Source: Zunongwangia endophytica | GTDB lineage: Bacteria > Bacteroidota > Bacteroidia > Flavobacteriales > Flavobacteriaceae | Direction: 5' to 3' | Assembly: GCF_030409505.1 (NCBI RefSeq) | Contig: NZ_JAUFPZ010000002.1 | Span: 4,160,501 to 4,224,500, forward strand | DNA: 64,000 bases | Part shown: piece by piece, positions 1-64,000 of the stretch | How positions within the stretch are numbered: position 1 is the stretch's first letter | Layout of the letters: each line of letters starts with the position of its first letter | Notes under the pieces: generated by a model | What the model was told of the DNA's origin: nothing | Seen by the model: the letters and a program-made list of their open reading frames with translations, nothing else | Database searches by the model: none | Program-made: the position numbers and the translations under genes

Positions 1-1830
1 TTGAACTCCCTGCCAAAAGCTTGTATTTTTTAAAAAGCTATCCAATGTAAATTTATCAAATACCCCTACACCTGAATGCTTCACTATTTTTGGGGCATTT
101 ACAGCCGAAAAATAGTCTTTAGGCGAATAAGATGATGCCCCTTTTTTTCTAAAACCATGGATTATAATTCTTTCTTTATCATAGCCGTTGGAAGCCGTAT
201 AGTTTTTAAGAATGATATGAGCTCCGTTTGATAGTTTATAGATCTTTTCTCCCGTTTTCTCGGTCTTTAATAACGTGTAATTTCCTGTATTAAAATTTGC
301 TACGGTATCTGGATGTATTAAATGACTGGGTATTTCTGGTTGTTTATAGGGAACAACAGGTTCATCCCAGATATTTGCTATCTCTTGTATTAAATTTTCT
401 CGAGTTAACGTAAAAGCTTTACTTGTTTTCGGAGCCAAAATACCTACGTCATCAGGTAAAACAGGAATCATTTTTTTAATGCGACTGTTCGCTTCTTTTA
501 GCGTACAATGGTATAACCATTCTTCCTTGCGTAATAAATGTGTTTCCTCTAACACATCCCCTTGGGTCTCATGAGCCACAACTTGATTTTGCCAGTAAAA
601 TGATTTGGAACGATCTTCTCTATTCATTTCTTCAAGCAAATTTTTCTTTGCCAATTGCCACTCATTTTCAAGTATCCCATATTCTTTTAATTGTTTTAAT
701 TGATGAATCACCTTTGTTAAAGCAACGAGTTCTTGTCCTGATTGCGCATTTAGGTTTAATTCAAAGGCCGGTTTACCTCGCATGGTATGTCTGGAAAAGA
801 GGTTGTATTTCTTTGCTGTATAAGAGTTAGAAGCTTCTTTAAAACGTCTGTTCAATACCTGAGTAATACTATTCCACAGCATTTTTTCTTTAGCGTTTTG
901 AAATGTATTCGAATTTTCCAACGCATTCTTAATTCGGTAATATAATTTTATTTGCACCCATGATTCGCTGTTTCTGTTTTGTGTCACACTATTATCCAGA
1001 ACAATGAATTTTTCGGGCTGATTCAGGTAAATAGAATCACAATTAAGAATTTTTGGTTTCTTCTTCGGATTGTCCAGATTCGAATAAAGTTCTTTTATTG
1101 TTTTCTTAATAAATTCGGAATCGCTATGTACATCTCCACTGGCTATAATTACCGCTAAATCCGGCCTATACCATTTTCTATAAAATGCTTTAAGCTTCTT
1201 CCTGTTCAGGTTTTGATATATGGACATAAGATTGCCATTATTCGAAATGCAAGGTGTTATTCTGGAACGAAGTTCAAAATTCAACGAGTCCTCTTTGTTA
1301 TAATCATTGCTTCTGATAATGTGTTCTTGTTTGAGCACCTCTTTTTCCGATGTTATGTCTTTTTTTCTAAAATAAGCTTCAGAGAGTATATCCCGATAAA
1401 ATAGTAATGCTGTATAAATAGCTTCCCTGTTATTTGCGGGCACGATCAAATTGTACTCGGTATGATTTGTTCCGGGACTTATGTGACTAATTTTAATGCC
1501 CTTACCTTCTAATTTTTCATAATCTTTCATTCCTTTTGGGAAATGAGTGCTCCCCTTGGTGACTAAATGTTCTACCGCATGAGTTAATTGTCGCTCCTTG
1601 GGTTTTTCCTGAGAACCTCCACCTTTGATGAATAACTTTAAATGTATTTTTTTGCTATGTTCTTCAAGAGGTTTTACGTAAAAAGAAAAGCCGTTTTGTA
1701 ATTTTTCATACATAAAGTTCGTATTCAGTGAATCGTTCTGGAAGCTGACTTCATTCGTAGTTTGAGCATTTGTCCCTAAAGCCATCAGGAGACTTAGAAA
1801 ATAAAAGTATTTATATACGTTTAGATGCAT
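1..1830 (-). CDS. Secreted M16-family zinc peptidase (3' end outside window)
   Basis: I translated this from the minus strand: about 610 codons are open and the C-terminus lies beyond the window. The N-terminus is a signal peptide ending near GTNAQ (residue 23). The zinc motif of M16 (insulinase/pitrilysin) peptidases is present as HAVEH at residues 84-88, so it is probably active; the distal glutamate ligand was not located. Full M16 proteins of this type have about 900 residues in two tandem halves. The ATG at 1830 is 11 bases from the stop of the susD-like gene, so it is the last gene of a susC-susD-peptidase operon. By inference it processes peptides at the surface or in the periplasm for the SusCD pair. 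Confidence 0.85.
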   Translation of the reverse strand, partial: MHLNVYKYFYFLSLLMALGTNAQTTNEVSFQNDSLNTNFMYEKLQNGFSFYVKPLEEHSKKIHLKLFIKGGGSQEKPKERQLTHAVEHLVTKGSTHFPKGMKDYEKLEGKGIKISHISPGTNHTEYNLIVPANNREAIYTALLFYRDILSEAYFRKKDITSEKEVLKQEHIIRSNDYNKEDSLNFELRSRITPCISNNGNLMSIYQNLNRKKLKAFYRKWYRPDLAVIIASGDVHSDSEFIKKTIKELYSNLDNPKKKPKILNCDSIYLNQPEKFIVLDNSVTQNRNSESWVQIKLYYRIKNALENSNTFQNAKEKMLWNSITQVLNRRFKEASNSYTAKKYNLFSRHTMRGKPAFELNLNAQSGQELVALTKVIHQLKQLKEYGILENEWQLAKKNLLEEMNREDRSKSFYWQNQVVAHETQGDVLEETHLLRKEEWLYHCTLKEANSRIKKMIPVLPDDVGILAPKTSKAFTLTRENLIQEIANIWDEPVVPYKQPEIPSHLIHPDTVANFNTGNYTLLKTEKTGEKIYKLSNGAHIILKNYTASNGYDKERIIIHGFRKKGASSYSPKDYFSAVNAPKIVKHSGVGVFDKFTLDSFLKNTSFWQGVQ

Positions 1831-1840
1831 AGTGAGAAAT

Positions 1841-3226
1841 TTAATATCCAGGGTTTTGAGTCAGGTTTGGGTTTTTACTTCTTTCAACGCTAGGTATAGG
1901 ATATAGCCCATCCGTTGGGTCCCAATGTTCTTTTTCGTTGAGCACCTCATTGGTTTTATTTAGGCGATTAAGATCCAACCAGCGGTGGCCCCATTCCGCA
2001 AACAGTTCTTTTTTTCGCTCTTCCAGAATAAAGTCCACTAGTGTGTGTGAAGCATTAATGTCGCTTTCTTCTATATTTGTTAATCCAGCGCGCTGCCTTA
2101 TTGTATTAAGATCTTCCAGAGCTCCAGAGATATTTCCCATTTGAGCACGCGCTTCTGCACGAATTAAAAATTGTTCCGCCAGCCGAAGCACCATAGCATA
2201 TTCTGTGATGTTATTTATGCTGGAACGATCTTTATATTTATATACATAGCTGTATTTATTAGAGGAATTCGAAAACTCAGCGATCCAATTTAAAAGGCGT
2301 AAATCATGATCTTTAAAGTCTGAAACAAAATTCTCGTTTAGTTTGATCCTGGTTGTAGAAGTACCGATAAAGGTGTACCCTTCTGAAGTTGATGTTAGTA
2401 TATTCCCCCGGCCGGCTGGAGAAATTTGCCATATCGCTTCATCGGAATTGGCAAGAAAGGTTTCATTGAGCTTCGTTAACTCATAATGGGAGCTGTTAAT
2501 GACTTCAGCGCTTAAACGCTCAGCCTCATTCCAGTTTTCCAGGTATAATTGCACTCTTGCAAGCAGGGAAGTGGCGGCAAATTTATTGATGGTATATTTT
2601 TCGTTATCAAAATAATCTTCTTCTAAAATTTCATTGGACCGTTCAAGATCTAACACAATTTGACGATAAATATCCTCTGATGTTCCGCGAGGAATTAATG
2701 CATTCTCTTGATAATCTGTGGTTAGGACCAAAGGAATATCGCCAAACAAATTAACCAGGTAAAAATGGCAAAAAGCGCGAATGAACAGTGCTTGTCCTTC
2801 TAAACGAAGGCTTACATTTTCGGGAATAGCATCTGAATTTTGTAGGCCTTCAAGAAGGTTGTTGGCTAAATAGATGGTATTATAACTGCTGGACCAAATC
2901 CCTAATATACCGGCATTATCATTAAAAAGCTCATTTTCTGTAAACTGATCCAGTGTGGTATTATTACGGTTTATAGGTTCTAATACATCTGCTGAAAGTC
3001 CGCTTAAAACAGATATGCTATTTATAGTTCCTCCAGAAAAATCAGCATTAAATAGTTGATAGTAAATTCCCTGCATAGCGCTTTGGGCGGTCTTAGTAGA
3101 TGAAAATACAGTTGTTGTGACCATTTTATCATCAGGAACGTCTATTTCTACAAAGCTTTCACAGGCATGTAAGAATGTGCTTAGTATGGCAAGGATGATG
3201 ATTTTTATATAAAATATTCGTTTCAT
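1841..3226 (-). CDS. SusD/RagB-family outer-membrane nutrient-binding lipoprotein
   Basis: This is the surface lipoprotein that caps a SusC-type transporter and captures substrate. The N-terminus is a lipoprotein signal with the lipidated cysteine at residue 22 (FLHAC). The C-terminal half has SusD/RagB hallmarks: a TPR-like stretch with RAEARAQMGN near residue 355 and the conserved EERKKELFAEWGHRWLDL segment near residue 405. The length, 461 residues, is normal. It starts 11 bases after the susC-like gene, clearly in one operon. Because the third gene is a peptidase rather than a glycosidase, a peptide substrate (as for RagB) is more likely than a glycan; that is inference. Confidence 0.93.
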   Translation of the reverse strand: MKRIFYIKIIILAILSTFLHACESFVEIDVPDDKMVTTTVFSSTKTAQSAMQGIYYQLFNADFSGGTINSISVLSGLSADVLEPINRNNTTLDQFTENELFNDNAGILGIWSSSYNTIYLANNLLEGLQNSDAIPENVSLRLEGQALFIRAFCHFYLVNLFGDIPLVLTTDYQENALIPRGTSEDIYRQIVLDLERSNEILEEDYFDNEKYTINKFAATSLLARVQLYLENWNEAERLSAEVINSSHYELTKLNETFLANSDEAIWQISPAGRGNILTSTSEGYTFIGTSTTRIKLNENFVSDFKDHDLRLLNWIAEFSNSSNKYSYVYKYKDRSSINNITEYAMVLRLAEQFLIRAEARAQMGNISGALEDLNTIRQRAGLTNIEESDINASHTLVDFILEERKKELFAEWGHRWLDLNRLNKTNEVLNEKEHWDPTDGLYPIPSVERSKNPNLTQNPGY

Positions 3227-3237
3227 TATAATGTTCT

Positions 3238-6234
3238 TTAAAAATTGAATTCTATTCCTGCTGTAAAGGTTCTAAGAACAGGAATATAGGTTCCAGAGAC
3301 CTGTGGATCTAATCCTTTATACGAGGTAAAGGTTACAAGGTTTTGTCCGTTTAAAAACAAACTACCCCTATCTATCCTGAGCTTTTGCGTAAGCGTCTGG
3401 GGCAGGTTATAGACGATAGAAATTGTTTTAAGTCTTAAAAATGAAGTGTCGGTCGTCGAAAAATCGCTGTTGGCAGCTAGCGTATTTGCCCGTCCTGCGG
3501 CAGATAATTGAGAAGGTTTTTGAAGATTATCATTCTTTGTGACTTCATCGATTTGATTAATAATATTCCCAATGTTACCGGTTTGAAATAGGGCCTTTCG
3601 ACCGTTTTGTTTTACAAATTCCCACAGAAATTGCATGGTGACGTTTTTATAGATAAGCGTATTCCCCAAACCACCGTAAAACGCTCGGCTATTGTCTCTT
3701 ATTGAAAGCCTGTCGGCGTAATCGAAGCTTCCGTCTTCATTAATGTCCTCTACCTCGTATAAGCCTGTTTCACTATTAATTCCTATATAACGATAGAGCA
3801 AACTAATGTTTAACGGATGACCTATTCTATAGATATTGGCGTATGAGGTTTGTTCGATATCTGGAAACGCCACCAGTTTATTTTTAGGAATACTGATGTT
3901 AAAACTTGTTTGCCATTTGAAGGTATCGGTACTAATATTTTTTGTATCCGCTACCAACTCCCAGCCGTAATTTTCTACTGTGGCGGGAAGGTTTGATAAA
4001 ATGGAATTAAAACCTGTTGTGCTAGGCAAAGGAAAACCTACAAGCTGGTTAGAAGAGCTGTTTTTGTACCAGCTCAATTCAAAATTCAACTTATTTTTAA
4101 TAAACCCAACATTAATTGCGGCTTCCGTTTTTTTGTTTTCTTCCCACGAATAGTTGGGATTAGTAAGCTGGGAGGGTAGCAATCCTCCGGGAGCCTGCGT
4201 AGCTTCGTAGGCATCAAGATATCCGTAATCTCCTATTTGATCATTTCCTGTGGTGCCGTAACTGGCCCTGAGTTTCCCAAAACTTAAAAAGTTTAGGTTG
4301 TCTAAAAATTTTTCTTCTGAAAAAATCCATGCCGCACCAATGGCTCCAAAGTTTGCAAACCGGTTATTTTTACCAAATCTGGAAGAGCCGTCCCGGCGAC
4401 CGGTAAGGTTTAAAAACAGCTTTTTGTCCCAATTATATCCCATTCGTGCAAACGCTGCGCTATATCTATACTCAGCCGTACGATCATTGTTTACCGTAAC
4501 ATCTTCAGCATTCATTAAATTCCCAATTTGGGATTCGGCACTATATCCATATCCGCTTAGGCTAATTCTTGAATCTTTATTTTGCTGAAATGTGGTTCCT
4601 ATAAGTATGTTTACTTCATGTTTTTTTATGGTCTTATGGTACGTTAACTGGGGTTCGATAATCCATGAATTTCGATCGATTATAGAATTAATGGATCGCG
4701 CTGCCAGGGATTCCCAACTATCGGGATTGTAAGCACGAAGCGGCATTTTTAAAAGCTCATCACTATTATAATTGGTATAGCCCGCACTTGTTTTCACCTC
4801 TAATCCATCGAATAGTTTATAGGATAAACTTAGGTTTGAGATTAAATTACGGGATGTAATTGTGCTGCTATTATTGAGCCCTGCAAGGGGATTATCCCTA
4901 TTTGCAATGCTCCAATCCTCCCAGTTTAAGGATCCATTATCGTTATATATGGCGGGCGCATTAGGGGGAAGGTTGATAGCGGCAGAGGCCAGTGATTGGC
5001 CAAGGGAATGGAGAAGATTGTTGGTATCTACACCATAGTTTATAGAAAGGTTAATGTTAAACTTATTGTTATTTGAGTTATGGTTAACCTGTAAGGAATT
5101 AGAGAGTTTCCAATAGCTTAAATCTCCCGGGTATATAGTACCCTCTCTATAAAAATTGCTGCCTAGTCTAAAAGAGGTATTTTTTTGTCCGCCACTAAGG
5201 GTAACCTGGGCACTTTGAATTTCAGCTTGTCCACCAAAAAAATCCTCTTGCCAATCTATATCCCTATTTTTATCCCAAATTAATAGATCGTAAGCGTTGG
5301 AGTTTGTAGGTTCTACATTATCATTTAAGAAAGCGCTCCTTCGAATATCTAAATATTCTGTGGTGTTCAATAAATCCATTTTACCAGATGCCGTACCGAT
5401 ACCGGTATAAAACCTAGTATTAAGCCTCGTTTTACCGATATAGCCTTTTTTAGTTGTAATCAACACAACGCCATTAGCGCCCCTGGAACCATAGATAGCG
5501 GTAGCATCAGCATCTTTTAAAATCTCAATACTTTCGATATTAGAAAGACCAATGGTATTTAAAGGGTCTATACCATTAGTAGATATACTTGACGAATAGC
5601 TAAATACCGGCGAAGAATTGATAGGAACCCCATCAATAATATATAGCGGTAGATTACCATTATCATCTTGAGTATCTCTTAGACTATTTTGGCCCCTTAT
5701 TCTTATTATCGGGGCACCACCCGGGGCTCCTCCTCTTTGTGTAATTTCTACTCCCGCCATTCTTCCCTGAAGCGCCTCTATAGGACTAATAACGGTTTGA
5801 CGTTTTAAATCGTCACCTGATACTCTTGCTATATTTCCCGTTCGTTCCCGCTCGGTGGTATTATAGTAGCCGGCGTTAATAACGACCTCAGATAATGCAT
5901 CGTTAGCGGGTTGCATTTGCAAGTCTCCTTTAAAGCTAGGCGTTATAACCTTCTGTAGGCTTTGATAACCTACGTAAGAGAAGAGTAGGGTATCACCAAT
6001 GGAAGCCCGAATACTGTACTTTCCATCCAAATTGGTCATCGTACCCGTTGAGGTTCCTTTTACGATCACGTTAACGCCTGGTAGGGGCAAGCCTTCCTGG
6101 TCACTAATAGTTCCCGATATGATTTGTTGGGTTAGGGGATTTTCGGGATAGGCCGGGACGATGCCTAATTGAAAAAAAAGGGATAATAGGGGGATTAGCA
6201 CTGCAATATTGCAGCACTTGTAATTATTTTTCAT
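3238..6234 (-). CDS. SusC/RagA-family TonB-dependent outer-membrane transporter
   Basis: A 998-residue TonB-dependent receptor. In order: a signal peptide (about residues 1-30), a carboxypeptidase-D-like regulatory domain (about 38-115, with DQEGLPLPGVNVIVKGT), the plug (about 125-265, with the SusC signature LYIIDGVPIN and ILKDADATAIYGSRGANGVV), then the beta-barrel, ending in aromatic-rich GIEFNF as expected for Bam-dependent insertion. It leads the operon with the SusD-like and M16 genes. It imports the substrate captured by the SusD partner using TonB/ExbBD energy. No anti-sigma or extracytoplasmic sigma factor gene is seen next to it. Confidence 0.95.
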   Translation of the reverse strand: MKNNYKCCNIAVLIPLLSLFFQLGIVPAYPENPLTQQIISGTISDQEGLPLPGVNVIVKGTSTGTMTNLDGKYSIRASIGDTLLFSYVGYQSLQKVITPSFKGDLQMQPANDALSEVVINAGYYNTTERERTGNIARVSGDDLKRQTVISPIEALQGRMAGVEITQRGGAPGGAPIIRIRGQNSLRDTQDDNGNLPLYIIDGVPINSSPVFSYSSSISTNGIDPLNTIGLSNIESIEILKDADATAIYGSRGANGVVLITTKKGYIGKTRLNTRFYTGIGTASGKMDLLNTTEYLDIRRSAFLNDNVEPTNSNAYDLLIWDKNRDIDWQEDFFGGQAEIQSAQVTLSGGQKNTSFRLGSNFYREGTIYPGDLSYWKLSNSLQVNHNSNNNKFNINLSINYGVDTNNLLHSLGQSLASAAINLPPNAPAIYNDNGSLNWEDWSIANRDNPLAGLNNSSTITSRNLISNLSLSYKLFDGLEVKTSAGYTNYNSDELLKMPLRAYNPDSWESLAARSINSIIDRNSWIIEPQLTYHKTIKKHEVNILIGTTFQQNKDSRISLSGYGYSAESQIGNLMNAEDVTVNNDRTAEYRYSAAFARMGYNWDKKLFLNLTGRRDGSSRFGKNNRFANFGAIGAAWIFSEEKFLDNLNFLSFGKLRASYGTTGNDQIGDYGYLDAYEATQAPGGLLPSQLTNPNYSWEENKKTEAAINVGFIKNKLNFELSWYKNSSSNQLVGFPLPSTTGFNSILSNLPATVENYGWELVADTKNISTDTFKWQTSFNISIPKNKLVAFPDIEQTSYANIYRIGHPLNISLLYRYIGINSETGLYEVEDINEDGSFDYADRLSIRDNSRAFYGGLGNTLIYKNVTMQFLWEFVKQNGRKALFQTGNIGNIINQIDEVTKNDNLQKPSQLSAAGRANTLAANSDFSTTDTSFLRLKTISIVYNLPQTLTQKLRIDRGSLFLNGQNLVTFTSYKGLDPQVSGTYIPVLRTFTAGIEFNF

Positions 6235-6446
6235 AATTTCGCTGTGGTTTTGTTTGTCTTTAAATAGTTCATCAAGCCATAAGCCTTCCCTCTGCTTCCA
6301 AACTTGTGGGAAGGCTCTTTTAGCTTTAGCCTAGCCGATTACGGCTCATTCAAATGGTGTGGTTTTGTTTTTTCTCTTATAGCTATTGGTTTTAAAGGTT
6401 ATATTAATATTAAGGGTTTACAGCTCCAAATAATTCAAAATTTAAT

Positions 6447-6481
6447 ATTCAAGATTCAAGATTCAAGATTCAAGATTCAAG
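6447..6481. repeat. Tandem repeat, five copies of ATTCAAG
   Basis: Five perfect head-to-tail copies of the heptamer ATTCAAG. It lies in non-coding DNA upstream of the susC operon, with related degenerate words (AATTCAAAATT) around it. Slippage is the likely origin; no function is evident. Confidence 0.95.
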
Positions 6482-6562
6482 GTTTGAACTGATTCCTGGT
6501 TTTGATTATCACCTCTCACACTTCACTTTCTACTTTACGTTTTCATACTTCCCAATTTCAAT

Positions 6563-6600
6563 GGTCATTTCGACTGTAGCGTAGTGGAATGGAGAAATCT
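6563..6600. repeat. Dispersed intergenic repeat-like element
   Basis: The string GGTCATTTCGACTGTAGCG followed by TAGTGGAATGGAGAAATCT resembles the short intergenic repeats scattered through many flavobacterial genomes (TCATTTCGACxGxAGCGxAGTGGAGxGGAGAAATCT type, from memory). Only one copy is in this window, so repetition cannot be shown here. Confidence 0.45.
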
Positions 6601-6883
6601 CCTCTTTCAATCCAAAATAATTCCAAATTGAGAATTCAAAATTTCATCCTGATTTTCACTTTCTACTTTTAAACTTTCCTACTCATTTTTTAAAAACCGG
6701 CCCAGCTTGCCTGTAATAGCAAATATTGGATTTGCACAACTAAGGAAAACCCTGTATTTTTAGCATTGCGAGTACTAAAGAATACAATGGTTATCCCTGT
6801 GCTATGCCTATGTGGTTTGCGCAGGAGCCAGGCCGGTAACACCGGGCAAAAGGCAGGGCATTTTGCTACCGGCTACGCCCAAA

Positions 6884-7024
6884 TTATTCTGGTGGACGCT
6901 TAATGTTTTTTGAAATAGGTTGCAATGATCGGGGCTGTGGTTCTTTGTTATGAAAAGAGAAAAAACATCTATGCGGCAATAAGCCGTAAAGGTTTTTTGT
7001 AAGATATAGAGTTCTCGTTTTCAT
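6884..7024 (-). CDS. Possible 46-residue protein, unrecognised
   Basis: A short minus-strand frame starting MKTRTLYLTKNLYGLLPHR and ending NIKRPPE. It is basic, has no recognisable domain or signal, and sits in structured intergenic DNA. I include it only because the surrounding DNA looks non-random; it may be chance. Confidence 0.15.
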   Translation of the reverse strand: MKTRTLYLTKNLYGLLPHRCFFSFHNKEPQPRSLQPISKNIKRPPE

Positions 7025-7381
7025 AATTCTAATAGTTATGTAAACGATGTGTACTCGGAAAACAAAGGTGAGACCGTTTTGGATAACCAATAAGCGAGTC
7101 TCAATGCTTTGCAAGTGGTACCGCTAAGAACCTCCAAGTTGATCACTTGGTTCCCCAAAGACTTACATGAGACCCGCCCTATTGGTTTATATCGCGAAGA
7201 TACAAAATCCAATAGACTGCGAGCTCATGATCAACTCATAGGGAAAATTAGCGGTTTTCTTGTATGAGTGACATCGTTAGTGATGTAAATTCTATCCCAT
7301 CACTTAATTGTCGCATATCATTAATAACACAAATATAAAAGTTTGTCATAAAACGACCAACTTTTTAAGTTAAAAAAATAG

Positions 7382-7639
7382 ATGAGTATCATAAATAGAT
7401 TAGATCAAGTATTTAAGGAAAATAAAATTACTAATAGAGTTATTGCTAAGTATATTAAAAGATCTGAAGGAACTGTTTCAAAATGGCGAAATAATAAAAG
7501 ACAACCTTCTATGAACGAACTCAACAAAATTGCGGAATTATTGAGAATAGATGTTCGAAATCTTTTAAATAAAAGTGATTGGTCAGAAAGCAAAGCCCCT
7601 ACTTATTTGGAGTTTAAAAAGAGTTTAAAGAAAAGTTGA
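7382..7639 (+). CDS. XRE/Cro-family helix-turn-helix DNA-binding protein
   Basis: An 85-residue protein that is almost entirely one HTH_3 domain (about residues 5-62): KNKITNRVIAKYIKRSEGTVSKWRNNKRQPSMNEL is split over the usual helices, with GTVSKWRNNK as recognition helix. Members of this small family are stand-alone regulators in mobile DNA, restriction-modification loci or antitoxin systems. No restriction, methylase or toxin gene is beside it, so its target is unknown. The ATG at 7382 follows an A-rich leader typical of flavobacteria. Confidence 0.85.
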   Translation: MSIINRLDQVFKENKITNRVIAKYIKRSEGTVSKWRNNKRQPSMNELNKIAELLRIDVRNLLNKSDWSESKAPTYLEFKKSLKKS

Positions 7640-7654
7640 TTAGCTATTAAAAAA

Positions 7655-7900
7655 TTAAAGTTTTAGTTTACTGTACTTATCCATAATTTCACCGGTCACA
7701 AAACTTTTAAGACCAATTATTTTATTCTCCTTACTATTATATTCTACTTCCACAAAAAACCTGAAAAGCGCGTATACAGCAAATCGGGAATTCCCCGCTG
7801 TAACCATATCCAAGAAATCCCCTTGGGTAAATAATAAATCGTATTGCTCATGATCTGATAATAGTTTATATTGGTAAAGCGTCAAAACCTTCATAATCAA
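7655..7900 (-). CDS. Small conserved-looking hypothetical protein
   Basis: An 81-residue soluble protein, convergent with the XRE gene 15 bases away. Its N-terminus (MKVLTLYQYKLLSDHEQYDLLFTQGDF is interrupted by no low-complexity stretch) and the central FAVYALFRFFVEVEYN read like a real folded domain. I do not recognise a family. A second ATG two codons downstream (7894) is an equally good start. Its position between an XRE regulator and a zinc-ribbon protein upstream of a recombinase suggests accessory DNA. Confidence 0.6.
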   Translation of the reverse strand: MIMKVLTLYQYKLLSDHEQYDLLFTQGDFLDMVTAGNSRFAVYALFRFFVEVEYNSKENKIIGLKSFVTGEIMDKYSKLKL

Positions 7901-8005
7901 AAATCTATTAATAAAAGTAATGAAGCATGTTAATATCTGTTGCTATTAGCAAAATTTTCTAGCATTAATACAAATCCAGGAGTGTAATGATTTGGTTATA
8001 ATAAG

Positions 8006-8374
8006 CTATTTACGCATATATTCCTGCCATTGTACAATCAGATATTTATTTTTACCTGATTTTTTTAGATCTAGAAAACCATAATCATAAACAAAAAAGT
8101 ATACATCCCCTCTGGAATTTTTCCAATAATGAGTGAAAAAACCGGGATTAAAACCGTCGTTTAGGAGTGCTGATTTCCTTACCGTAGTATAGCCCTTGTA
8201 ATTATAGGTTTTTAAAATCTTTCGGTTTATTTTTAGTTGACGATCGATCTCGAGATAAAAAGCCTCTGTTTTTTGTCGTGTTTCATACTGGTGAACGGAT
8301 TTACATTTGGTCGAACAAAATTTCTTATCCGACCTACCAATAATACGTGATTCACAAACCGGGCATCTCTTCAT
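8006..8374 (-). CDS. Zinc-ribbon hypothetical protein
   Basis: A 122-residue protein with an N-terminal zinc ribbon: CPVC at residues 4-7 and CSTKC at about 20-24, i.e. CxxC-x12-CxxxC. The rest (TVRKSALLNDGFNPGFFTHYW, then YFFVYDYGF) is a compact domain that I have seen only as a hypothetical in Bacteroidota. It is divergent from the recombinase 66 bases away; the spacer contains the near-palindrome CGTATATTATACG at about 8384-8396, which could be a shared operator. Nucleic-acid binding is likely; nothing more can be said. Confidence 0.65.
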   Translation of the reverse strand: MKRCPVCESRIIGRSDKKFCSTKCKSVHQYETRQKTEAFYLEIDRQLKINRKILKTYNYKGYTTVRKSALLNDGFNPGFFTHYWKNSRGDVYFFVYDYGFLDLKKSGKNKYLIVQWQEYMRK

Positions 8375-8440
8375 AGCAATAAACGTATATTATACGACTA
8401 ATATACCGCTAATATTTTTAAAATGCTGTAATATTGAACA

Positions 8441-9568
8441 ATGGGTTCGATTAAAAATATTACACTGTATAATCTGATGATCAATAATCAGAAGGTGATT
8501 GGTATCCGGTTCGCTCCAGATAAGGTTATACAGGCACTTATAAAAAGTCTGGATAGCCCAAAATGGAGCCCTAAGTACCATTTGGTCTATATTCCCAATA
8601 GCAAAGAAAATCTGGCACAATTGAATAATACGTTTAAAGGAGTTGCCTGGATCAATTATAATCGTTTCTTAACCAACAGGCTTATAAATACCGGTAATGA
8701 AAAGGTAGATGCGGATTGGTTTCGTCACAGAATCCTCCCCGATAATTATCGCCGTGGTCCTGAAGATTACCTGCTTAAATTAGAACTTAAACGTTATGCC
8801 ATAAATACAGTACGAACCTATGTGACTTTTTTTGAACAGTTTATCAATTACTATCCCGATAAAGACCCATATACACTAAATGAAACGCATATACGCGCTT
8901 ACCTGCAAAGGCTCATTCACCAAGAAAAGTCAAACTCCTATCTCAACCAGGCCATCAATGCTATAAAATTTTATTATGAAGTGGTATTGGGTATGCCCAA
9001 CCGTTTTTATGAAATCGAACGCCCCAGAAAAGCATATAGACTCCCACAGGTTATTTCTAGAAAGGAAGTGCTATCCATAATAGCCCATACCAACAATCTA
9101 AAACATAAATGAATAGTCCAGCTTATCTATGGTTCCGGCTTACGCAGAAGTGAATTACTGAATTTAAAAATTAATGATATCGATAGCAAGAGAATGCTGG
9201 TAAGGATAAAACAGGCCAAAGGGAATAAGGATCGACTAAGCCTATTATCCCATAATGCATTATTAAATTTACGCAGCTATTATAAAATCTGGAAACCCAA
9301 AGACTATCTCTTTGAAGGTCAAAAAGGGGAAAGATACTCTGGCCAGGCCGTAGTAAATATCATAAAGAACGCGGCTTTAAAAGCTAAAATTTCTGTTCCA
9401 GTAACCCCGCATATGTTAAGGCATAGTTTTGCGACGCACTTGTTGGAGGCAGGGGTCGATTTGAGACAAATACAAGTTATACTGGGGCATCAATCCACAA
9501 AAACCACAGAAATTTATACGCACGTGGCTACAAATACTTTTAAAACAATAAAAAATCCACTAGATTAG
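8441..9568 (+). pseudogene. Tyrosine recombinase interrupted by one in-frame TGA
   Basis: A site-specific tyrosine recombinase of about 375 residues, read without any frame change except a TGA at 9110-9112, where relatives usually have a cysteine (KHK*IVQLIYGSGLRR; one base from TGC/TGT). The N-terminal extension and the SAM-like core-binding domain (about 110-200) precede the catalytic domain. Catalytic residues are all present: Arg in GSGLRRSE, Lys in KQAKGNKDR, HMLRHSF, LGHQSTK and Tyr in IYTHV. The C-terminus ends KNPLD, as in XerC/D and IntI relatives. I do not see the extra helix insertion of classical IntI. It reads in the same direction as the cassettes that follow, so it is the candidate integrase of the array; as written it is probably inactive unless TGA is misread or a sequencing error. 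Confidence 0.85.
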
Positions 9569-9584
9569 TACTTTAACTAAAATG

Positions 9585-9625
9585 GATATAACACAACTTG
9601 TTGTGTTATCCGTACGTTACCTACA
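9585..9625 (+). other. attI-like primary recombination site
   Basis: Seventeen bases after the recombinase stop there is a hairpin: GGATA-TA-ACACAA, loop CTTG, TTGTGT-TATCC. It is followed by GTAC and then the GTT box GTTACCTACA (9616-9625). That box is repeated as an exact reverse complement at the end of the next gene (10661-10670). By analogy with integrons, the junction between G9616 and T9617 is the expected left edge of cassette 1. The hairpin could also act as the recombinase terminator, but it has no U-tract. Confidence 0.5.
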
Positions 9626-9630
9626 ATTTG

Positions 9631-10665
9631 ATGATTGCATACACAACAAACATAGAAAGTGTTATAATTGAAAACTTTTCAAATGCAAAAAAGTCAATAA
9701 CTATTATAGTTGCTTGGTTTACAAATTCTAAAATTATTGAATCACTTATCAGCATTAAAAACAAATCTAATATTGATATAGAAATTTTAGTTGATGATAA
9801 TCATATAAATCAAAAATATTTTTTCGAAAAACATCAAGAAAATTTACTAAACGCTGGAATTTTAATAAAAAAACAAAATATTAAAAAATTCAATCATAAT
9901 AAATTTTCAATAATTGACAAGAAAAAAATTATTACTGGTTCATACAATTATTCAGTTAAAGCAAACAAAAATCTAGAAAATATCGTTGTTTTTAAAAATA
10001 AAAACATAGCATCTTATTATCTCAGAATTTTTAAGTTTTTAACAAAAGAAAAATATATTGATGAAAATGTAGAGTTATTATTTGAAGATATTGAATTTGC
10101 AAACAAATTAATATCAACATATTATCCTTTTAACCGAATACTATTTAATAAATTAAAAGATAAAATTAAAATAGGAGAATGTTATACATACCCAAATGGA
10201 TTATATGACGAAATCCATTATGAACCAGGACTTATCTTTAATCAAAAATACACGTTGCATAAAGAATTAGTGAAGACAATTAAAAAGAGAAATAAAGGAG
10301 AATTATCATTTGAAGATATGGATTCCCCTTTCAATCAAGAATTTAATTTACCGATTGACAAGGAGTTAATTAAAAGCCATATCATAACAGAAATTAGTGA
10401 CTTTAATCATTCAACTCTTCAAGAAACTGCACACTATGACAAATCAGAAATTGATTACGAACAATTTGGAAAGGATTACGAGGAATTAGAAATTGCAGTT
10501 GACAGATATTATACCAGAAAGTTTAAAAAAACATTCAGTAAGAAAAAATTAAAAGCTATTTTAAACAAAGAAATTGATATTATTAAAGAAAACTATATTT
10601 GGATTAATAATTTCGAACCATTCCTAAACGACAATATTGTTTTGGAAATTTATAAAAAACTGTAG
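9631..10665 (+). CDS. Phospholipase D-like (PLDc) domain protein, cassette 1
   Basis: A 344-residue protein with one PLD-like domain in the first 130 residues: IIVAWFTN, then the HxK motif HNKFSIIDKKKIITGSYN (about residues 89-106). PLDc_2-type proteins are nucleases or phosphodiesterases, often with defence or DNA-processing roles; one HKD motif implies a dimer. The C-terminal 200 residues are Lys/Glu-rich and unrecognised. I chose ATG 9631 over an earlier TTG at 9598, because the earlier start would run through the cassette boundary. Its stop codon (10663-10665) lies inside the closing box TGTAGGTAAC. Its AT content is markedly higher than that of the recombinase, consistent with a foreign cassette. 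Confidence 0.75.
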   Translation: MIAYTTNIESVIIENFSNAKKSITIIVAWFTNSKIIESLISIKNKSNIDIEILVDDNHINQKYFFEKHQENLLNAGILIKKQNIKKFNHNKFSIIDKKKIITGSYNYSVKANKNLENIVVFKNKNIASYYLRIFKFLTKEKYIDENVELLFEDIEFANKLISTYYPFNRILFNKLKDKIKIGECYTYPNGLYDEIHYEPGLIFNQKYTLHKELVKTIKKRNKGELSFEDMDSPFNQEFNLPIDKELIKSHIITEISDFNHSTLQETAHYDKSEIDYEQFGKDYEELEIAVDRYYTRKFKKTFSKKKLKAILNKEIDIIKENYIWINNFEPFLNDNIVLEIYKKL

Positions 10666-10674
10666 GTAACACCG
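10661..10674 (+). other. Left part of attC-like site of cassette 1 (R'' box), split by IS1182
   Basis: TGTAGGTAAC (10661-10670) is the exact reverse complement of the cassette-opening box GTTACCTACA at 9616. It continues ACCG, then the IS1182 element starts. Removing the element and one ACACCG copy gives GTAACACCGTGTATA, which matches AACACCGTATATA in the intact second site. Confidence 0.7.
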
Positions 10675-12340
10675 GTAACCGTTGCACAAGCCAATAATTT
10701 CAAAAAATCCTGATTTAAATAAGCCGCTTTAAGCGGTTTTATTGTTTAAAGTTGGTAGCCTATACTCCAAAAATTGGAGTGCTTAGAAGGCTACTTTTTA
10801 GTGCTCCTACAAGGTTTTGATAATAAATGGACTGGGCAAGCTGGGCTGCCCCAGTTTTTATACGTTTACCCGAATATTTGAGGTACTTCTTCAGGTTATA
10901 GGCAATGGCAGCCAGGTGCATGCACTTATTGGCCTGTTTGATCCCAATTGTGTGAATCTTCCGAAGTCCTAGATGTTCTTTCAAAATACCAAAGACAGGT
11001 TCTACCGTGCTCTGGCGCTTACCTTTCATATAACGGCCAAGCCTGCTGTTTACTCGTTGGTTGTTGCGTTCATATTCTTCACGGTAGGCGGTAATGTTGA
11101 TCCGCTTCTCATGGCTCTTGCCAATACAAGCCGCTTTGATGGGGCAGCCCTTACAATCACTGCGTTTGGTAAAATAGTTATCCTTAAGCGTACCTTTCTC
11201 CAACTTCTGTTTCCGGAAGGTTACTTTCTTGCCCTTTGGGCACAACCAGTAGTTCCCTTCTTTTACATACTTGAAGCCTTCAGGGCCACCTTTATACGTA
11301 CCATGGGCAGGAATGTAACTTTTGATCCCTTTACCTTCCAGGTAATGGTAGTTCTCCCCGCTGCTATAACCAGCATCGGCCAACAGATGTTTCCAAATCA
11401 AGCCTTCCCGACGTAAGCGGCGGTTTAAACGCATGGTGGTATCCTGTAAATATTGATTGTCTTTCTTATCGGCATGATATCCATGGATATCAGTGATCAC
11501 ATGGAAACCGGTATCCACTGCCATATTGCAGAGATAATTCAGTTTCCTGGCCTTGCCGGGCTTTACGCTGATACGGGCATCAGGATCTGTAGGACTGTAG
11601 TGTGTTTTATTACTAGTATAGCGGCTTCCCTTATTTTTAGCCCCGGGACGCATATCCTGGTCCTGGCTCCACTTTTTGTTTCGGCTCTCAATATCCTGAA
11701 GTTCCTTTGGACTGGCGCTGATCTGTTGTTGCTGCTTTGGGGCTTTATTGATCTTGGCTTTGCGGTCACGCTGGCTTTGTACCCGTAACTTAGCAAGATG
11801 ATTCGCCAGTTCTTCGGCCGGAACTTTAATCTCCAGGCTATCCATGGAGGCGTTGGCTTTTATCGGAGCTGAGTCTATCGCCTGGGTATGTCCCTTGACC
11901 AGTCCCGATTCGATACAAAGCTGCAACACTTTGGTAAAGACTTCTTCAAAGATATCATCCGGAAATAACTGCCGGGTACGGCTTAGGGTACTATGCCAAG
12001 GAAGTTCTTCATCCACATCATAGCCCAGAAAATAGAGGATATCCAAACGCATTGAAGCATGAGTTATAACACCGCGGTCGGTAATCATATTTTCCAAATA
12101 GCCGACCAAACAAAGTTTAAAAAATACCACCGGGTCAATACTTTTTTGACCGCTGGTACCGTAAAACTTTTGGGTAAGTCTATAGAGAAAATCTAGAGAT
12201 AGCGCGTCTTTTAAACGCCTGTAAAAATTCTCTTCGGGGATCCGGTCACTTAACCGAAAGGAGGTGAAGAGTTTTTCCTGATAATTCTTTTTGCCCTGCA
12301 TGCAGTAAATTAGCTCTTTTTACTAACTTGTGCAACAGAC
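10675..12340 (-). mobile_element. IS1182-family insertion sequence inside an attC-like site
   Basis: The ends are related inverted repeats: GTAACCGTTGCACAAG on the left (10675-10690) and, reading inward from the right, GTCTGTTGCACAAG (12340-12327). The element is flanked on both sides by ACACCG (10669-10674 and 12341-12346), which I read as a 6-bp target duplication. A CCGCTTTAAGCGG hairpin with a T-tract at about 10723-10740 is inside the left end. One transposase gene fills the element. Exact termini need comparison with other copies. Confidence 0.7.
10760..12301 (-). CDS. IS1182-family transposase
   Basis: A full-length 513-residue DDE transposase. It shows the IS1182 layout: an N-terminal InsH/DUF772-like domain (DPVVFFKLCLVGYLENMI, about 56-73), a central low-complexity basic linker with QQQQ (about 185-205), the catalytic acidic residues in IDSAPIKA and LLADAGYSSG, and the C-terminal DDE_Tnp_1_6-like part with a four-cysteine cluster (CPKGKK ... 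CKGCPIKAAC, about 360-392) and TVEPVFGILKEHLGLRK carrying the last catalytic Glu. It appears intact and could be active. It reads against the cassette genes. Confidence 0.93.
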   Translation of the reverse strand: MQGKKNYQEKLFTSFRLSDRIPEENFYRRLKDALSLDFLYRLTQKFYGTSGQKSIDPVVFFKLCLVGYLENMITDRGVITHASMRLDILYFLGYDVDEELPWHSTLSRTRQLFPDDIFEEVFTKVLQLCIESGLVKGHTQAIDSAPIKANASMDSLEIKVPAEELANHLAKLRVQSQRDRKAKINKAPKQQQQISASPKELQDIESRNKKWSQDQDMRPGAKNKGSRYTSNKTHYSPTDPDARISVKPGKARKLNYLCNMAVDTGFHVITDIHGYHADKKDNQYLQDTTMRLNRRLRREGLIWKHLLADAGYSSGENYHYLEGKGIKSYIPAHGTYKGGPEGFKYVKEGNYWLCPKGKKVTFRKQKLEKGTLKDNYFTKRSDCKGCPIKAACIGKSHEKRINITAYREEYERNNQRVNSRLGRYMKGKRQSTVEPVFGILKEHLGLRKIHTIGIKQANKCMHLAAIAYNLKKYLKYSGKRIKTGAAQLAQSIYYQNLVGALKSSLLSTPIFGV

Positions 12341-12469
12341 ACACCGTGTATAATTAATGGCTGGTTCTCGCCTACTTACGAAAATCCTCGCGGATTTTCT
12401 ATTCGGTTTTTATTTGTTAAATTAGATGCTTAAACACGCCACTAATCATACACAAACACGTTGTAAGTA
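12341..12469 (+). other. Right part of attC-like site of cassette 1
   Basis: The 5' arm ACACCGTGTAT-A-ATTAATGGC (12341-12360) pairs with the 3' arm GCCACTAAT-C-ATACAC (12438-12453), followed by AAACAC and the crossover box GTTGTAAGTA (12460-12469). One unpaired base in each arm lies at the same place as in the second site. The loop contains a perfect inner hairpin, GAAAATCC-TCGC-GGATTTTC (12380-12399). The crossover by analogy is G12460/T12461, giving the start of cassette 2. Confidence 0.65.
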
Positions 12470-12492
12470 ATGCCGAAAAACCCAGAAACCGA

Positions 12493-13287
12493 ATGAAAAA
12501 GACAATATTTGAAATTACCAAAATGGACTGTCCTTCAGAGGAAAATCTAATCCGAATGAAATTAGATGGAATTTCAAGCATTGCGAATTTGGAGTTTGAT
12601 ATTCCGAATCGAAAATTGACCGTTTTTCACAGCGGAGAAATTGACCAAATCGAAAAGTCAGTTATCGAACTAAATTTAGGTGGAAAGAAAATCTCGACTA
12701 AACAAACCGACCAAACGGAATTTAAAGAAAACAAAAACCAAAAAAAGCTACTTTGGTCTGTACTCGTTATAAATTTTGCGTTTTTTATAATCGAAATGAC
12801 AACAGGAATTATCTCAAAATCTATGGGACTTGTTGCCGATAGTTTAGATATGCTTGCGGACAGTTTTGTTTACGGAATTAGTTTGTTTGCGGTTGGCGGA
12901 ACAGTAATAAAGAAAAAACGGATTGCCAAACTTGCTGGATATTTTCAAATAATACTTGCGATTATTGGATTTGTAGAAGTTTTAAGAAGATTTTTCGGAG
13001 ACGAGAAACTTCCCGATTTTTCGACAATGATTATCGTTTCGATTTTCGCACTTATCGCAAACGGAATTTGTCTTTATATTTTGCAAAAGTCAAAAAGTAA
13101 AGAAGAAGCACATATGAAAGCGAGTATGATTTTCACCTCGAATGACGTGATTATAAATTTAGGAGTAATAATTGCAGGAATTTTAGTGCATTATTTGAGT
13201 TCTAATAAACCTGATTTGATTATTGGAACAATCGTTTTTATATTGGTAATTCAAGGAGCGTTTAGGATTTTGAAATTAAGTAAGTGA
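12493..13287 (+). CDS. HMA-domain cation diffusion facilitator (heavy-metal exporter), cassette 2
   Basis: A 264-residue fusion of a heavy-metal-associated-like domain (residues 1-65; TKMDCPSEENLIRMKL replaces the usual CxxC with a single Cys) with a CDF-type transmembrane part of about six helices starting at residue 78 (LLWSVLVINFAFFIIEM). The CDF metal site is recognisable as SLDMLADSFVYG (D-x3-D, with Ser/Tyr variation). It presumably exports Zn, Cd, Co or a related cation. It begins 24 bases after the cassette edge and ends 14 bases before the closing box, so it fits one cassette with no room for its own terminator. Confidence 0.8.
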   Translation: MKKTIFEITKMDCPSEENLIRMKLDGISSIANLEFDIPNRKLTVFHSGEIDQIEKSVIELNLGGKKISTKQTDQTEFKENKNQKKLLWSVLVINFAFFIIEMTTGIISKSMGLVADSLDMLADSFVYGISLFAVGGTVIKKKRIAKLAGYFQIILAIIGFVEVLRRFFGDEKLPDFSTMIIVSIFALIANGICLYILQKSKSKEEAHMKASMIFTSNDVIINLGVIIAGILVHYLSSNKPDLIIGTIVFILVIQGAFRILKLSK

Positions 13288-13300
13288 ATGAAAAAAGCAC

Positions 13301-13502
13301 TACTTACAACACCGTATATAGCTCATAGCTGGGCAGTTGCTTAATCGAAGTTTAGGCATATTTGCGAAGTCCGCCAAATTTTTTAATTTGACTTATTGAG
13401 AAAAAAAGGTAATAAGAAAATTAAAAAATCCGGCTAGTGCTTAACCGAAAAAAATATTGATAATTTGCACGCTACGAGCCATATACAAGACCGTTAGCCA
13501 GC
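13301..13502 (+). other. attC-like site between cassettes 2 and 3 (intact)
   Basis: The site opens with TACTTACAAC (13301-13310), the exact reverse complement of the box that opens cassette 2 (12460-12469). The 5' arm CCGTATAT-A-GCTCATAGC pairs with the 3' arm GCTACGAGC-C-ATATAC (13471-13486), then AAGACC, then the next box GTTAGCCAGC (13493-13502). A second long stem lies inside the loop: ATTTTTTAATTT and AAATTAAAAAAT with GCC/GGC clamps (about 13373-13435). The whole can fold as one cruciform or single-stranded hairpin of about 200 nt, as attC sites do. Confidence 0.75.
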
Positions 13503-13511
13503 ATTAATATC

Positions 13512-14075
13512 GTGAGACAACTAAAAATAGAAAATTTAAAAAGGGAAATTGAGAATTTCAAAGTTGATGAAGAAAATTCCTATTTAAATAGCTACCAAGA
13601 ATTCATCCAGTATTTCAGTAAAATACCAAAAATCGAAAAACATCATTTGATAATTTCAAGTCATTTCGTTTATGGGTGGATGCCAACAATTTTAAAATTA
13701 AAACTGAACAATTTAGAAGAAGTACTTCAAATTCTAAACAAAGCCAAAACAGACAAAATTTTAAATTATAAAGAACTTGAAAAATTGAGAATTTCAATTA
13801 ATAATTCTTTGGTAGGATCATCAAAACTGCTTCATTTCATAAATCCAGAAATTTATCCAATTTGGGATAGCAAAATTTTCAAATATTGGTCCGGAAATAA
13901 AACAACATACGGAATTCAAAAACCTGAAAATTATTTAGAATTTACCAACCAGGTTAAGAAAACTATTCAACACAAAGAATTTGCTAAAATTCATAACAAG
14001 ATCAATGAATTACTCAAGTATGACGTAAGTTCTGTACGTGCTTTAGAATTATTAATATTTCAATCTTATAAATAG
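13512..14075 (+). CDS. Hypothetical protein, first gene of cassette 3
   Basis: A 187-residue soluble protein with a GTG start at 13512, 18 bases after the cassette edge; no better in-frame ATG exists before residue 58. I do not recognise the family. The middle (SSKLLHFINPEIYPIWDSKIFKYW, read in two parts) resembles the heme-less, helix-rich core of small abortive-infection or toxin-like proteins only vaguely, so I assign no function. It is followed after 6 bases by a second small gene, so cassette 3 carries a two-gene unit. Confidence 0.65.
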   Translation: MRQLKIENLKREIENFKVDEENSYLNSYQEFIQYFSKIPKIEKHHLIISSHFVYGWMPTILKLKLNNLEEVLQILNKAKTDKILNYKELEKLRISINNSLVGSSKLLHFINPEIYPIWDSKIFKYWSGNKTTYGIQKPENYLEFTNQVKKTIQHKEFAKIHNKINELLKYDVSSVRALELLIFQSYK

Positions 14076-14081
14076 ATTAAA

Positions 14082-14381
14082 ATGAATAAAAGCAAAGTAA
14101 TCGACCTCAATATCAAAAAGGACTACAATAGAAAATTGGATAAAATTGTAGAAAAATTAGAAGATATTGACAAGGTGATTTTCGGATCTATGATTGAACT
14201 TTCAACTTCTGATAAATGGAAAGATTGGTCAGAAAAACAGAAAGAAGGAACTGTTTTTGAATTTAATGAGACAATGTTCGAAAACTGCCCGGATATTAAT
14301 GTTGCAAAACTACTTGATTTGAGAAGAAAATTAGATTCCACAATTCTTGAATTAACGCAGGCTAACAAAGAACTAAGCTAA
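14082..14381 (+). CDS. Hypothetical small protein, second gene of cassette 3
   Basis: A 99-residue charged, mostly helical protein (MNKSKVIDLNIKKDYNRKL at the start; heptad-like LRRKLDSTILEL near the end). No family recognised. It lies 6 bases after the preceding gene and is probably co-translated with it. The last codons overlap GCAGGCTAAC (14357-14366), a 9/10 match to the reverse complement of the box that opens this cassette, so the final residues KELS may be supplied by the inserted IS110 rather than the original gene. Confidence 0.6.
   Translation: MNKSKVIDLNIKKDYNRKLDKIVEKLEDIDKVIFGSMIELSTSDKWKDWSEKQKEGTVFEFNETMFENCPDINVAKLLDLRRKLDSTILELTQANKELS
14357..14366 (+). other. Candidate closing box of cassette 3
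   Basis: GCAGGCTAAC matches 9 of 10 bases of GCTGGCTAAC, the reverse complement of the opening box GTTAGCCAGC at 13493. A second GCTAAC occurs at 14377-14382, so the exact position is uncertain. The expected ACCGTATAT arm does not follow; the IS110 element does. Confidence 0.45.
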
Positions 14382-14393
14382 CTTCCAAGCATT

Positions 14394-15383
14394 TTATCCC
14401 AATTTTGATACATAATTTTCATCATACGGTAAACCCGATTTTGCCACTGCAAAAGCCTGTTTTAGCAGTTTATTGCATACGGTAATTAGCGCGAGCTTCT
14501 TACTTTTTCCTTTTGCTATTATTCTCTCGTAGATATCCCTGCAGGCCTTATTATGTTTACAGGCAGTAAAGCTGCACATGAACAGTAGGTTTCTAAGCTT
14601 TGGATTACCCATTTTACTGATTCTACTTTTGCCCCGCACAGTGGATCCTGATTGACGAATAATTGGAGTAATTCCAGCATAGCTACATAACTGGTTCCCA
14701 TTCTCAAAATTGGTAAAACCATTAGTTAATACTAATAACATAATACCTGTTTTGTTGCCTATTCCTGGAATACTTCTTAGAAGTGTAAGCTGCTTTTGTT
14801 GCTCATCTTTAACAATCTCACTTAATCGATTCTCAAGAGTTAATAGTTCCTTTTGTAGCACTTTAAGTGATCTTTTTAAGGAATGATAAACGACTTTTGA
14901 TGGTTTGCCTAGTACCTTTTCTCCATGAAGCTTATTCTTTAGTGCTGTACTCTGCTTAGTATAAATATCTATTAAACGAAGTAACTGAAGGGCTTCCGCC
15001 TGGCTATTGTCTCTTCCCATGTACAAAGGTACCTCATTGATACATGCATATTCGCATATCGCTTTGGCATCGGACTTATCCGTTTTCACTTTAGAGAGCT
15101 TCATCTGGATAAAACGCTTTACTGATAAAGGATTTACTACTGAGACTTTTATTCCTTGCTCATAAAGAAACTGTGCTAGTCTATAGTGATAATACCCTGT
15201 AGCTTCCATGACCACCAAGTCTTCTTTAATTAGAATCTTTAAAAAGCCTTTAAAACCAGAGCCAGTATTTTCATACTGAAAATACTTCCCTTTTGAGTTG
15301 GCCACATCAAATACTCCTTTACTGATGTCTACACCATAAATTTCATTATTTTTATTCATAGAAAAATGATTGAGAAAGGACAC
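14394..15383 (-). CDS. IS110-family transposase (DEDD recombinase)
   Basis: A 329-residue full-length IS110-type recombinase. The N-terminal RuvC-like domain has YGVDISKGVFDV (Asp of the DEDD set), VMEATGYYHY (Glu) and KTDKSDAKAICEYA (two Asp). The C-terminal transposase_20 domain has RSIPGIGNKTGIML, with SYAGITPIIRQSGS and the catalytic serine region. These enzymes use a bridge RNA from the element's non-coding end to choose the target. It looks intact. Confidence 0.95.
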   Translation of the reverse strand: MSFLNHFSMNKNNEIYGVDISKGVFDVANSKGKYFQYENTGSGFKGFLKILIKEDLVVMEATGYYHYRLAQFLYEQGIKVSVVNPLSVKRFIQMKLSKVKTDKSDAKAICEYACINEVPLYMGRDNSQAEALQLLRLIDIYTKQSTALKNKLHGEKVLGKPSKVVYHSLKRSLKVLQKELLTLENRLSEIVKDEQQKQLTLLRSIPGIGNKTGIMLLVLTNGFTNFENGNQLCSYAGITPIIRQSGSTVRGKSRISKMGNPKLRNLLFMCSFTACKHNKACRDIYERIIAKGKSKKLALITVCNKLLKQAFAVAKSGLPYDENYVSKLG

Positions 15384-15566
15384 CTACTTTGGTTTTCATC
15401 GACTTAAAAACGAGATCCAGGTCTCATAGAACTAAACGAAATTAAAGTAGAAAAGAGACGGGATTATCAATGTTGACGGAATCTCAAGTTCCCACGCGTA
15501 TTATAACCTTACTCCTCTCTTTTGTTCTTTCATATTAACGGATAAAAGTTAAGAAATCAAACTTAA
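15384..15566 (-). ncRNA. Non-coding IS110 end, probable bridge-RNA region
   Basis: In IS110 elements the non-coding stretch upstream of the recombinase encodes a structured bridge RNA whose loops pair with target and donor. This 180-base stretch has no ORF and contains paired words such as CGAGATCCAGGTCTCATAG and GACGGAATCTCAAGTTCCC. The assignment rests on family knowledge and position, not on a folded model. Confidence 0.4.
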
Positions 15567-15677
15567 GACGTATATCGCAAATAGGCGGTAAAATTCTAAA
15601 GAAAATATTTAACTTGATCAACAAATAAAATCGTTAAGCCGACAAATTCGCGTCCCCTACTCCGCCAACTTGCGTTA
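15567..15677 (+). other. Remnant of third attC-like site
   Basis: The 5' arm GACGTATAT-CGCAAATAGGCGG (15567-15588) pairs through its second half with CCGCCAACTTGCG (15662-15674), two mismatches in 13. The matching ATATAC tail expected next in the 3' arm is missing: three bases (TTA) later an intron-like sequence begins. So one site appears split by IS110 on its left arm and by a group II intron on its right arm. Confidence 0.45.
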
Positions 15678-15989
15678 GTGTGCCGAGCAAACAATGACCG
15701 GCAATAAATAGTCATTGTGAACTATAATTAAGATGGTAGAATCGACCTACCGGTGTCGTCTTATAGGAGAAGGCATCAAACCACCCAAAGATGCTTTGGT
15801 AAAGAGCCAAGGTATTGAGCGTTTAGGAAACGGCCAGTCAAGAATTGGTCAGGTATGATTAAGAGAGATGAACAAAAGTGAACCCCTTCTGAGGTGTCGA
15901 GAAGTTGCTACATCCTGTCAAAAGCCACGAAGTATCGCACGGGGTTAAAGAGTATAGCAGTTACCTATTTATTGGCTATACGTATCCAC
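15678..15989 (+). ncRNA. 5' fragment of a group II intron
   Basis: It begins GTGTGCCGAGC, which fits the GUGYG start of group II introns. It goes on with domain-I-like text: GGTAGAATCGACCTACC hairpin, AACGGCCAGTCAAGAATTGG, then AAGTGAACCCC ... GAGGTGTCGAGAAG and CATCCTGTCAAAAGCCACGAA. No reverse transcriptase gene or domain V follows, because the IS66 element begins at about 15990. It is therefore a truncated relic. The upstream exon ends in the attC-like stem, which is the insertion habit of group IIC introns. I recognise it from sequence style; a covariance model would settle it. Confidence 0.6.
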
Positions 15990-16054
15990 CCCACCAACTG
16001 CATCTTGATTAGTTAACTTTCTACCGATAGCTTTGCTCTAAAATAATATTTATT

Positions 16055-16333
16055 ATGAGCAAACAGGGAGAAATGTACACTTTAGTTAATGACTATCGTA
16101 ATAGCGGTCTTTCGGCAAAAGCTTTTAGCAAAGAAAAAGGAATCAGTCCTTCCACCTTTTGTTACTGGATCCGCAAAAAGAAAGATGAAGATCGGCCCGG
16201 GGGATTTGTAGAAGTTACCAAGGGATTAAAGTCGTCATCGGGTGAGCTGGAACTTATTTATCCCAACGGGGTCAAACTCCAAATGAATGCTGCGGACCTG
16301 GGACTTATTGCCCGGTTAGTTAAGTTGTATTAA
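16055..16333 (+). CDS. tnpA: IS66 accessory protein TnpA
   Basis: A 92-residue helix-turn-helix protein typical of IS66 TnpA: YTLVNDYRNSGLSAKAFSK and SPSTFCYWIRKKKDE (about residues 7-48). It provides DNA binding needed for IS66 transposition. Its stop overlaps the start of the next gene (ATG at 16333), giving translational coupling. Confidence 0.9.
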   Translation: MSKQGEMYTLVNDYRNSGLSAKAFSKEKGISPSTFCYWIRKKKDEDRPGGFVEVTKGLKSSSGELELIYPNGVKLQMNAADLGLIARLVKLY

Positions 16334-16674
16334 TGTTCTCCTTAGGTTCCTCCCATAATTATCACTTTTATCGTAAGTCTTGTGATATGCGAAAATCATT
16401 TAATGGCTTGAGCGGGCTGGTGAGAAATGAGCTCAACCGGAAGCCTACCAGCGGTGATGTGTTCGTTTTTCTTAACCGTAACCGCACCCATCTCAAGCTG
16501 CTTCACTGGGAGCGGGGCGGCTTTGTTTTATACTACAAACGTCTGGAGCGCGGAAGCTTTACTCCGCCTGTAATTAAAGAAGATCAGACCAGTTTTACCT
16601 GGCCGCAATTGGTACTGATGATAGAGGGTATTACGGTTGAAAAAAGTGTTCAGAAACTGCGCTACTCCCACTAG
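16333..16674 (+). CDS. tnpB: IS66 Orf2-like protein TnpB
   Basis: A 113-residue IS66 Orf2 protein with the family signature DMRKSFNGLSGLVRNEL, then GDVFVFLNRNRTHLKLLHWERGGFVLYYKRLE. This protein is required for transposition of IS66 elements by a mechanism that is not fully understood, and is unrelated to the RNA-guided nuclease of the same name. It begins at the overlapping stop of TnpA. Confidence 0.93.
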   Translation: MFSLGSSHNYHFYRKSCDMRKSFNGLSGLVRNELNRKPTSGDVFVFLNRNRTHLKLLHWERGGFVLYYKRLERGSFTPPVIKEDQTSFTWPQLVLMIEGITVEKSVQKLRYSH

Positions 16675-16749
16675 AAAATAATCGTGTTTTATTAGTAAAA
16701 ACAGGGGTTCACGGTAGGTTTAACAGGTCTGTTTTTGTATCTTTAACCC

Positions 16750-18300
16750 ATGCAAGAACCCTTAGAAAACCTTACTAAAGATCAGCTTTTGGTCCTCCTG
16801 AAGAAGGAGACGAAAAAGAGGGGAAAAGCTGAAAAAAGTGTTTCCAAAAGGGAGCAAGAAGTTAAAAAAGCACAGCATGAGATTGCTGACCTGAAATTCC
16901 AGGTGGAGTACTACAAACGTCTGGCCTTTGGCCAAAAAAGGGAACGTTTCGAAGGGGATAAGAACCAGTTGGGCCTTCCCTTTGAAATGGAGCCCCAAAA
17001 GGCAGCGGCACAAGAATCCGGGTTAAAAGAAAAGCTCAGTGGCCAGCGTCGCAAAAAAACTTCCAACCACAAAGGAAGAATGGCCCTTCCGGAGCATCTT
17101 GAGGTCAAAGAGATCGAGATCTATCCTGAAGAAGATATTACCGATATGGTTTGTATTGGCAAGGAAGTGACCGACGAGCTGGAATACGAGCCTGCCAGAT
17201 ACTATATTAAACGCTACATCCGCTATAAGTATGCTCCAACCAATAAAGAAGGAGTAATCATCGGGGAACTTCCCGAGCGGGTGATCGAAAAGGGAATCCC
17301 GGGGGCCGGACTCCTAGCTTCGATCTTGGTCGATAAGTACCAGGACCATCTCCCGCTCTACCGACAGCTGCAACGCTTTAAAAGGGCGGATATCCCCATA
17401 GCCTCCTCCACACTGGAAGGCTGGACCAGGCAAAGCCTTAAAATCATCGATATCCTTTACCAACACCTACTGGAGGATATTCGCTCCAAAGGATATCTGC
17501 AAAGTGACGAAACCCCCATAAGGGTAATGGATCCCGCTAAAAAAGGAAAAACACATCAAGGGTATTATTGGGTACATCATTGTCCCATGGATGGCAGCGT
17601 ACTCTTTGATTACAGGCCCGGGCGTAGCCGTGAGGCTGCCGATCATGTATTGGCCGGGTTTAAAGGCTACCTTCAAAGTGATGGCTATGCCGCTTATGAT
17701 AAAATCGGCAAGCGTGAAGGGGTTACCCACCTGAACTGCTGGGCCCACGCCAGAAGGGAATTTGACAAGGCAAAAGATAATGATAGGGAGCGCGCTGAAA
17801 AAGCATTGGGCTTTATCCAGAAACTATACGCGGTAGAAGCCCAGGCACGAGAGCAAAACTTAAGCCCGGAGCAGCGTAAGTCCCTGCGATTGGAAAAAGC
17901 ACTGCCTGTCATCAATGAATTTGGCAAATGGATGTTCGATCAGATGAAGCATCGGCTAATCCTTCCCAAAAGTCCTATCGGAAAGGCCTTCAAGTATTCT
18001 ATGGATCGTTGGGACCAACTTAGCGCCTATCTTTTTGATGGTATTCTGGAGATCGATAATAATTTAGTGGAAAATGCCATCAGGCCATTGGCACTGGGCA
18101 GAAAAAATTACCTGTTTGCAGGTTCTCATTCAGCAGCAGAAAGAGCCGCAGGAATCTATTCCTTCTTTGCCATCTGCAAAAAGCACGAGGTGAATCCATT
18201 TGAGTGGCTTAAATATACCCTAGAGAATATTATGTCCATCAACCATAAGAACATCCGAAATCTCTACCCACAGAATTACAAGAAATTACAGCAAGTTTAG
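16750..18300 (+). CDS. tnpC: IS66-family transposase TnpC
   Basis: A 516-residue DDE transposase. It has a coiled-coil N-terminus rich in Lys/Glu (residues 10-60), a degenerate zinc-binding region, and the catalytic domain with LQSDETPIRVMD (Asp), LQSDGYAAYDK (Asp), HLNCWAHARREFDKA and EIDNNLVENAIRP (Glu). The C-terminal IS66_C part reads GRKNYLFAGSHSAAERAAGIYSF. It is intact and 75 bases downstream of TnpB. Confidence 0.95.
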   Translation: MQEPLENLTKDQLLVLLKKETKKRGKAEKSVSKREQEVKKAQHEIADLKFQVEYYKRLAFGQKRERFEGDKNQLGLPFEMEPQKAAAQESGLKEKLSGQRRKKTSNHKGRMALPEHLEVKEIEIYPEEDITDMVCIGKEVTDELEYEPARYYIKRYIRYKYAPTNKEGVIIGELPERVIEKGIPGAGLLASILVDKYQDHLPLYRQLQRFKRADIPIASSTLEGWTRQSLKIIDILYQHLLEDIRSKGYLQSDETPIRVMDPAKKGKTHQGYYWVHHCPMDGSVLFDYRPGRSREAADHVLAGFKGYLQSDGYAAYDKIGKREGVTHLNCWAHARREFDKAKDNDRERAEKALGFIQKLYAVEAQAREQNLSPEQRKSLRLEKALPVINEFGKWMFDQMKHRLILPKSPIGKAFKYSMDRWDQLSAYLFDGILEIDNNLVENAIRPLALGRKNYLFAGSHSAAERAAGIYSFFAICKKHEVNPFEWLKYTLENIMSINHKNIRNLYPQNYKKLQQV

Positions 18301-18366
18301 ATCAAGTTTACAAGAAGGGAATCCGGTAAATAAAATTATGCTAAGTTAGTAGATGTGGTTGGTGGG

Positions 18367-18573
18367 CCGCATACGTTGTACTAGCCTGTAATTTTTAAAA
18401 AATAACATTTATAGCGGTTTATATAAGTAAAGATTGGTGTGTTTGTTTATGGGGTAATAGAGCTTCTTGGAAGTATTTTAAGGGAGACCGTAATGGGCAT
18501 TAGGGGGTTATAGTTAGATTTAGGATAGGGGAGAAACAAGAATTACTTATAGTCTTTTACCGCAGTATTTTAC
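18367..18573. other. Intergenic segment after IS66, possible cassette edge
   Basis: Immediately right of IS66 is CCGCATACGTTGTACTAGCC. The ATAC-GTTGTAC part resembles the 3' end of an attC-like site (ATACAC...GTTGTAA). No matching closing box was found downstream, so this is weak. The remaining 190 bases show nothing else. Confidence 0.25.
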
Positions 18574-19065
18574 TTATTCTCCGCCATATTTTGCAGGTAT
18601 ACCCACACTTTTAGATTCTATAGTCCATAAGAGGCTCACTATCCACCATCGTTCACCATAGTAAGTTAATTGATAGCTGTTTATTCCTTTTTCTTCAGTA
18701 CCTTCAGAATCTTTACCATAAAAACTCTGGAATACTTGAGCAATTCCATTGTATTCATCGACAACTTTATGAATTTCTTTTTCAAGATATCCTTGTTCAT
18801 AGTATGGGTCTTTCAAAAGACTAAGGAATTCATCAAGGGATACCGTTTCAGCCATTGTAGAATCAGCAACAGTGAATATTGCAGAGGGATGAAATAAATT
18901 TCTAATGGCTGTTGTATCCATCTGTTCTCCTTTTTCTATGGTTATTTGATCAAGTAGTTCATCAATAATTCCGTCAATAGATTTAACAGGAGCATCTGTT
19001 TGTACTTGAGCTAAAGAATTGATTGAAACGGTCAAAAAAAATATTAAACTAAGTAAGTATTTCAT
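18574..19065 (-). CDS. Secreted NTF2-like (SnoaL-type) protein
   Basis: A 163-residue exported protein: a signal peptide MKYLLSLIFFLTVSINSLAQ is followed by an NTF2-like fold (about residues 30-150). Typical features are the early helix IDELLDQITIEKGEQMDTTAIRNLFHP (split helix, then AIFTVAD) and the closing strands YQLTYYGERWWIVSLLW. Such proteins bind small hydrophobic ligands or are catalytically silent; no active-site residues can be claimed. It stands alone, leftward, with its own short promoter region. Confidence 0.75.
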   Translation of the reverse strand: MKYLLSLIFFLTVSINSLAQVQTDAPVKSIDGIIDELLDQITIEKGEQMDTTAIRNLFHPSAIFTVADSTMAETVSLDEFLSLLKDPYYEQGYLEKEIHKVVDEYNGIAQVFQSFYGKDSEGTEEKGINSYQLTYYGERWWIVSLLWTIESKSVGIPAKYGGE

Positions 19066-19468
19066 ACAGTTTCCAATTAGTATTGATGATGGTATTTGAG
19101 AACTAAAGATAGTAAAAAGAATTGAATTTTATTTGTAACTTGTTGTTTATGTGTAGTATATAAACGTGTGTAAATAAATATACTCGGACTATCGCTGGTT
19201 ATCTTTTAGGAATTAAGAGGTCCGAAAACCTTACTCAACTAAGTTGCTTCAAGCGGTTTTTCTATTATAACTGAACTATTTGGAGACTTGCTAATAAGGG
19301 TCTTAAAAATTTTAGAAAGAAAAGGTAATAGGTTGTTGGTTAGATTAAGAAGGAAAGATAAGCGCAAAATATTATTGATCTTAGCTATTAAGAATTTCTA
19401 AGATCATCTATCAGATTAGTACATTAACTAAAAATTTCAACTTTAATATTAACTAACGCTAACAAACA
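19066..19468. other. Intergenic region between NTF2-like gene and toxin-antitoxin pair
   Basis: About 400 bases without a gene. There is a hairpin-like string at 19236-19260 (TTGCTTCAAGCGGTTTTTC) and otherwise AT-rich DNA. The toxin-antitoxin promoter begins at its right edge. Confidence 0.5.
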
Positions 19469-19500
19469 TTGAGTACAGGATTCAAGAGATTTGTTATATT
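19468..19500 (+). promoter_or_regulatory. Predicted promoter of the toxin-antitoxin operon
   Basis: TATATTTG (19493-19500) fits the Bacteroidota -7 element TAnnTTTG, and TTG at 19468 fits the -33 element at the allowed long spacing. The antitoxin ATG is 20 bases downstream of the -7 element. Confidence 0.45.
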
Positions 19501-19519
19501 TGTAATAAAAGCTGAGATT

Positions 19520-19759
19520 ATGGGAGCCACAGAATTAAGGGAAAAATGGAAAAAATCTATTAAGACGGTAGATGTACGTTTTCTTCAAATGGTAGATGCC
19601 TTATATGAAGGTTATTTTAAAAATGAAGTGGTTGCCTACTATCCAGATGGCACCCCTATGACTCGTCAAGACTATAAAATGGCTTTAGATGTTGCTGAAA
19701 GTCAAATAGAAAAGGGAGATTTTATTACCGCTGAAGAATTTGAAAAAGAAGAGAATTAG
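19520..19759 (+). CDS. Antitoxin of a RelE/ParE-type pair
   Basis: A 79-residue protein starting MGATELREKWKKSIKTVD; a longer TTG start at 19469 would run through the promoter. It has an N-terminal helical part and an acidic C-terminus (ESQIEKGDFITAEEFEKEEN), the usual layout of antitoxins in flavobacteria whose tail wraps the toxin. Its stop overlaps the GTG start of the toxin by one base. It presumably neutralises the toxin and represses the operon. Confidence 0.75.
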   Translation: MGATELREKWKKSIKTVDVRFLQMVDALYEGYFKNEVVAYYPDGTPMTRQDYKMALDVAESQIEKGDFITAEEFEKEEN

Positions 19760-20040
19760 TGTTGGGCAAAATTACTCAAGTAGTTTGGACAAGACAAGCT
19801 AGAGAAGCGCTTACAAGCATTTTAGATTATAGGTACAAAGATCTACCCGCTGCCAGAAAAATCGTTAGAAAAGATATCATTGAGGCTTCCAAAAAAATTG
19901 TATTTGCAGAGCAGTACCAGCAAGATGAAATCTTCTCAAACTATCGCAGAATAATCGTTAGGGATTACAAATTGCTTTATAAACACCAAAATGAGATGGT
20001 GTATATCCTAAATGTGGTTTGTACCAAAGCTAATAATTAG
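19759..20040 (+). CDS. RelE/ParE-superfamily toxin
   Basis: A 93-residue basic protein of the RelE/ParE fold: VWTRQAREALTSILDYRY at the start, KIVRKDIIEASKKIV helix, then the strand YRRIIVRDYKLLYKHQNEMVYILNVV. The terminal strand with Arg/Tyr residues is typical. It starts at GTG 19759 (a TTG follows at once as an alternative). Whether it is an mRNA interferase (RelE) or a gyrase poison (ParE) cannot be read from sequence. Confidence 0.82.
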   Translation: MLGKITQVVWTRQAREALTSILDYRYKDLPAARKIVRKDIIEASKKIVFAEQYQQDEIFSNYRRIIVRDYKLLYKHQNEMVYILNVVCTKANN

Positions 20041-20107
20041 AAATTGATTTTTGTAATTTATTAAAACTTCAATAATAGTTTAAATTTTTGATTATAAATA
20101 GATAGCG

Positions 20108-20329
20108 ATGAATATTCAGGCTGAAAAAATAGCCTTTGCAAAAATGCTTTTAGATACTGAAAATCCAAAAATAATTGAGTCTATAAAAAAGATCTTCCAA
20201 AAAGAACAAAGCCCAGACTTTTGGGATAGCTTATCTGTGGAGCAACCTGAAGAAATTGAAAAAGCTTCTCTAGAAATTAAAAATGGTGAAGTAACAGATT
20301 ACGACACCTTTATGCAAAAACATAGATAA
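20108..20329 (+). CDS. Orphan antitoxin
   Basis: A 73-residue antitoxin of the type that accompanies RelE/ParE toxins in Bacteroidota: an N-terminal helix (MNIQAEKIAFAKMLLDTEN) and the tail EIEKASLEIKNGEVTDYDTF. The toxin that should follow is broken (next entry). A 35-bp stretch of this gene (20251-20285) is repeated exactly at 21941-21975. Confidence 0.7.
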   Translation: MNIQAEKIAFAKMLLDTENPKIIESIKKIFQKEQSPDFWDSLSVEQPEEIEKASLEIKNGEVTDYDTFMQKHR

Positions 20330-20330
20330 A

Positions 20331-20475
20331 TTGAGCGGGAAAATTGTCATTTCAAAAACAGCCAAAAGAAATTAGCTCAACTTTTTGGGTATTTACTTAC
20401 AGAATGGTCTATTAAGGTTAAAACCGATCTTATTCAAAAATTAGATTCTTCTATAGAAATAATTAAAATCGGCTG
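20331..20475 (+). pseudogene. Decayed RelE/ParE toxin remnant
   Basis: Starting one base after the antitoxin stop, the frames together read SGKIVISKTAKRK then LAQLFGYLLTEWSIKVKTD and LIQKLDSSIEIIK, which is the N-terminal half of a ParE-type toxin. A frameshift lies at about 20373 (AAAAGAAATTAG), and homology stops at about 20475, where unrelated DNA begins. The C-terminal catalytic strands are gone, so the antitoxin is an orphan. Confidence 0.7.
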
Positions 20476-20554
20476 GATGAGTACTTTAGCTAAAATGTAT
20501 ATAAAGAAACCCTTTTTTGGTTTATATATGAGTTGTAGCATATTTAAGAAATAT

Positions 20555-20590
20555 GTATCGATACTTTTATATATCGGAAAATATCGATAT
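20555..20590 (+). promoter_or_regulatory. Candidate ArsR operator (two palindromes)
   Basis: GTATCGATAC (20555-20564) and ATATCGATAT (20581-20590) are 10-bp palindromes sharing TATCGATA, 26 bases apart, ending 10 bases before the ArsR start codon. Their position suggests autorepression. Confidence 0.5.
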
Positions 20591-20599
20591 GTTTGTGAA

Positions 20600-20902
20600 A
20601 TGAATTTAAAATTGGCCACAGAAATAGGGAAGTGTTTATCAAACCAAACTAGAGTTCAAATTATGGAGTGGCTAAAAGACCCTAATAAGAATTTCCCGCC
20701 ACACGACTCGTTAAGGAATTTTGATGATGGAGTTTGCGTAACGAGCATCAAAAATAAATCAGGTCTTTCACAATCTACTATTTCAAATTATTTGACAAAT
20801 ATGGAAAAGTGCGGATTACTTATTATGATAAGACACGGAAAATTTTCATACTTAAAAAGAAATGAAAAACTAATAAAAGAATATTCAGACTTTCTAAAAT
20901 AA
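20600..20902 (+). CDS. ArsR-family winged-helix regulator
   Basis: A 100-residue winged-helix protein: MNLKLATEIGKCLSNQTRVQIMEWLKD is the first helix pair, and GLSQSTISNYLTNMEKCGLL the recognition helix, followed by the wing MIRHGKFSYLKRN. I start at ATG 20600, because a longer frame would run through toxin remnant and operator. No ArsR-type metal box (CxC) is visible, so the signal is likely not a metal. It precedes an NAD-dependent epimerase by 43 bases, probably as an autoregulated operon. Confidence 0.85.
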   Translation: MNLKLATEIGKCLSNQTRVQIMEWLKDPNKNFPPHDSLRNFDDGVCVTSIKNKSGLSQSTISNYLTNMEKCGLLIMIRHGKFSYLKRNEKLIKEYSDFLK

Positions 20903-20945
20903 AAAAAAATTATCTGAACATATCTATATATTTAAATATAACGAA

Positions 20946-21677
20946 ATGAAAAAAATATTAATTACTGGAGGATTAGGAAAAATAGCAAAACATTTTGTCA
21001 AAAACTTCAACCATACATATGAAATAACTGTTGCGGATATTGTTACTGACAATGATGTCTTTACGGACAATGTGCAAATCGAAAAGGCAGATTTGATGGA
21101 TTTTTCAGTGTGCTCTAAACTGTGCGATGGAATGGACATCGTTATCCATTTGGCAGGAATAGTCGATCCGATTTCAGAATCTGACGAAATTTTGGAGACC
21201 AATATAAAAACAACTCAAAATATATTTAAAGCAGCCGTAGAAGCAAAATGTAAAAGACTAATTTTTGCCAGTAGTGCCCAGACCATCGAAAGTTATCCGA
21301 CTGATATTCAGGTAAACAAAAATATGCTCGTAAAGCCAAAAAACATTTACGGAGTTTCAAAATGTTTTGGAGAGGCTTTAGCAGCCTATCACGCGTATAA
21401 TAATGGTATTTCTGCGATTTGTTTGAGAATTGGAGCTTACGAATTTCCAAAAGACTTTACCGAAATGAATGCAAGAGATTTAAGTGCTTTTTTACATCCT
21501 GACGACTTTAATCAATTATTGATTGGGTGTATCGAAACAAAAAAGTTACAATATGAAGTTCTGAATGCCATATCAGATAACAGATATAAACGATTGGATA
21601 TATCGGAAGCAAAAGAAAAAGTTGGATATCAACCAAAAGCTGATGCGTTTGAATTGTTTAACCTTGTAAAAGAATAA
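20946..21677 (+). CDS. NAD(P)-dependent epimerase/dehydratase (extended SDR)
   Basis: A 243-residue Rossmann protein. The nucleotide motif is ITGGLGKIAKHF (GxxGxxA-like, residues 5-16), with HLAGIVDP after strand 4 and the catalytic YGVSK (Tyr/Lys at about 138-142). It is short for an extended SDR (usually 280-330), lacking part of the substrate domain, as in NAD-dependent uronate dehydrogenase-like proteins. The substrate is unknown. It lies downstream of the ArsR regulator, likely its target. Confidence 0.85.
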   Translation: MKKILITGGLGKIAKHFVKNFNHTYEITVADIVTDNDVFTDNVQIEKADLMDFSVCSKLCDGMDIVIHLAGIVDPISESDEILETNIKTTQNIFKAAVEAKCKRLIFASSAQTIESYPTDIQVNKNMLVKPKNIYGVSKCFGEALAAYHAYNNGISAICLRIGAYEFPKDFTEMNARDLSAFLHPDDFNQLLIGCIETKKLQYEVLNAISDNRYKRLDISEAKEKVGYQPKADAFELFNLVKE

Positions 21678-21743
21678 AACAGCGAGGGGAATGCATCCGA
21701 TAAAAAGGTGTTTTAAAACTTCAATACATAACAATGGGAAAAA

Positions 21744-21940
21744 TCTCTAACAGGCTATAAAATTAATATTCCGATATAGGTAGCTCTGAAAAGAAATACT
21801 ATTTTTATAGGTATTCATTTGTGTATGGAAATCAAAATGAAGTCCTGGAACAAGATACTATTAATAAGTGCAGTCGTGCTCATTTTGGTAGTTGGTTCAG
21901 GATTTCTATTATACCAGTTTTTAACTTCGCTGCAACCCCC
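21744..21940 (+). repeat. Direct repeat, copy A of a 200-bp duplication
   Basis: From TCTCTAACAGGCTATAAAA to the end of the shared coding part, this stretch is nearly identical to 28373-28577, including AATATTCCGATATAG, CTGAAAAGAAATACTATT and the first about 40 codons of a membrane-anchored protein. The copies are in the same orientation and 6.6 kb apart. Confidence 0.85.
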
Positions 21941-22061
21941 AGAAATTGAAAAAGCTTCTCTAGAAATTAAAAATGCTTCAGTATTAGTGCTGAAGAATAG
22001 GGCAGTGAACGGGAAAAATTTTATAATCCGGATAATCTTTGAACTTATTCTGAAGGCGTAG
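21825..22061 (+). pseudogene. Chimeric truncated paralogue of the 28.5-kb membrane protein
   Basis: The first about 40 codons (MEIKMKSWNKILLISAVVL, then the transmembrane segment and LYQFLTSLQPP) copy the start of the gene at 28455. The frame then switches into EIEKASLEIKNAS, encoded by a 35-bp exact copy of the orphan antitoxin gene. After that the sequence is unrecognised and the frame stops. The join falls in a short shared word (AAATTGAAA), suggesting microhomology-mediated or template-switching rearrangement. It is almost surely non-functional. Confidence 0.7.
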
Positions 22062-22215
22062 CTGTTATTTACTTTTTTAGTGTACGTTTAGAAGTCATAT
22101 GGGTTACAAAAAGTGGATTTATATTTGAAATTAAGGCTGTTTAGGGTTGCTTCTCCGTATCCTGTATTTGACAAAAACAAAAGAACAGTTGGCCATTCTA
22201 GATTTCAGGTAAAGC

Positions 22216-22572
22216 TTATTTTCCAATGATCACTTTTCGATGTGCTATTCCCCAATCTGTAAGATTGTTAATGATGGTTTTTAGTGATTTTCCGTGTTCA
22301 GTAAGTTGGTATTGAACAGTCACGGGATGGGTATCTAAAACTTTACGTTTGACCAATTGGTTAATTTCCAATTCCTTTAATTCTTTACTCAACATTCTGT
22401 TGGAAATCCCATCGATGTCATTCAAAATATCGGAAAAACGCCTTTGGTTGTAATAACACATTGAGGAGAGAATAGGTATTTTCCATTTTCCACTCAATAC
22501 GTCCATTGAATCCTGTACGGCTCTCATTTCTTTCTTGTGTTCCTTTCCAAAATCATTTGTATGACAATTCAT
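22216..22572 (-). CDS. HxlR-family transcriptional regulator
   Basis: A 118-residue winged-helix HxlR protein: VLSGKWKIPILSSMCYYNQRRFSDI (helix 1-2), GISNRMLSKELKELEINQLV (recognition) and TVQYQLTEHGKSLKTII (wing). Cys residues at 4 and 39 could sense electrophiles or oxidants, as in related HypR/QorR regulators. It is divergent from an SDR gene, and the spacer has GTTACACCGGTGTTAC and GTTACTTAAAATAACTT, its likely operators. Confidence 0.9.
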   Translation of the reverse strand: MNCHTNDFGKEHKKEMRAVQDSMDVLSGKWKIPILSSMCYYNQRRFSDILNDIDGISNRMLSKELKELEINQLVKRKVLDTHPVTVQYQLTEHGKSLKTIINNLTDWGIAHRKVIIGK

Positions 22573-22575
22573 AAT

Positions 22576-22640
22576 GTTACTTTGTTACACCGGTGTTACT
22601 GTTATTTTTAGACACAAAGTTACTTAAAATAACTTCCCTA
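22576..22640. promoter_or_regulatory. Candidate HxlR operator region in the divergent promoter
   Basis: Between HxlR and SDR starts there are two palindromic words: GTTACACCGGTGTTAC (about 22584-22599) and AGTTACTTAAAATAACTT (about 22619-22636). GTTACTTAAAA recurs in front of the second HxlR gene at 52.73 kb (GGTTACTTAAAAGTCACT), supporting a family operator. Confidence 0.5.
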
Positions 22641-22681
22641 ATTTACCTTTGTTCCCATAAACATAACTAAATTAAAAAAAA

Positions 22682-23425
22682 ATGGATTTTACCAATAAAA
22701 ATGTAGTGATTACGGGGGGAACCACAGGTATAGGTTTTGCAACAGCAAAAGCATTTATCGAGGCAGGAGCAAGCGTTTGGATAACTAGCAGAAGTGCCGA
22801 TAACCTGCAAAAAGCAGCACAAAACCTTAGCAGTGCTAAACTGAAAACAGTGGTTTCAGACACTTCCAGTTTATCAGGGATTACTGTTTTAGAAAAAGCA
22901 GTGGCAGAAAGCGGAAGCAAAATAGACGTACTTTTTTTAAATGCAGGAATAGCGGTATTCAATTCTATTGAGCAGGTAACTGAAGTCGATTTTGATGCTC
23001 AATTCAACACTAATGTAAAAGGAAGTTTCTTCACGTTACAAAAATTACTTCCTCATCTTAACGATGGTGGAGCTGTACTATTTACTTCGTCAACTGTAGC
23101 AACAGCGGCCAGTCTAGAATCAAGTGTTTATGCTGCAACCAAAGGAGCACTCAATAAAATTGCCCAGGTTGCTGCCAATGAGTTAGCGCCAAGGAAAATC
23201 AGGGTAAACATCGTAAGCCCAGGACCAACGCAAACCGAAGGTCTTGATGGAGTTGTATCCGGCGAAGCAAAGGATTACTTAGCTTCCACCACCTCTTTAC
23301 AAAGATTGGGCAATCCCAATGAGATTGCAAACGCTGTTTTGTTCTTAGCTTCTAACAAAGCTAGTTTTATTACAGGAACAGAACTGCTGGTAGATGGTGG
23401 TGCCATCAACAACTTAATGAAATAA
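22682..23425 (+). CDS. Short-chain dehydrogenase/reductase (classical SDR)
   Basis: A 247-residue classical SDR: cofactor motif TGGTTGIG (residues 11-18), NAG at about 89-91, catalytic Ser in FTSSTVA, YAATK (Tyr/Lys about 149-153), and the terminal FITGTELLVDGGA. Arg at ITSRSADN suggests NADP(H). It is divergent from HxlR, as with inducible oxidoreductases responding to quinones or aldehydes. Substrate not predictable. Confidence 0.92.
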   Translation: MDFTNKNVVITGGTTGIGFATAKAFIEAGASVWITSRSADNLQKAAQNLSSAKLKTVVSDTSSLSGITVLEKAVAESGSKIDVLFLNAGIAVFNSIEQVTEVDFDAQFNTNVKGSFFTLQKLLPHLNDGGAVLFTSSTVATAASLESSVYAATKGALNKIAQVAANELAPRKIRVNIVSPGPTQTEGLDGVVSGEAKDYLASTTSLQRLGNPNEIANAVLFLASNKASFITGTELLVDGGAINNLMK

Positions 23426-23704
23426 TCTCGCTAAACATCTTATTCAATAAAAACCGCTGACAATAAAACTGTTAGTGGTTTTTGTTATTCCATTGGCAGG
23501 TGTAAGTTAGCCTACCATCTTGCTTACGATTTTAGACCGATCATCAATGAACTTGAACTAAGGACTAAAAAATATATAGAATTTAAATAGAAGGCTAAGA
23601 CCAAAGCCTAGGGCAATTAGCAGGATCTTGAATTTAAATACGCTTATCCTTGATTTGCAAACTTTTTAAAGCGATGTACCCTATAGTTTTGTAAAAAAAC
23701 AATT

Positions 23705-24577
23705 ATGAAGAGTACACAAAAAGTTTGGTTGATTACCGGCGCCTCTAAAGGAATGGGACTTGAAATCACAAAAGCAGTTTTGAAAAATGGCGATAAAGTC
23801 ATTGCAACTTCTCGAAATACGGACACGCTTTTAGAAAAAATTGAGCTTAACGCTATCCTAAAAGAACGAAAATTACAACTCGAGGATAATTTGCTCCCGT
23901 TAAAATTGGATATCACCAATGAAACCGCCGTAGAAAGCGCTATCTTAAAAGGCATAGAGAAATTTGGACGAATAGATGTTGTAGTCAATAACGCAGGATA
24001 TAACCTGTTGGGGAATATGGAAGAACTAAGTGATGCCGAGTTTCGAAAAACAATGGATGTGAATGTTTTTGCAATGGCTCATATCCTTAGATACGTGTTG
24101 CCCCATTTACGAAGGCAACAATCTGGACATATTATTAACACTGCTTCGATGATGGGGTATATGAGCTATCCGTGCAATGGAAGTTACAGTGCTTCCAAAT
24201 ATGCAGTTATAGGATTATCCGAGGCTTTGGCACAAGAAGTTAGGCCATTTGGCATTAAGGTGACCATTTTGGTACCAGGAACCTTTCGCACCAATTTTAT
24301 GAATGAGGACACCCTAAATGTGGCGCAACATAAAATAGACGCCTATAATTTAGATACACAGGTAGAACAGTTTACGGGGTTGGATGGCAAACAATTGGGA
24401 AATCCTAAAAAATTAGCACTAGTCGTCATTAAACTTCCAGAAATGCCCAATCCTCCTTTGCACCTTCCATTAGGTTCTGATAGTTATAGCGCCATTGTAG
24501 AAGTTCGTAAAAATGAAAAGAAAGAAATGGAAGAATGGAAAACCTTATCTTTATCTACTGATTTTAAGAAAAAATAA
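23705..24577 (+). CDS. Short-chain dehydrogenase/reductase
   Basis: A 290-residue SDR: ITGASKGMGLEITKA (residues 10-24), ATSRNTD (NADP preference), NNAGYNLLG, Ser in NTASMMGYMS, YSASKYA (catalytic), and a longer C-terminus than the classical type. It is followed one base after its stop by an AraC regulator. The same SDR-AraC gene order recurs at 40.4-38.7 kb on the other strand. Substrate unknown. Confidence 0.92.
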   Translation: MKSTQKVWLITGASKGMGLEITKAVLKNGDKVIATSRNTDTLLEKIELNAILKERKLQLEDNLLPLKLDITNETAVESAILKGIEKFGRIDVVVNNAGYNLLGNMEELSDAEFRKTMDVNVFAMAHILRYVLPHLRRQQSGHIINTASMMGYMSYPCNGSYSASKYAVIGLSEALAQEVRPFGIKVTILVPGTFRTNFMNEDTLNVAQHKIDAYNLDTQVEQFTGLDGKQLGNPKKLALVVIKLPEMPNPPLHLPLGSDSYSAIVEVRKNEKKEMEEWKTLSLSTDFKKK

Positions 24578-24578
24578 G

Positions 24579-25490
24579 TTGAAAAAAGCTGCTCCATATA
24601 AAATTGAGTCCATAGCTGAACTTCATAGGTTATTCAATTTGCAAACACCAATCCATCCTTTAATAAGCGTGATTGATTTTGAGCATATAAAATTCGATGC
24701 CAATAAAATTTGGAGCAGCTTTTATTATGATTTCTATTGCGTAGCCATTAAAAAAGGTGCTTCCGGCAAGTTTCGGTATGGTCAAGGGGATTATGATTTT
24801 GATGAAGGCATAATGAGTTTTACCAAACCAGGTCAAATCTTTTCTGTTACGAATCCTACAGATGACCCTGTGTCTGGATATATGATGGTTTTTAAACCAG
24901 ACCTTATACGTCATTATGAATTAGGAAAGAAGATTGGAAATTATGGATTCTTCTCTTATGCTACCGCAGAGGCACTTCACCTTTCTGAAAAAGAGGACAA
25001 GGTTATTATGTCCCTGATGCATCAAATACAGGAAGAAATAAAAACTAATATTGATTATTATAGCCAGGATTTAATAGTTTCGCATATTGACCTGCTTCTC
25101 AATTACGCAAAGCGTTTTCACAACAGGCAATTTCTAACGAGAAGTTCCATCAATAACGACATCGTAATAAAAATGGAAGTATTAATGGATGCATATCTAA
25201 AAAGCGAGGCTACACAATTGGGTGTTCCAACCGTCAATTTTTTTGCCGAAAAACTCAATCTCTCTCCCAATTACTTAAGTGATCTCTTGAAAAATATCAC
25301 CGGTAAAAATGCGCAAGCACATATTCAAGAATCCCTGGTAGAAAGAGCCAAAGAACTGCTCTCGACTACCAATTTAAGTATAAAGGAAATAGCCTATGAT
25401 TTAGGATTTGAATACCCTCAATCCTTTAGTACGATGTTTAAAAGGAATACGCAACAAACACCTTTACAATTCCGAGCATCATTTAATTGA
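24579..25490 (+). CDS. AraC-family transcriptional regulator
   Basis: About 303 residues; I take TTG at 24579 as the start because homology with the regulator at 38.7 kb begins there (LKKAAPYKIESIAELHRL versus EIKQFKSIQALMDYLKL). An in-frame ATG at 24513 would overlap the SDR by 65 bases. The N-terminal cupin-like part (FRYGQGDYDFDEGIMSFTKPGQ) is followed by two HTH motifs (PNYLSDLLKNITGKNAQAHI and SIKEIAYDLGFEYPQSFSTM, in the last 100 residues). It probably controls the SDR upstream. Confidence 0.88.
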   Translation: MKKAAPYKIESIAELHRLFNLQTPIHPLISVIDFEHIKFDANKIWSSFYYDFYCVAIKKGASGKFRYGQGDYDFDEGIMSFTKPGQIFSVTNPTDDPVSGYMMVFKPDLIRHYELGKKIGNYGFFSYATAEALHLSEKEDKVIMSLMHQIQEEIKTNIDYYSQDLIVSHIDLLLNYAKRFHNRQFLTRSSINNDIVIKMEVLMDAYLKSEATQLGVPTVNFFAEKLNLSPNYLSDLLKNITGKNAQAHIQESLVERAKELLSTTNLSIKEIAYDLGFEYPQSFSTMFKRNTQQTPLQFRASFN

Positions 25491-25541
25491 AAAAAATATT
25501 ACCACTCAAAAAAATTTATAATACCTTTAGTAATAAGGCGA

Positions 25542-26363
25542 ATGAAACAAAACGGTGAAACATACAACAATTTCAGGATAGCTGTTCCGACAGAATTTAA
25601 AAACATATTTTCTCATTTCTATTGTGCCGAAAATAAATCCAATGAAACGATAACAAAAACGTTATTACCTTCTTATCAAACCATTTTCATTTTCAATTTC
25701 GGAACAAAAGCATTATTCAATTCCAAACAAAATACGCAAATAGAAATGGACAAATGTCTTGTGTTGGGAACAATCAGAAAAGCATTTCAATATTCGTTAC
25801 CACCCCAATCAAAAATTTTGGTTGCCAATTTCAAAGACGATGCGTTTTATCGGTTCTTTGGCAATATTTCGTTAGCTAATCATTCACCAATACATCCTGA
25901 TGAACTCTTGGATGAAAATTGCTTTACTTCATTGTGGTATGAACTTGAAAAAAATGATAATGCAGAGGGACAGGTAAACTATATCCTTGAGTTTTGCAAA
26001 TCCTATTTACAACCACGGGACAAAATAGCTGAACAATTAATAAATTTTAAAGGGCAGTCGCTAAATCCTATTAAAGCAATTGCTATTGATAATGAACAAA
26101 CTAAGCGGAATATTCAAATTAAACAGAAAAAATATTTCGGGTATTCGGTAAAAGAAATTAACCGCTATAAACGATTTTTAAAAGCCATTGAATATATTGA
26201 AAATATTGCTTCAAAGGCTTCGAAGGAAGATTGGTTTACTATCATCAATAATTGTGGTTACTACGACCAAAGCCAACTTATTAAGGACTTTAAACATTAC
26301 CTAAATCTTAGCCCCACAAAATACCTGAAATTCCAACAAGATATTTGTAATCCTATACATTGA
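25542..26363 (+). CDS. AraC-family regulator with DUF6597-like N-terminus
   Basis: A 273-residue protein. The N-terminal half (FSHFYCAENKSNETITKTLLP ... IFIFNFGT, in two parts) is the barrel seen in AraC proteins annotated DUF6597, and the C-terminal half has the double HTH ending NNCGYYDQSQLIKDFKHYLNLSP and TKYLKFQQD. It lies 70 bases before a quinone reductase gene with the same direction, which it probably activates. Confidence 0.85.
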   Translation: MKQNGETYNNFRIAVPTEFKNIFSHFYCAENKSNETITKTLLPSYQTIFIFNFGTKALFNSKQNTQIEMDKCLVLGTIRKAFQYSLPPQSKILVANFKDDAFYRFFGNISLANHSPIHPDELLDENCFTSLWYELEKNDNAEGQVNYILEFCKSYLQPRDKIAEQLINFKGQSLNPIKAIAIDNEQTKRNIQIKQKKYFGYSVKEINRYKRFLKAIEYIENIASKASKEDWFTIINNCGYYDQSQLIKDFKHYLNLSPTKYLKFQQDICNPIH

Positions 26364-26433
26364 TTTTCGTTTTCTTACAATTTTAGGGAAAAGCAACATT
26401 CTACTTTTGTTATAACAAATCAAAAAGTAGAAA

Positions 26434-27009
26434 ATGAAACATTTAGTGATTTATGCTCATCCTAATGAGCAAAGTTTGAATGGGCATCTGAAAAAAGTAG
26501 TTACAGAACACCTTACCCAAAATGGACACGAAGTAATCCTTAGGGACTTATACCAATTGAATTTTAATCCTGTTCTTTCACTGGAAGATATGGAAGGCCA
26601 GCGAATAGGACGGGTTAATGAAGAGGTAAAAACTGAGCAGAATTATATCGTATGGGCAGATTGTATTACATTTATACATCCGATTTGGTGGACAGGTTTA
26701 CCTGCGATACTAAAAGGCTACATCGACCGGGTTTTCAGTTATGGCTTCGCTTATCAATATGACCAGGGTATTCAAAAAGGCTTACTTGTAGACAAACAAA
26801 CCGTCATCATTAATACACACGGGAAATCACGTACCGAATATCACAATTTGGGAATGGACACGGCTCTTTCGTTAACATCCGATAAAGGTATTTATTCTTA
26901 TTGCGGTTTAGAAGTGAAGCAGCATTTTTTCTTTGACAAAGCAGACAGGGCAAATTCCGAAGTTATTGAAGAATGGACGAATCAAATAAAATCTCTATTC
27001 GTAGAATGA
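26434..27009 (+). CDS. NAD(P)H dehydrogenase (quinone), flavodoxin-like fold
   Basis: A 191-residue FMN/FAD oxidoreductase of the KefF/MdaB/NQO type. Features: HLVIYAHPNEQSLNGHL (phosphate-binding loop), IHPIWWTGLPAILKGYIDRVFSYGFAY (isoalloxazine-binding region, about 87-113) and THGKSRTEYH. It makes two-electron reductions of quinones, avoiding semiquinone radicals. It overlaps the next small gene by ATGA and follows an AraC regulator. Confidence 0.9.
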   Translation: MKHLVIYAHPNEQSLNGHLKKVVTEHLTQNGHEVILRDLYQLNFNPVLSLEDMEGQRIGRVNEEVKTEQNYIVWADCITFIHPIWWTGLPAILKGYIDRVFSYGFAYQYDQGIQKGLLVDKQTVIINTHGKSRTEYHNLGMDTALSLTSDKGIYSYCGLEVKQHFFFDKADRANSEVIEEWTNQIKSLFVE

Positions 27010-27215
27010 TTTATGTCTTCAAAACTTCGGTTAGTTCCAAAGAACTGGTGCATCGACTAAAGTCTCAGCTTGACAAAATATTTGTGGATGGAAAGTGGAA
27101 TTTTGATCTTGAAGACAGCGATAATATTTTACGCCTAGATGTTAGTAGGGTTCAAAGGGACGAGACCATTTCTTACCTGAAGTCTCAAAAAATTCATTGC
27201 CAAGAACTACATTAG
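27006..27215 (+). CDS. Small HMA-like domain protein without the CxxC motif
   Basis: A 69-residue protein starting MIYVFKTSVSSKELVHRL; the ATG overlaps the upstream stop (ATGA), so it is translationally coupled to the quinone reductase. The beta-alpha-beta-beta-alpha-beta pattern (VFKTSV, KLRSQLDK-like helix, WNFDLED, ILRLDV, DETISYLKSQ) is that of heavy-metal-associated domains, but the metal-binding CxxC is replaced by VSSK. The role is unknown. Confidence 0.65.
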   Translation: MIYVFKTSVSSKELVHRLKSQLDKIFVDGKWNFDLEDSDNILRLDVSRVQRDETISYLKSQKIHCQELH

Positions 27216-27245
27216 AAAATTTCAAAATAGCTAAAACAAAAACGA

Positions 27246-27392
27246 ATGAATCAGAGAAAAAACATCTTCGATAAAACGACCTATAATCCATTTCTTATTA
27301 AGGGTTATAAAGTAGCAAAAAAAATTCTAAAATACAGTTTGTATATATTATTACTGTATTTTGCTTATGAAGGATTTATGGCTTGGGAATAA
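27246..27392 (+). CDS. Small single-span membrane protein
   Basis: A 48-residue frame too short for most gene finders: MNQRKNIFDKTTYNPFLIK, then KILKYSLYILLLYFAYEGFM as one transmembrane segment, ending AWE. Positive residues before the helix predict a cytoplasmic N-terminus. It is 30 bases after the preceding gene, same strand, so it may be part of that operon. No function known. Confidence 0.55.
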   Translation: MNQRKNIFDKTTYNPFLIKGYKVAKKILKYSLYILLLYFAYEGFMAWE

Positions 27393-27645
27393 TAGAAAAA
27401 GCCCAGCTGCCAATAATTTAGATAAAATAATTTATTACGATGGGAAGGAGCGAATTTTCTAATGACTACAAGCTAATATATCTGTCGCAATTGAAAATCA
27501 TTTTTTGTTATTCCTTAGAGTTCATTATATCAGGACATAGAACATTTTTATACTATTTAAATAAATGATTTTAATTAATTTTAGGAGTATAAACCTAAAG
27601 CTTCTTGCCAGTCCTTTATCGGTAGGGAAGGAGCCACTTCAACCA

Positions 27646-28239
27646 ATGAAAGAGATCCTTGCACATATTAAAACAATTGAACACGGCTTCAAACATATCA
27701 TAGAAGCTGGAAATAGTATCCTAAACGATAAGAGTCAACATCATTTAGAGCTCGCACAAGAATTTTTGACAGATGAAAGTTATCAGGTAAGAATGTTGGG
27801 CACTTATATGCTAGGGGAACTTTCAACCGATCATCCACAAGCCTTAGAAATCCTGAGAACAACAGTGGCGCAGGACCAGAATTGGAGGGTTCAGGAAATG
27901 TTAGCCAAAGCCTTTGATCACTTTTGTGCTCGCTTGGGTTATGAAAAGAGTCTACCCACTATTAAAGAGTGGCTATCACAACCCAACCCCAATACTAAAA
28001 GAGCAGTTATCGAAGGGCTAAGAATATGGACAGGTAGACCTTATTTTAAAGAAAATCCACAAGTTGCGATAGCCCTGATAAGCGAACACCGGGAGAATGA
28101 AAATAAGTATTTAAGAAATTCTATTGGAAATTCCTTACGGGATATTCGAAAAAAGCACCAGGAGGTCGTAGACCGGGAAATATCTCATTGGGTTAATGAT
28201 CCACGGTTTGGTGATCTAAAAAAATTAATTCAAAAATAA
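27646..28239 (+). CDS. AlkD-like DNA alkylation repeat / HEAT-repeat protein
   Basis: About 197 residues from ATG 27646 (MKEILAHIKTIEHGFKHI); an earlier in-frame ATG at 27565 would add 27 residues with no similarity. It is built of HEAT-like helical pairs: YQVRMLGTYMLGELS, NWRVQEMLAKAFDHFC, NTKRAVIEGLRIWTGRPYF and KYLRNSIGNSLRDIRKKH. The last two are signatures of the Bacteroidota AlkD-like branch. AlkD removes bulky or positively charged alkyl bases; it is plausible but unproven here. This fits a region for reactive-chemical defence. Confidence 0.75.
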   Translation: MKEILAHIKTIEHGFKHIIEAGNSILNDKSQHHLELAQEFLTDESYQVRMLGTYMLGELSTDHPQALEILRTTVAQDQNWRVQEMLAKAFDHFCARLGYEKSLPTIKEWLSQPNPNTKRAVIEGLRIWTGRPYFKENPQVAIALISEHRENENKYLRNSIGNSLRDIRKKHQEVVDREISHWVNDPRFGDLKKLIQK

Positions 28240-28372
28240 GTTTGGCCCAATCGCAATTATTAGCAATAGAAACTAAGATTTAGTACAGCCTTAATAGGTA
28301 ATAATTGAAAAATGCTAAAAGATATTTTCTGGTAAACCTATGTTAGATCTAGATTGGAAATACCCATACAAG

Positions 28373-28577
28373 TCTCTAAAAGGCTATAAAAAATAATATT
28401 CCGATATAGCTAGCCCTGAAAAGAAATACTATTTTTATAGGTATTCATTTGTTTATGGAAATCAAAATGAAACCCTGGAAAAAGATATTATTAATAATAA
28501 GTGCAGTCGTGCTCATTTTAGTACTTGGCTCAGGAGTTCTATTATACCAGTTTTTTACATCCTTGCAGCCTCCAAAA
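28373..28577 (+). repeat. Direct repeat, copy B of the 200-bp duplication
   Basis: Near-identical to 21744-21940 (see that entry), covering the promoter region and first 40 codons of the next gene. As this copy continues into a complete gene, it is likely the original. Confidence 0.85.
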
Positions 28578-29036
28578 ATTGAAATTACCGAAAACTATAT
28601 TTCGACAAATAGAGATTTTATAAACGGGGTAACCATTGAAAAAATTACTGTAGATTCCATCGGCGGAAATGGATTGCCTGCTAAATACAAGGTAAATTAT
28701 GTGACTAGCTGTATAATTGATCACCCCAAAGGGCGACCACCAGAGCCACTAGATAAAATTGTATTCCACAAAAAAGGTAACTATTGGTGGATTGAAAATA
28801 CAGCTGATTTTCAATACGTACATAAAGGTTTAGGGAGGGAAATCGTTGACGGAAAAAATCGACTTCCGTTAAGTGCAGGATTGAAAAGGTTATCCACCTG
28901 CCCAATGGAATTCGAACGAGAACAATGGTATTTTATTACCATTGGTGATCCACAAGTGACCGGGATATTCTTCATCATCGATAAAAACGGGAATAATAAT
29001 CAATACTTAATGCCGAGTGGAGTTTCACCGATATAG
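28455..29036 (+). CDS. Membrane-anchored hypothetical protein
   Basis: A 193-residue protein with an N-terminal membrane anchor (WKKILLIISAVVLILVLGS, about residues 7-25) and a periplasmic or extracytoplasmic domain of about 160 residues, rich in beta strands (WWIENTADFQYVHKGLG and WYFITIGDPQVTGIFFIID). ATG 28455 and 28467 are both possible starts. No family recognised. A truncated copy exists at 21.8 kb. Confidence 0.7.
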   Translation: MEIKMKPWKKILLIISAVVLILVLGSGVLLYQFFTSLQPPKIEITENYISTNRDFINGVTIEKITVDSIGGNGLPAKYKVNYVTSCIIDHPKGRPPEPLDKIVFHKKGNYWWIENTADFQYVHKGLGREIVDGKNRLPLSAGLKRLSTCPMEFEREQWYFITIGDPQVTGIFFIIDKNGNNNQYLMPSGVSPI

Positions 29037-29130
29037 TTTTGCGTTTTCTGTTTCATACTGATTTATTAGACTTTGGAAAAAAGCACTACTACTTGAACTT
29101 TTTAAAATTTGATTCTAAGAGGATTATTCT

Positions 29131-31143
29131 TTATTTTTTATTAGGGATTTTAATTTTAAAAGTAGTACCTACATTCACTTCACTGTTTACCTCAATAGTT
29201 CCGTTCATCGTTTCTATCTGGTTTTTGGTGATATACAGTCCGATGCCTCGGGCATCTTTATGGCTGTGAAAGGTTTGATACATTTTAAACAGTTTATTGC
29301 CATAGGTGTCCATTTCTATTCCCAGTCCGTTATCTTCAAAAACTACCGTGGTAAAATTTCCTTCCGATTGCGCAGAAATTTTGAGATAGCTATCCCGGTC
29401 TACAGCACTATATTTAATGCTATTGGTCATAAAATTTAGAAAAATACTTTCTAAATAGGAGCGTACCCCAATCATATAGGTTTTCGGTTCAACATCAGTA
29501 ACGATTTCTAAGCCATTTTCTTTGGCCAGTGGAAGTACACTTTCCACATTCTTTTTTATCAATGGATAGATATCAATTGGTTTAAAATCTTTAGGGTCTG
29601 ATAAATTCACTTCCACAATTTCATTTAAATCCTCAATGGTGTCTTCGAGATTTGATGCTGCCTGAATTAAATATTTAAATGTTTCCATTTCATTTAACGT
29701 AGTATTCTCTTCTTGCATAAAATGTATTAGCGTATTGATAGCACTAGAATGGGAGCGTAAATTATGGGAAACAATATGGGCAAAGTTTTCTAACCGTTCG
29801 TTTTGATCGTTTTTTATTTGTAATAAACTTTGAATCTTTTCTAAGTGCTGTGCCTTTTCAAGTTCATCTTTTTTGTGTTCAGAGATATCTTCAATAAAAC
29901 TCCATATCTTTTTTTGTCCGTCGATATCTTCTACCAAAATACCTCTTAAAACAACAGGGTATTTTTCCCCGTTCTTTTTAATGTACTCTTTTTCATAAGG
30001 ACCATATGAACCCTTTTCGTTCATCGATTCTATCTGTTGTGCTTCTTGCAGTTCATACTCCTTCGGGGTGACCTCCCAGTAATTTAATTTTAAGAATTCT
30101 TCTCGGGTGTAACCGGTAGAATCTAAGAGTTTTTGGTTCAATTCTAAAAATGCCCCTGTTTCAAAATCATTAAGGGCAATGCCAATTGGGGAGAGCTCAT
30201 ATAATGATTGCAGAAGTTTTTGCCTATAAAGAACTTCAGATTCTTTATTTTTCTGTTTGGTAATATCCGTAAGTGTTCCGTAAATGTGACTAGGTTCCTC
30301 TTTATCTGCACCAAAATTAAATTGGGCATTAGCACTTATCCAGATGTATTTGCCATTGTTGTGCAAAAGTCGAAACTGATACTCAAAACGATCCTTATCA
30401 TTATAATGTTTTTTAATTTTCTCCTTTAAGCCAGAAAGGTCTTCCGGATGAACCAGCTTTTGGAATTTTTCTAAAGAAGGGTTTTGTTCATTGGGATAGC
30501 CTGTAATTGTCCACCAGGCTTCATTAATTTCGAGTGAATAATCGGTGATATCACATTCAAAAGTACCCATATTTGTACTATTGGTAATGTACTGAAATCG
30601 TTTATTTAACTTAGAAAGTTCTTTATTGGTTTGGGTAAGAACTTCCGATTGTTTTCTAAGTTCCAGTACATTCATTACCTGTTTGGAGAGTAAAACCAAT
30701 TTGTTTTTCTGCTCCTCACTTAATTCCTTTGGCTCTCCGCCTATGGCGCAAACGGTTCCTAAAGCATAACCGTTTTTATTTATTAACGGATAGCCGGAAT
30801 AAAATATCACCGGATTTTCACCAGTAACAAAGGGATTATCTTTAAATCGTTCGTCTTTTCTGGCGTCGGTTACAACGGTAGGATGATCTACATTATTGAT
30901 GGTATGAGCGCAAAAGGTAAATTCCCTGGGAAATTCCCGTACTTCCAGTTCCATCCCAAAAGTGGATTGAATGTATTGCGTTTCTTTATCAATAAGGGAT
31001 ATAAGAGCGCTATCGGTGTTACAGATTTCGGCAACCATAGCACTTAAAAAATTCAGATCTTCTTCCTCTATAGTGTACTTATCATACTCAGAAGCTTCTC
31101 TAGATCGCTCAGCATCATTGAATGGAATGGGCGGAGTTTTCAT
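29131..31143 (-). CDS. GAF-PAS-PAS sensor histidine kinase
   Basis: About 670 residues, start at ATG 31143 (MKTPPIPFNDAERSREASEY). Domains in order: GAF (about 20-165; FCAHTINN, DNPFVTG), two PAS/PAC domains (about 185-305 and 315-430; ITGYPNEQNPSLEKFQKLVHP, then STGYTREEFLKLNYWEV), H-box AHIVSHNLRSHSSAI (about 460), and HATPase with NSIKYS, DNGLGIEMD and RGIGLYITK. There is no transmembrane segment, so it is a cytoplasmic sensor of redox or small molecules. No response regulator gene is adjacent, so it is an orphan kinase. Confidence 0.9.
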   Translation of the reverse strand: MKTPPIPFNDAERSREASEYDKYTIEEEDLNFLSAMVAEICNTDSALISLIDKETQYIQSTFGMELEVREFPREFTFCAHTINNVDHPTVVTDARKDERFKDNPFVTGENPVIFYSGYPLINKNGYALGTVCAIGGEPKELSEEQKNKLVLLSKQVMNVLELRKQSEVLTQTNKELSKLNKRFQYITNSTNMGTFECDITDYSLEINEAWWTITGYPNEQNPSLEKFQKLVHPEDLSGLKEKIKKHYNDKDRFEYQFRLLHNNGKYIWISANAQFNFGADKEEPSHIYGTLTDITKQKNKESEVLYRQKLLQSLYELSPIGIALNDFETGAFLELNQKLLDSTGYTREEFLKLNYWEVTPKEYELQEAQQIESMNEKGSYGPYEKEYIKKNGEKYPVVLRGILVEDIDGQKKIWSFIEDISEHKKDELEKAQHLEKIQSLLQIKNDQNERLENFAHIVSHNLRSHSSAINTLIHFMQEENTTLNEMETFKYLIQAASNLEDTIEDLNEIVEVNLSDPKDFKPIDIYPLIKKNVESVLPLAKENGLEIVTDVEPKTYMIGVRSYLESIFLNFMTNSIKYSAVDRDSYLKISAQSEGNFTTVVFEDNGLGIEMDTYGNKLFKMYQTFHSHKDARGIGLYITKNQIETMNGTIEVNSEVNVGTTFKIKIPNKK

Positions 31144-31561
31144 AGTTTTTATTGTAAAATACTGTTTTTTTATTAAAAAAGTAAGTATAAACTCACTTAA
31201 TCGATGATTATGCAAAATGATTTAGTTGAATTTCTCCTTTTGATTGATACCTATTCTTAGAAAATTATAGTAGTGCTTATTTTCGGGATGGGTTCGTTGG
31301 GTGAGTATACGCGGTTTTTTGATAATGATATTGCGTTTTCTGAAAATAAGGATTCCTAAAACGTATTTTAAGGTGAAAATGAAGTTGAAAGTGGATGGAG
31401 TTGAAATAAAAAGTTTAGAACCTTAGAATAGATAAATTTGAAATAGTTTTTTAATAAGGTTTGATTACGGAAAACCATAAGGAAATTTGAGTAGGATAAT
31501 TGAAATTTGAACTTAAATTTTAATCAAACAAAATAAGTTTAAACTTTAAAATCAAATAATT
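31144..31561. other. Divergent intergenic region
   Basis: About 400 bases between the kinase and the YegP-like gene, AT-rich, presumably holding both promoters. No hairpin, repeat or ORF stands out. Confidence 0.5.
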
Positions 31562-31894
31562 ATGACAAATCCAAAATTCCAAATGTATAAATCTGGTAGC
31601 GAATTTCGCTATCGTTTACGTGCCAGAAATGGTGAAATTATCCTTCAAGGTGAAGGCTACACAAGTAAACAAGGGTGTCAAAATGGTATAGCTTCCGTTA
31701 AAGCTAATGCACCTTATGATTCCCGTTATGAGCGAAAGCTGGCTACTAATAATCAATACTATTTTGTACTGAAGGCTACCAATGGGGAAATCATCGGTGT
31801 AAGTGAAACCTATACCACAGCAGCGGCACGTGATAATGGTATTGAAGCAGTTAAACGTGACGCTCCAGATGCGCCTACAGAGGATTTAACTTAG
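31562..31894 (+). CDS. YegP/DUF1508-family protein
   Basis: A 110-residue protein made of two tandem DUF1508 repeats: FRYRLRARNGEIILQGEGYTS with QGCQNGIASVKANA, then YYFVLKATNGEIIGVSETYTT with ARDNGIEAVKRDAPD. The family is small, stress-induced and of unknown biochemical role. It stands alone. Confidence 0.93.
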   Translation: MTNPKFQMYKSGSEFRYRLRARNGEIILQGEGYTSKQGCQNGIASVKANAPYDSRYERKLATNNQYYFVLKATNGEIIGVSETYTTAAARDNGIEAVKRDAPDAPTEDLT

Positions 31895-32105
31895 TAATTG
31901 CTTTTTAATAATATTTGAGAATGTCTCTTTATACATTTTAAGAGGCATTTTTTTTGCTATAATATTTTGACTAAGCTGATCGTGGTATTATAAACTAAAA
32001 TCTATCTTAAGCTTTAATTCTTTTTTTGATTTTATGCTTTATAAAGTTGTTTGTACAGCGTATTCTACTGCTGAAAATTATAAATCTACTTCGTCAGTAA
32101 TTTAG
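31895..32105. other. Intergenic spacer with a terminator-like hairpin
   Basis: GAGAATGTCTCTTTATACATT then TTAAGAGGCATTTTTTTTG (31915-31953) forms a weak stem with a T-tract and may end the YegP-like transcript. The right part marks the edge of the mobilisation module. Confidence 0.4.
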
Positions 32106-33542
32106 TTACAAAATTCTTCTAATATCATTATAAATCTGTTGCTGATGGAACAGTAAATCTTCTGGGGTGATGTTCGCCTTAGCAATAGGAATTTCCCTTT
32201 GCATATCTTGAAGTGTAAACCGTACCTTTTTATCCTTCCCATCGGCAAAGGCCACAAATTCCCCTTGTTTCAATCGAAAAAAAGCATCAGCCCTTCGTTT
32301 GGAGACTTCTTTTTCCCCTTTGGTAATCCGGCTTTCGTAACTAAGTCCACTGCTTTTACTAACACTTTTGGTCGGGGTTTTGATGATCTCAAAAAAGCGT
32401 TCATAATATTTAGCCGTATCGGGGTCATTCACTTTCCCAAAAAACTGGTAGGACAGGTTGCTTAGGATCGCCTTGCTCGCTTTATCGCCATACAACAGAT
32501 CGTTCTGCACCTTGTCCTGCATCACATAAACCGTAGAAATATCATAACTGCGCAGCGTGGCCGGAATGCGATGCATATTGGGCAGTTTGAGGGTCGACGC
32601 TTCTTCCAGGAGTAAAAAAGAAGCTTCGCGTCCCCGTATGCTCATCTGTTTGATCATCGTATGTATGATCATTGCAATAACGGGAGAATAAGCCCCATCA
32701 TATTTTGGATGGTTCACCAGTGATACCACTGCCGGATGTTCCGGGTGGTTGATATCCAAAGGCACTTCATCTTTGGAGAGCACATAGAACAGCTTTTGGG
32801 AGCTGATCTTTTTAAAGGCATTGGCCAGGGTACTTTTTACCCCGGCAGTCTGTTTTTCTGATTCTATTCCATTGATAAAGGCACTGGCCATACCGAGCGA
32901 GGTTAAATCTGATTTTAAAAATGCCACCAGTTTTTTAGTACTGACCACTTGAAACAGGGCAATAATGTGGGGCAAGGTGCAGCAATCAGGATAAGCGGTT
33001 TTCATCTTCCAGATCATCCCGCTTAGTAAGCCTTCCACGGCATCCGAGAAAAACTTATTACTACCGGTGTTTGCCGAGAGGTTCTGTTCCAACAGGTTTT
33101 CCATCAGCACCCGGGAGACCTCATTCACACTTTCCTCATTAGGCAAGTATTTTGGGGCAATAGGATTGACCCGGTAATGGATTTTATCAAAAGCGATGGT
33201 ATAGAAGCTCAAGTTTTTATTTTTGAATAGGGGATAGGCCATTTCTGTGAGTTCAAAATCTTTATAATCGTGGATCACCCCACAAAAACCATAGTGACTA
33301 AAATGCTGCAAGAAGTTATAGATCACACTTTCGGTTTTTCCACTTCCTGCCGATCCAATGATGGAGGCACCCCGACGGATATTATCCGCTTTAAAATGTC
33401 CGTTACTCAACTGAAAACGCACCTGGTATTTTTTATTCTTTGGTACTTTGCGTTCCGCGAAAAACAGTCCGTATACCACCGCACCCACGAACAAAGCTGG
33501 GACGATGATATAAAGGGTAATATGTTCCCATTGCCAGTTCAT
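32106..33542 (-). CDS. Type IV coupling protein of a mobilisable element (MobC/TraG-like)
   Basis: A 478-residue VirD4/TraG-type ATPase. An N-terminal hydrophobic segment (LYIIVPALFVGAVVYGLFF, residues 9-27) anchors it; Walker A is GSAGSGKTES (about 65-74), Walker B FLLLEEASTL (about 290). The middle LSYQFFGKVNDPDTAKYYERF fits the C-terminal lobe. It links the relaxosome to a type IV channel. No channel genes are nearby, so the element would need a helper. It overlaps the relaxase reading frame by 4 bases. Confidence 0.88.
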   Translation of the reverse strand: MNWQWEHITLYIIVPALFVGAVVYGLFFAERKVPKNKKYQVRFQLSNGHFKADNIRRGASIIGSAGSGKTESVIYNFLQHFSHYGFCGVIHDYKDFELTEMAYPLFKNKNLSFYTIAFDKIHYRVNPIAPKYLPNEESVNEVSRVLMENLLEQNLSANTGSNKFFSDAVEGLLSGMIWKMKTAYPDCCTLPHIIALFQVVSTKKLVAFLKSDLTSLGMASAFINGIESEKQTAGVKSTLANAFKKISSQKLFYVLSKDEVPLDINHPEHPAVVSLVNHPKYDGAYSPVIAMIIHTMIKQMSIRGREASFLLLEEASTLKLPNMHRIPATLRSYDISTVYVMQDKVQNDLLYGDKASKAILSNLSYQFFGKVNDPDTAKYYERFFEIIKTPTKSVSKSSGLSYESRITKGEKEVSKRRADAFFRLKQGEFVAFADGKDKKVRFTLQDMQREIPIAKANITPEDLLFHQQQIYNDIRRIL

Positions 33543-34572
33543 ATCCCAATCGATCCTGATTCAATCGCCTTGCCCACCCCTTTTTTCAATTGATTCAGCG
33601 CTTTTATAGCCAGTTGAAATTTATTTGTAGGGATATTTAATACCGCCGTATTCACTCCTGATTGCTGTAATAATTTAAACGCCATTGCCTTTTCATTGGC
33701 CGGGAGCTTGGTGATCGTAGAAAAATACAATTTCGGATCTTTAAGAAACGTTTTTCGGGCGGTATAGCTTTCTACATAATTTCGTTTATAACGGAATAGT
33801 TGATCAAAGGTTTTTTCTGAATTTTTGATAAAAGCATTACGGTCAAAACCTCGTTTAACCATCTTTCCGTGCATTTCTACTTCCGAGGCTTTGTGCTTAC
33901 TTCCCGGGAAAGGCTGTACCGGTTGGAGGCATCCTTTCGGCTGACGATGATATGGATATGGCTCTGCGGTCCCGGTTTGGCCATTCCCCGCACGATACGT
34001 TTTCCGCCCAATTGATGGGGTGCTGCTGCTTCCAGTCGTTGGATTTCCTTTTGAAGTGTCTTAGTATTCCCAACGCGCTCCCCCCGGTTGATACTTCGGA
34101 TATCATTTTTCAACGCCAAAATCTTCGTTGCATAGGGCTGATTTTCCCGCACCTGTTTATCGGTACCTTTAAACGTGCGCTGGCGTTCTACCTTGGCATA
34201 ATATTTAATATCCGTAATAGCCACCGGACGACCATCGATTTCCCGGTGAAAAGCCCTGGCGTATTCTTTCATTGCTTCCCGGGTATAGCGTTTGAGGGCT
34301 TCCGGGGAATCCTGAATACTTTTAAGTTCCCGACCGCTTGGATTTAGGGTAATCGAATAGAACTTGGGCTCTTTGTTCTTAAGTTTGGCTGTATTGCCAT
34401 CGATTTCCCGGATGACTTCTTCGGCAGTTATTTCATCGTGCTGCTGATCAAAAAAATGTTCCAGTTCGGGAAGCGGTTTGCCTTCATTTTCCTTTTCCAG
34501 GTAATCCACAAAATCGGCAGCACTTTGTGCATAATTACCCTGCACTTTCTGAGCGGTGATGGTGATGTACAT
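33539..34572 (-). pseudogene. MobB-type relaxase (DUF5712-like), frameshifted
   Basis: Two frames make one protein of about 345 residues. The first (34572-33877) holds MYITITAQKVQGNYAQSAADF, HREIDGRPVAITDIKYYAK and the metal-binding histidines in SHIHIIVSRKD. It shifts at 33903-33908 (TTCCCGGGAA): adding one C restores SLSPGSKHKASEVE and joins it to MVKRGFDRNAFIKNSEKTF in the second frame (33874-33539), matching the family order I know. As written the relaxase loses its C-terminal third. A single missing C in a C/G run could also be a sequencing error. Confidence 0.75.
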
Positions 34573-35110
34573 TGTCGAGTTCTTTTTGAAGTTCTTCTAA
34601 TTCTTCTGTATTCATATTCAGCTTGTAATATCCCTTCCCAAAAGTTCCTTTCACATAGGTTAAATGTTTCAGTAGGTTTTTCGTGTTATTTCGGTAGGTG
34701 CTCAGTTCTTGCAGCATCTGGTCATAGCGTTTTTTGTAATGCTCTAGTTCGGTATCTCTTGAAAGGGTTTCCGGCGTTCCAAAATCAAACTGTTCCACTT
34801 CTTTTTCTTCCTCGTCTACCTTGTTTATTTCTTGAAATAGCGTGTCCAGCATCGCCTTGGTTGGCAGGGTCTGTTGCTTTTCAATATTCCGTACAATAGC
34901 AATCAGGGCATTAATCCTTTTTTTGGTCGCATCCGTTTTTACGCCAAGATTATCATTAGGGTCAAGATTGTTCCATTTAAAGAAGTTCAACATCGCCTCT
35001 AGGGTTTCCGAATGTGATTTGGAAATTTCTTTGGAAAATGCCCGAAATCGCTCGGCAATATCTTTTTTGATATTGATCCCTGAAAACCCGTATGTTGAAA
35101 ATTTCTTCAT
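34535..35110 (-). CDS. BfmA/BtgA-family mobilisation protein
   Basis: About 191 residues from ATG 35110 (MKKFSTYGFSGINIKKDIA). An N-terminal ribbon-helix-helix-like stretch (RFRAFSKEISKSHSETLEAML, split) precedes a long coiled coil (about 90-180). BtgA-type proteins bind oriT and recruit the relaxase. It overlaps the relaxase start by 38 bases. The His-rich tail HHHH is chance or functional; unknown. Confidence 0.8.
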   Translation of the reverse strand: MKKFSTYGFSGINIKKDIAERFRAFSKEISKSHSETLEAMLNFFKWNNLDPNDNLGVKTDATKKRINALIAIVRNIEKQQTLPTKAMLDTLFQEINKVDEEEKEVEQFDFGTPETLSRDTELEHYKKRYDQMLQELSTYRNNTKNLLKHLTYVKGTFGKGYYKLNMNTEELEELQKELDNVHHHHRSESAG

Positions 35111-35149
35111 TTTTACTGCAAAAAAGTGCCTGTTTACAATGGGTTCCAA

Positions 35150-35440
35150 GGGTTTTGCTGCAAAGTCCTGAAAATCAGTATAAATAAAATATATTTAAAT
35201 AGCTGATTATTAGTTGTTTGCATAGAAATTGGCAGCTGAGACACCGCTTTGCGTGTCACCCTCTTGCTCTTCAATTTCCGTCCCGCAGGGACCCAAATTT
35301 CCAGACATTCCACTAAAGCGGAACGCCTTTATTATTTTATGGATTGGTCATTTAAGGAAAGTCAAATCTAAAAAGGTAATGACCAAAGTGTTATTAATCA
35401 ATAATCTAAAGATACGATTTAAAAGAAATGGGCAAAAGAA
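35150..35440. other. Candidate oriT region upstream of the mob genes
   Basis: About 290 non-coding bases before the mob operon carry three small hairpins in 70 bases: GACAC-CGCTTTGC-GTGTC (35240-35257), GTCCC-GCA-GGGAC (35280-35292) and TTCC-ACTAAAGC-GGAA (about 35315-35330). Position and hairpin clustering fit an origin of transfer; the nick site is not identified. Confidence 0.45.
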
Positions 35441-35441
35441 A

Positions 35442-35464
35442 AAGCCCTCATTTAATAAGGGCTT
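35442..35464 (-). terminator. Rho-independent terminator of the SSB-RadC-small gene operon
   Basis: Read leftwards: AAGCCCT, loop ATTAAAT-like, AGGGCTT, then TTTTCTTTT. It sits 20 bases past the stop of the 66-residue protein and ends the leftward transcript from SSB. Confidence 0.8.
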
Positions 35465-35483
35465 GTTTGATGTTGTTTAGTGG

Positions 35484-35684
35484 TTACATATTGAATACAA
35501 AATCATAATTGTATAGATTTCGTATGGCTTCCTCTTCCAACAAGGTATCGTAATTAATGTAGTGTTGTTGGGCATCGTTCTTTAATTGCTTTCCGAAACG
35601 ATTTTCAACTTCTTCTTTTGACATCGAGAGCAAACGTTCCTGTGTTTCCTTATCGAGGTTGGTATAATTCAAATAGACCATCAT
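35484..35684 (-). CDS. Small hypothetical protein of the mobilisable element
   Basis: A 66-residue acidic protein (MVYLNYTNLDKETQERLLSM, then NYDTLLEEEAIRNLYNYDF). The second Met is an equally good start. It sits 13 bases after the RadC-like gene, in one operon. I know no function; similar small proteins accompany RadC-like genes in flavobacterial mobile elements. Confidence 0.65.
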   Translation of the reverse strand: MMVYLNYTNLDKETQERLLSMSKEEVENRFGKQLKNDAQQHYINYDTLLEEEAIRNLYNYDFVFNM

Positions 35685-35696
35685 CGAAATTTTAAA

Positions 35697-36146
35697 TTAT
35701 AACAATCCATTATCGGCGAAACTATAATAGTCCCCATTAGGAACGATAATGATATGATCCAAGACTTTAACATCAAAAAGCTGTGCCGCCTCTTTAATTT
35801 TACGGGTCAATCGTTTGTCCGCTTCACTGGGTTCAAGTTTATAGCTTGGATGGTTATGGGCAAGCAGGATTCCCACAGATAAGGTTTTTAATACAATCGC
35901 AAAAAGGATGCGAATATCAACTAAAGTACCTGTAATACCTCCAACGGATAAGGGGTAAACCCCTTTCACTTTATTGGAATTATTCAATAACAGGATTTTA
36001 AAGCTTTCCTGTAAACCTATAGTTCCCTTATCCCAATTATTATAAAGTAATTTCGCTGCGTGCTTAGAACTTTTAATCGGGTCAGATTTTAGTGTTGCAA
36101 CTTTCTCCCGGTAACTGATCTTTATTTCATTAACTTTGTATTTCAT
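35697..36146 (-). CDS. RadC-like JAB/MPN-domain protein
   Basis: A 149-residue stand-alone RadC C-terminal domain with the JAMM metal site: LLAHNHPSYKLEPSEADKRL (HxH ... S ... D; about 95-110), then KVLDHIIIVPNGDYYSF. The N-terminal HhH part of chromosomal RadC is absent, as in copies carried by plasmids and integrative elements, where they may help strand processing or anti-restriction. It follows SSB by 77 bases. Confidence 0.88.
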   Translation of the reverse strand: MKYKVNEIKISYREKVATLKSDPIKSSKHAAKLLYNNWDKGTIGLQESFKILLLNNSNKVKGVYPLSVGGITGTLVDIRILFAIVLKTLSVGILLAHNHPSYKLEPSEADKRLTRKIKEAAQLFDVKVLDHIIIVPNGDYYSFADNGLL

Positions 36147-36223
36147 TATTAGCTTATTTAATGGGTTAATAATTAAAAGAGGGTGGGACTTTCGACGGTT
36201 TACACCCTCTTTGTTTTTCAGAA

Positions 36224-36562
36224 TTAAGCGTTACCACCTAATAATAGGATTTCAGAAGCTAAAACTTCGGTAACATATCGTTTCACTCCTTCCTTATCCT
36301 CATAGGAACGGGAAGTTAATTTTCCCTCTACGGCAATTTCTTTGCCTTTGCTAACATAATTTTCAATGATTTCAGCAGTCTTTCCCCAGGCTACCACGGT
36401 ATGCCAGGAAGTCGCCTGTACCTTTTCACCTTTATTGTTTTTGTAGTTCTCATTGGTCGCCAATGATAAGCGGGCTACTTTTTTGCCATTGTCAAGATTG
36501 GTGGTGCTAGGTTCTTGACCTACGTTTCCGATTAACTGTACTTTGTTTCTTAGATTACTCAT
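36224..36562 (-). CDS. ssb: Single-stranded DNA-binding protein
   Basis: A 112-residue OB-fold SSB: MSNLRNKVQLIGNVGQEP, VARLSLATNENYKN, TSWHTVVAWGKTAEIIENYVSKGKEI and VEGKLTSRSYEDKEG. It lacks the acidic C-terminal tail (DDDIPF) that chromosomal SSB uses to recruit partners, ending instead in LASEILLLGGNA. This is typical of mobile-element SSBs. It is the first gene of the leftward operon. Confidence 0.93.
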   Translation of the reverse strand: MSNLRNKVQLIGNVGQEPSTTNLDNGKKVARLSLATNENYKNNKGEKVQATSWHTVVAWGKTAEIIENYVSKGKEIAVEGKLTSRSYEDKEGVKRYVTEVLASEILLLGGNA

Positions 36563-37100
36563 AATTAAAAGTTTTAGAGGTCTGCCTTTAAAGACAGACG
36601 GTTACACATTGATTAAAAAAATTGATTTACTTATTATATCCGGTAGCGTTTTTCTTTTTTTGATTTTTTTTAGTTTCCCTTCCGGATCGATATGTTATTG
36701 ATGATTTCATATTAAACTGTTTTGATTTACTTCCCATAGCGCCGTATAGCTGTTATCTTTTTTTGATGCTTACACGATTTCAATATTTTGGATTGATAAG
36801 GACTTATAAAAGCGAGTAGGGGAGCGGCTTATGCAGTGCGGTTCAACTCCAAAATGTTGGTGTTTTGCAACCAAAAAAAGAATAACTGTACGGCGTGGTA
36901 GGGAATCAAAAACCTAAAATGAAGAATCGGTAACCTTCAGGAAGGGAAACTAAATGCAAGAAATAGTATTCACTATAATTGTATCAGTAATTGGAAACAG
37001 AACTAAGAATATCTTTAAAGTTTATTGAAGCTTCCTTTTGTTAGGTCTAATGTATTTTGAAATCAGGAATATCTCGGTAACTTAGTATAAACCTGAATTA
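36563..37100. other. Intergenic region with long imperfect inverted repeat
   Basis: About 540 bases without a gene. Positions 36669-36954 form a long imperfect hairpin (separate entry). The last 140 bases lead into a TetR promoter. Confidence 0.7.
36669..36954. repeat. Long imperfect inverted repeat (about 285 bp) at the edge of the mobilisable element
   Basis: Left arm TTTAGTTTCCCTTCC (36669-36683) pairs with GGAAGGGAAACTAAA (36940-36954). Inner arms: TTTTGATT and AATCAAAA; GCGCCGTATAGCTGTTAT and ATAACTGTACGGCGTG with a TTTTTTTG/CAAAAAAA clamp; then CAATATTTTGGATTGA and TTCAACTCCAAAATGTTG. The apex (36800-36840) holds GCGAGTAGGGGAGCGGCTT. Such a structure could be a single-strand origin, a transfer or replication origin, an element terminus or a structured RNA; nothing decides between these. 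Confidence 0.65.
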
Positions 37101-37114
37101 ACCGAACGTTTGGT
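37101..37114 (+). promoter_or_regulatory. TetR operator in front of the TetR gene at 37.1 kb
   Basis: ACCGAACGTTTGGT, a near-perfect 14-bp palindrome 30 bases before the TetR ATG. The perfect form ACCGAACGTTCGGT is in front of the next gene (37727-37740), and the identical sequence is at the efflux TetR gene (61340-61353). Confidence 0.8.
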
Positions 37115-37144
37115 AAAAAACTATCTTTTTTATAGTTTTGTAGT

Positions 37145-37705
37145 ATGAGACCACAAAAAACACTGGACAAAGATGTACTTGTAGGATTAACCGAGATTTT
37201 TCAGTCCAAAGGATATGAAGCCGCAAGTTTACAAGATCTGGCCACTGCCACAGGTCTAAAAAAAGCCAGTTTGTATCATCGATTTCCGGGAGGAAAAAAA
37301 CAAATGGCCGAAGCCGTTTTAGAGCATCTGGCCAAGTGGGTAGGGGAGAATGTATTTCAGGTACTTCGTAATAGCGAACATTCACCGGAAATCCGATTAA
37401 AAAATGCGATGGTTCAAATAAAGGTGTTATACAATGACGGAAAAAATACCTGTATCTTCCGTGCGCTTTCAATGGAAACCGGCATTAATTTATTTCGACT
37501 TCAGATAGAAAAAGGAATGAAGGAGTGGTTAAAGGCTTTTGAAACCATTGGAGAAGAACTAGAGCTGGATTCAAAAACCGCTAAATCATATGCTTATCAG
37601 TCGATGATCGATATCCAGGGTAGCCTCATATTGACGACAGCATTAAATAATCCTCAAATTTTTGATGAGGCATTACAACGAATTACAAGCAGATATCTGA
37701 GATAA
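37145..37705 (+). CDS. TetR-family regulator
   Basis: A 186-residue TetR protein. HTH in residues 10-55: VLVGLTEIFQSKGYEAASLQ and DLATATGLKKASLYHRFPGG. The C-terminal ligand domain (VQIKVLYNDGKNTCIFRALSM) is of the TetR_C_16/YcdC-like type. Matching palindromes before its own gene and before the downstream hydrolase indicate auto- and operon repression. Confidence 0.92.
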   Translation: MRPQKTLDKDVLVGLTEIFQSKGYEAASLQDLATATGLKKASLYHRFPGGKKQMAEAVLEHLAKWVGENVFQVLRNSEHSPEIRLKNAMVQIKVLYNDGKNTCIFRALSMETGINLFRLQIEKGMKEWLKAFETIGEELELDSKTAKSYAYQSMIDIQGSLILTTALNNPQIFDEALQRITSRYLR

Positions 37706-37726
37706 AAAATTTTACTTATAAATTTT

Positions 37727-37740
37727 ACCGAACGTTCGGT
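37727..37740 (+). promoter_or_regulatory. TetR operator in front of the hydrolase gene
   Basis: ACCGAACGTTCGGT is a perfect 14-bp palindrome, 23 bases before the hydrolase ATG and 21 bases after the TetR stop. Confidence 0.82.
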
Positions 37741-37763
37741 AATTTAAAATTAATCTTAAAACA

Positions 37764-38630
37764 ATGAAAATGGAAAAGACAAAATTTAAGACAACACTTG
37801 TAGACGGAATCAAGATAGCCTATCGTGAAGCAGGAGATCCTCATAAACCAACGCTACTATTATTACACGGTTATCCTTCCTCTGCCCATCAGTATAGAAA
37901 AGTTTTTAATCGACTGGCCGATACCTATCACGTGATAGCGCCAGATTATCCGGGTTTTGGGCTGAGTGATTTTCCTGCCCCTGATCAATATGAATACACT
38001 TTTGATACTATTGCAGAAACGATCAATCGCTTTTTAGCACAACTGGAAATTAACAGCTACGCTATGGTGATGCAAGATTATGGAGCCCCTGTAGGATTTA
38101 GGATTGCGATTGCTCATCCAGAAAGGGTTACAGCTATTATCACTCAAAATGGAAACGCTTACGAAGAAGGTATTGGAGAAGCCTGGAAACCGATTAAAGA
38201 GCTGTGGGCTAACCGCACTCAGGAAAATGAAGAAGCCTTATTGGACGCTTTCAGCCTAGAAGGCTTAAAATGGAACTATACGCACGGTACGCAAAATGCC
38301 GAATTAATCAATCCTGACTGCTGGCATCTCGATTATCTGAGAATGCAACGTCCTCACGCCAAAAAAGTGAATATCGATTTATGGTTTGACTATCAGAACA
38401 ACTTAAAAAAATATCCTGAGTGGCAGGCTTATCTAAGAGAACACCAACCACCGGTACTGGTGGTATGGGGTAAAAATGACGAGTATTTCCCTGAAAGCGG
38501 TGCCGAAGGTTTTAAAAAGGATGTCAAAAATCTCGAATATCATATTTATGATACCGGACATTTTGCAATGGAAGAATGTGGTGATGAAATCATCGATGAA
38601 ATTGAAAAATTTATGCGAAAGGTTGTTTAA
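37764..38630 (+). CDS. Alpha/beta hydrolase, epoxide hydrolase/haloalkane dehalogenase-like
   Basis: A 288-residue alpha/beta hydrolase. The oxyanion motif is LLLLHGYPSS (HGYP, 35-38), then DYPGFGLSD. The nucleophile elbow is MVMQDYGAP with Asp105 rather than Ser, typical of epoxide hydrolases and haloalkane dehalogenases. The acid is in VVWGKNDEYF and the base His in YDTGHFAMEE. A second ATG two codons on is possible. It is a likely detoxifying enzyme induced when the TetR protein binds a ligand. Substrate unknown. Confidence 0.88.
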   Translation: MKMEKTKFKTTLVDGIKIAYREAGDPHKPTLLLLHGYPSSAHQYRKVFNRLADTYHVIAPDYPGFGLSDFPAPDQYEYTFDTIAETINRFLAQLEINSYAMVMQDYGAPVGFRIAIAHPERVTAIITQNGNAYEEGIGEAWKPIKELWANRTQENEEALLDAFSLEGLKWNYTHGTQNAELINPDCWHLDYLRMQRPHAKKVNIDLWFDYQNNLKKYPEWQAYLREHQPPVLVVWGKNDEYFPESGAEGFKKDVKNLEYHIYDTGHFAMEECGDEIIDEIEKFMRKVV

Positions 38631-38652
38631 AGTATATGCACTTTCTAAAATA

Positions 38653-38688
38653 AAAAAACAGGACTTATTGTTACAAGTCCTGTTTTTT
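38653..38688. terminator. Bidirectional rho-independent terminator
   Basis: AAAAAACAGGACTT, loop ATTGTTAC, AAGTCCTGTTTTTT: a perfect 9-bp stem with A- and T-tracts, between the convergent hydrolase and AraC genes. It can serve both. Confidence 0.92.
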
Positions 38689-38710
38689 ATGTAGCAATTT
38701 TTACCATTAT

Positions 38711-39625
38711 TCAAACACTGCTTTTATATTCTGAAGGGGTCATTTTCGTTTTAGATTTGAATAATTTGGTAAAGGATTGTGGATGTTCAAAGCCCAGTAT
38801 ATAGGCTATTTCTGAAATCGAAAGACTTGAAGTCCCTAACAAACTTTTTGCTTTTTCAATGATATGATATTGAATATATTGTTGCGTCGTCTTACCGGTA
38901 AGTACGCGTAGCAAATCACTTAAATAGCGCTGTGACACGCCAAGATGATTACTGATAAAGTGTACGGAAGGAAAGCCCTTAGCAAATGCATTTTTATTTT
39001 GAAAATGATCTTCCAGGTACTCATCCAATGCTTGAATGAGTTGATGATTGGAAGTTGCCCGGGTTATGAATTGCCTATTGTAAAAACGTTTGCTGTAATT
39101 CAGTAATAAGATGAGTTGCGACACCAAAACGTCCTGACTAAATTGATCAATGTTTTCGTGTAACTCTGCTTGTATCGTTTCAAATAATTGTTGAATAATG
39201 GACTTCTCTTTGGCTGACAAATAAAGGGCTTCTGTTACCTCATAGGAGAAAAAACCATACTCTCTCATTGCATTGCCCAAAGGGGATTTCCGAATAAAAT
39301 CAGGATGAAAATATAGCGCATAACCTTCATAACTTTTCAAATCACTATTAGGGCTTACGATTTGACCAGGTTTTAAAAAAGCCAGCCCTCCTTCAGCAAA
39401 ATCATAAAAGTCCTGCCCATATTTTATTTTTCCGCTAAATTCGCTTTTAAAAGAGATTTTATAAAAATCCAGCACTAATTTTTGTTGACTTTCCACAGAA
39501 AGTAACGGACTTTTACGATAATCAACTAGTGTAAACAACGGATGTTTGGGTGCAGGCAGTTTTAAGTAGTCCATCAACGCCTGGATACTTTTAAACTGTT
39601 TTATTTCTGAATGATGCTCGCCCAT
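38711..39625 (-). CDS. AraC-family transcriptional regulator (paralogue of the 24.6-kb gene)
   Basis: A 304-residue AraC protein. The N-terminal sensor barrel (KIKYGQDFYDFAEGGLAFLKPGQ, in parts) and C-terminal double HTH (SQRYLSDLLRVLTGKTTQQY and SISEIAYILGFEHPQSFTKL) are clearly homologous to the regulator at 24.6 kb. It follows an SDR gene by 17 bases on the same strand, the same SDR-then-AraC order. It likely controls that SDR. Confidence 0.9.
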   Translation of the reverse strand: MGEHHSEIKQFKSIQALMDYLKLPAPKHPLFTLVDYRKSPLLSVESQQKLVLDFYKISFKSEFSGKIKYGQDFYDFAEGGLAFLKPGQIVSPNSDLKSYEGYALYFHPDFIRKSPLGNAMREYGFFSYEVTEALYLSAKEKSIIQQLFETIQAELHENIDQFSQDVLVSQLILLLNYSKRFYNRQFITRATSNHQLIQALDEYLEDHFQNKNAFAKGFPSVHFISNHLGVSQRYLSDLLRVLTGKTTQQYIQYHIIEKAKSLLGTSSLSISEIAYILGFEHPQSFTKLFKSKTKMTPSEYKSSV

Positions 39626-39642
39626 TATTTGAAGATACGATT

Positions 39643-40383
39643 TTAATTCTGAACAGCTGGTCGAATAACAATGTCCCCAATCTCCACTTCCTTAGGCTGT
39701 TCCATAGCAAAAATAACTGAATCGGCAATCGATTCAGGAGGAATCGCTATTTCGTCCCTGCTTTTTAAAATAGCTGTTCGCATTTCTTCATTCTTTATAT
39801 TGGTAGCAAAATCAGTATCAACAAATCCCGGGGAAATTCCGGTAATACGAATTTTTCCATCCGATTCTTGTCTAAACGTTTCAGATAGAGTCCTGACCGC
39901 ATTTTTTGTTGCTGAATAGACACCCATTGTCGGCGTTATTTTGAGACCTGCCGTAGAAATAATATTAATAATATGCCCCGAATCCTGCCCTTTAAAAATG
40001 GGAATTGCGGCAGCCATTCCGTATAAGGTTCCGTTTAAATTAGTCGCTATCATTTCTTCCCATCCTTCAACATCCAGTTCGTCCAATCGGCTCAATTGAC
40101 TTATCCCGGCATTATTAATCATTACGTCCAGTTGACCGTATTTTTTGATGGCAATATCAACCAATTCCATAAGATCTTGCTTTTTAGTAACGTCGGTAAC
40201 CACATATGCGGCCACTCCATTTTCTTTAAGAATCTGTTGCTTAATGCGTATTAATTTTTTCTCATTTCGGGCGGCCAAAACAACTTTTGCTCCTTTTAAT
40301 GCCAACTGAATGGCGATCGATTTTCCGATACCACTACTGGCTCCGGTAACCACGACTACTTTATCTTTTATACTTTCATTCAT
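39643..40383 (-). CDS. Short-chain dehydrogenase/reductase
   Basis: About 246 residues from ATG 40383 (MNESIKDKVVVVTGASSGIG); a longer start nine codons upstream is less likely. Motifs: TGASSGIGKS, AARNEKK (NADP preference), NNAGISQL, STAGLK and YSATKNAVR, then ISPGFVDTDF. It belongs to the YdfG/CsgA-like class of broad-specificity reductases. It forms an operon with the AraC gene and is divergent from a TetR gene. Confidence 0.92.
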   Translation of the reverse strand: MNESIKDKVVVVTGASSGIGKSIAIQLALKGAKVVLAARNEKKLIRIKQQILKENGVAAYVVTDVTKKQDLMELVDIAIKKYGQLDVMINNAGISQLSRLDELDVEGWEEMIATNLNGTLYGMAAAIPIFKGQDSGHIINIISTAGLKITPTMGVYSATKNAVRTLSETFRQESDGKIRITGISPGFVDTDFATNIKNEEMRTAILKSRDEIAIPPESIADSVIFAMEQPKEVEIGDIVIRPAVQN

Positions 40384-40519
40384 AACTTTTGACTTTTTAA
40401 AAATGAACATTCAAAAGTCAACATTTTCAATCGCTAGCAGTTAGCCGGATTGGTAAATCACTTCGCTATGCTGGTAAAATCTTCAGCGCTGTTGGTATTT
40501 AAAAAAAGATTTTTATTTT

Positions 40520-40535
40520 TGTAACGAATATTACA
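40520..40535 (+). promoter_or_regulatory. Operator of the TetR gene at 40.5 kb
   Basis: TGTAACGAATATTACA, a 16-bp imperfect palindrome, ends 5 bases before the TetR ATG. A related word, TTGAACGATCATTACA (41139-41154), precedes the next SDR gene, so the same protein may control both. Confidence 0.65.
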
Positions 40536-40539
40536 AAAA

Positions 40540-41121
40540 ATGAAAGGACGTCCTCATATCTATAAAAATCAGGAATTGATCTTAAAAGCTCAGGAAGTAT
40601 TTTGGGAAAAAGGCTATAGTGCTACCTCTTTATCAGATTTGAGCAAAGCAACGGGAGCCGGCGCCGGAAGTTTGTACAACAGCTTTAAGGGTGGAAAAAA
40701 GGAACTCTTTAAAAAAGCACTGGCGCAACGAAGAGAAGACTTTAAGACATTTAAAATAAAACTGGAAAGTAGCGAGGCCCCTGTTCAACTCATCAAAGAT
40801 TTTTTCTTAAGTCTAGCTTCAGAACCTCAAAAATCACACGCTAAAGGATGCATTATTGCTAATACCTTAGTCGAAATGTCATTTGTAGATGAAGAACTGG
40901 AAAAAGAAGCAATCAACATATTGAAGCAAACGGAAAACCTTTATAAAACAACGATTCTTAAAGCCCAGAAAAACGGGAGCTTACAATCCAAAATACCCGC
41001 AGATGTGTTGGCAAAGCATTTAATTAGCTTATGGTGTGGCATTAATTCACTGCGTAGGATGTATCCTGATAAAAAGATTCTCCAGCAGCAGATCGAATTA
41101 CAACTACAGATCATCGATTAA
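40540..41121 (+). CDS. TetR-family regulator
   Basis: A 193-residue TetR protein. HTH: MKGRPHIYKNQELILKAQ and DLSKATGAGAGSLYNSFKGG. The C-terminal domain (SHAKGCIIANTLVEMSF with Cys at about 107) is the NemR/YcdC-like TetR_C type, where the Cys can sense electrophiles or oxidants. The SDR 51 bases downstream is its probable target. Confidence 0.9.
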   Translation: MKGRPHIYKNQELILKAQEVFWEKGYSATSLSDLSKATGAGAGSLYNSFKGGKKELFKKALAQRREDFKTFKIKLESSEAPVQLIKDFFLSLASEPQKSHAKGCIIANTLVEMSFVDEELEKEAINILKQTENLYKTTILKAQKNGSLQSKIPADVLAKHLISLWCGINSLRRMYPDKKILQQQIELQLQIID

Positions 41122-41138
41122 ATTTTTTTATTCATTTT

Positions 41139-41156
41139 TTGAACGATCATTACAAA
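41139..41156 (+). promoter_or_regulatory. Second candidate operator for the 40.5-kb TetR protein
   Basis: TTGAACGATCATTACAAA matches the AACGA-N-ATTACA core of the operator upstream of the TetR gene. It lies 16 bases before the SDR start. Confidence 0.45.
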
Positions 41157-41172
41157 TATAAATACGCATATA

Positions 41173-41964
41173 ATGGATTTACAACTTAAAGGAAAAAAAG
41201 CATTTATTAGCGGTTCAACGCAGGGCATTGGATTTGCCATCGCACAGCAACTTTTGAGAGAAGGCGCTTCGGTCATTATCAATGGACGAAATAAGGAGAA
41301 AACTGAAAAGGCCAAAAAACAGCTTGAGAAACAATTTTCAGAAGCTGAAATTTCAGACATAGCCACAGATTTTCAAAACAAAGATGAAGTTTCCCGATTA
41401 CTTGAGAAGCTACCCGAAATTGATATTCTGGTAAATAATTTGGGTATTTTTGATATCGCCGAATTTGAAAAAATCCCTGATGCCGAATGGTACCGCTATT
41501 TCGAGATTAATGTGATGAGTGCCGTTCGGCTATCCAGAAAACTGCTACCACAGATGCAACAAAAAAACTGGGGACGAATCATTTTTATTAGTAGTGAATC
41601 TGGCGTTAATGTCCCTGAAAATATGATTCATTATGGGATGACTAAAGCAGCTCTTTCAGCGGTGGCCAACGGACTGTCCAAACTCACCCAAGGAACAGAA
41701 ATTACCGTGAATACCATCTTGGGCGGGCCAACCTATTCTGATGGCGTTTCCAAAGCAGTTGAGCAAATAGCTTCTAATCAAAATATAGAGGTTGAAGAAA
41801 TGAAAAAAGCCATTATTCAACAATCTAATCCGCATATTCTATTGCAGCGCTTTATCCAGCCTGAAGAAATTGCTAACCTAGTAACTTACTTGGCAAGTCC
41901 GTTATCTATTGCTACCAATGGAGCTTCGGTAAGAGCAGATTCTGGAGTATTAAAGACAGTTTAA
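41173..41964 (+). CDS. Short-chain dehydrogenase/reductase
   Basis: A 263-residue SDR: ISGSTQGIGFAIAQQ, NGRNKEKT (NADP preference), VNNLGIFD (in place of NNAG), SSESGVNV and YGMTKAAL (catalytic Tyr/Lys). It is close to 3-oxoacyl-ACP-reductase-like oxidoreductases of unknown substrate. It is downstream of the TetR gene with a shared operator word. Confidence 0.9.
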   Translation: MDLQLKGKKAFISGSTQGIGFAIAQQLLREGASVIINGRNKEKTEKAKKQLEKQFSEAEISDIATDFQNKDEVSRLLEKLPEIDILVNNLGIFDIAEFEKIPDAEWYRYFEINVMSAVRLSRKLLPQMQQKNWGRIIFISSESGVNVPENMIHYGMTKAALSAVANGLSKLTQGTEITVNTILGGPTYSDGVSKAVEQIASNQNIEVEEMKKAIIQQSNPHILLQRFIQPEEIANLVTYLASPLSIATNGASVRADSGVLKTV

Positions 41965-42490
41965 TTTTTTAGTTTTATGATGCAGATCTGAATCCGGATG
42001 ATAGAAATTTCAATATTAAAAAGGCTATAATATAGTACGATAAAATTATTGTTTCTACAAAGCGGCAATAAAGAGACAAAAATACCTCCAAAGGGGCAAT
42101 AAAGGGGCAATAGGAACCACAATGGGGTCATTAATTCACTAATTATATATAACATATTGTTTTTTAGTAATTTAAAAATCCCCTATCAGTTGTTAAGCAG
42201 CCAAAATATTAGCTAAAAGCTTTAAATCTTCTATTAATTGGTTCGAGTTCTGTACCATATCGTTCACAAAAAAGGATGCTATTTTAGTATTCTTTTTTTG
42301 TTTAATTCCATCTTTTATTTAAAAATTCTTGTATTTTTCTATTAAAACTATGAATAATAAGATATTTATAAACGGTTCGATTTTTCTGAAGGGTTAAGGT
42401 TACAGGATTCAAACCCAGTTATATTATTACATTTGAAAGAAAATTATTAAAGTTCTAATTGATGATGAAGAATAAATAATATTAAATTGT
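41965..42490. other. Intergenic region with tRNA-tail-like remnants and short repeats
   Basis: About 525 bases without a gene. Three GGCAATA words (AAAGCGGCAATAAAG, AAAGGGGCAATAAAG, GGGGCAATAGG) lie at 42059-42113. TTGGTTCGAGTTCTGTACC at 42239-42257 resembles a tRNA T-arm and 3' end and is followed by a hairpin-T-tract. On the minus strand CTGGGTTTGAATCCTGTAA (42419-42401) looks like another T-arm. These appear to be eroded attachment-site or tRNA relics. Confidence 0.4.
42264..42299 (+). terminator. Terminator-like hairpin after a tRNA-like tail
   Basis: TTCACAAAAAAGGATGCT, then ATTTTAGTATTCTTTTTTT: the stem pairs with two G-T wobbles and ends in a T-tract. The same layout with a perfect stem is at 61759-61798. 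Confidence 0.55.
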
Positions 42491-42904
42491 TTATTTGTGA
42501 AATTTCATTCCGTTTAGCGCTTTGTCCACTTTTCTTTTTTTACCATATACTATGATTCCTACAAGAGTTTGGTTATCGTCCGTGAACTTACTGATTTCGA
42601 TATGGTTTTCATCTTCGTTTTTGGTTGCGAAAAGTGGCTCTGTATATATTCCAATTTTTAACTCCCTTTGTTTGGCCCTTGAAAAGGTTCTATCAATTTG
42701 AGCTTGGTCATCAGCCTTGTAAATAAGAATAGGCTGTTTGATAAAAGGTAGATATTCAGATGCCGAAGCATTTACAAAAGGCCTTCCGTGGGTTTCAGGA
42801 AATTGAATGGCTACCGAACTTGCCAAAAAAGATGCTACATTTAATTTCTGCCAGTCCAATAAGTCATCTTTTATTACGATTGCTATTTTATTTTCAAATT
42901 GCAT
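42491..42904 (-). CDS. DUF2000-family protein
   Basis: A 137-residue DUF2000 protein: NKIAIVIKDDLLDWQKLNVA, LIYKADDQAQIDRTFSRAKQ and GIYTEPLFATKNEDEN. The fold is related to peptidyl-tRNA hydrolase 2; the function is unknown. It lies 6 bases after the MarR-GNAT gene, so it is co-transcribed with it. Confidence 0.88.
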   Translation of the reverse strand: MQFENKIAIVIKDDLLDWQKLNVASFLASSVAIQFPETHGRPFVNASASEYLPFIKQPILIYKADDQAQIDRTFSRAKQRELKIGIYTEPLFATKNEDENHIEISKFTDDNQTLVGIIVYGKKRKVDKALNGMKFHK

Positions 42905-42910
42905 TTTTCG

Positions 42911-43864
42911 TTATTTTAAGTGAAGTTCCATTTGAATATTACACCGCTCGTAAGGCGTGGAATGTCCTACAACTTTTTTAAATCCGAGTTTTCCATAGAG
43001 CGATATAGCAGGCTTTAATATGGTGTTGCTTTCAAGGTATAATTTTGATGCACCTAGTGATTTGGCTTTTTCGATAATAGAATTACCCAAAAGGAGTCCA
43101 ATACCTTTTCCCCTTGCTTTGGGAGAAACTGCCATTTTAGCTAATTCGTAATCGTATTTTTCGTCTTGCATTTTTAAAAGGGCACAAACGCCTAAAATGG
43201 TATCATTCTGAAGGGCGACCAAAATTTTCCCACCTTTTTCCAGTATGTATTCTTGTGGGTTATCCAAAGCTTTTCTGTCGGCTTCTTCAATTTTGAAATA
43301 GTTGGTAATCCAATCTTCATTTAATTGTTTGAATGCGGAGTGATGCTCCGGTAAATAATCAACGATTTCTATTTGCGAGGATTCTCGAATCTTCCTTTGC
43401 TCTGCAACTCGTGTAAAAAGCGATTTTTCACTCAATAAATACTCAAACTCTTGCAGAGCCAGCCAGATATTATGCTTTGTCTGTGCTAAAATATCGTTCA
43501 AAGCACTTTCCACATCAGTATATTGAGTTTGAATTTTAGAGGTGATATCCATTCCTTTTTTAGTTAATAGAATATTGTTTTTCCGTCCATCTGTTTTGTC
43601 TTTTTTTTCGGCTACTAATCCAGCTTTAGACATTTCCCGAACAATTTTGATAACAGATGGATGAGATTGCCCTATTTCGTTGGCAATGGATGTAATGGAT
43701 TCTCCAGTCTTTTGAGTAGAGAGGAAATAAAAAATGGGGAACCATTTTGGTTTCAGTTCAACATCATAAAGATGATAGATTTGTTGGGCATCTTCGGTTA
43801 CGGTATTGCTTAAGGCTCTTAATCTGCTCCCTAGGGCTATTGGTCCAATTTTATCAAAATTCAT
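42911..43864 (-). CDS. MarR-type regulator fused to a GNAT acetyltransferase
   Basis: A 317-residue two-domain protein. Residues about 30-135 form a MarR winged helix (ESITSIANEIGQSHPSVIKI then SKAGLVAEKKDKTDGRKN). Residues about 165-315 form a GNAT domain with the acetyl-CoA loop AVSPKARGKGIGLLLG and LYLESNTILKPAISLYGKLGF (in parts). Such fusions occur widely; they may couple drug or metabolite acetylation with regulation. The partner DUF2000 gene follows 6 bases downstream. Confidence 0.92.
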   Translation of the reverse strand: MNFDKIGPIALGSRLRALSNTVTEDAQQIYHLYDVELKPKWFPIFYFLSTQKTGESITSIANEIGQSHPSVIKIVREMSKAGLVAEKKDKTDGRKNNILLTKKGMDITSKIQTQYTDVESALNDILAQTKHNIWLALQEFEYLLSEKSLFTRVAEQRKIRESSQIEIVDYLPEHHSAFKQLNEDWITNYFKIEEADRKALDNPQEYILEKGGKILVALQNDTILGVCALLKMQDEKYDYELAKMAVSPKARGKGIGLLLGNSIIEKAKSLGASKLYLESNTILKPAISLYGKLGFKKVVGHSTPYERCNIQMELHLK

Positions 43865-44153
43865 ATATGTTCTTATTTACGTAACTGGTTACAAATATAA
43901 AAAAGTTTTAGTTGAATGAAATAAAATATCAAGATACTATTTAAAAATAGTATCGTGTTATAAATGCTAATATTGATTGTAAAATCAAAATATAGTTAGA
44001 ATATAAATTGAATTATTACTCAACTATTAGTAATTATTTTATAATCGACAGTCCTTTTAATTGATAGTAGCCCATAAATTATAATTACTATGTGCCTTCG
44101 ATTAAAAGATTTTAAATAGCTTTACTACACTAGCTCATACTAATTCATTATCA
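43865..44153. other. Divergent AT-rich intergenic region
   Basis: About 290 bases between MarR-GNAT (left) and an AraC gene (right). GTAACTGGTTAC at 43878-43889 is a near-perfect palindrome just upstream of the MarR-GNAT start and is a good candidate for its operator. Nothing else stands out. Confidence 0.5.
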
Positions 44154-44879
44154 ATGAATCCTTTCATCCTTGCCTTAATAGCCCGTAACCTAACCGTTGA
44201 AATTCATCATCATTCAGCATATCAAATTGTAATGTCCAACGATACTCCTTTTAATTCTACTTTTGATGGGAATTTAAAAGAACGTATTCACGGTTTTTTG
44301 ATAAAACCACACGTAAGTCATTTTTGTATTGCCGAAAATGGAACTATTAATGTTTTAAACATTGAGCCTTATTCAACTATAGGTTTGGAATTGGCAAGGA
44401 GGTTTAAAGAAAACGAAGATTATATAGTTTTCAATTCACCATCAGAAACCAATACTTTTTTCGGAACTGAAAGAGAAAGTTTAGACCTTAAAAAGATTAT
44501 TGATACCTTGATTGCAAAATTACCCTCAACAGATTATGATGAAAGGGTGACAAAAATAGTAGATTACATCAAGGCAAATTACTTTCAATCTGATATTACA
44601 CCCCAAACCTTTGCCGAAATTGTTTTTCTCTCTCCTTCCCGTTTAGCATCGCTCTTTAAGCAACAAACCGGTAGTAGCCTGTCTAAATATTTATTATGGA
44701 CCAGATTACGACAGGCCATCTATCTTACGCTTTCCGATAAAGAGAGAAGCCTTACGGATATTGCTTACGATACCGGCTTTTACGATCTTCCGCAATTGAA
44801 TAAATATATGTACGAAATGTTTGGGATGCCTCCCAAAGCCTTAAAACAAAATAGTGATTTAATTCAGATCTATTATTAA
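44154..44879 (+). CDS. AraC-family transcriptional regulator
   Basis: A 241-residue AraC protein with a short cupin-like N-terminal domain (NLTVEIHHHSAYQIVMSND then FLIKPHVSHFC) and the DNA-binding domain in the last 100 residues (TPQTFAEIVFLSPSRLASLF and SLTDIAYDTGFYDLPQLNKY). The start at 44154 reads MNPFILALIARN; ATG spacing fits. Its target is not evident, since IS982 separates it from the next gene. Confidence 0.87.
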   Translation: MNPFILALIARNLTVEIHHHSAYQIVMSNDTPFNSTFDGNLKERIHGFLIKPHVSHFCIAENGTINVLNIEPYSTIGLELARRFKENEDYIVFNSPSETNTFFGTERESLDLKKIIDTLIAKLPSTDYDERVTKIVDYIKANYFQSDITPQTFAEIVFLSPSRLASLFKQQTGSSLSKYLLWTRLRQAIYLTLSDKERSLTDIAYDTGFYDLPQLNKYMYEMFGMPPKALKQNSDLIQIYY

Positions 44880-44965
44880 TTTAAACGTTGTCCCTAATGA
44901 GCAATAAATCCCAAAATCCACCTAAGGTAGATTTTGGGAGAATACATTTAAAATAAACTATATAA

Positions 44966-45933
44966 ACCCGTAGTGCATTTATAAAAAGTTGTGCAAACTG
45001 CTAAATAGCAGTAAAATTGTAGTTATCACACAAACAATTCCATGCACAACTTTCAAACAAATTACGACAAAATTTTAGAGGTTTTAAATAATATTGAGCC
45101 AAAATCCAATTTCTTACACCAAATAAGAAAACCAAAACTTACAGATAAAGAATTAATTGCCATCAATTTAACATCCGAGTTTATGAGCATAGATAGTGAA
45201 CATCAGCTTTTTCGGATACTTCCTGAAAAATTATCTGTAAAAATAGAGCGTAGTGTTTATAACCGTAGACGTAGAAAATTGTTTGGTGCCATAGAGCTTA
45301 CTAGGGAGCGATTATCCGATCTTTTCAACGAGTTTGAGGATTGCTTTATTGTCGATAGTATGCCTTTAGAAGTATGTAAATTATCCCGTAGTGGTCGCTC
45401 GAAAATTTGTAAAGAGCAATCGTATTGCACTCCTGATAAAGGATATTGTGCTACGCAATCAACATCTTATTATGGCTATAAACTTCATGCGGTATGTTCT
45501 GTAAAAGGGGTTTTTAAAAGCCTCGATATTAGTCCTGCCTCTGTACACGACATTCACTATTTGAAAGACATTAAGATGCAGTTAAATGATTGTCTGCTTA
45601 TTGGGGACAAAGGCTATCTGTCTGCCGATATACAGCTTAGCCTGTTTGATAAGCATCACATCAAATTATCAACCCCTATGAGAAAGAATCAATATAACTA
45701 TCAACAGCAGCCTTATATTTTCAGAAAATCCCGTAAAAGGATAGAAACACTATTCTCTCAGCTATGTGACCAGTTTATGATCCGTAGAAATTATGCCAAA
45801 TCTTTCGAAGGGTTTAAAACTAGGATACTTTCCAAGATTACCGCACTAACAATTATACAATACCTAAATCAATTCGTTTATAACAGGAATATAAACAACA
45901 TTAAAATTAATTTATCCTAAATGCACTACGGGT
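44966..45933 (+). mobile_element. IS982-family insertion sequence with 7-bp target duplication
   Basis: Perfect 16-bp terminal inverted repeats ACCCGTAGTGCATTTA (44966-44981; reverse complement at 45918-45933). TATATAA is duplicated directly outside both ends (44959-44965 and 45934-45940). Intact ends, an intact transposase and a perfect duplication show a recent insertion. Confidence 0.97.
45042..45920 (+). CDS. IS982-family transposase
   Basis: A 292-residue DDE transposase: an N-terminal helical domain (LTDKELIAINLTSEFMSID), then the catalytic core with FIVDSMPLEVCK (Asp), LLIGDKGYLS (Asp) and RKRIETLFSQLCDQF (Glu), ending in RILSKITALTIIQYLNQF. It fills the element and its stop is inside the right inverted repeat. 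Confidence 0.95.
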   Translation: MHNFQTNYDKILEVLNNIEPKSNFLHQIRKPKLTDKELIAINLTSEFMSIDSEHQLFRILPEKLSVKIERSVYNRRRRKLFGAIELTRERLSDLFNEFEDCFIVDSMPLEVCKLSRSGRSKICKEQSYCTPDKGYCATQSTSYYGYKLHAVCSVKGVFKSLDISPASVHDIHYLKDIKMQLNDCLLIGDKGYLSADIQLSLFDKHHIKLSTPMRKNQYNYQQQPYIFRKSRKRIETLFSQLCDQFMIRRNYAKSFEGFKTRILSKITALTIIQYLNQFVYNRNINNIKINLS

Positions 45934-45992
45934 TATATAACTATTTTACCTAGTTTAATTAGGTAATTGTTATCAAGATGATTTTAAACTTC

Positions 45993-46796
45993 TTATTCAA
46001 AAAAGCGTTGGTTCATTTTATTCATTATTTCTTCTATACCTTCTTTTCGTAGCCACTGATACTCTTTGGTAGAAAGGTCGCCGGCCGTATGATGCAATTG
46101 TTTATCGTTGTTTTGAGTGGCCTCATAAATGACCTCGGCAATGCTTTCGGGTGTATCCCGCTTAGCGGAAGCATCTGCCCGCATCGCTTTTATATATTCA
46201 TCAAAAAGTTCTTGATAATCTGGATGTGAAACCAATTGAGACTTACTGCCAAAATTGGTTTGCATATAAGCAGGTACAATGGTTTTAATAGCTATTCCGA
46301 AGTTGTTCAATTCATAACTCATACCTTCTGTCCACTTTTCCAAGGCAGCTTTGGTTGCCGCGTAAACAGCCACAAAGGGATATGGAATATTGGCTGTTGA
46401 AGATGTTACGTTAATGATTGTTCCGTTTTTTCTTTCCCTCAAATAAGGAAGAAAAGACTTAGTGACCAGTATGGTTCCTAAAAAATTGGTGTTAATCTGC
46501 TGGGCTAGTTGCTCATCAGTGGTTCCTTCAAAAGGTCCCATTAAACCATATCCGGCATTATTCAACAACACATCTACCGGACCTATGGCTTCTGCCTTTG
46601 CTGCAACCTGAGCTATTTGCTTGACATCACTGATATCTAATTTTAAAAGATGAACATTTTGAATTTGTGTAAGTTCAGTTTCTTTTGCCGGTTCTCGCAT
46701 CGTAGCGATCACTGTCCAGCCTTGTGAGGCAAATAATTTTGCTGTTTCTTTTCCTAATCCTGATGAAGCCCCTGTGATAAAAATGGTCTTTTTCAT
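45993..46796 (-). CDS. Short-chain dehydrogenase/reductase
   Basis: A 267-residue SDR: FITGASSGLGKETAKL, ATMREPAKE (NADP preference), NNAGYGLMGPFE, TSSTANI and YAATKAALEKW. It resembles the group annotated oxidoreductase/retinol-dehydrogenase-like; substrate unknown. An ATTTACCATTTGGTAAAT palindrome 56 bases upstream matches the sites by the two Crp-like genes. Confidence 0.92.
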   Translation of the reverse strand: MKKTIFITGASSGLGKETAKLFASQGWTVIATMREPAKETELTQIQNVHLLKLDISDVKQIAQVAAKAEAIGPVDVLLNNAGYGLMGPFEGTTDEQLAQQINTNFLGTILVTKSFLPYLRERKNGTIINVTSSTANIPYPFVAVYAATKAALEKWTEGMSYELNNFGIAIKTIVPAYMQTNFGSKSQLVSHPDYQELFDEYIKAMRADASAKRDTPESIAEVIYEATQNNDKQLHHTAGDLSTKEYQWLRKEGIEEIMNKMNQRFFE

Positions 46797-46851
46797 TTTT
46801 CTTTATTTTTAAAAGTTACAGGACAAAGTTCCCGTATAAAAAAATGAACCC

Positions 46852-46869
46852 ATTTACCATTTGGTAAAT
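46852..46869 (-). promoter_or_regulatory. Crp-like regulator site before the SDR gene
   Basis: ATTTACCATTTGGTAAAT, an 18-bp palindrome, lies between the SDR start and the broken Crp-like gene. Related sites: 47466-47481, 50714-50729 and 51331-51346. Confidence 0.7.
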
Positions 46870-46875
46870 AGTACT

Positions 46876-47433
46876 TCAACGGATATTCTTCCGAATTCTA
46901 CTTAAGGATTGTTGTGTAATTCCTAAATAGGAAGCGATATAAGATAAAGGGATGCGATTGGCCAGTGTGGGGTATTTTTGTAAAAATTACAAGTAGCGTG
47001 TAGTGGCATCCTGGGAGACAAGAGGGCTAACCCCTTGCAATTTTTGGACAAGCGCTTTATTTGCAATTTTCTGAATGATACTATCCCAGGCAATTATAGT
47101 ATTTGAAATTTCTTCCAAATCCTTATTAGAAAATACCAATAGGTTACAAGGGGTGGCCGCTTGAATATATTCTGTAGAAGGCACATTTTTCAAGTTATAG
47201 AGTAAATGGTTTTCTTCCATAAAAATCTTCGTGATTTCCTCGCCTTTGTTGTTGTAATAACAAATACGAAGTACCCCGTCAATGATAAAACCAACTTGGT
47301 GGAGCACTTTTCCAGCTTCCGCGAAATAGTCGTCCTTATCTAGATCTATGACCTTTGATTTGCTTGAAATCAAGTCAATTTGCCGAGAGTTCAAGTGTCC
47401 AAACTGTAAAAGGTATGCGATAAATTCCTCCAT
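46876..47433 (-). pseudogene. Crp/Fnr-family regulator with an in-frame stop
   Basis: 185 codons in one frame, interrupted by a TAA at 46989-46987. Before it, the cNMP-binding-like domain ends SQDATTRYL; after it the HTH reads FLQKYPTLANRIPLSYIAS then YLGITQQSLSRIRKNIR. The paralogue at 50.8 kb has a Ser codon at this place (RYLSFLEKF), so TCA to TAA explains the stop. The DNA-binding part would be lost. Its own promoter carries TTTATCATTTGGTAAA. Confidence 0.85.
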
Positions 47434-47465
47434 TACACAAAAGTAAACATAGCAATTTCAAATCA

Positions 47466-47481
47466 TTTATCATTTGGTAAA
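47466..47481 (-). promoter_or_regulatory. Crp-like regulator site before the broken Crp-like gene
   Basis: TTTATCATTTGGTAAA, 33 bases upstream of the start codon; one mismatch from the TTTACCATTTGGTAAA form. Confidence 0.65.
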
Positions 47482-47557
47482 AAGTGTGGTGGCGAAGGTT
47501 TTTTGTCAGGATGTAGATGAAAGTAAACTGAAAAAAAAATCTACAGCCGTGCACTAA

Positions 47558-47605
47558 AGTGATTTGATACAAGTTTGCCCGGGTCTTTCTACCCAACTTT
47601 GTACT
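47558..47605 (+). promoter_or_regulatory. Shared promoter/operator element before the reductase-pirin operon
   Basis: AGTGATTTGATACAAGTTT (47558-47576) is identical to 49405-49423 before the OYE gene. In both, a CAnCTTTG box (a TAnnTTTG-like -7 element) follows about 18 bases later, so the repeat ends with the -33 TTTG. Confidence 0.75.
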
Positions 47606-47631
47606 ATCATTTTAAACCATAAAGTAATATT

Positions 47632-48576
47632 ATGAAAGCAATCGTTTATAATCAATTCGGAAGTATAGATGTTTTACAACTCATAGATCAGCTAAAACCT
47701 ACCGTAAAGGCAGGTCAGGTTCTAATAAAAGTGAAAGCATTTTCTATTAATCCTATGGACTGGAAAATTAGAAAGGGGAATATGAAATTAATGTCGGGCT
47801 CAAAATTCCCTAAACATACAGGAGCCGATTTTGCCGGAATCGTAGAACAAGTAGGCATCGGGGTTAGTAATCTAAAAAAAGGTGATGAAGTTTTTGGCGT
47901 AGTTAAAAACTTTATGAAAGAAGGAGTATCGGCAGAGTATGTTGCTGTAACCGCTGCATTGGTATGGAAGAAACCTGAGCACATCAGCTTTGCTAAAGCG
48001 GCAGCTATTCCTATAGTAGGTACCGCTGCAGTTACAGCATTAAAAAAAATGGGAAACATCACATCAAAAACAAAAGTTTTAGTGAACGGAGCTACAGGAG
48101 GTTTTGGGATGTTTTTACTTCAGTTATTAAAGGAAAGGGATGCTATTGTGACGGCCGTTGCAAGTACCAGGGGAATTGAGTTTGCAAAAAGATGGGGAGC
48201 AAATACGGTGATGGATTATACCAAGGAAAATGTACTCACACAGAAAACAACCTATGATATTGTGATTGACTTATCAGGTAAAATGAGCTATAGAAATGCC
48301 AAATCAATACTGAAAGCAAAAGGTAAATTCTTAAATGCAATACCAACTCCACTTGAAATCCCAATTTCATTTTTAAACAATTTATTTACTTCAAAAAAAC
48401 ATATCGTTATTCTAGCCAGCCCATCTTCAAAACAGACAGAGGTTTTATTAAATAGCATACATAAGGGGGTAGAGATTGAAGTCAATAAAGTATTTCCATT
48501 TGCTCAGTATAAAGAAGCCTACCAATATGCAGAGAAGGGCGGATATGTGGGGAAAGTTGTCGTAGAAGTGCATTGA
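47632..48576 (+). CDS. Zinc-free medium-chain alcohol dehydrogenase / quinone oxidoreductase-like
   Basis: A 314-residue MDR-family protein. The N-terminal GroES-like domain (VKAFSINPMDWKIRKGNM and HTGADFAGIVEQVG) lacks the structural zinc cysteines. The cofactor domain has VNGATGGFGMFLLQLLKERD (read in parts) and the NADPH-preferring A-x-S-T-R turn. It is the quinone-oxidoreductase/enoyl-reductase subgroup. It heads an operon with a pirin gene and shares an upstream element with the OYE gene. Confidence 0.9.
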   Translation: MKAIVYNQFGSIDVLQLIDQLKPTVKAGQVLIKVKAFSINPMDWKIRKGNMKLMSGSKFPKHTGADFAGIVEQVGIGVSNLKKGDEVFGVVKNFMKEGVSAEYVAVTAALVWKKPEHISFAKAAAIPIVGTAAVTALKKMGNITSKTKVLVNGATGGFGMFLLQLLKERDAIVTAVASTRGIEFAKRWGANTVMDYTKENVLTQKTTYDIVIDLSGKMSYRNAKSILKAKGKFLNAIPTPLEIPISFLNNLFTSKKHIVILASPSSKQTEVLLNSIHKGVEIEVNKVFPFAQYKEAYQYAEKGGYVGKVVVEVH

Positions 48577-48629
48577 AATAATCCTTCACAGGAGCTCTTC
48601 CCATACATAATCAATTAATAACCTGAAAA

Positions 48630-49382
48630 ATGTTAACTAAAATAGACAATACCATTAAATATGGTAAACAGCGCGGCGGCTTCGGAATACAGATCTTATA
48701 TCCTGGATTGGTGAAGCCCGAATTAAATGACAGTGGCTTTTCTACCATCGGAAGAATTGATCACACCCGAATTACCCCGGGCACAATCATCCCTATGCAT
48801 CCCCATAAGGATGATGAGATACTTACCTATTTACGAAGTGGGAAAGTAAAACACAAAGATTCTGAAGGACATATTGAAACCATTTCAAATCAAAGGTTGA
48901 TGATGATGAATGCAGGTTCCAGTTTTTACCATCAAGAAAGAACCTTGAAAGAGGATGATATCCTGGAAGGCCTACAAATCTTTTTAAGACCGCAGGTGGA
49001 AGGCTTAAAACCAAAAGTACAGTTTCACCGGCTACAAAATACCTATAGCATCAATCAATGGAGAAAAATAGCAGGTAAAAGTGAAGCCTATCCTATGCAA
49101 ATAAGAAGCAATACCTGGCTTATGGACCTAAGGCTGGAAAAAGGAAAGGAAATCTCGCTACCCAACCCACCAGCTGAAAGTTGCGTGTTTTTGTTCTATG
49201 TATTTGATGGAAAAATAGAAGTTGAGAATAAAATGACTCTTGAAACAGGCGAAAGCGTTTTAATCGAAAGTGATCGCCCCAAATTCTTCGCAGATGAAAC
49301 TAGCGACATCCTACTTTTCATTACACAACTAGATGCACCATATTTTGAAGGGGGAATGTACAGTGGGAATTTGCACCACTAA
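48630..49382 (+). CDS. Pirin-family cupin protein
   Basis: A 250-residue bicupin: IDHTRITPGTIIPMHPHKDD with EILTYLRSGKVKHKDSEGHI carries the pirin metal-binding His residues (HPHKDDE), followed by LMMMNAGSSFYHQER and a C-terminal cupin (LEKGKEISLPNPPAESCVFL, in parts). Pirin homologues include quercetinase-like dioxygenases and redox sensors. It lies 53 bases after the reductase gene. Confidence 0.92.
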   Translation: MLTKIDNTIKYGKQRGGFGIQILYPGLVKPELNDSGFSTIGRIDHTRITPGTIIPMHPHKDDEILTYLRSGKVKHKDSEGHIETISNQRLMMMNAGSSFYHQERTLKEDDILEGLQIFLRPQVEGLKPKVQFHRLQNTYSINQWRKIAGKSEAYPMQIRSNTWLMDLRLEKGKEISLPNPPAESCVFLFYVFDGKIEVENKMTLETGESVLIESDRPKFFADETSDILLFITQLDAPYFEGGMYSGNLHH

Positions 49383-49404
49383 AGCACTGGAGCAATCTCA
49401 GAAC

Positions 49405-49450
49405 AGTGATTTGATACAAGTTTTTGGGAAAGCATCATCGCATCTTTGTA
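49405..49450 (+). promoter_or_regulatory. Shared promoter/operator element before the OYE gene
   Basis: AGTGATTTGATACAAGTTT, identical to the copy at 47558-47576, followed by CATCTTTG at the same spacing. See the reductase promoter. Confidence 0.75.
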
Positions 49451-49486
49451 GTGTAAATAAATAATAACAATTAAAAATAAATAAAA

Positions 49487-50569
49487 ATGAAACTTTTAGA
49501 GAAAATACATTTAGGAAATTTAGAGTTAAAGAACAAAATGGCAATGGCCGCGATGACCAGAAGCAGGGCAGATATTCACGGAGTAGTGGGGGATATGACC
49601 GTTGAGTATTACACCCAAAGAGCGAGTGCTGGACTTATTTTTACGGAAGCCATCCGGATAAGTGAAGAAGCTACTGGAAGCCCGCTTACCCCGGGAATTT
49701 TTACTAATCAGCAAATAGAAGCCTGGAAAAAAGTAACCAGGGCAGTTCACGAGAAAGGGGGAGTTATTATCGCCCAACTATGGCACACTGGTAGGGTAGC
49801 GCATTCAATAGACAGAAACGGGAAATTACCACTTGCGCCGTCTCCACTTCCAATAAAAACTATGCAACATTTTACATCCCAGGGAATGAAAGATTATGAA
49901 ATACCCCAGGAAATTACTGTAGATGAAATAAAGCAAACCATAAAAGATTTCGGGCAGGCAGCTAAAAATGCTATTACGGCAGGCTTTGACGGGGTAGAAC
50001 TTCACGCTGCCAATGGCTATTTGCCCAGCCAGTTTTTGGCAGAAAGTGCTAATCAAAGAACGGATAATTACGGTGGAAGCATTCCTAACAAAACCCGCTT
50101 TAAGCTGGAAGTAATGCAGGAACTCATTAATGCAATCGGAGGCGATAAAGTAGGAATAAAAATTTCACCCTTCCACCCATACGGCGACATAATTCTGGAT
50201 GATCCGGCGGGTACCTACCTTTATTTGATTGAAGAACTGAACAAACTAGAGTTTGCCTATGTAGAATTGATGAGACGCAACCCTAATTTTCCTTCGCCTT
50301 CGCATTATCCTTCTGAAGATGAGATTGAATTCTTTGGCAGTAAAATTCGTCAAAAAATTATAGCAAATGCAGGATATGATAAAGCTTCAGCAGAAACAGA
50401 AATTAAAAAAGGCATTGCAAGTATGGTTTCCTTCGGGACATTATTCCTGGCCAATCCAGATTTGCCCAAACGTTTTGAAAAAGATGCGTCGCTTAACCAG
50501 CCGGATAGGGCAACGATGTTTGGTGGTAACAAGCAGGGTTATATTGACTATCCCTTCTTAGAAAACTAA
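49487..50569 (+). CDS. Old Yellow Enzyme-family ene-reductase (NemA-like)
   Basis: A 360-residue FMN-binding TIM barrel. Signatures: KMAMAAMTRSRADIHGVVGD, VEYYTQRASAGLIFTEA, QLWHTGRVAHS, GVELHAANGYLPSQFL (substrate-binding His-x2-Asn with Tyr), NQRTDNYGGS and VSFGTLFLANPDLPKRF. It reduces electrophilic C=C bonds and nitro groups using NADPH. It fits the surrounding detoxification genes. Confidence 0.95.
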   Translation: MKLLEKIHLGNLELKNKMAMAAMTRSRADIHGVVGDMTVEYYTQRASAGLIFTEAIRISEEATGSPLTPGIFTNQQIEAWKKVTRAVHEKGGVIIAQLWHTGRVAHSIDRNGKLPLAPSPLPIKTMQHFTSQGMKDYEIPQEITVDEIKQTIKDFGQAAKNAITAGFDGVELHAANGYLPSQFLAESANQRTDNYGGSIPNKTRFKLEVMQELINAIGGDKVGIKISPFHPYGDIILDDPAGTYLYLIEELNKLEFAYVELMRRNPNFPSPSHYPSEDEIEFFGSKIRQKIIANAGYDKASAETEIKKGIASMVSFGTLFLANPDLPKRFEKDASLNQPDRATMFGGNKQGYIDYPFLEN

Positions 50570-50713
50570 CTTTTATCGTTCTCCGGTAAAAAAAGCGATA
50601 AATGGCTTGACTTCATATTCTATAAAAAAACTAGTACTCTTATACGAGTTTTTTTATGTACCTGTCGCAAATAGACAAATGTGCAGATAACTTCATTAAT
50701 TAGTATCTATTAT

Positions 50714-50729
50714 TTTACCAAATGACAAA
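50714..50729 (+). promoter_or_regulatory. Crp-like regulator site before the intact Crp-like gene
   Basis: TTTACCAAATGACAAA, a palindrome of the same class as TTTACCATTTGGTAAA, 34 bases before the start codon. Confidence 0.6.
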
Positions 50730-50762
50730 TACAGCCACAGCCAGGATGATTAACTTTACAAA

Positions 50763-51323
50763 ATGGAAAAACTCATTGAATACATTTTACAGTTCGGCAA
50801 TTTAAATCGGCAGCAAATTGAACTGATTGCAAAAAATGCAACAGAAACCACCCTGCCAAAAGACGAATATTTTGCTGAAGCAGGTAAACCCTTTAACGAA
50901 GTTGCTTTTGTGAATGAAGGGGTTTTGCGAATTTGCTATTACAACAACAAAGGAGAAGAAATAACAAAATATTTTTTAGAAGAAAACCACTTTGTAGCAA
51001 ATCCATATCCCAACGAAACCTTCACAGAATATCTTCAGGCAGCTACCGACTGTAAACTGATTGTATTCTCAACCTCACAATGGAAAGAGCTCTCTAATAC
51101 GATATTGGATTGGGATAAAATTATGAATAAGATATTTCATAACGCTATAATGAAAAAGATGGACAGGAGAAGTTCTCTGGTTGCTGAAGATGCTACCACG
51201 CGTTATTTGTCTTTTTTAGAAAAGTTTCCAAGCCTTGCTAATCGCATTCCCCTTTCCTATATCGCTTCCTATTTAGGGATCACCCAATCCTCCCTAAGCA
51301 GGATTAGAAAAAATATTCATTAA
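50763..51323 (+). CDS. Crp/Fnr-family transcriptional regulator
   Basis: A 186-residue Crp-like protein: an N-terminal cyclic-nucleotide-binding fold (YFAEAGKPFNEVAFVNEGVL then ICYYNNKGEEITKYFLEE) and HTH (IPLSYIASYLGITQSSLSRI). It lacks the Arg/Ser cAMP cassette of true Crp and the cysteines of Fnr, so its ligand is unknown. It is a close paralogue of the broken copy at 47 kb, which has a stop in place of Ser160. It likely autoregulates and controls the aldo/keto reductase. Confidence 0.9.
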   Translation: MEKLIEYILQFGNLNRQQIELIAKNATETTLPKDEYFAEAGKPFNEVAFVNEGVLRICYYNNKGEEITKYFLEENHFVANPYPNETFTEYLQAATDCKLIVFSTSQWKELSNTILDWDKIMNKIFHNAIMKKMDRRSSLVAEDATTRYLSFLEKFPSLANRIPLSYIASYLGITQSSLSRIRKNIH

Positions 51324-51330
51324 AATACGT

Positions 51331-51346
51331 TTTTGCCAAATGGCAA
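51331..51346 (+). promoter_or_regulatory. Crp-like regulator site before the aldo/keto reductase gene
   Basis: TTTTGCCAAATGGCAA contains the palindrome TTGCCAAATGGCAA, of the same class as the other three. About 26 bases later CACCTTTG is a -7 box and the ATG follows. Confidence 0.6.
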
Positions 51347-51403
51347 CTGTTTTCAACCACGGTTATCACACCTTTGTAGTATTAACATAAAAACGAAAAT
51401 AAA

Positions 51404-52285
51404 ATGAATACTAGAAGAACAATTACCATTGGTGCGAATACTTCACAACCGCTAACGGTAAAAAGATTGGGTTACGGCACTATGCGACTTCCCGGCGCAG
51501 AAGTTTGGGGTGAACCTGAAAACAGGGAAGAAGCGCTGAGTATTTTAAGAGCAACTTTAGAGAACGGGATTAATTTTCTGGATACGGCCGATTATTATGG
51601 TGACGATGTTACCAATAGGCTTATTGCTGAAGCTTTATATCCTTATCAAAAAGATTTGGTAATCTGTACAAAAGTGGGTGCCACGAGGGGAGCAGATAAG
51701 AGCTGGAGAGTGTATGACAAACCTGAAAATTTAAGGACAAGTATTGAGAATAATTTAAAAACACTGAAAATTGAACAGATACCGCTGGTACATTTTCGCG
51801 TAATGCCTGAAACAGATACCCCTTTTAAAGAATCACTCAGTACGATGTTTGAAATGCAAAAGGAAGGGAAAATTTTGCACGTAGGGGTAAGTAATGTTAC
51901 GCCAGAAGAATTGGAAACAGCGCTTTCTATGGGGAATGTAGCAAGTGTAGAAAATGCATTTGGTTATGGGCAACGTAGTAGTTTTTCAGTTTACGGTCAG
52001 CAAGTAAGGGGAATGCAGGAGGTGATGGATATCTGTATAGAAAATAATATTCCAATGATTCCTTTCTTTTCTTTGCAAAATTCCCTGCCTAAGAATGAAA
52101 ACAAAATCGCCGAGATTGCAAAGAAATACAATGCCACACCCGCACAAATAAATCTAGCTTGGTTATTACACTATCACGAATTGATTTTACCCATTCCCGG
52201 AACTTCTAAGCTGGCTCATTTCAACGAAAATATAAAAGCACTTGATATTCAGCTTTCAGAAGAAGATATGGCTTTTTTAGGATAA
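51404..52285 (+). CDS. Aldo/keto reductase
   Basis: A 293-residue TIM-barrel AKR: GYGTMRLPGAEVWGEPENRE at the front, then NFLDTADYYGDDVTNRLIAE (Asp and Tyr of the tetrad), VICTKVGATRGA (Lys), PLVHFRV (His), VGVSNVTPEEL and LPIPGTSKLAHF (NADP binding). It reduces aldehydes or ketones. It lies behind a Crp-like palindrome next to the Crp-like gene. Confidence 0.93.
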   Translation: MNTRRTITIGANTSQPLTVKRLGYGTMRLPGAEVWGEPENREEALSILRATLENGINFLDTADYYGDDVTNRLIAEALYPYQKDLVICTKVGATRGADKSWRVYDKPENLRTSIENNLKTLKIEQIPLVHFRVMPETDTPFKESLSTMFEMQKEGKILHVGVSNVTPEELETALSMGNVASVENAFGYGQRSSFSVYGQQVRGMQEVMDICIENNIPMIPFFSLQNSLPKNENKIAEIAKKYNATPAQINLAWLLHYHELILPIPGTSKLAHFNENIKALDIQLSEEDMAFLG

Positions 52286-52359
52286 GGTTATCTCAGATTG
52301 GATGTAGAACTTTTAGAAGAAGTGATTTTGACCTGTATTCGTTGATCGGATGAGGAGGT

Positions 52360-52713
52360 TTAAGAATTTATTATTTTCTCTCTATGTTTTATTCCCCAAT
52401 CTGCGATTACATTGGTAAGTTCTTTTAAGGAAGAACCATATTCGGTAATTTCATACTTTACCACAACTGGCTGAGTATCCAGCACATTTCGTTTAATCAG
52501 GTTATTCATTTCTAAATCTTTAAGTTCCCTGCTTAACATTTTTCCCGAGATTCCGTGTACTTCTTTTAATAATTCAGAATAGCGCATTGGAGCATAGCAT
52601 AAACACGAAATGATAGAAATTTTCCATTTTCCGTTAAGCACATCTAAGGTATCGTGGATAGCCCTTATTTTTTGTCGGCATTGTTTTAAGTGAAATTCCT
52701 CTTTAGGTTTCAT
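52360..52713 (-). CDS. HxlR-family transcriptional regulator
   Basis: A 117-residue winged-helix protein: VLNGKWKISIISCLCYAPMR, GISGKMLSRELKDLEMNNLI and VVKYEITEYGSSLKELTN. Cys at about 40 (SCLCYA) and near 12 (KQCR) are candidate sensors. It is divergent from a nitroreductase gene; the spacer has GGTTACTTAAAAGTCACT, like the word near the other HxlR gene. Confidence 0.9.
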   Translation of the reverse strand: MKPKEEFHLKQCRQKIRAIHDTLDVLNGKWKISIISCLCYAPMRYSELLKEVHGISGKMLSRELKDLEMNNLIKRNVLDTQPVVVKYEITEYGSSLKELTNVIADWGIKHREKIINS

Positions 52714-52714
52714 A

Positions 52715-52800
52715 AGTTGCTACTTGGTTACTTAAAAGTCACTATTACTTTTTGTCACAAAGTTACAAATGTAAATAAAGGTGATGTAAATTTGCTCAAA
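52715..52800. promoter_or_regulatory. Divergent promoter with HxlR operator-like word
   Basis: GGTTACTTAAAAGTCACT (about 52726-52743) and GTCACAAAGTTACAAA (about 52756-52771) lie between the HxlR and nitroreductase starts. GTTACTTAAAA is shared with the 22.6-kb HxlR site. Confidence 0.5.
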
Positions 52801-52814
52801 ATAATTTATATGTT

Positions 52815-53443
52815 ATGAGATTAATAGAAAATTTAAATTGGAGGTACGCCACTAAAAAGTTTAAAGAAACTAAAGTAAACGAGCAAGATATGGAGCAACT
52901 GCTGGAGGCAATCAATTTATCAGCGTCCTCTACCGGCTTGCAACCCTACCGGCTATATGTTATTGAGAATGATAAATTACGAGCAGAACTTGGCGAAGGT
53001 TCTTTTAACCCTCAAATAGTAAATTCATCACACTTACTGGTTTTTGCAGCATTTAATACTATAACCCAACAGCACATAGATGATTATATAGAACGAATTG
53101 CCACTATAAGAAATATTCCCTTGGAATCTTTAACCGATTTTAAAACCAGTTTATCGAATGGTTTATTGAATATGCCGCCTGAAGAAAAAGAAAAGTGGGC
53201 CATAAAACAAAGCTACATCGCTCTGGGAACGGCATTAATTGCTGCGGCCGAACTGAAGATTGATGCAACACCAATGGAAGGCTTTGACGCAAAGAAATTT
53301 GACAGGCTCTTACATTTAAAGAAAAAGGATTAACCACCGCTGTAATTATGGCTATTGGGTACAGGGATGAAGAGAAGGATTCTTTTGCCAACCAGAAAAA
53401 AGTACGCCTTCCTTTAAATGAATTTGTAGAGATGATAGATTAA
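52815..53443 (+). pseudogene. NAD(P)H-dependent nitroreductase with a 3' frameshift
   Basis: Two frames give one nitroreductase-family flavoenzyme of about 209 residues: NLNWRYATKKFKETKVNEQD, SSTGLQPYRLYVIEN, YIALGTALIAAAEL and DATPMEGFD. The frame breaks in an A-run at about 53315-53325 (LHLKKKD instead of LHLKEKGL). The other frame then continues TTAVIMAIGYRDEEKDSFAN and VRLPLNEFVEMID to 53443. One missing A in a homopolymer; error or true pseudogene. Divergent from HxlR. Confidence 0.85.
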
Positions 53444-53478
53444 AAACTTTTCAAAGATATTGTTACTATTAATTAATA

Positions 53479-53512
53479 AAAGCCTTCAAATTCATTGATT
53501 TTGAAGGCTTTT
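53479..53512. terminator. Bidirectional rho-independent terminator
   Basis: AAAGCCTTCAAA, loop TTCATTGA, TTTTGAAGGCTTTTT: a strong stem with A- and T-tracts between the convergent nitroreductase and 53.5-kb genes. Confidence 0.92.
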
Positions 53513-53540
53513 TGATTTGATCTAATTAGATAAAAATCTC

Positions 53541-53927
53541 TCAGTTTTTTCTTATCAAACGGTGCCCCAAATACATACTGGGAAAAATCCCAAGAATTGA
53601 AACCATCCAAAATAGGGTTGGATTCTTTGTGCTATACCATAACCAAATAATAATTAGGGTGATAAAGGCACAGCCCCAAATTATATTTTGGATTTTCTTA
53701 CTGATAAAAGCGATGACCAACCCGCCTAAAAAACAACTAAAAAGGTTCGCACTTAATTTTAAAAGAAGTAAATACCACTCGTGAATGTTCAGATCGGTTC
53801 TGCCAAATAATTCAGTGGATTCCGGATATACTTGACTTTCCAGCAATGCGAAGGCGATGGAAAGAAAAACAATTGTAAAAAATCCACTGGCTATGGCCAA
53901 ACTATTTTTCCATTTTATATTTTTCAT
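53541..53927 (-). CDS. Four-span membrane hypothetical protein
   Basis: A 128-residue integral membrane protein with about four helices (starting LAIASGFFTIVFLSIAFAL, then LLKLSANLFSCFLGGLVIAF, WGCAFITLIIIWLWYS and MVSILGIFPSMYL). It starts 2 bases from the stop of the cyclase gene, so the two are an operon. Family unknown. Confidence 0.75.
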   Translation of the reverse strand: MKNIKWKNSLAIASGFFTIVFLSIAFALLESQVYPESTELFGRTDLNIHEWYLLLLKLSANLFSCFLGGLVIAFISKKIQNIIWGCAFITLIIIWLWYSTKNPTLFWMVSILGIFPSMYLGHRLIRKN

Positions 53928-53929
53928 TA

Positions 53930-54991
53930 TTAGTTACGATTTACACTATAAATATTGATTTTTTCATTTTTTCCGGTAATAGCTATATTATTGAAGCACT
54001 TGAATTGGAATATTTTTTTGTCGTTGATTTTTTCATAGAAATTTTCAGAAATCAAAAGAGCAGAATTGTAAGTTTTGCAAAGGGACTGTATTCTGGCGGC
54101 GGTATTTAGAACATCGCCGTGATAAACGATTTCCGTTTTTAGTTCCCCCACGGTGGACATTACGATCCTGCCTTCATTGATGGATGCTCTAAAAAAAGGA
54201 GTAGTATGGTATTTTTGCCAGAAATCCTCTTTCTTTTCCTGTAATCTTTGCTGAAAGGAAAAAAATAAATCTAAACATAGCTCCCTATTCGTATGCTTAT
54301 TGATTTTCCAGGTGATCACAGCTTCATCGCCCACATACTGATATATGCTAGCTTTGTTTTTAAGTAGTAAGGGCGTAAGCTCTCTAAAGCAGTCCTGTAG
54401 CAAAGAACTATAAGCAATATGGCCTATTCTTTCCGCTATTGTAGTGGAAGAAGCTAAATCTAAAAACATAAAAATCCTGTTTTCTTCCCGGGGTCTATAG
54501 TATTTCCCCCTTATAAGGTTGAAAAAGTAACCCGGCCCTAAATTTTTTCGCATTAATAGGAAAAAATCAGTTAGAAAATTGATAATTACAGCGTATAGGA
54601 ATAAGCTTCTTAAAATGCTATTTGGGTTGGAATAGCTTAAATGAAAATCATTAAGTCCGTTGTAAAATAAGCCGATAAGAATTTCAGCGGTTTTAAAACA
54701 GACTAAAAAAGATACGCTCCTCGCAATGATGTTTTTGGTAAAAGAAGGGGTCTGGATAATTCTAGGATAAACATATAAATGTATAATGCTTAAAAGCGAT
54801 CCCAACAAAAGGCCGTATGCCAGGGCAACAGTATAGATATTCTTATTAAAAAATAGTTGTTTATCGTACCATTCGGTTAAAAAAGCATCATTGCCATCTC
54901 CAAATTTTAAATAAGCAAAAAGAAGAAGCGCCAGCACCCAACTACATACAATGATAGCAATTTCGGTTACTTTATACTTGTTGATATACAT
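53930..54991 (-). CDS. Membrane-bound class III adenylate/guanylate cyclase
   Basis: A 353-residue protein with about four transmembrane helices in the first 150 residues, followed by a class III cyclase domain: FMFLDLASSTTIAERIGH (first metal Asp), YQYVGDEAVITW (second metal Asp in GDE), and EIVYHGDVLNTAARIQSLC (substrate-binding and transition-state region with Asn and Arg). It should make a cyclic nucleotide; purine choice is unproven. It is not next to the Crp-like genes, but lies within 3 kb of one. Confidence 0.9.
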   Translation of the reverse strand: MYINKYKVTEIAIIVCSWVLALLLFAYLKFGDGNDAFLTEWYDKQLFFNKNIYTVALAYGLLLGSLLSIIHLYVYPRIIQTPSFTKNIIARSVSFLVCFKTAEILIGLFYNGLNDFHLSYSNPNSILRSLFLYAVIINFLTDFFLLMRKNLGPGYFFNLIRGKYYRPREENRIFMFLDLASSTTIAERIGHIAYSSLLQDCFRELTPLLLKNKASIYQYVGDEAVITWKINKHTNRELCLDLFFSFQQRLQEKKEDFWQKYHTTPFFRASINEGRIVMSTVGELKTEIVYHGDVLNTAARIQSLCKTYNSALLISENFYEKINDKKIFQFKCFNNIAITGKNEKINIYSVNRN

Positions 54992-55050
54992 CGTTGTGCC
55001 AGATTATCCTATTCGTTTCGTTTTTTTCTTTAAGCCGTGTGGGCATTCCC

Positions 55051-58000
55051 TTAATTTTTCGAGGTGACCAAATTATTGATGGCCTCCGCATTGTGGTTTT
55101 TTCCTTTGAATTTTAGAGCCAGCTTATCAAAAGCAGCATAAACTACCGGTACAACAATCAGGGTGAGCAGCAGTGAACTGATAAGTCCGCCAATGATTAC
55201 CCAGGCCAATCCATTGTTCAATTCAGCACCGGCACCACTGGCCAGGGCAATAGGAATCATCCCAATCACCATTGCGATGGTCGTCATTAGAATAGGGCGT
55301 AAGCGGGCGTGATTGGCATTCACCAGGGCCGTAAAAGTATCTTGCCCTTCGGCTTTCTGATGATTGGTGAAATCGACCAGAAGAATCGCATTTTTTGCCA
55401 CTAATCCAATAAGCATAATGATTCCCAAAATGGTAAATATGTTCAGTGCATTATTGGTAAGCGCCAAGGCCCAAAGAGCGCCAATAAAGGAAAGGGGAAT
55501 GGAAAATAGCACTACCAATGGGTAGAGATAACTGTCATATAACACCACCAAAATAAGATAGACCAGTATAATAGCGGCTAATAAAGCAACGAGTAAGGTT
55601 CCGAAGCTATCCGCCTGGTTTTCCATATCGCCACCCCAGATATAACTTACGCCATTTTCTCGTGGAATCTTGGCAAAAGCTTCTTCCCAATTGGCGGCAA
55701 TATCGCCGGAAGGTCTTCCTGCCGCTTGTGCAGAAATAGTCACTGCGGCACTTTTGTCCCGACGTTCCAAAAAACTAGGCCCAGTACCTTCCGTAATAGT
55801 CGAAAATTGTGATAATTTCACCCTTTTGCCTTCAGCATTCACAAAAGAAATATCGCGCACATCCTGAATAGACAACCGATGCCCTGCATTGTATTTAATG
55901 TTGATGTCATACTCATAAGCACCGGAACGAAATTTCCCATCGGTGTTGCCGTTAAAAGCGGTTTGCATAGCCATTCCCACATCCTGTAATCCAATCCCTA
56001 AAGCCGCCATTTTATCCCGGTCTATGGAAACCTGTACTTCAGGATTCCCTTTTTCTGCACTGCTTTTTATTTGGGTAGCCCCTGAAACTTTGGCTAAAGA
56101 ATCCAGCGCTTTTTTAGAAAATTCCAAGGCATCTGTATAATTGGGAGCAGTAATGGTCAGGGATATCGGGGCGTCATCAGCGCCTCCTACAATACTTACC
56201 GTAGCGGTTTTAATTTTCACCCCCACCAGGGCTTGTTGTAATTCCCGTTTCACCTGGGCGGCAAATACGGTGGTTTTATCTTTCCGCTTGGCTTTATCGA
56301 CTAAGGCTACCGTAATTTCAGATTTAAAAGGATTTTCCTGAGTGCCCACAGTTCCGTCACTACTTTGCCCCACAGTAGTGACTAAGCGGTTAACTTCAGG
56401 ATGTTGACTCAGTATTTTTTCCGCTTTTTGAGTAGCCAGATTCGTGGTTTCCAAAGAGGCATCTTTGTTGAGTTCCAATTGTACCACAAACTGTCCGCGA
56501 TCTACCGGAGGAAGGAATTCCCCACCGATAAATCCCATTACCAAAAGCGAACACGAACCTATAAATAATACCATCACAATGAGGGTGGTTTTTCCTTTGT
56601 GAACCAACGACCATTTTAATAAACCACTTACAAAATGGGTGAATTTATCCAGTCCTTTTTCAAAGCTTAAAATGATTCTTTCAAAGAAATTTTTACCCGT
56701 GATTTTTCCTAGTTTCCCAAACCGGGAAGAAAGCCAGGGAACAATGGTAAAGGAAGAAAGTAAGGAAAATAAGGTTGCCAGGATAACGGTAACACAAAAC
56801 TGGGAAATTAAATCGGAAACCAAGCCGGTACTCATTGCGATAGGAAGAAATACCACCACAATTACCAGGGTAATTGCAGAAACGGTAAATCCGATTTCTA
56901 TCATCCCGTCATAAGCGGCCTGAACCCGGTTTTTCCCCATTTCCATATGGCGGTAAATGTTTTCCAGTACCACAATGGCATCATCTACCAAAATACCCAC
57001 CACCAGTGAAAGGCCTAATAAACTCATCAGGTTGAGCGTATATCCCAAGAGGTACATCCCGATAAACGTAGCGATAAGCGATGCGGGAATAGAAACCATT
57101 ACAATAAAAGCATTACGTATGGTATGCAAGAAAAACAGCATTACCACGGCGACCAATACCACTGCTAATATTAAATCGTGCATTACCGCATCAGAAGCTT
57201 GTAAGGTAAATTCACTGCTGTCATCTACAACGGGCAATTTTACCTGATTGCCGGCATACTGCGCCTCCATTTCTTGTAAACTGCGGTGAATGGCTTCGCT
57301 CACTTCTACAGCATTGGCATCTGACTGTTTCATCACCTGCATTATAATGGCATCTTTGCCATTAACACGGGCAATTTTATTGACCTCTTTTTGGGTATCC
57401 CTTACTTCAGCGATATCGCGTACCCGAACCTGAATTCCATCGGTGGAGCTCACCACCAAATTGCGTAGCTCCTCCACATTTTCATACTTACCTGATAAAC
57501 GGATGAGCACCCGATTGTGCCGTGTCTTTAAATTTCCGGTAGGATAATCAATATTAGAGCTTAAAATAATGCTGACCACCTGGGGCAAGGTCAGATTGAA
57601 ACCTTTTACTTTTTCAGGATCAATATTTACCTGTATTTCCCTTTCAGAACCTCCAATTACAGTGACCTGGCCTACGCCTTTGGTGCTGGAAAGCACTGGT
57701 TTTATCTTTTTATCCAGTAAATCGTAGAATTCGGTTTCTTCCATATTGGCAGTAGCACCAATGGTGATAATGGGCAAATCGCTAAGCGAAAATTTACTAA
57801 GCGAAGGCGGATCTACATCTTCCGGTAAGTCTTTTTCAATCGCATTTATTTTACGCTGCGCATCATTTAAAGATTCATTCTCATCGGCATCCGAAGTCAG
57901 GGTCAAACTTACGGTGGAAAGCCCTTCGAAAGATTTCGATTCTATTTTTTTGACATTTTCTACCGAAGAGATGGCATCTTCGATTTTCTTGGTCACCGAA

Positions 58001-58182
58001 TTTTCCACTTCGCTGGAAGAAGCTCCGGGATATGGAGTGGAAATAGTAATTAAATTGAGGCTGAATTTTGGTAACAATTCATAGCCCAACCTACTGTAGC
58101 TATAAAGTCCACCTAAAATAAGAATGGTGAAAAGAACCACTACAATCGTGGGACGTTTGATAGGTATTGCTGCTAATTTCAT
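55051..58182 (-). CDS. RND-family efflux pump, inner-membrane subunit (AcrB/HAE1-like)
   Basis: A 1043-residue RND permease. N-terminal RPTIVVVLFTILILGGLYSY, the periplasmic porter domains, GMYLLGYTLNLMSLLGLSLV then GILVDDAIVVLENIYRHMEM (proton relay Asp-Asp in TM4), and the second half with GEFLPPVDRGQFV and IIMLIGLVAKNAILLVDFTN. The architecture and the lack of CzcA-type metal motifs point to drugs or organic compounds. It is the last gene of a tolC-MFP-RND operon under TetR control. Confidence 0.95.
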   Translation of the reverse strand: MKLAAIPIKRPTIVVVLFTILILGGLYSYSRLGYELLPKFSLNLITISTPYPGASSSEVENSVTKKIEDAISSVENVKKIESKSFEGLSTVSLTLTSDADENESLNDAQRKINAIEKDLPEDVDPPSLSKFSLSDLPIITIGATANMEETEFYDLLDKKIKPVLSSTKGVGQVTVIGGSEREIQVNIDPEKVKGFNLTLPQVVSIILSSNIDYPTGNLKTRHNRVLIRLSGKYENVEELRNLVVSSTDGIQVRVRDIAEVRDTQKEVNKIARVNGKDAIIMQVMKQSDANAVEVSEAIHRSLQEMEAQYAGNQVKLPVVDDSSEFTLQASDAVMHDLILAVVLVAVVMLFFLHTIRNAFIVMVSIPASLIATFIGMYLLGYTLNLMSLLGLSLVVGILVDDAIVVLENIYRHMEMGKNRVQAAYDGMIEIGFTVSAITLVIVVVFLPIAMSTGLVSDLISQFCVTVILATLFSLLSSFTIVPWLSSRFGKLGKITGKNFFERIILSFEKGLDKFTHFVSGLLKWSLVHKGKTTLIVMVLFIGSCSLLVMGFIGGEFLPPVDRGQFVVQLELNKDASLETTNLATQKAEKILSQHPEVNRLVTTVGQSSDGTVGTQENPFKSEITVALVDKAKRKDKTTVFAAQVKRELQQALVGVKIKTATVSIVGGADDAPISLTITAPNYTDALEFSKKALDSLAKVSGATQIKSSAEKGNPEVQVSIDRDKMAALGIGLQDVGMAMQTAFNGNTDGKFRSGAYEYDINIKYNAGHRLSIQDVRDISFVNAEGKRVKLSQFSTITEGTGPSFLERRDKSAAVTISAQAAGRPSGDIAANWEEAFAKIPRENGVSYIWGGDMENQADSFGTLLVALLAAIILVYLILVVLYDSYLYPLVVLFSIPLSFIGALWALALTNNALNIFTILGIIMLIGLVAKNAILLVDFTNHQKAEGQDTFTALVNANHARLRPILMTTIAMVIGMIPIALASGAGAELNNGLAWVIIGGLISSLLLTLIVVPVVYAAFDKLALKFKGKNHNAEAINNLVTSKN

Positions 58183-58189
58183 ATCTTTT

Positions 58190-59254
58190 TTATTGAATAA
58201 TTTGTATAGCAGATTGATCTTCTAAATTGATCTGTCCGCTGGTTACGATCACATCCCCAAGCTGTAAACCGTCAAGAATTTCTACCTGATTATTGAAGTT
58301 TTTTCCTGTTCGTACTTTTTGCAGGTGAACTTTGTTATTCTTTACCACAAAAACCTCACTTTCGCCCAAACCTTCCGTAAAGGCATTGCGGGAAATAACG
58401 CTGATTGGTTGTAATTCTTCGGAAGAGAAATTGAAAATGGCCGTGGCGTACATTCCGGCTTTTAAAGGATGATTTTGGCTGTTTTGTAAGGTGATTTCTA
58501 CCGGAAAATTAAGGGAACCATCTGCTTTTGCGGCCACAAAAGATACGCTGCCGGTAAATGTGGTATCGGGATAAACGTTTAATTGAATCTGCGTTTCCTG
58601 ACCTGCACGAATATTAGAAACCTGTAGTTCTGGGACGCTTACCCGAAGTTTTAAAGTAGTGATATCTACAATTTCAAAAAGGGATGTACCCGTATTTACA
58701 ACAGCTCCCGTTTCTACGAATTTTTTATTGATCACACCATTTATCGAAGCTTTAATGCGGGTATCCTCAATATCCAAATTGGCATTTTCCAAACTTGATT
58801 TTGCGTTATCCAACTGCAATTTCATTTGTTCTAATTGCTCCTGGGTTACCCCGCCTGTTTTGTATGCCCGTTGATAACGTTCATAATTCTCTAAGGCATT
58901 TTCGTAATTGGCATTGGCATTCTGATAGGATACATTGGCCTGATCTTTTTTGAGATAGGCCAGGGTTTGGCCTTTGCGTACCTGATCGCCCTCTTTGACC
59001 ATAATTTTTAAAATGGTGCCTGAAGTTTCTGGGGTGACGATGAGTTCCTGTTCCGGTTTAAAGGTTCCGTTACTACTATAGCTGAGTTGTGGGGTAATGC
59101 GTTTTACCGTATCGACCTTAACGCTAATGGCATCATTCTTTTGAGTAATCAAAGCGGTTTCCTGCTGATTTTGTGCTTTGTTGGAAAGAAGGAGGTAAAT
59201 AGCCCCACCAAGGACTATGGCGCCAATGATGATACTGTATATTATTTTTTTCAT
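58190..59254 (-). CDS. RND efflux periplasmic adaptor (membrane fusion protein)
   Basis: A 354-residue HlyD/AcrA-type adaptor. N-terminal anchor (IIYSIIIGAIVLGGAIYLLL), lipoyl-like domain halves (PETSGTILKIMVKEGDQVRK then ASINGVINKKFVETGAVVNT), a coiled-coil hairpin between them (about 105-165), a beta-barrel and a C-terminal membrane-proximal domain. Operon spacing is 8 bases on both sides. Confidence 0.94.
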   Translation of the reverse strand: MKKIIYSIIIGAIVLGGAIYLLLSNKAQNQQETALITQKNDAISVKVDTVKRITPQLSYSSNGTFKPEQELIVTPETSGTILKIMVKEGDQVRKGQTLAYLKKDQANVSYQNANANYENALENYERYQRAYKTGGVTQEQLEQMKLQLDNAKSSLENANLDIEDTRIKASINGVINKKFVETGAVVNTGTSLFEIVDITTLKLRVSVPELQVSNIRAGQETQIQLNVYPDTTFTGSVSFVAAKADGSLNFPVEITLQNSQNHPLKAGMYATAIFNFSSEELQPISVISRNAFTEGLGESEVFVVKNNKVHLQKVRTGKNFNNQVEILDGLQLGDVIVTSGQINLEDQSAIQIIQ

Positions 59255-59261
59255 TTTCTGC

Positions 59262-60611
59262 TTATTTTAAGAGGGTTTGTAATTCGCCTTTTGATTTTAA
59301 ATAGTCTAGTTGTGCCAGGCGATAATCGAGTACCGCCTTGTTATAATTATTTTGCGCTTCGATCAGGGAAGTTTCGGCATCCAGTACATCAGTTAGTGGA
59401 GCGAGTCCGTTCGTATAGTTGTTCTGAATATCTTCGACCACTTCTTTTGCCAGCACTACATTTTGCTGCTGATTTTCTATCGTAATCTCACTAGTTCTGA
59501 TTTGATTTTTCGCGTTTTCGAAATCTGCCCGAAGCGATAGTTCTTTATCTTCTATGTCCAGTTGAATGGTTTCCACATCTAGTTGTGCCTGTCTTACCTT
59601 GGCGCGTGTTTTCAACCCTGAAAAAATGGGGATATGCAGGTTAAGGGTGATACTGGAATAATCTGTCCAGTACACCTGCTGGGTTTCATCCTTTCCGATG
59701 GGAAAGGTATCGCCTAAACCCTGGTAATGATATTGAGCGCTAAGACCAAGTGTAGGATAATTGGCCGCCTTGCTTTCCTGTAACGCATAGTTGCGTAATT
59801 CTTTCTCTTTCGTCAGCGATTGATAGGCGTTGAGTGAACTGACGTCAAAAGTTTCTTTTTCAATTTGAGGTAAGAGGGGAGAGGACTCTTCCGTTAAAGT
59901 AATCATCATCTCCATAGGTAAACCGGTTAAAAACTTAAGGGTGTTTTTACTGATTTGAATGGAATTCTGAAGTTCTTGTTGCTGCGCCTGAAGGTTAGAC
60001 ACTTTTACCTGAATACGCTTCACATCTATCCCTTTCGCCAGTCCGTTTTCAAATTGACTTGTAATGATTTGCTGAATCTTTACGGTATTTTGATACGTGG
60101 TATCTACCGCGGTCAGATTGGCTTGTAAAATGAGGGTGTGGTAATAGTGTGAAGCTACTTTTTCGATTAGATTTTCTTCGGTAAGTTGCTGATTGATCTG
60201 GTAAAACTCCCGGCTGGATCTTGCTGCTTTCAATCCGATAAAAACCGATTGATCAAATAATTTCTGAGTTAAATTAATTCCCCCATCGGCATTCCATTTT
60301 TGACCTAAAGGCGCCATTACTACGGTGCCGGGTTCTCCAAGAATTTCACCGGGTAAGGCGGTTTCCTGAAGAATAGGATTATTAATCAGGTTGCCATCCA
60401 ATGCGATGGTAGGCAATATTTCCGCCCTTTTTTCCTGAATATGATAGTCGCTTTTGGAGATATCCAACGCTGCCTTTTTAGCATCCGCTTTATGTTCAAG
60501 TGCATAATTTAGTGCCTCTTTTAAAGATAGCTCCTTGGATTTCTGCGCATTCGCTTGTAGAAAAGTAAGGAGTACTCCGAAAAGGAGTAAAAGTTTTCTG
60601 TATTTTATCAT
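59262..60611 (-). CDS. TolC-family outer-membrane efflux protein
   Basis: A 449-residue TolC-like protein with signal peptide (LLLFGVLLTFLQANAQ) and two OEP repeats: KELSLKEALNYALEHKADAK, VASHYYHTLILQANLTAVD, SLRADFENAKNQIRTSEITI and NYTNGLAPLTDVLDAETSLI. It forms the channel of the tripartite pump with the two following genes. Two TetR-type palindromes lie just upstream. Confidence 0.94.
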   Translation of the reverse strand: MIKYRKLLLLFGVLLTFLQANAQKSKELSLKEALNYALEHKADAKKAALDISKSDYHIQEKRAEILPTIALDGNLINNPILQETALPGEILGEPGTVVMAPLGQKWNADGGINLTQKLFDQSVFIGLKAARSSREFYQINQQLTEENLIEKVASHYYHTLILQANLTAVDTTYQNTVKIQQIITSQFENGLAKGIDVKRIQVKVSNLQAQQQELQNSIQISKNTLKFLTGLPMEMMITLTEESSPLLPQIEKETFDVSSLNAYQSLTKEKELRNYALQESKAANYPTLGLSAQYHYQGLGDTFPIGKDETQQVYWTDYSSITLNLHIPIFSGLKTRAKVRQAQLDVETIQLDIEDKELSLRADFENAKNQIRTSEITIENQQQNVVLAKEVVEDIQNNYTNGLAPLTDVLDAETSLIEAQNNYNKAVLDYRLAQLDYLKSKGELQTLLK

Positions 60612-60626
60612 TTTATTTATATTTAA

Positions 60627-60640
60627 TCCGACTGTTCGGT
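60627..60640 (-). promoter_or_regulatory. TetR operator 1 of the efflux operon
   Basis: TCCGACTGTTCGGT, a 14-bp imperfect palindrome 16 bases before the tolC-like start codon. Confidence 0.78.
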
Positions 60641-60696
60641 ATGTTTACAATTAAAAAATAATCATCCTTATGGAAGGTCATTATTCTATCGATTGA

Positions 60697-60710
60697 ACCG
60701 ACCATTCGGT
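60697..60710 (-). promoter_or_regulatory. TetR operator 2 of the efflux operon
   Basis: ACCGACCATTCGGT, same class as operator 1, exactly 70 bases further upstream, so both lie on nearly the same face of the helix. Confidence 0.75.
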
Positions 60711-60730
60711 ATGTGTTATTATAAAATTTT

Positions 60731-61336
60731 TTAAGCTTTTACACTTTCGTAAAGACTGTCCCAGATTTCCTTTACCTCCTTAAAAAGTTTTTCAGAACTG
60801 CTTATCATTATCATATGCATTGCAATTCCATCACTACTATATACAAATTGCTTTGCTAAATTTTTAGGTGAAAACGTAGTTTTGATTTCTCCGGTAGTCA
60901 TCGCATTGGTGATGACTTTTTCCCAGGCTTTCAATTCTTCCTGAATCCTGTTGGTCTGTTGTTCTTTAACTTCGGGTAATAAGCGAAGGGCATCAAATAG
61001 AATGTAATACATATTATTTGGGAAATCTCCCTCGAAAGTTTCCTTATACCAACTTTGCAATATGCTATCCCGCTCTTGAAGAATTTTCAGATTAGCCTGA
61101 TAAAATGATTGTAAAGAATTGGAGGGTAAAGTATTGTAATCAAAATGAAGCATTTGACTGAAATAAACATCTATCACTTCTTTAAACACCTCTTCTTTAC
61201 TACTGAAATAATGATAAAAAGCTCCTTTTGAAAACCCTGAACTTTTTACAATTTCTTTCATCGTCACTTCTTTAAAACCTTTTTGTAAAAAAAGTAGTAA
61301 TGAGGTTTTTAATATTTGTCCTTTAGAGTCCTTCAT
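60731..61336 (-). CDS. TetR-family regulator of the efflux operon
   Basis: About 201 residues from ATG 61336 (MKDSKGQILKTSLLLFLQKG); the longer in-frame start at 61384 would run through the operator. HTH: VTMKEIVKSSGFSKGAFYHY. The C-terminal domain resembles the TetR_C of other efflux repressors. Palindromes stand before its own gene and before the tolC-like gene. Confidence 0.92.
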   Translation of the reverse strand: MKDSKGQILKTSLLLFLQKGFKEVTMKEIVKSSGFSKGAFYHYFSSKEEVFKEVIDVYFSQMLHFDYNTLPSNSLQSFYQANLKILQERDSILQSWYKETFEGDFPNNMYYILFDALRLLPEVKEQQTNRIQEELKAWEKVITNAMTTGEIKTTFSPKNLAKQFVYSSDGIAMHMIMISSSEKLFKEVKEIWDSLYESVKA

Positions 61337-61339
61337 AAA

Positions 61340-61353
61340 ACCGAACGTTTGGT
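61340..61353 (-). promoter_or_regulatory. TetR operator before the efflux TetR gene
   Basis: ACCGAACGTTTGGT, identical to the operator at 37101-37114 in front of another TetR gene; 3 bases upstream of the start codon. Confidence 0.82.
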
Positions 61354-61996
61354 ATGCAAATGTAGGAAAAATTTTTAATATCAACCAAAAGAAGTCATTT
61401 TAATATTTTATAGAGGTAGTTCTGTTGACCTATAAAGTATAAAAGCATAAGAAAACGTGTTCTATAATGGTAAATTCATTTTAGCTTTAATAATAATTTG
61501 AGGACTTAAAAGGATTTTTAAGAAAGGTATACTGAAATTATATTCTCCCAAGGGTAAAGAGGAAAAGTACCTTTAAAGAGCAAATAAATATACAATTGAC
61601 AAACCATTGGAAGGAAAAAAAATAACTATATTTATAAAAATTTAAACCTGACGAAAGTAAATTTTTAAAACGGTTCACAATTCGGTTAACAATTGCAAGG
61701 TTAACTTTGATAAAGTCAATAAATACAAGGTTTTTCAGATGGGTTTGAATCCTGTCGCGATCACAAAAAGGGATGCTATTTTAGCATCCCTTTTTTTTAA
61801 AACCTTCTCTTTCGTTAGTAAATTCTTCAATTTTTATCTCAAAACTCCTATTTATTACTTTTTTTAGTATGGTTCGAACTTTTCAAAAGGATGAGCTCAT
61901 GGTATTCGAACCAAAGTTTTTGTATCCTTTTAGTGGCATTTCTGTCTACTTTATGAACTCATTCACGGAGTAATTATTAAAGAGAATACTGTGAAG
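61354..61996. other. Intergenic region with a tRNA-like tail
   Basis: About 640 bases without a gene. At 61735-61763 ATGGG-TTTGAAT-CCTGT forms a T-arm-like stem-loop followed by CGCGATCAC, which looks like a tRNA 3' end. The rest of a tRNA is absent. A strong terminator follows at once. The remainder is AT-rich with nothing recognisable. Confidence 0.5.
61764..61799 (+). terminator. Strong terminator after a tRNA-like tail
   Basis: CAAAAAGGGATGCTA, loop TTT, TAGCATCCCTTTTTTTT: a perfect 9-10 bp stem with T8. It is a near-copy of the hairpin at 42264-42299. Confidence 0.9.
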
Positions 61997-62008
61997 ATGA
62001 CTAATATG

Positions 62009-62638
62009 ATGAACAACAAAACCTTATACAAAATAGCTTTTGGCCTGGCCCTGTTTACGATAGTTTATAATGTTGCAGAAGATTTAATTTCGACATATCT
62101 GGGATTTGAAGATGAAAGCCTTGCACTTTTGGTTTCGGATCCGATAGTTTTATCGAGATTATTTTAGGATTTGGAATAGCCCATATGAACGTAAGAATTC
62201 AGAATTATTCCCATAGCAAACTAGATAATTTCGAACGAACAGCATTAAGAATTATGGGGATTGCGTTTTATATTTTGGTTTTTTGGCTTGTCATTACCAG
62301 GATTTACAATATTTGAACAATGCATAAACCATTCACAATATTCTGGGGTGTAGTTATTTCAATAATTTCAATCCTAATGAGGTGGATTTTGGGGATGTGG
62401 AAAAGAAGCGTTGAATGAAAGACAACTTAATTTTGCACCGATTTTGGTCGATACGAATTGTATCGTGATCTGTGTATACATTTCCATAATCCTTTTTGTA
62501 AGCAGAGGTATTTATGAGTTGTTCGAGATTCCATACATTTACAGTAAAAGAACACTCAGCCTTTCCTATTTTGTTTTTAAAGAAGGTCGGGAATGTTTTG
62601 AAAAAGCAAAAAGTGACAAAGATTGCTGTTTTGACTGA
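62009..62638 (+). pseudogene. Cation-transporter (CDF-like) remnant with several frameshifts
   Basis: Merging frames rebuilds a familiar protein: MNNKTLYKIAFGLALFTIVY, LISTYLGFEDESLALFGFG (needs one base at about 62130), DSFIEIILGFGIAHMNVRIQ, then a stop after FWLVITRIYNI (about 62314). Further on come VVISIISI, then DTNCIVICVYISIILFVSRG, IYELFEIPY and LSYFVFKEGRECFEKA to SDKDCC. The order matches the family of small cation-transporter-like membrane proteins of Bacteroidota. At least three breaks; not functional. Confidence 0.75.
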
Positions 62639-62845
62639 ATAAAATTCAACATCAATGATTGGAAACTATAAAATTATACGATTGTAGCAAACTACAATGA
62701 AACCATTCAATACAATAGACAAAGATGATACAGTATAAGAAACCTCATATTTGAAGTGTTTAATTATGCTCTTTACGTAAAACAAGATCTAATAGCTGAT
62801 TCGTGAATGGTATTACAATTTAAAGTGGCACAGCACAGGCGTGTT

Positions 62846-63175
62846 TTACACCCTCAAATGTATTTTGGGCATTTCCAATGTTTTAATTGAACCTAAATCA
62901 TTGAATACCAAATCTTGATAATGTTTTATATCCTTTACCATCACCTTTAATCTAAAATTATATTCCCCTGAAATATTATAACACTCACAGACATACTTGG
63001 AAGCCGTGATATCTATAACAAATTGATGGTCTATTTCTTTAGTATGCTCTTTTAGAGTAATATCGCAGAAAAAGATAAGTCCTTTTTCAACTTTTTCTGC
63101 TTCCACCAATGCCACGTATTTTTTGATTATTCCTTCCCTTTCCAAGCGTTTGATGCGGTGCCATTGGAATGTCAT
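62846..63175 (-). pseudogene. Lrp/AsnC-family regulator, N-terminus missing
   Basis: 109 codons remain. They start at the end of the HTH (RIKRLEREGIIKKYVALVEA) and run through the ligand-binding RAM domain (YVCECYNISGEYNFRLKVMV then LGSIKTLEMPKIHL). The first about 45 residues, with the DNA-binding helices, are absent. The break is where a MetE fragment begins on the other strand. Confidence 0.8.
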
Positions 63176-63411
63176 AACTCACACGTACCTATTGACTTAA
63201 TTGAACTGTGCGCGAAAAAAAAGTTATGGTGGGCACAATTGATGTAGCAACGAATGCTATCGAAACCCCCGAAGAAGTGGCCGATACATTGCGTAAAGTT
63301 CTTGAGTTTGTAGATATCGAAAACCTTTATCCCTGTACCAACTGTGGTATGGCACCTTCGTTCAGAAACGTAGCTAGAGTGAAGTTAAGTGCTTTGAGTA
63401 CAGAAGCTTAA
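63165..63411 (+). pseudogene. Cobalamin-independent methionine synthase C-terminal fragment
   Basis: The frame GTIDVATNAIETPEEVADTL and LYPCTNCGMAPSFRNVARVK is the C-terminal end of the MetE/UROD-like fold, with the zinc-ligand Cys in CTNCGM. Upstream, PIDLIELCAKKK joins in another frame; adding one A to the A8 run (63215-63222) restores it. Only about 80 of some 340-750 residues remain. Confidence 0.8.
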
Positions 63412-63443
63412 ATTATACGCAAAGAATTTGGGATTTAGTTCTA

Positions 63444-63697
63444 ATGTATGAATTGATAAATAATTTAGGATCAACCAAAAAGTATAGAAAGAGGACATTG
63501 AAGAAGTTATTAGTAATATTAAGTAAAGTAGGTTTCGACAGTTTTCTGTTAATGATAGGCATGATGGTTCTACTGGCCTATTTTTACTCCAGCTTGGATT
63601 GGTTAAAGAACCTGTTTCGCTGGGGGAGATGGTCAGTACAGGCGTAGCATTGATTTTTTTGTTTTATAGCCTCTATTTAGCTGTTATTCCTTTATGA
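63444..63697 (+). pseudogene. Small membrane protein with a frameshift
   Basis: The first frame reads MYELINNLGSTKKYRKRTLK, then the transmembrane stretch SFLLMIGMMVLLAYFYSSLD. At about 63595-63602 (GATTGGTTAAAG) the frame breaks. One added T gives LVKEPVSLGEMVSTGVALIF then LFYSLYLAVIPL to a TGA at 63695. So it was probably an 85-residue, two-span membrane protein. Family not known. Confidence 0.65.
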
Positions 63698-63764
63698 CTC
63701 AAATCATAAAACAAAATTAACATATCCTTTAGTTTTACTATCAGATTTTAAAAACAGATTATTT

Positions 63765-64000
63765 ATGAAATCAATTGTAAAAACTGGGTTGGGCGTTGTT
63801 TTAGCACTTTGTTTGGCAAGCTGCGGAAATTCAGATAAAAAAAAGGACGAAGACGGCATCCGTCTTAACGATTATGGTACTCCCGGGACCGAAAAAGTAG
63901 AAAAAAAATCTTCTGCCAAGGCTGAGGTCGACATGTCCAATAAGGGAGTTGGTCCCATAAAATCGGTATCAATTTCTTCTAATATCGATACTGAAATGGC
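63765..64000 (+). CDS. Lipoprotein, likely c-type cytochrome (3' end outside window)
   Basis: MKSIVKTGLGVVLALCLASC is a lipoprotein signal with the lipidated Cys at residue 20. A Lys/Asp-rich linker follows (KKKDEDGIRLND), then AEVDMSNKGVGPIKSVSISS NI before the end of the window. The phrase NKGVGPIKSV with a following helix is typical for the start of small cytochrome c lipoproteins of flavobacteria; the CxxCH motif would lie outside the window, so the cytochrome call is inference. Confidence 0.6.
   Translation, partial: MKSIVKTGLGVVLALCLASCGNSDKKKDEDGIRLNDYGTPGTEKVEKKSSAKAEVDMSNKGVGPIKSVSISSNIDTEM

Follow-up and report, generated by a model that had tools for sequence, protein, structure and literature searches.

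The locus at 8441..15697 of the window, the 64,000-nucleotide stretch of the Zunongwangia endophytica genome that was analysed, is very probably the degraded end of an integron-like system by which Bacteroidota capture cassettes, its tyrosine recombinase being one other than IntI. Classical integrons have an R box with the consensus GTTRRRY; the sites described here depart from it, and the system would work in an integron-like manner with a non-IntI integrase. The window holds the damaged end of this larger system. The system is intact elsewhere in the same genome, beyond the window, at C2:1026224-1117119, where a 90-kb array is headed by an undamaged relative of the window's recombinase. Searches of open-access papers turned up no description of such a system. 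The window locus is composed of the following features.

8441..9568, plus strand: tyrosine recombinase gene, candidate integrase of the system, palindromic-attI lineage (ORFs, PF13495, PF00589)
9584..9615, plus strand: attI-like site, inverted repeat GGATATAACACAA..TTGTGTTATCC, 3' end adjoining cassette 1
9616..10670, plus strand: cassette 1, with opening box GTTACCTACAATTT, PLD-like protein gene (PF13091; ORF end 10665) and closing box with terminal AAC
10668..12462, plus strand: attC-like site of cassette 1, with an IS inserted in it; main part of the hairpin core 12340-12462 (102.1 bits, model R1, at 12330-12473)
10760-12301, minus strand: transposase of the IS in the cassette 1 site (PF13751, PF05598)
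12460..13310, plus strand: cassette 2, with cation-efflux family gene 12493-13287 (PF01545), box GTTGTAAGTAATGC and its near reverse complement
13308..13495, plus strand: attC-like site of cassette 2, long form, 188 bases (107.3 bits, model R1, at 13297-13506)
13493..14366, plus strand: cassette 3, with genes 13512-14075 and 14082-14381
14364..15697, plus strand: remains of the cassette 3 attC-like site, broken just inside AAC by an IS110-type element; remnant core 15559-15697
14394-15383, minus strand: transposase of the IS110-type element (PF01548, PF02371)

The earlier note had described this locus as a cassette array with boxes and hairpins behind a recombinase. The cassettes, boxes and hairpins are real, but the recombinase is not intact, having an in-frame stop at 9110-9112 in the ORF list with the remainder still in frame, and the first and third sites are interrupted by insertion sequences. 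The proposal that a GTT box and its reverse complement bound each cassette holds over 14 bases: the box at 9616 and that of the AAC ending at 10670 match at 13/14, those at 12460 and 13310 at 13/14, and those at 13493 and 14366 at 12/14, all three pairs having A at base 11 of the opening box against C in the closing one. In cassette 3, the gene at 13512-14075 has a sub-cut-off match to DUF6308, and the gene at 14082-14381, whose reading frame crosses the closing box, has no family match. The remnant core at 15559-15697 is weak (18.7 bits, E 0.064 with the covariance model). The IS end found at this third site also stands before a site core at C2:1224418.

Across the genome the delimited cassettes number 119 and fall into four clusters, the 90-kb array accounting for 67; contig C1, a near-copy, was left out of the own-genome counts made after the first box statistics. 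The cassettes are one- or few-gene units in a single orientation with recombination sites between them. An ORF of at least 80 aa is present in 92 of the 119, and the longest ORF is sense-oriented in 91 of these 92. For the seven bases after GTT, match rates within a cassette are 0.95, 0.88, 0.91, 0.87, 0.91, 0.87 and 0.63 (118 cassettes), compared with 0.52, 0.33, 0.39, 0.33, 0.33, 0.33 and 0.42 between the boxes of different cassettes. Six or more of the eight bases that follow GTT agree in 79% of real pairs versus 3.3% of mismatched pairs. Complementarity spans some 14 bases and is broken at one constant place, position 11, which matches in 0 of 118 cassettes (A/C 104, A/A 8, A/G 6). Nor is box pairing at chance level in other genomes, where all six bases after GTT match in 83.5% of 243 cassettes versus 1.9% of same-genome mismatched pairs. 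From 290 other-genome sites, 283 were aligned and 14 of these dropped (13 without AAC or GTT in place, and one on the opposite strand that overlapped an expected-strand site), leaving 269 openings. The single testable pair of neighbouring sites on a Chryseobacterium plasmid has boxes matching at 12/14. The box after GTT is indeed free to vary, with GTTRRRY fitting 3/119 own and 20/269 other openings.

The long hairpins seen between the window's cassettes belong to a family with a covarying stem. For the covariance model, 39 own sites of 121-192 bases were picked, partly by their AAC and GTT, and a model trained on 38 other sites of this genome gives both window sites more than 100 bits. In the inner stem 12 of 16 pairs change on both sides, and double-change cells number 102 versus 30.6 after shuffling, the structure having been read off the same alignment. 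Stem changes are almost solely compensatory double changes, one-sided changes such as those to G-U being nearly absent, and one stem pair is A/C in 38 of 38 sites. When the site is reconstituted, its bottom strand has the more stable predicted fold in 112/118 own and 232/243 other cassettes, since an A/C mismatch of the top strand corresponds to a G.T pair on the bottom one; random array stretches show no bottom-strand bias (41% of 300). Canonical attC traits are present in the sites, namely AAC...GTT ends, an imperfect inverted repeat and a bottom strand predicted to fold. Besides the central spacer, 74/118 own and 148/243 other folded sites have no one-base-unequal loop; such loops occur in 44/118 and 95/243, so extrahelical bases are not wholly absent. 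Rfam, run at gathering thresholds over 124 kb, returned no family for the sites, only tRNA and a piece of a group II intron.

The array recombinase lacks the IntI-specific insert of about 42 residues, in keeping with the earlier remark that it does not look like IntI. The motif-to-motif distance is 91-92 residues in all 18 measurable long recombinases (of 19) and in all 16 measurable others (of 22), compared with 133 in 5/5 measurable IntI (of 9) and 98 in six XerC/D. TIGR02249, the curated IntI model, scores the array recombinase at 197 bits against a cut-off of 265, in two pieces (7-178 and 242-313), and none of 149 family genomes has a match that reaches the cut-off. In Flavobacteriaceae the protein carries an N-terminal extension of about 100 residues. 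In NCBIfam it matches the Xer-type NF040815 best (231 bits). A structure search with a predicted model (pTM 0.53) places XerA first by E-value and IntI4 (0.52) above XerA (0.38) by TM-score. In a tree that left out L164 and L167 (long branches) as well as short or ill-cut ORFs, the array recombinases stand apart from Xer/XerA, which hold their own side of a branch (100/97). Support for grouping the array recombinases is 87/67, and 41/76 in a tree without XerA; given these low values, we claim neither a sister nor an ancestral position relative to IntI. The window's recombinase clusters with those of G080 and G032 (100/99) and is 67% identical to that of G032.

The covariance model matches sites in 134 of 149 Flavobacteriaceae genomes, and its hits divide series of units with one or a few genes, almost all of them oriented alike. 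Their position is fixed relative to the recombinase: for 20 recombinases of 19 genomes, 285/285 sites (E up to 0.01) are 3' of the gene and share its strand, with sites in 20/20 stretches downstream and 0/20 upstream. One of the 20, in G025, is itself interrupted. The anticipated tie between sites and recombinase family is thereby supported, and clusters lacking the recombinase also exist. All 19 genomes with the long recombinase type have sites, as do 4 of 6 genomes without the type, with 35, 20, 6 and 11 sites; genomes that have sites but not the type include G071, G059, G142 and G143, and 14 of 33 further site-bearing genomes yielded no recombinase of the type at E up to 1e-50. In the Zunongwangia genome, a PF13495 search found no recombinase of that kind in the clusters at C2:1188309-1231356 and about C2:173-207 kb. 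In a different set of families, some genomes of which have both kinds, sites occur beside 6/6 short non-IntI recombinases and 1/6 canonical IntI, two of the six IntI stretches being cut to 1.3 and 2.9 kb by contig ends. The sites near that lone IntI are 3.8-6.5 kb off and point towards it.

Between recombinase and first cassette lies an attI-like sequence whose conservation reaches as far as GTT, and the first cassette after it varies. Among 22 loci, ATATAAC.A|GTT follows the gene in 12, close variants in 3 and an inverted repeat in 6, with 1 unplaced; 5 of the 22 assignments are supported by 4 or 5 of the 6 box bases. The inverted repeats at this position come from 6 loci in 5 genomes besides that of the window. 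At L100 the attI-like site is 1460 bases from the recombinase gene. The conserved sequences end at the start of the first cassette, and their function as attI is putative.

In the mechanism that we propose, each cassette would start at GTT and end with its own attC-like site, and in the circular cassette its opening and closing boxes would meet and pair over 14 bases. In the folded hairpin, the cassette-specific boxes would form the R arm, separated from the L arm by an unequal central spacer, with the bottom strand preferred. The recombinase at the array head would recombine this folded site with the attI-like site that neighbours its gene, crossing over at GTT or next to it, and incoming cassettes would thereby be inserted next to the recombinase and all in one direction. 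We infer catalysis by this recombinase, circular and single-stranded intermediates, the crossover base, insertion at attI and expression of the cassettes.

The recombinase could instead use the sites as ordinary double-stranded DNA, in the manner of Xer and dif, with the hairpin and box pairing as by-products of inverted binding sites. We consider this unlikely. It would suit the Xer-type NF040815 match, the leading E-value of XerA, the absence of the insert that docks extrahelical bases in IntI, and those attI-like sites that are inverted repeats. Yet double-strand exchange at GTT requires neither 14-base complementarity between the far ends of a cassette nor mismatches that favour one strand, and by-products of this sort sit poorly with stem changes that are almost exclusively compensatory.

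That the arrays are classical integrons or CALINs whose IntI is elsewhere or lost is highly improbable. Their sites have AAC/GTT ends and an unequal central spacer as in classical integrons, cassette anatomy and orientation agree as well, and the new kind of recombinase is missing from some clusters; against this stand the 0/149 family genomes with IntI above cut-off, the 6/6 versus 1/6 association in the other families (with its two short IntI stretches) and the rarity of GTTRRRY among openings (3/119). We give practically no weight to the hairpins being RNA terminators, riboregulators or MITE-like dispersed repeats with box pairs that are target duplications or chance. Although the hairpins are intergenic and fold strongly, the boxes are inverted rather than direct, cassette-specific and matched far above chance; one-sided changes of the G-U type are nearly absent, the better predicted fold is on the strand opposite the transcript, and Rfam reported nothing beyond tRNA and the intron piece. 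The cross-genome box test (83.5% versus 1.9%) rejects the terminator, MITE and chance readings, and the possibility, raised in the earlier note, that the hairpins occur only as terminators or MITE ends is contradicted by their delimiting units in series.

The integron-like system resembles Vibrio-type sedentary chromosomal integrons in its few-gene, one-direction cassettes, integrase at one end, attI-like site and bottom-strand bias, and also in its gene-less cassettes and the defence-system matches among the own-genome cargo. In the classical layout the integrase reads away from the array, whereas the new integrase gene reads with it; unlike the integrases of sedentary integrons, the new one lacks the IntI insert and has the N-terminal extension. 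Compared with classical attC, the new boxes vary over 7 bases and have an ATTT/AAAC extension and the fixed A/C mismatch, and most new sites show no single extrahelical base in the predicted fold. Xer/dif modules carry short dif-type double-strand sites recombined by XerC/XerD, unlike the 121-192 bases and covarying stems of the own model sites. The new catalytic domain is XerA/XerC/XerD-like in lacking the IntI insert and in its best NCBIfam match, but differs from Xer in its shorter core (91-92 versus 98), its long folded sites and its place at the head of cassette arrays. The two recombinase-less own-genome clusters and the four genomes named above are CALIN-like in having sites without the recombinase type, but the sites are of a new type, and 19/19 long-recombinase genomes have them. 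The attC features behind the likeness, an AAC/GTT-ended hairpin with an unequal central spacer, are given in PMC2727003, and gene-less cassettes of Vibrio-type integrons in PMC11014356. Archaeal integrons were likewise found in a group thought devoid of them, according to PMC9668308, which reports that archaeal IntIs, unlike the new recombinase, retain the IntI-specific additional domain.

We see about even chances that Bacteroidota hold a second kind of integron, independent or ancestral, with a single-strand hairpin integrase that has no I2 helix and chooses the strand through G.T pairs and a central bulge, not through docked extrahelical bases. Such a system may preserve a stage that preceded the acquisition of the insert by IntI, or the same lifestyle may have arisen in parallel. 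Integron surveys target IntI and canonical attC, and the new-type sites, present in 134/149 genomes of one family, would enlarge the bacterial mobilome by a large pool of cassettes, searchable with one covariance model. The matter also bears on how integrases moved from double-strand to single-strand recombination, a shift for which PMC7790495 credits the I2 helix, also noting that intermediates are lacking. A natural array-head integrase without I2, with sites most of which are predicted to lack the ligand of I2, makes that idea directly testable.

Cassettes of the Zunongwangia genome recur as units in varied contexts. The attI-proximal cassette (own 0) and a mid-array relative (own 54) share sequence that spans exactly from GTT to the next GTT. 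Among five within-genome cassette pairs, one ends exactly at the unit borders, one within 16 bases of them, two extend left into similar core and one is uninformative. The cargo includes matches to defence-system models (112 of 117 cassette ORFs scanned; the five skipped were two across piece borders and three antisense), and a promoter-consensus scan of gene-less own cassettes gave a match in 1/27, which speaks neither for nor against the promoter role suggested by Vibrio gene-less cassettes. Two of the 119 own cassettes are present, in differing contexts, in 280 kb of a congener's array regions. Both precede a diverged or interrupted core, and the core is therefore not always carried along with the gene.

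The window, C2:4160501-4224500 (bare coordinates are window positions; C1 and C2 are contigs of this genome), holds a damaged copy of a system that is intact elsewhere in the same genome, and the main features of both are as follows.

8441-9568: tyrosine recombinase gene, interrupted by an in-frame stop
3' of this gene, in order: an inverted repeat, then three cassettes
C2:1026224-1027435: intact gene of a related recombinase (403 residues)
Behind the intact recombinase: 67 delimited cassettes
C2:1188309-1231356: 31 delimited cassettes
About C2:173-207 kb: 20 delimited cassettes
Window: 1 delimited cassette
C2:1027472-1027995, 1046844-1047354 and 1076930-1077447: examples of cassettes without a gene

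The window cassettes encode one PLD-like and one cation-efflux protein, plus two that fall in no clear family. The matching boxes proposed in the earlier note, a GTT stretch opening each cassette and an AAC stretch closing it, are genuine, with 13, 13 and 12 of 14 bases matching and A against C at position 11 of each pair. Of the sites, the attC-like hairpins between cassettes, the first is split by an IS element and the third is interrupted by an IS110-type element. The site at 12341-12469 has 33 matches genome-wide, itself included, clustered in C2:1031918-1231344, C2:176881-207185 and contig C1. Iterated profile searches of pieces of this genome gave 147 matches (E <=0.1), uniform in strand within each cluster; 143 were used as sites, 137 of them with both ends present, and 119 cassettes were delimited with C1 left out. 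An ORF of at least 80 residues is found in 92/119 cassettes, the longest being in the sense direction in 91/92, and is missing from 27/119. A recombinase of Zunongwangia sp. HGR-M22 (P0002) shows 83% identity. A tRNA gene (L014:5967-6040, in the locus of the intact recombinase) lies about 180 bases before the recombinase gene. Two clusters are separated by a site-free gap of 71 kb (C2:1117120-1188308), whose genes, judged by their first residues, look like ordinary chromosome, and a rearrangement may have split the array here. Contig C1 is 24875 bases long; of the 20 kb covered, 18.4 kb repeat C2:1089528-1107900 at 99.96% identity, and this near-copy is either duplicated by the assembly, a variant from another strain or truly present twice.

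In 118 cassettes from this genome the opening and closing boxes agree at the seven variable positions that follow GTT and, past a position 11 that never matches, at positions 12-14 (0.89, 0.92, 0.81); agreement is 0.42 at position 15, with background beyond. The extended box is approximately GTT-N7-A-TTT where a cassette opens and AAA-C-N7-AAC where it closes. The two ends, apart in the linear array, would meet in a circle. Classical integron cassettes follow the same logic, although here the box is longer and freer: GTTRRRY fits only 3/119 openings in this genome and 20/269 in others, as had been anticipated from the window. The match within a cassette extends to other genomes: of 243 cassettes from the recombinase-flanking stretches described below, 83.5% agree at 6/6 bases, compared with 1.9% of mismatched pairs from the same genome, and 211/243 have A facing C at position 11.

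The sites also share a folded structure. Among 38 diverse sites, compensatory changes occur at 12 of the 16 pairs of the inner stem, and double-change cells number 102 against 30.6 in shuffles; the structure was taken from the same 38-site alignment, which gives it an advantage in the number of cells paired. Hardly any stem changes are one-sided; all 38 sites have A/C at column pair 29/189 (an A/C of the top strand is T.G on the bottom strand), and column pair 24/195 is unpaired in 31/38. DNA folding parameters predict that the reconstituted site is more stable as the bottom strand in 112/118 cassettes of this genome (mean -28.3 against -24.4 kcal/mol for the top) and in 232/243 of other genomes; random stretches of the array show no such strand bias. 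Because the transcribed sequence is predicted to fold less well than its opposite strand, a role of the sites as RNA is unlikely. Predicted folds have a central asymmetric loop in 111/118 and 235/243 sites, respectively, and no further loop unequal by one base in 74/118 and 148/243.

The recombinase is not an IntI, in keeping with the earlier note, which found it unlike IntI. It scores 197 bits with the curated IntI model TIGR02249, short of the cut-off of 265, and the match falls into two pieces, with profile positions 179-241 passed over; the model reaches its cut-off in none of 149 Flavobacteriaceae genomes. The alignment to IntI4 (2a3v) has a break from residue 181 to 247, a stretch that the query spans with 22 residues, between its positions 288 and 311. 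The distance from GLR..E to H.LRH is 91-92 in array recombinases (n=34), 98 in XerC/D (n=6) and 133 in IntI (n=5), with 13 further sequences unmeasurable or ill cut. The best NCBIfam model, NF040815 (231 bits), has a name ending in 'integron integrase', which is a broad label. The predicted structure places an N-terminal alpha/beta extension ahead of the usual two domains (pLDDT 81, pTM 0.53), and a structure search ranks XerA first and IntI4 next by E-value, while TM-score puts IntI4 ahead. In the tree, IntI falls on one side of a branch (100/100), as does Xer with XerA (100/97); the array recombinases do so only at 87/67.

A covariance model built from the 38 sites found sites in 134/149 Flavobacteriaceae genomes (E <=0.001, with 16 candidates per genome scored). 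The recombinase type (alignment A3, E <1e-90) occurs in 19 of 25 mostly complete genomes, every one of these 19 having sites; of the remaining six, four have sites (35, 20, 6 and 11) and two none. The proposed link between sites and recombinase was borne out in 20 kb taken on each side of 20 recombinases from these 19 genomes, one of them (G025) interrupted: 285 sites (E <=0.01) lie on the 3' side and the gene's strand, in 20/20 stretches, and none on the 5' side (400 kb). E-values of the model are rough, but the empty 5' side serves as a control. A smaller search space added one weak match, on the opposite strand and overlying a site.

Across the phylum, 80/296 genomes have a site (E <=0.001, eight candidates scored per genome), and among 33 site-bearing genomes, most outside the family, a relative of the recombinase (E <=1e-50) is present in 19 and not in 14. 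One distant family, f23, has a shorter relative of about 280 residues, lacking the extension, which stands beside sites and reads opposite to them, a layout like that of classical integrons. Canonical IntI is encoded elsewhere in 5/7 such genomes tested; sites adjoin 6/6 short recombinases and 1/6 canonical IntI genes, where they point towards IntI, two of the six IntI stretches being shortened by contig ends. On a Chryseobacterium plasmid, a 36.6%-identical recombinase has four clear sites behind it and a fifth that is weak, and the system is therefore also plasmid-borne. Genomes G100 (same genus) and G340 have multi-copy recombinases of about 300 residues, some in or beside site clusters, which are perhaps elements living in these arrays.

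Right behind the recombinase gene, sequence conservation reaches as far as GTT, past which the sequence varies with the first cassette. Among 22 loci, including the array of this genome and that of Z. atlantica, this attI-like region ends in ATATAAC.A|GTT in 12 and in close variants in three, while an inverted repeat occupies this place in six loci and in the window. The opening box was assigned on 6/6 bases in 17 loci, 5/6 in four and 4/6 in one; the attI-like site of one of the 22, L100, could not be placed, and L100 is among the 6/6 assignments, at 1460 bases.

Related cassettes occur in several contexts. Five pairs were compared. In the clearest, with one copy at attI and the other in mid-array, the shared sequence runs exactly from GTT to the next GTT; of the others, one does so within 16 bases, two extend left into similar cores and one is uninformative. 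Only 2/119 cassettes are shared with the congener, whose array regions were covered over 280 kb (thresholds >75% identity and >70% of the cassette's length), each in a different context, and in both the core that follows AAC has diverged or is interrupted, so core and gene are not always passed on together. The cargo scan covered 112 of the 117 cassette ORFs. PADLOC models of 59 families matched (E <=1e-5), 24 of the 25 listed by one protein each, and those listed include AbiLi, PifA, Argonaute-TIR, AriA and a 2TM effector; such model matches are not proof of a defence function. Pfam matches covered 89 families, with transposase (rve) domains commonest among 25 listed. A closing motif near GTGTCG is common to 23/119 cassettes, which include families with different boxes. 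A Bacteroidota-type promoter pattern is present in 1/27 gene-less cassettes; in Vibrio, most gene-less cassettes tested had promoter activity, according to PMC11014356.

By the IntI criterion the system is not a canonical integron, and its anatomy suggests that it works like one. From that anatomy we infer catalysis, circular forms, which strand is used, where exactly crossover occurs, attI insertion, expression and regulation. Among the titles and starts of abstracts listed, mainly of open-access papers and with preprints aside, none describes such arrays in Flavobacteriaceae or an integron with a non-IntI integrase.

One shared IS110-type element end lies directly before a site core at two places (window 14367-15569 and C2:1224418), a placement that resembles that of the IS1111-attC elements, which target classical attC sites; an IS110 family gene is also present in the plasmid array L127. 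A group II intron domain (RF01999, window 15735-15854, 105 bits) lies immediately past the damaged array, and the array on the Chryseobacterium plasmid includes a reverse transcriptase of a group II intron; integrons are known to host such introns, according to PMC7923331.
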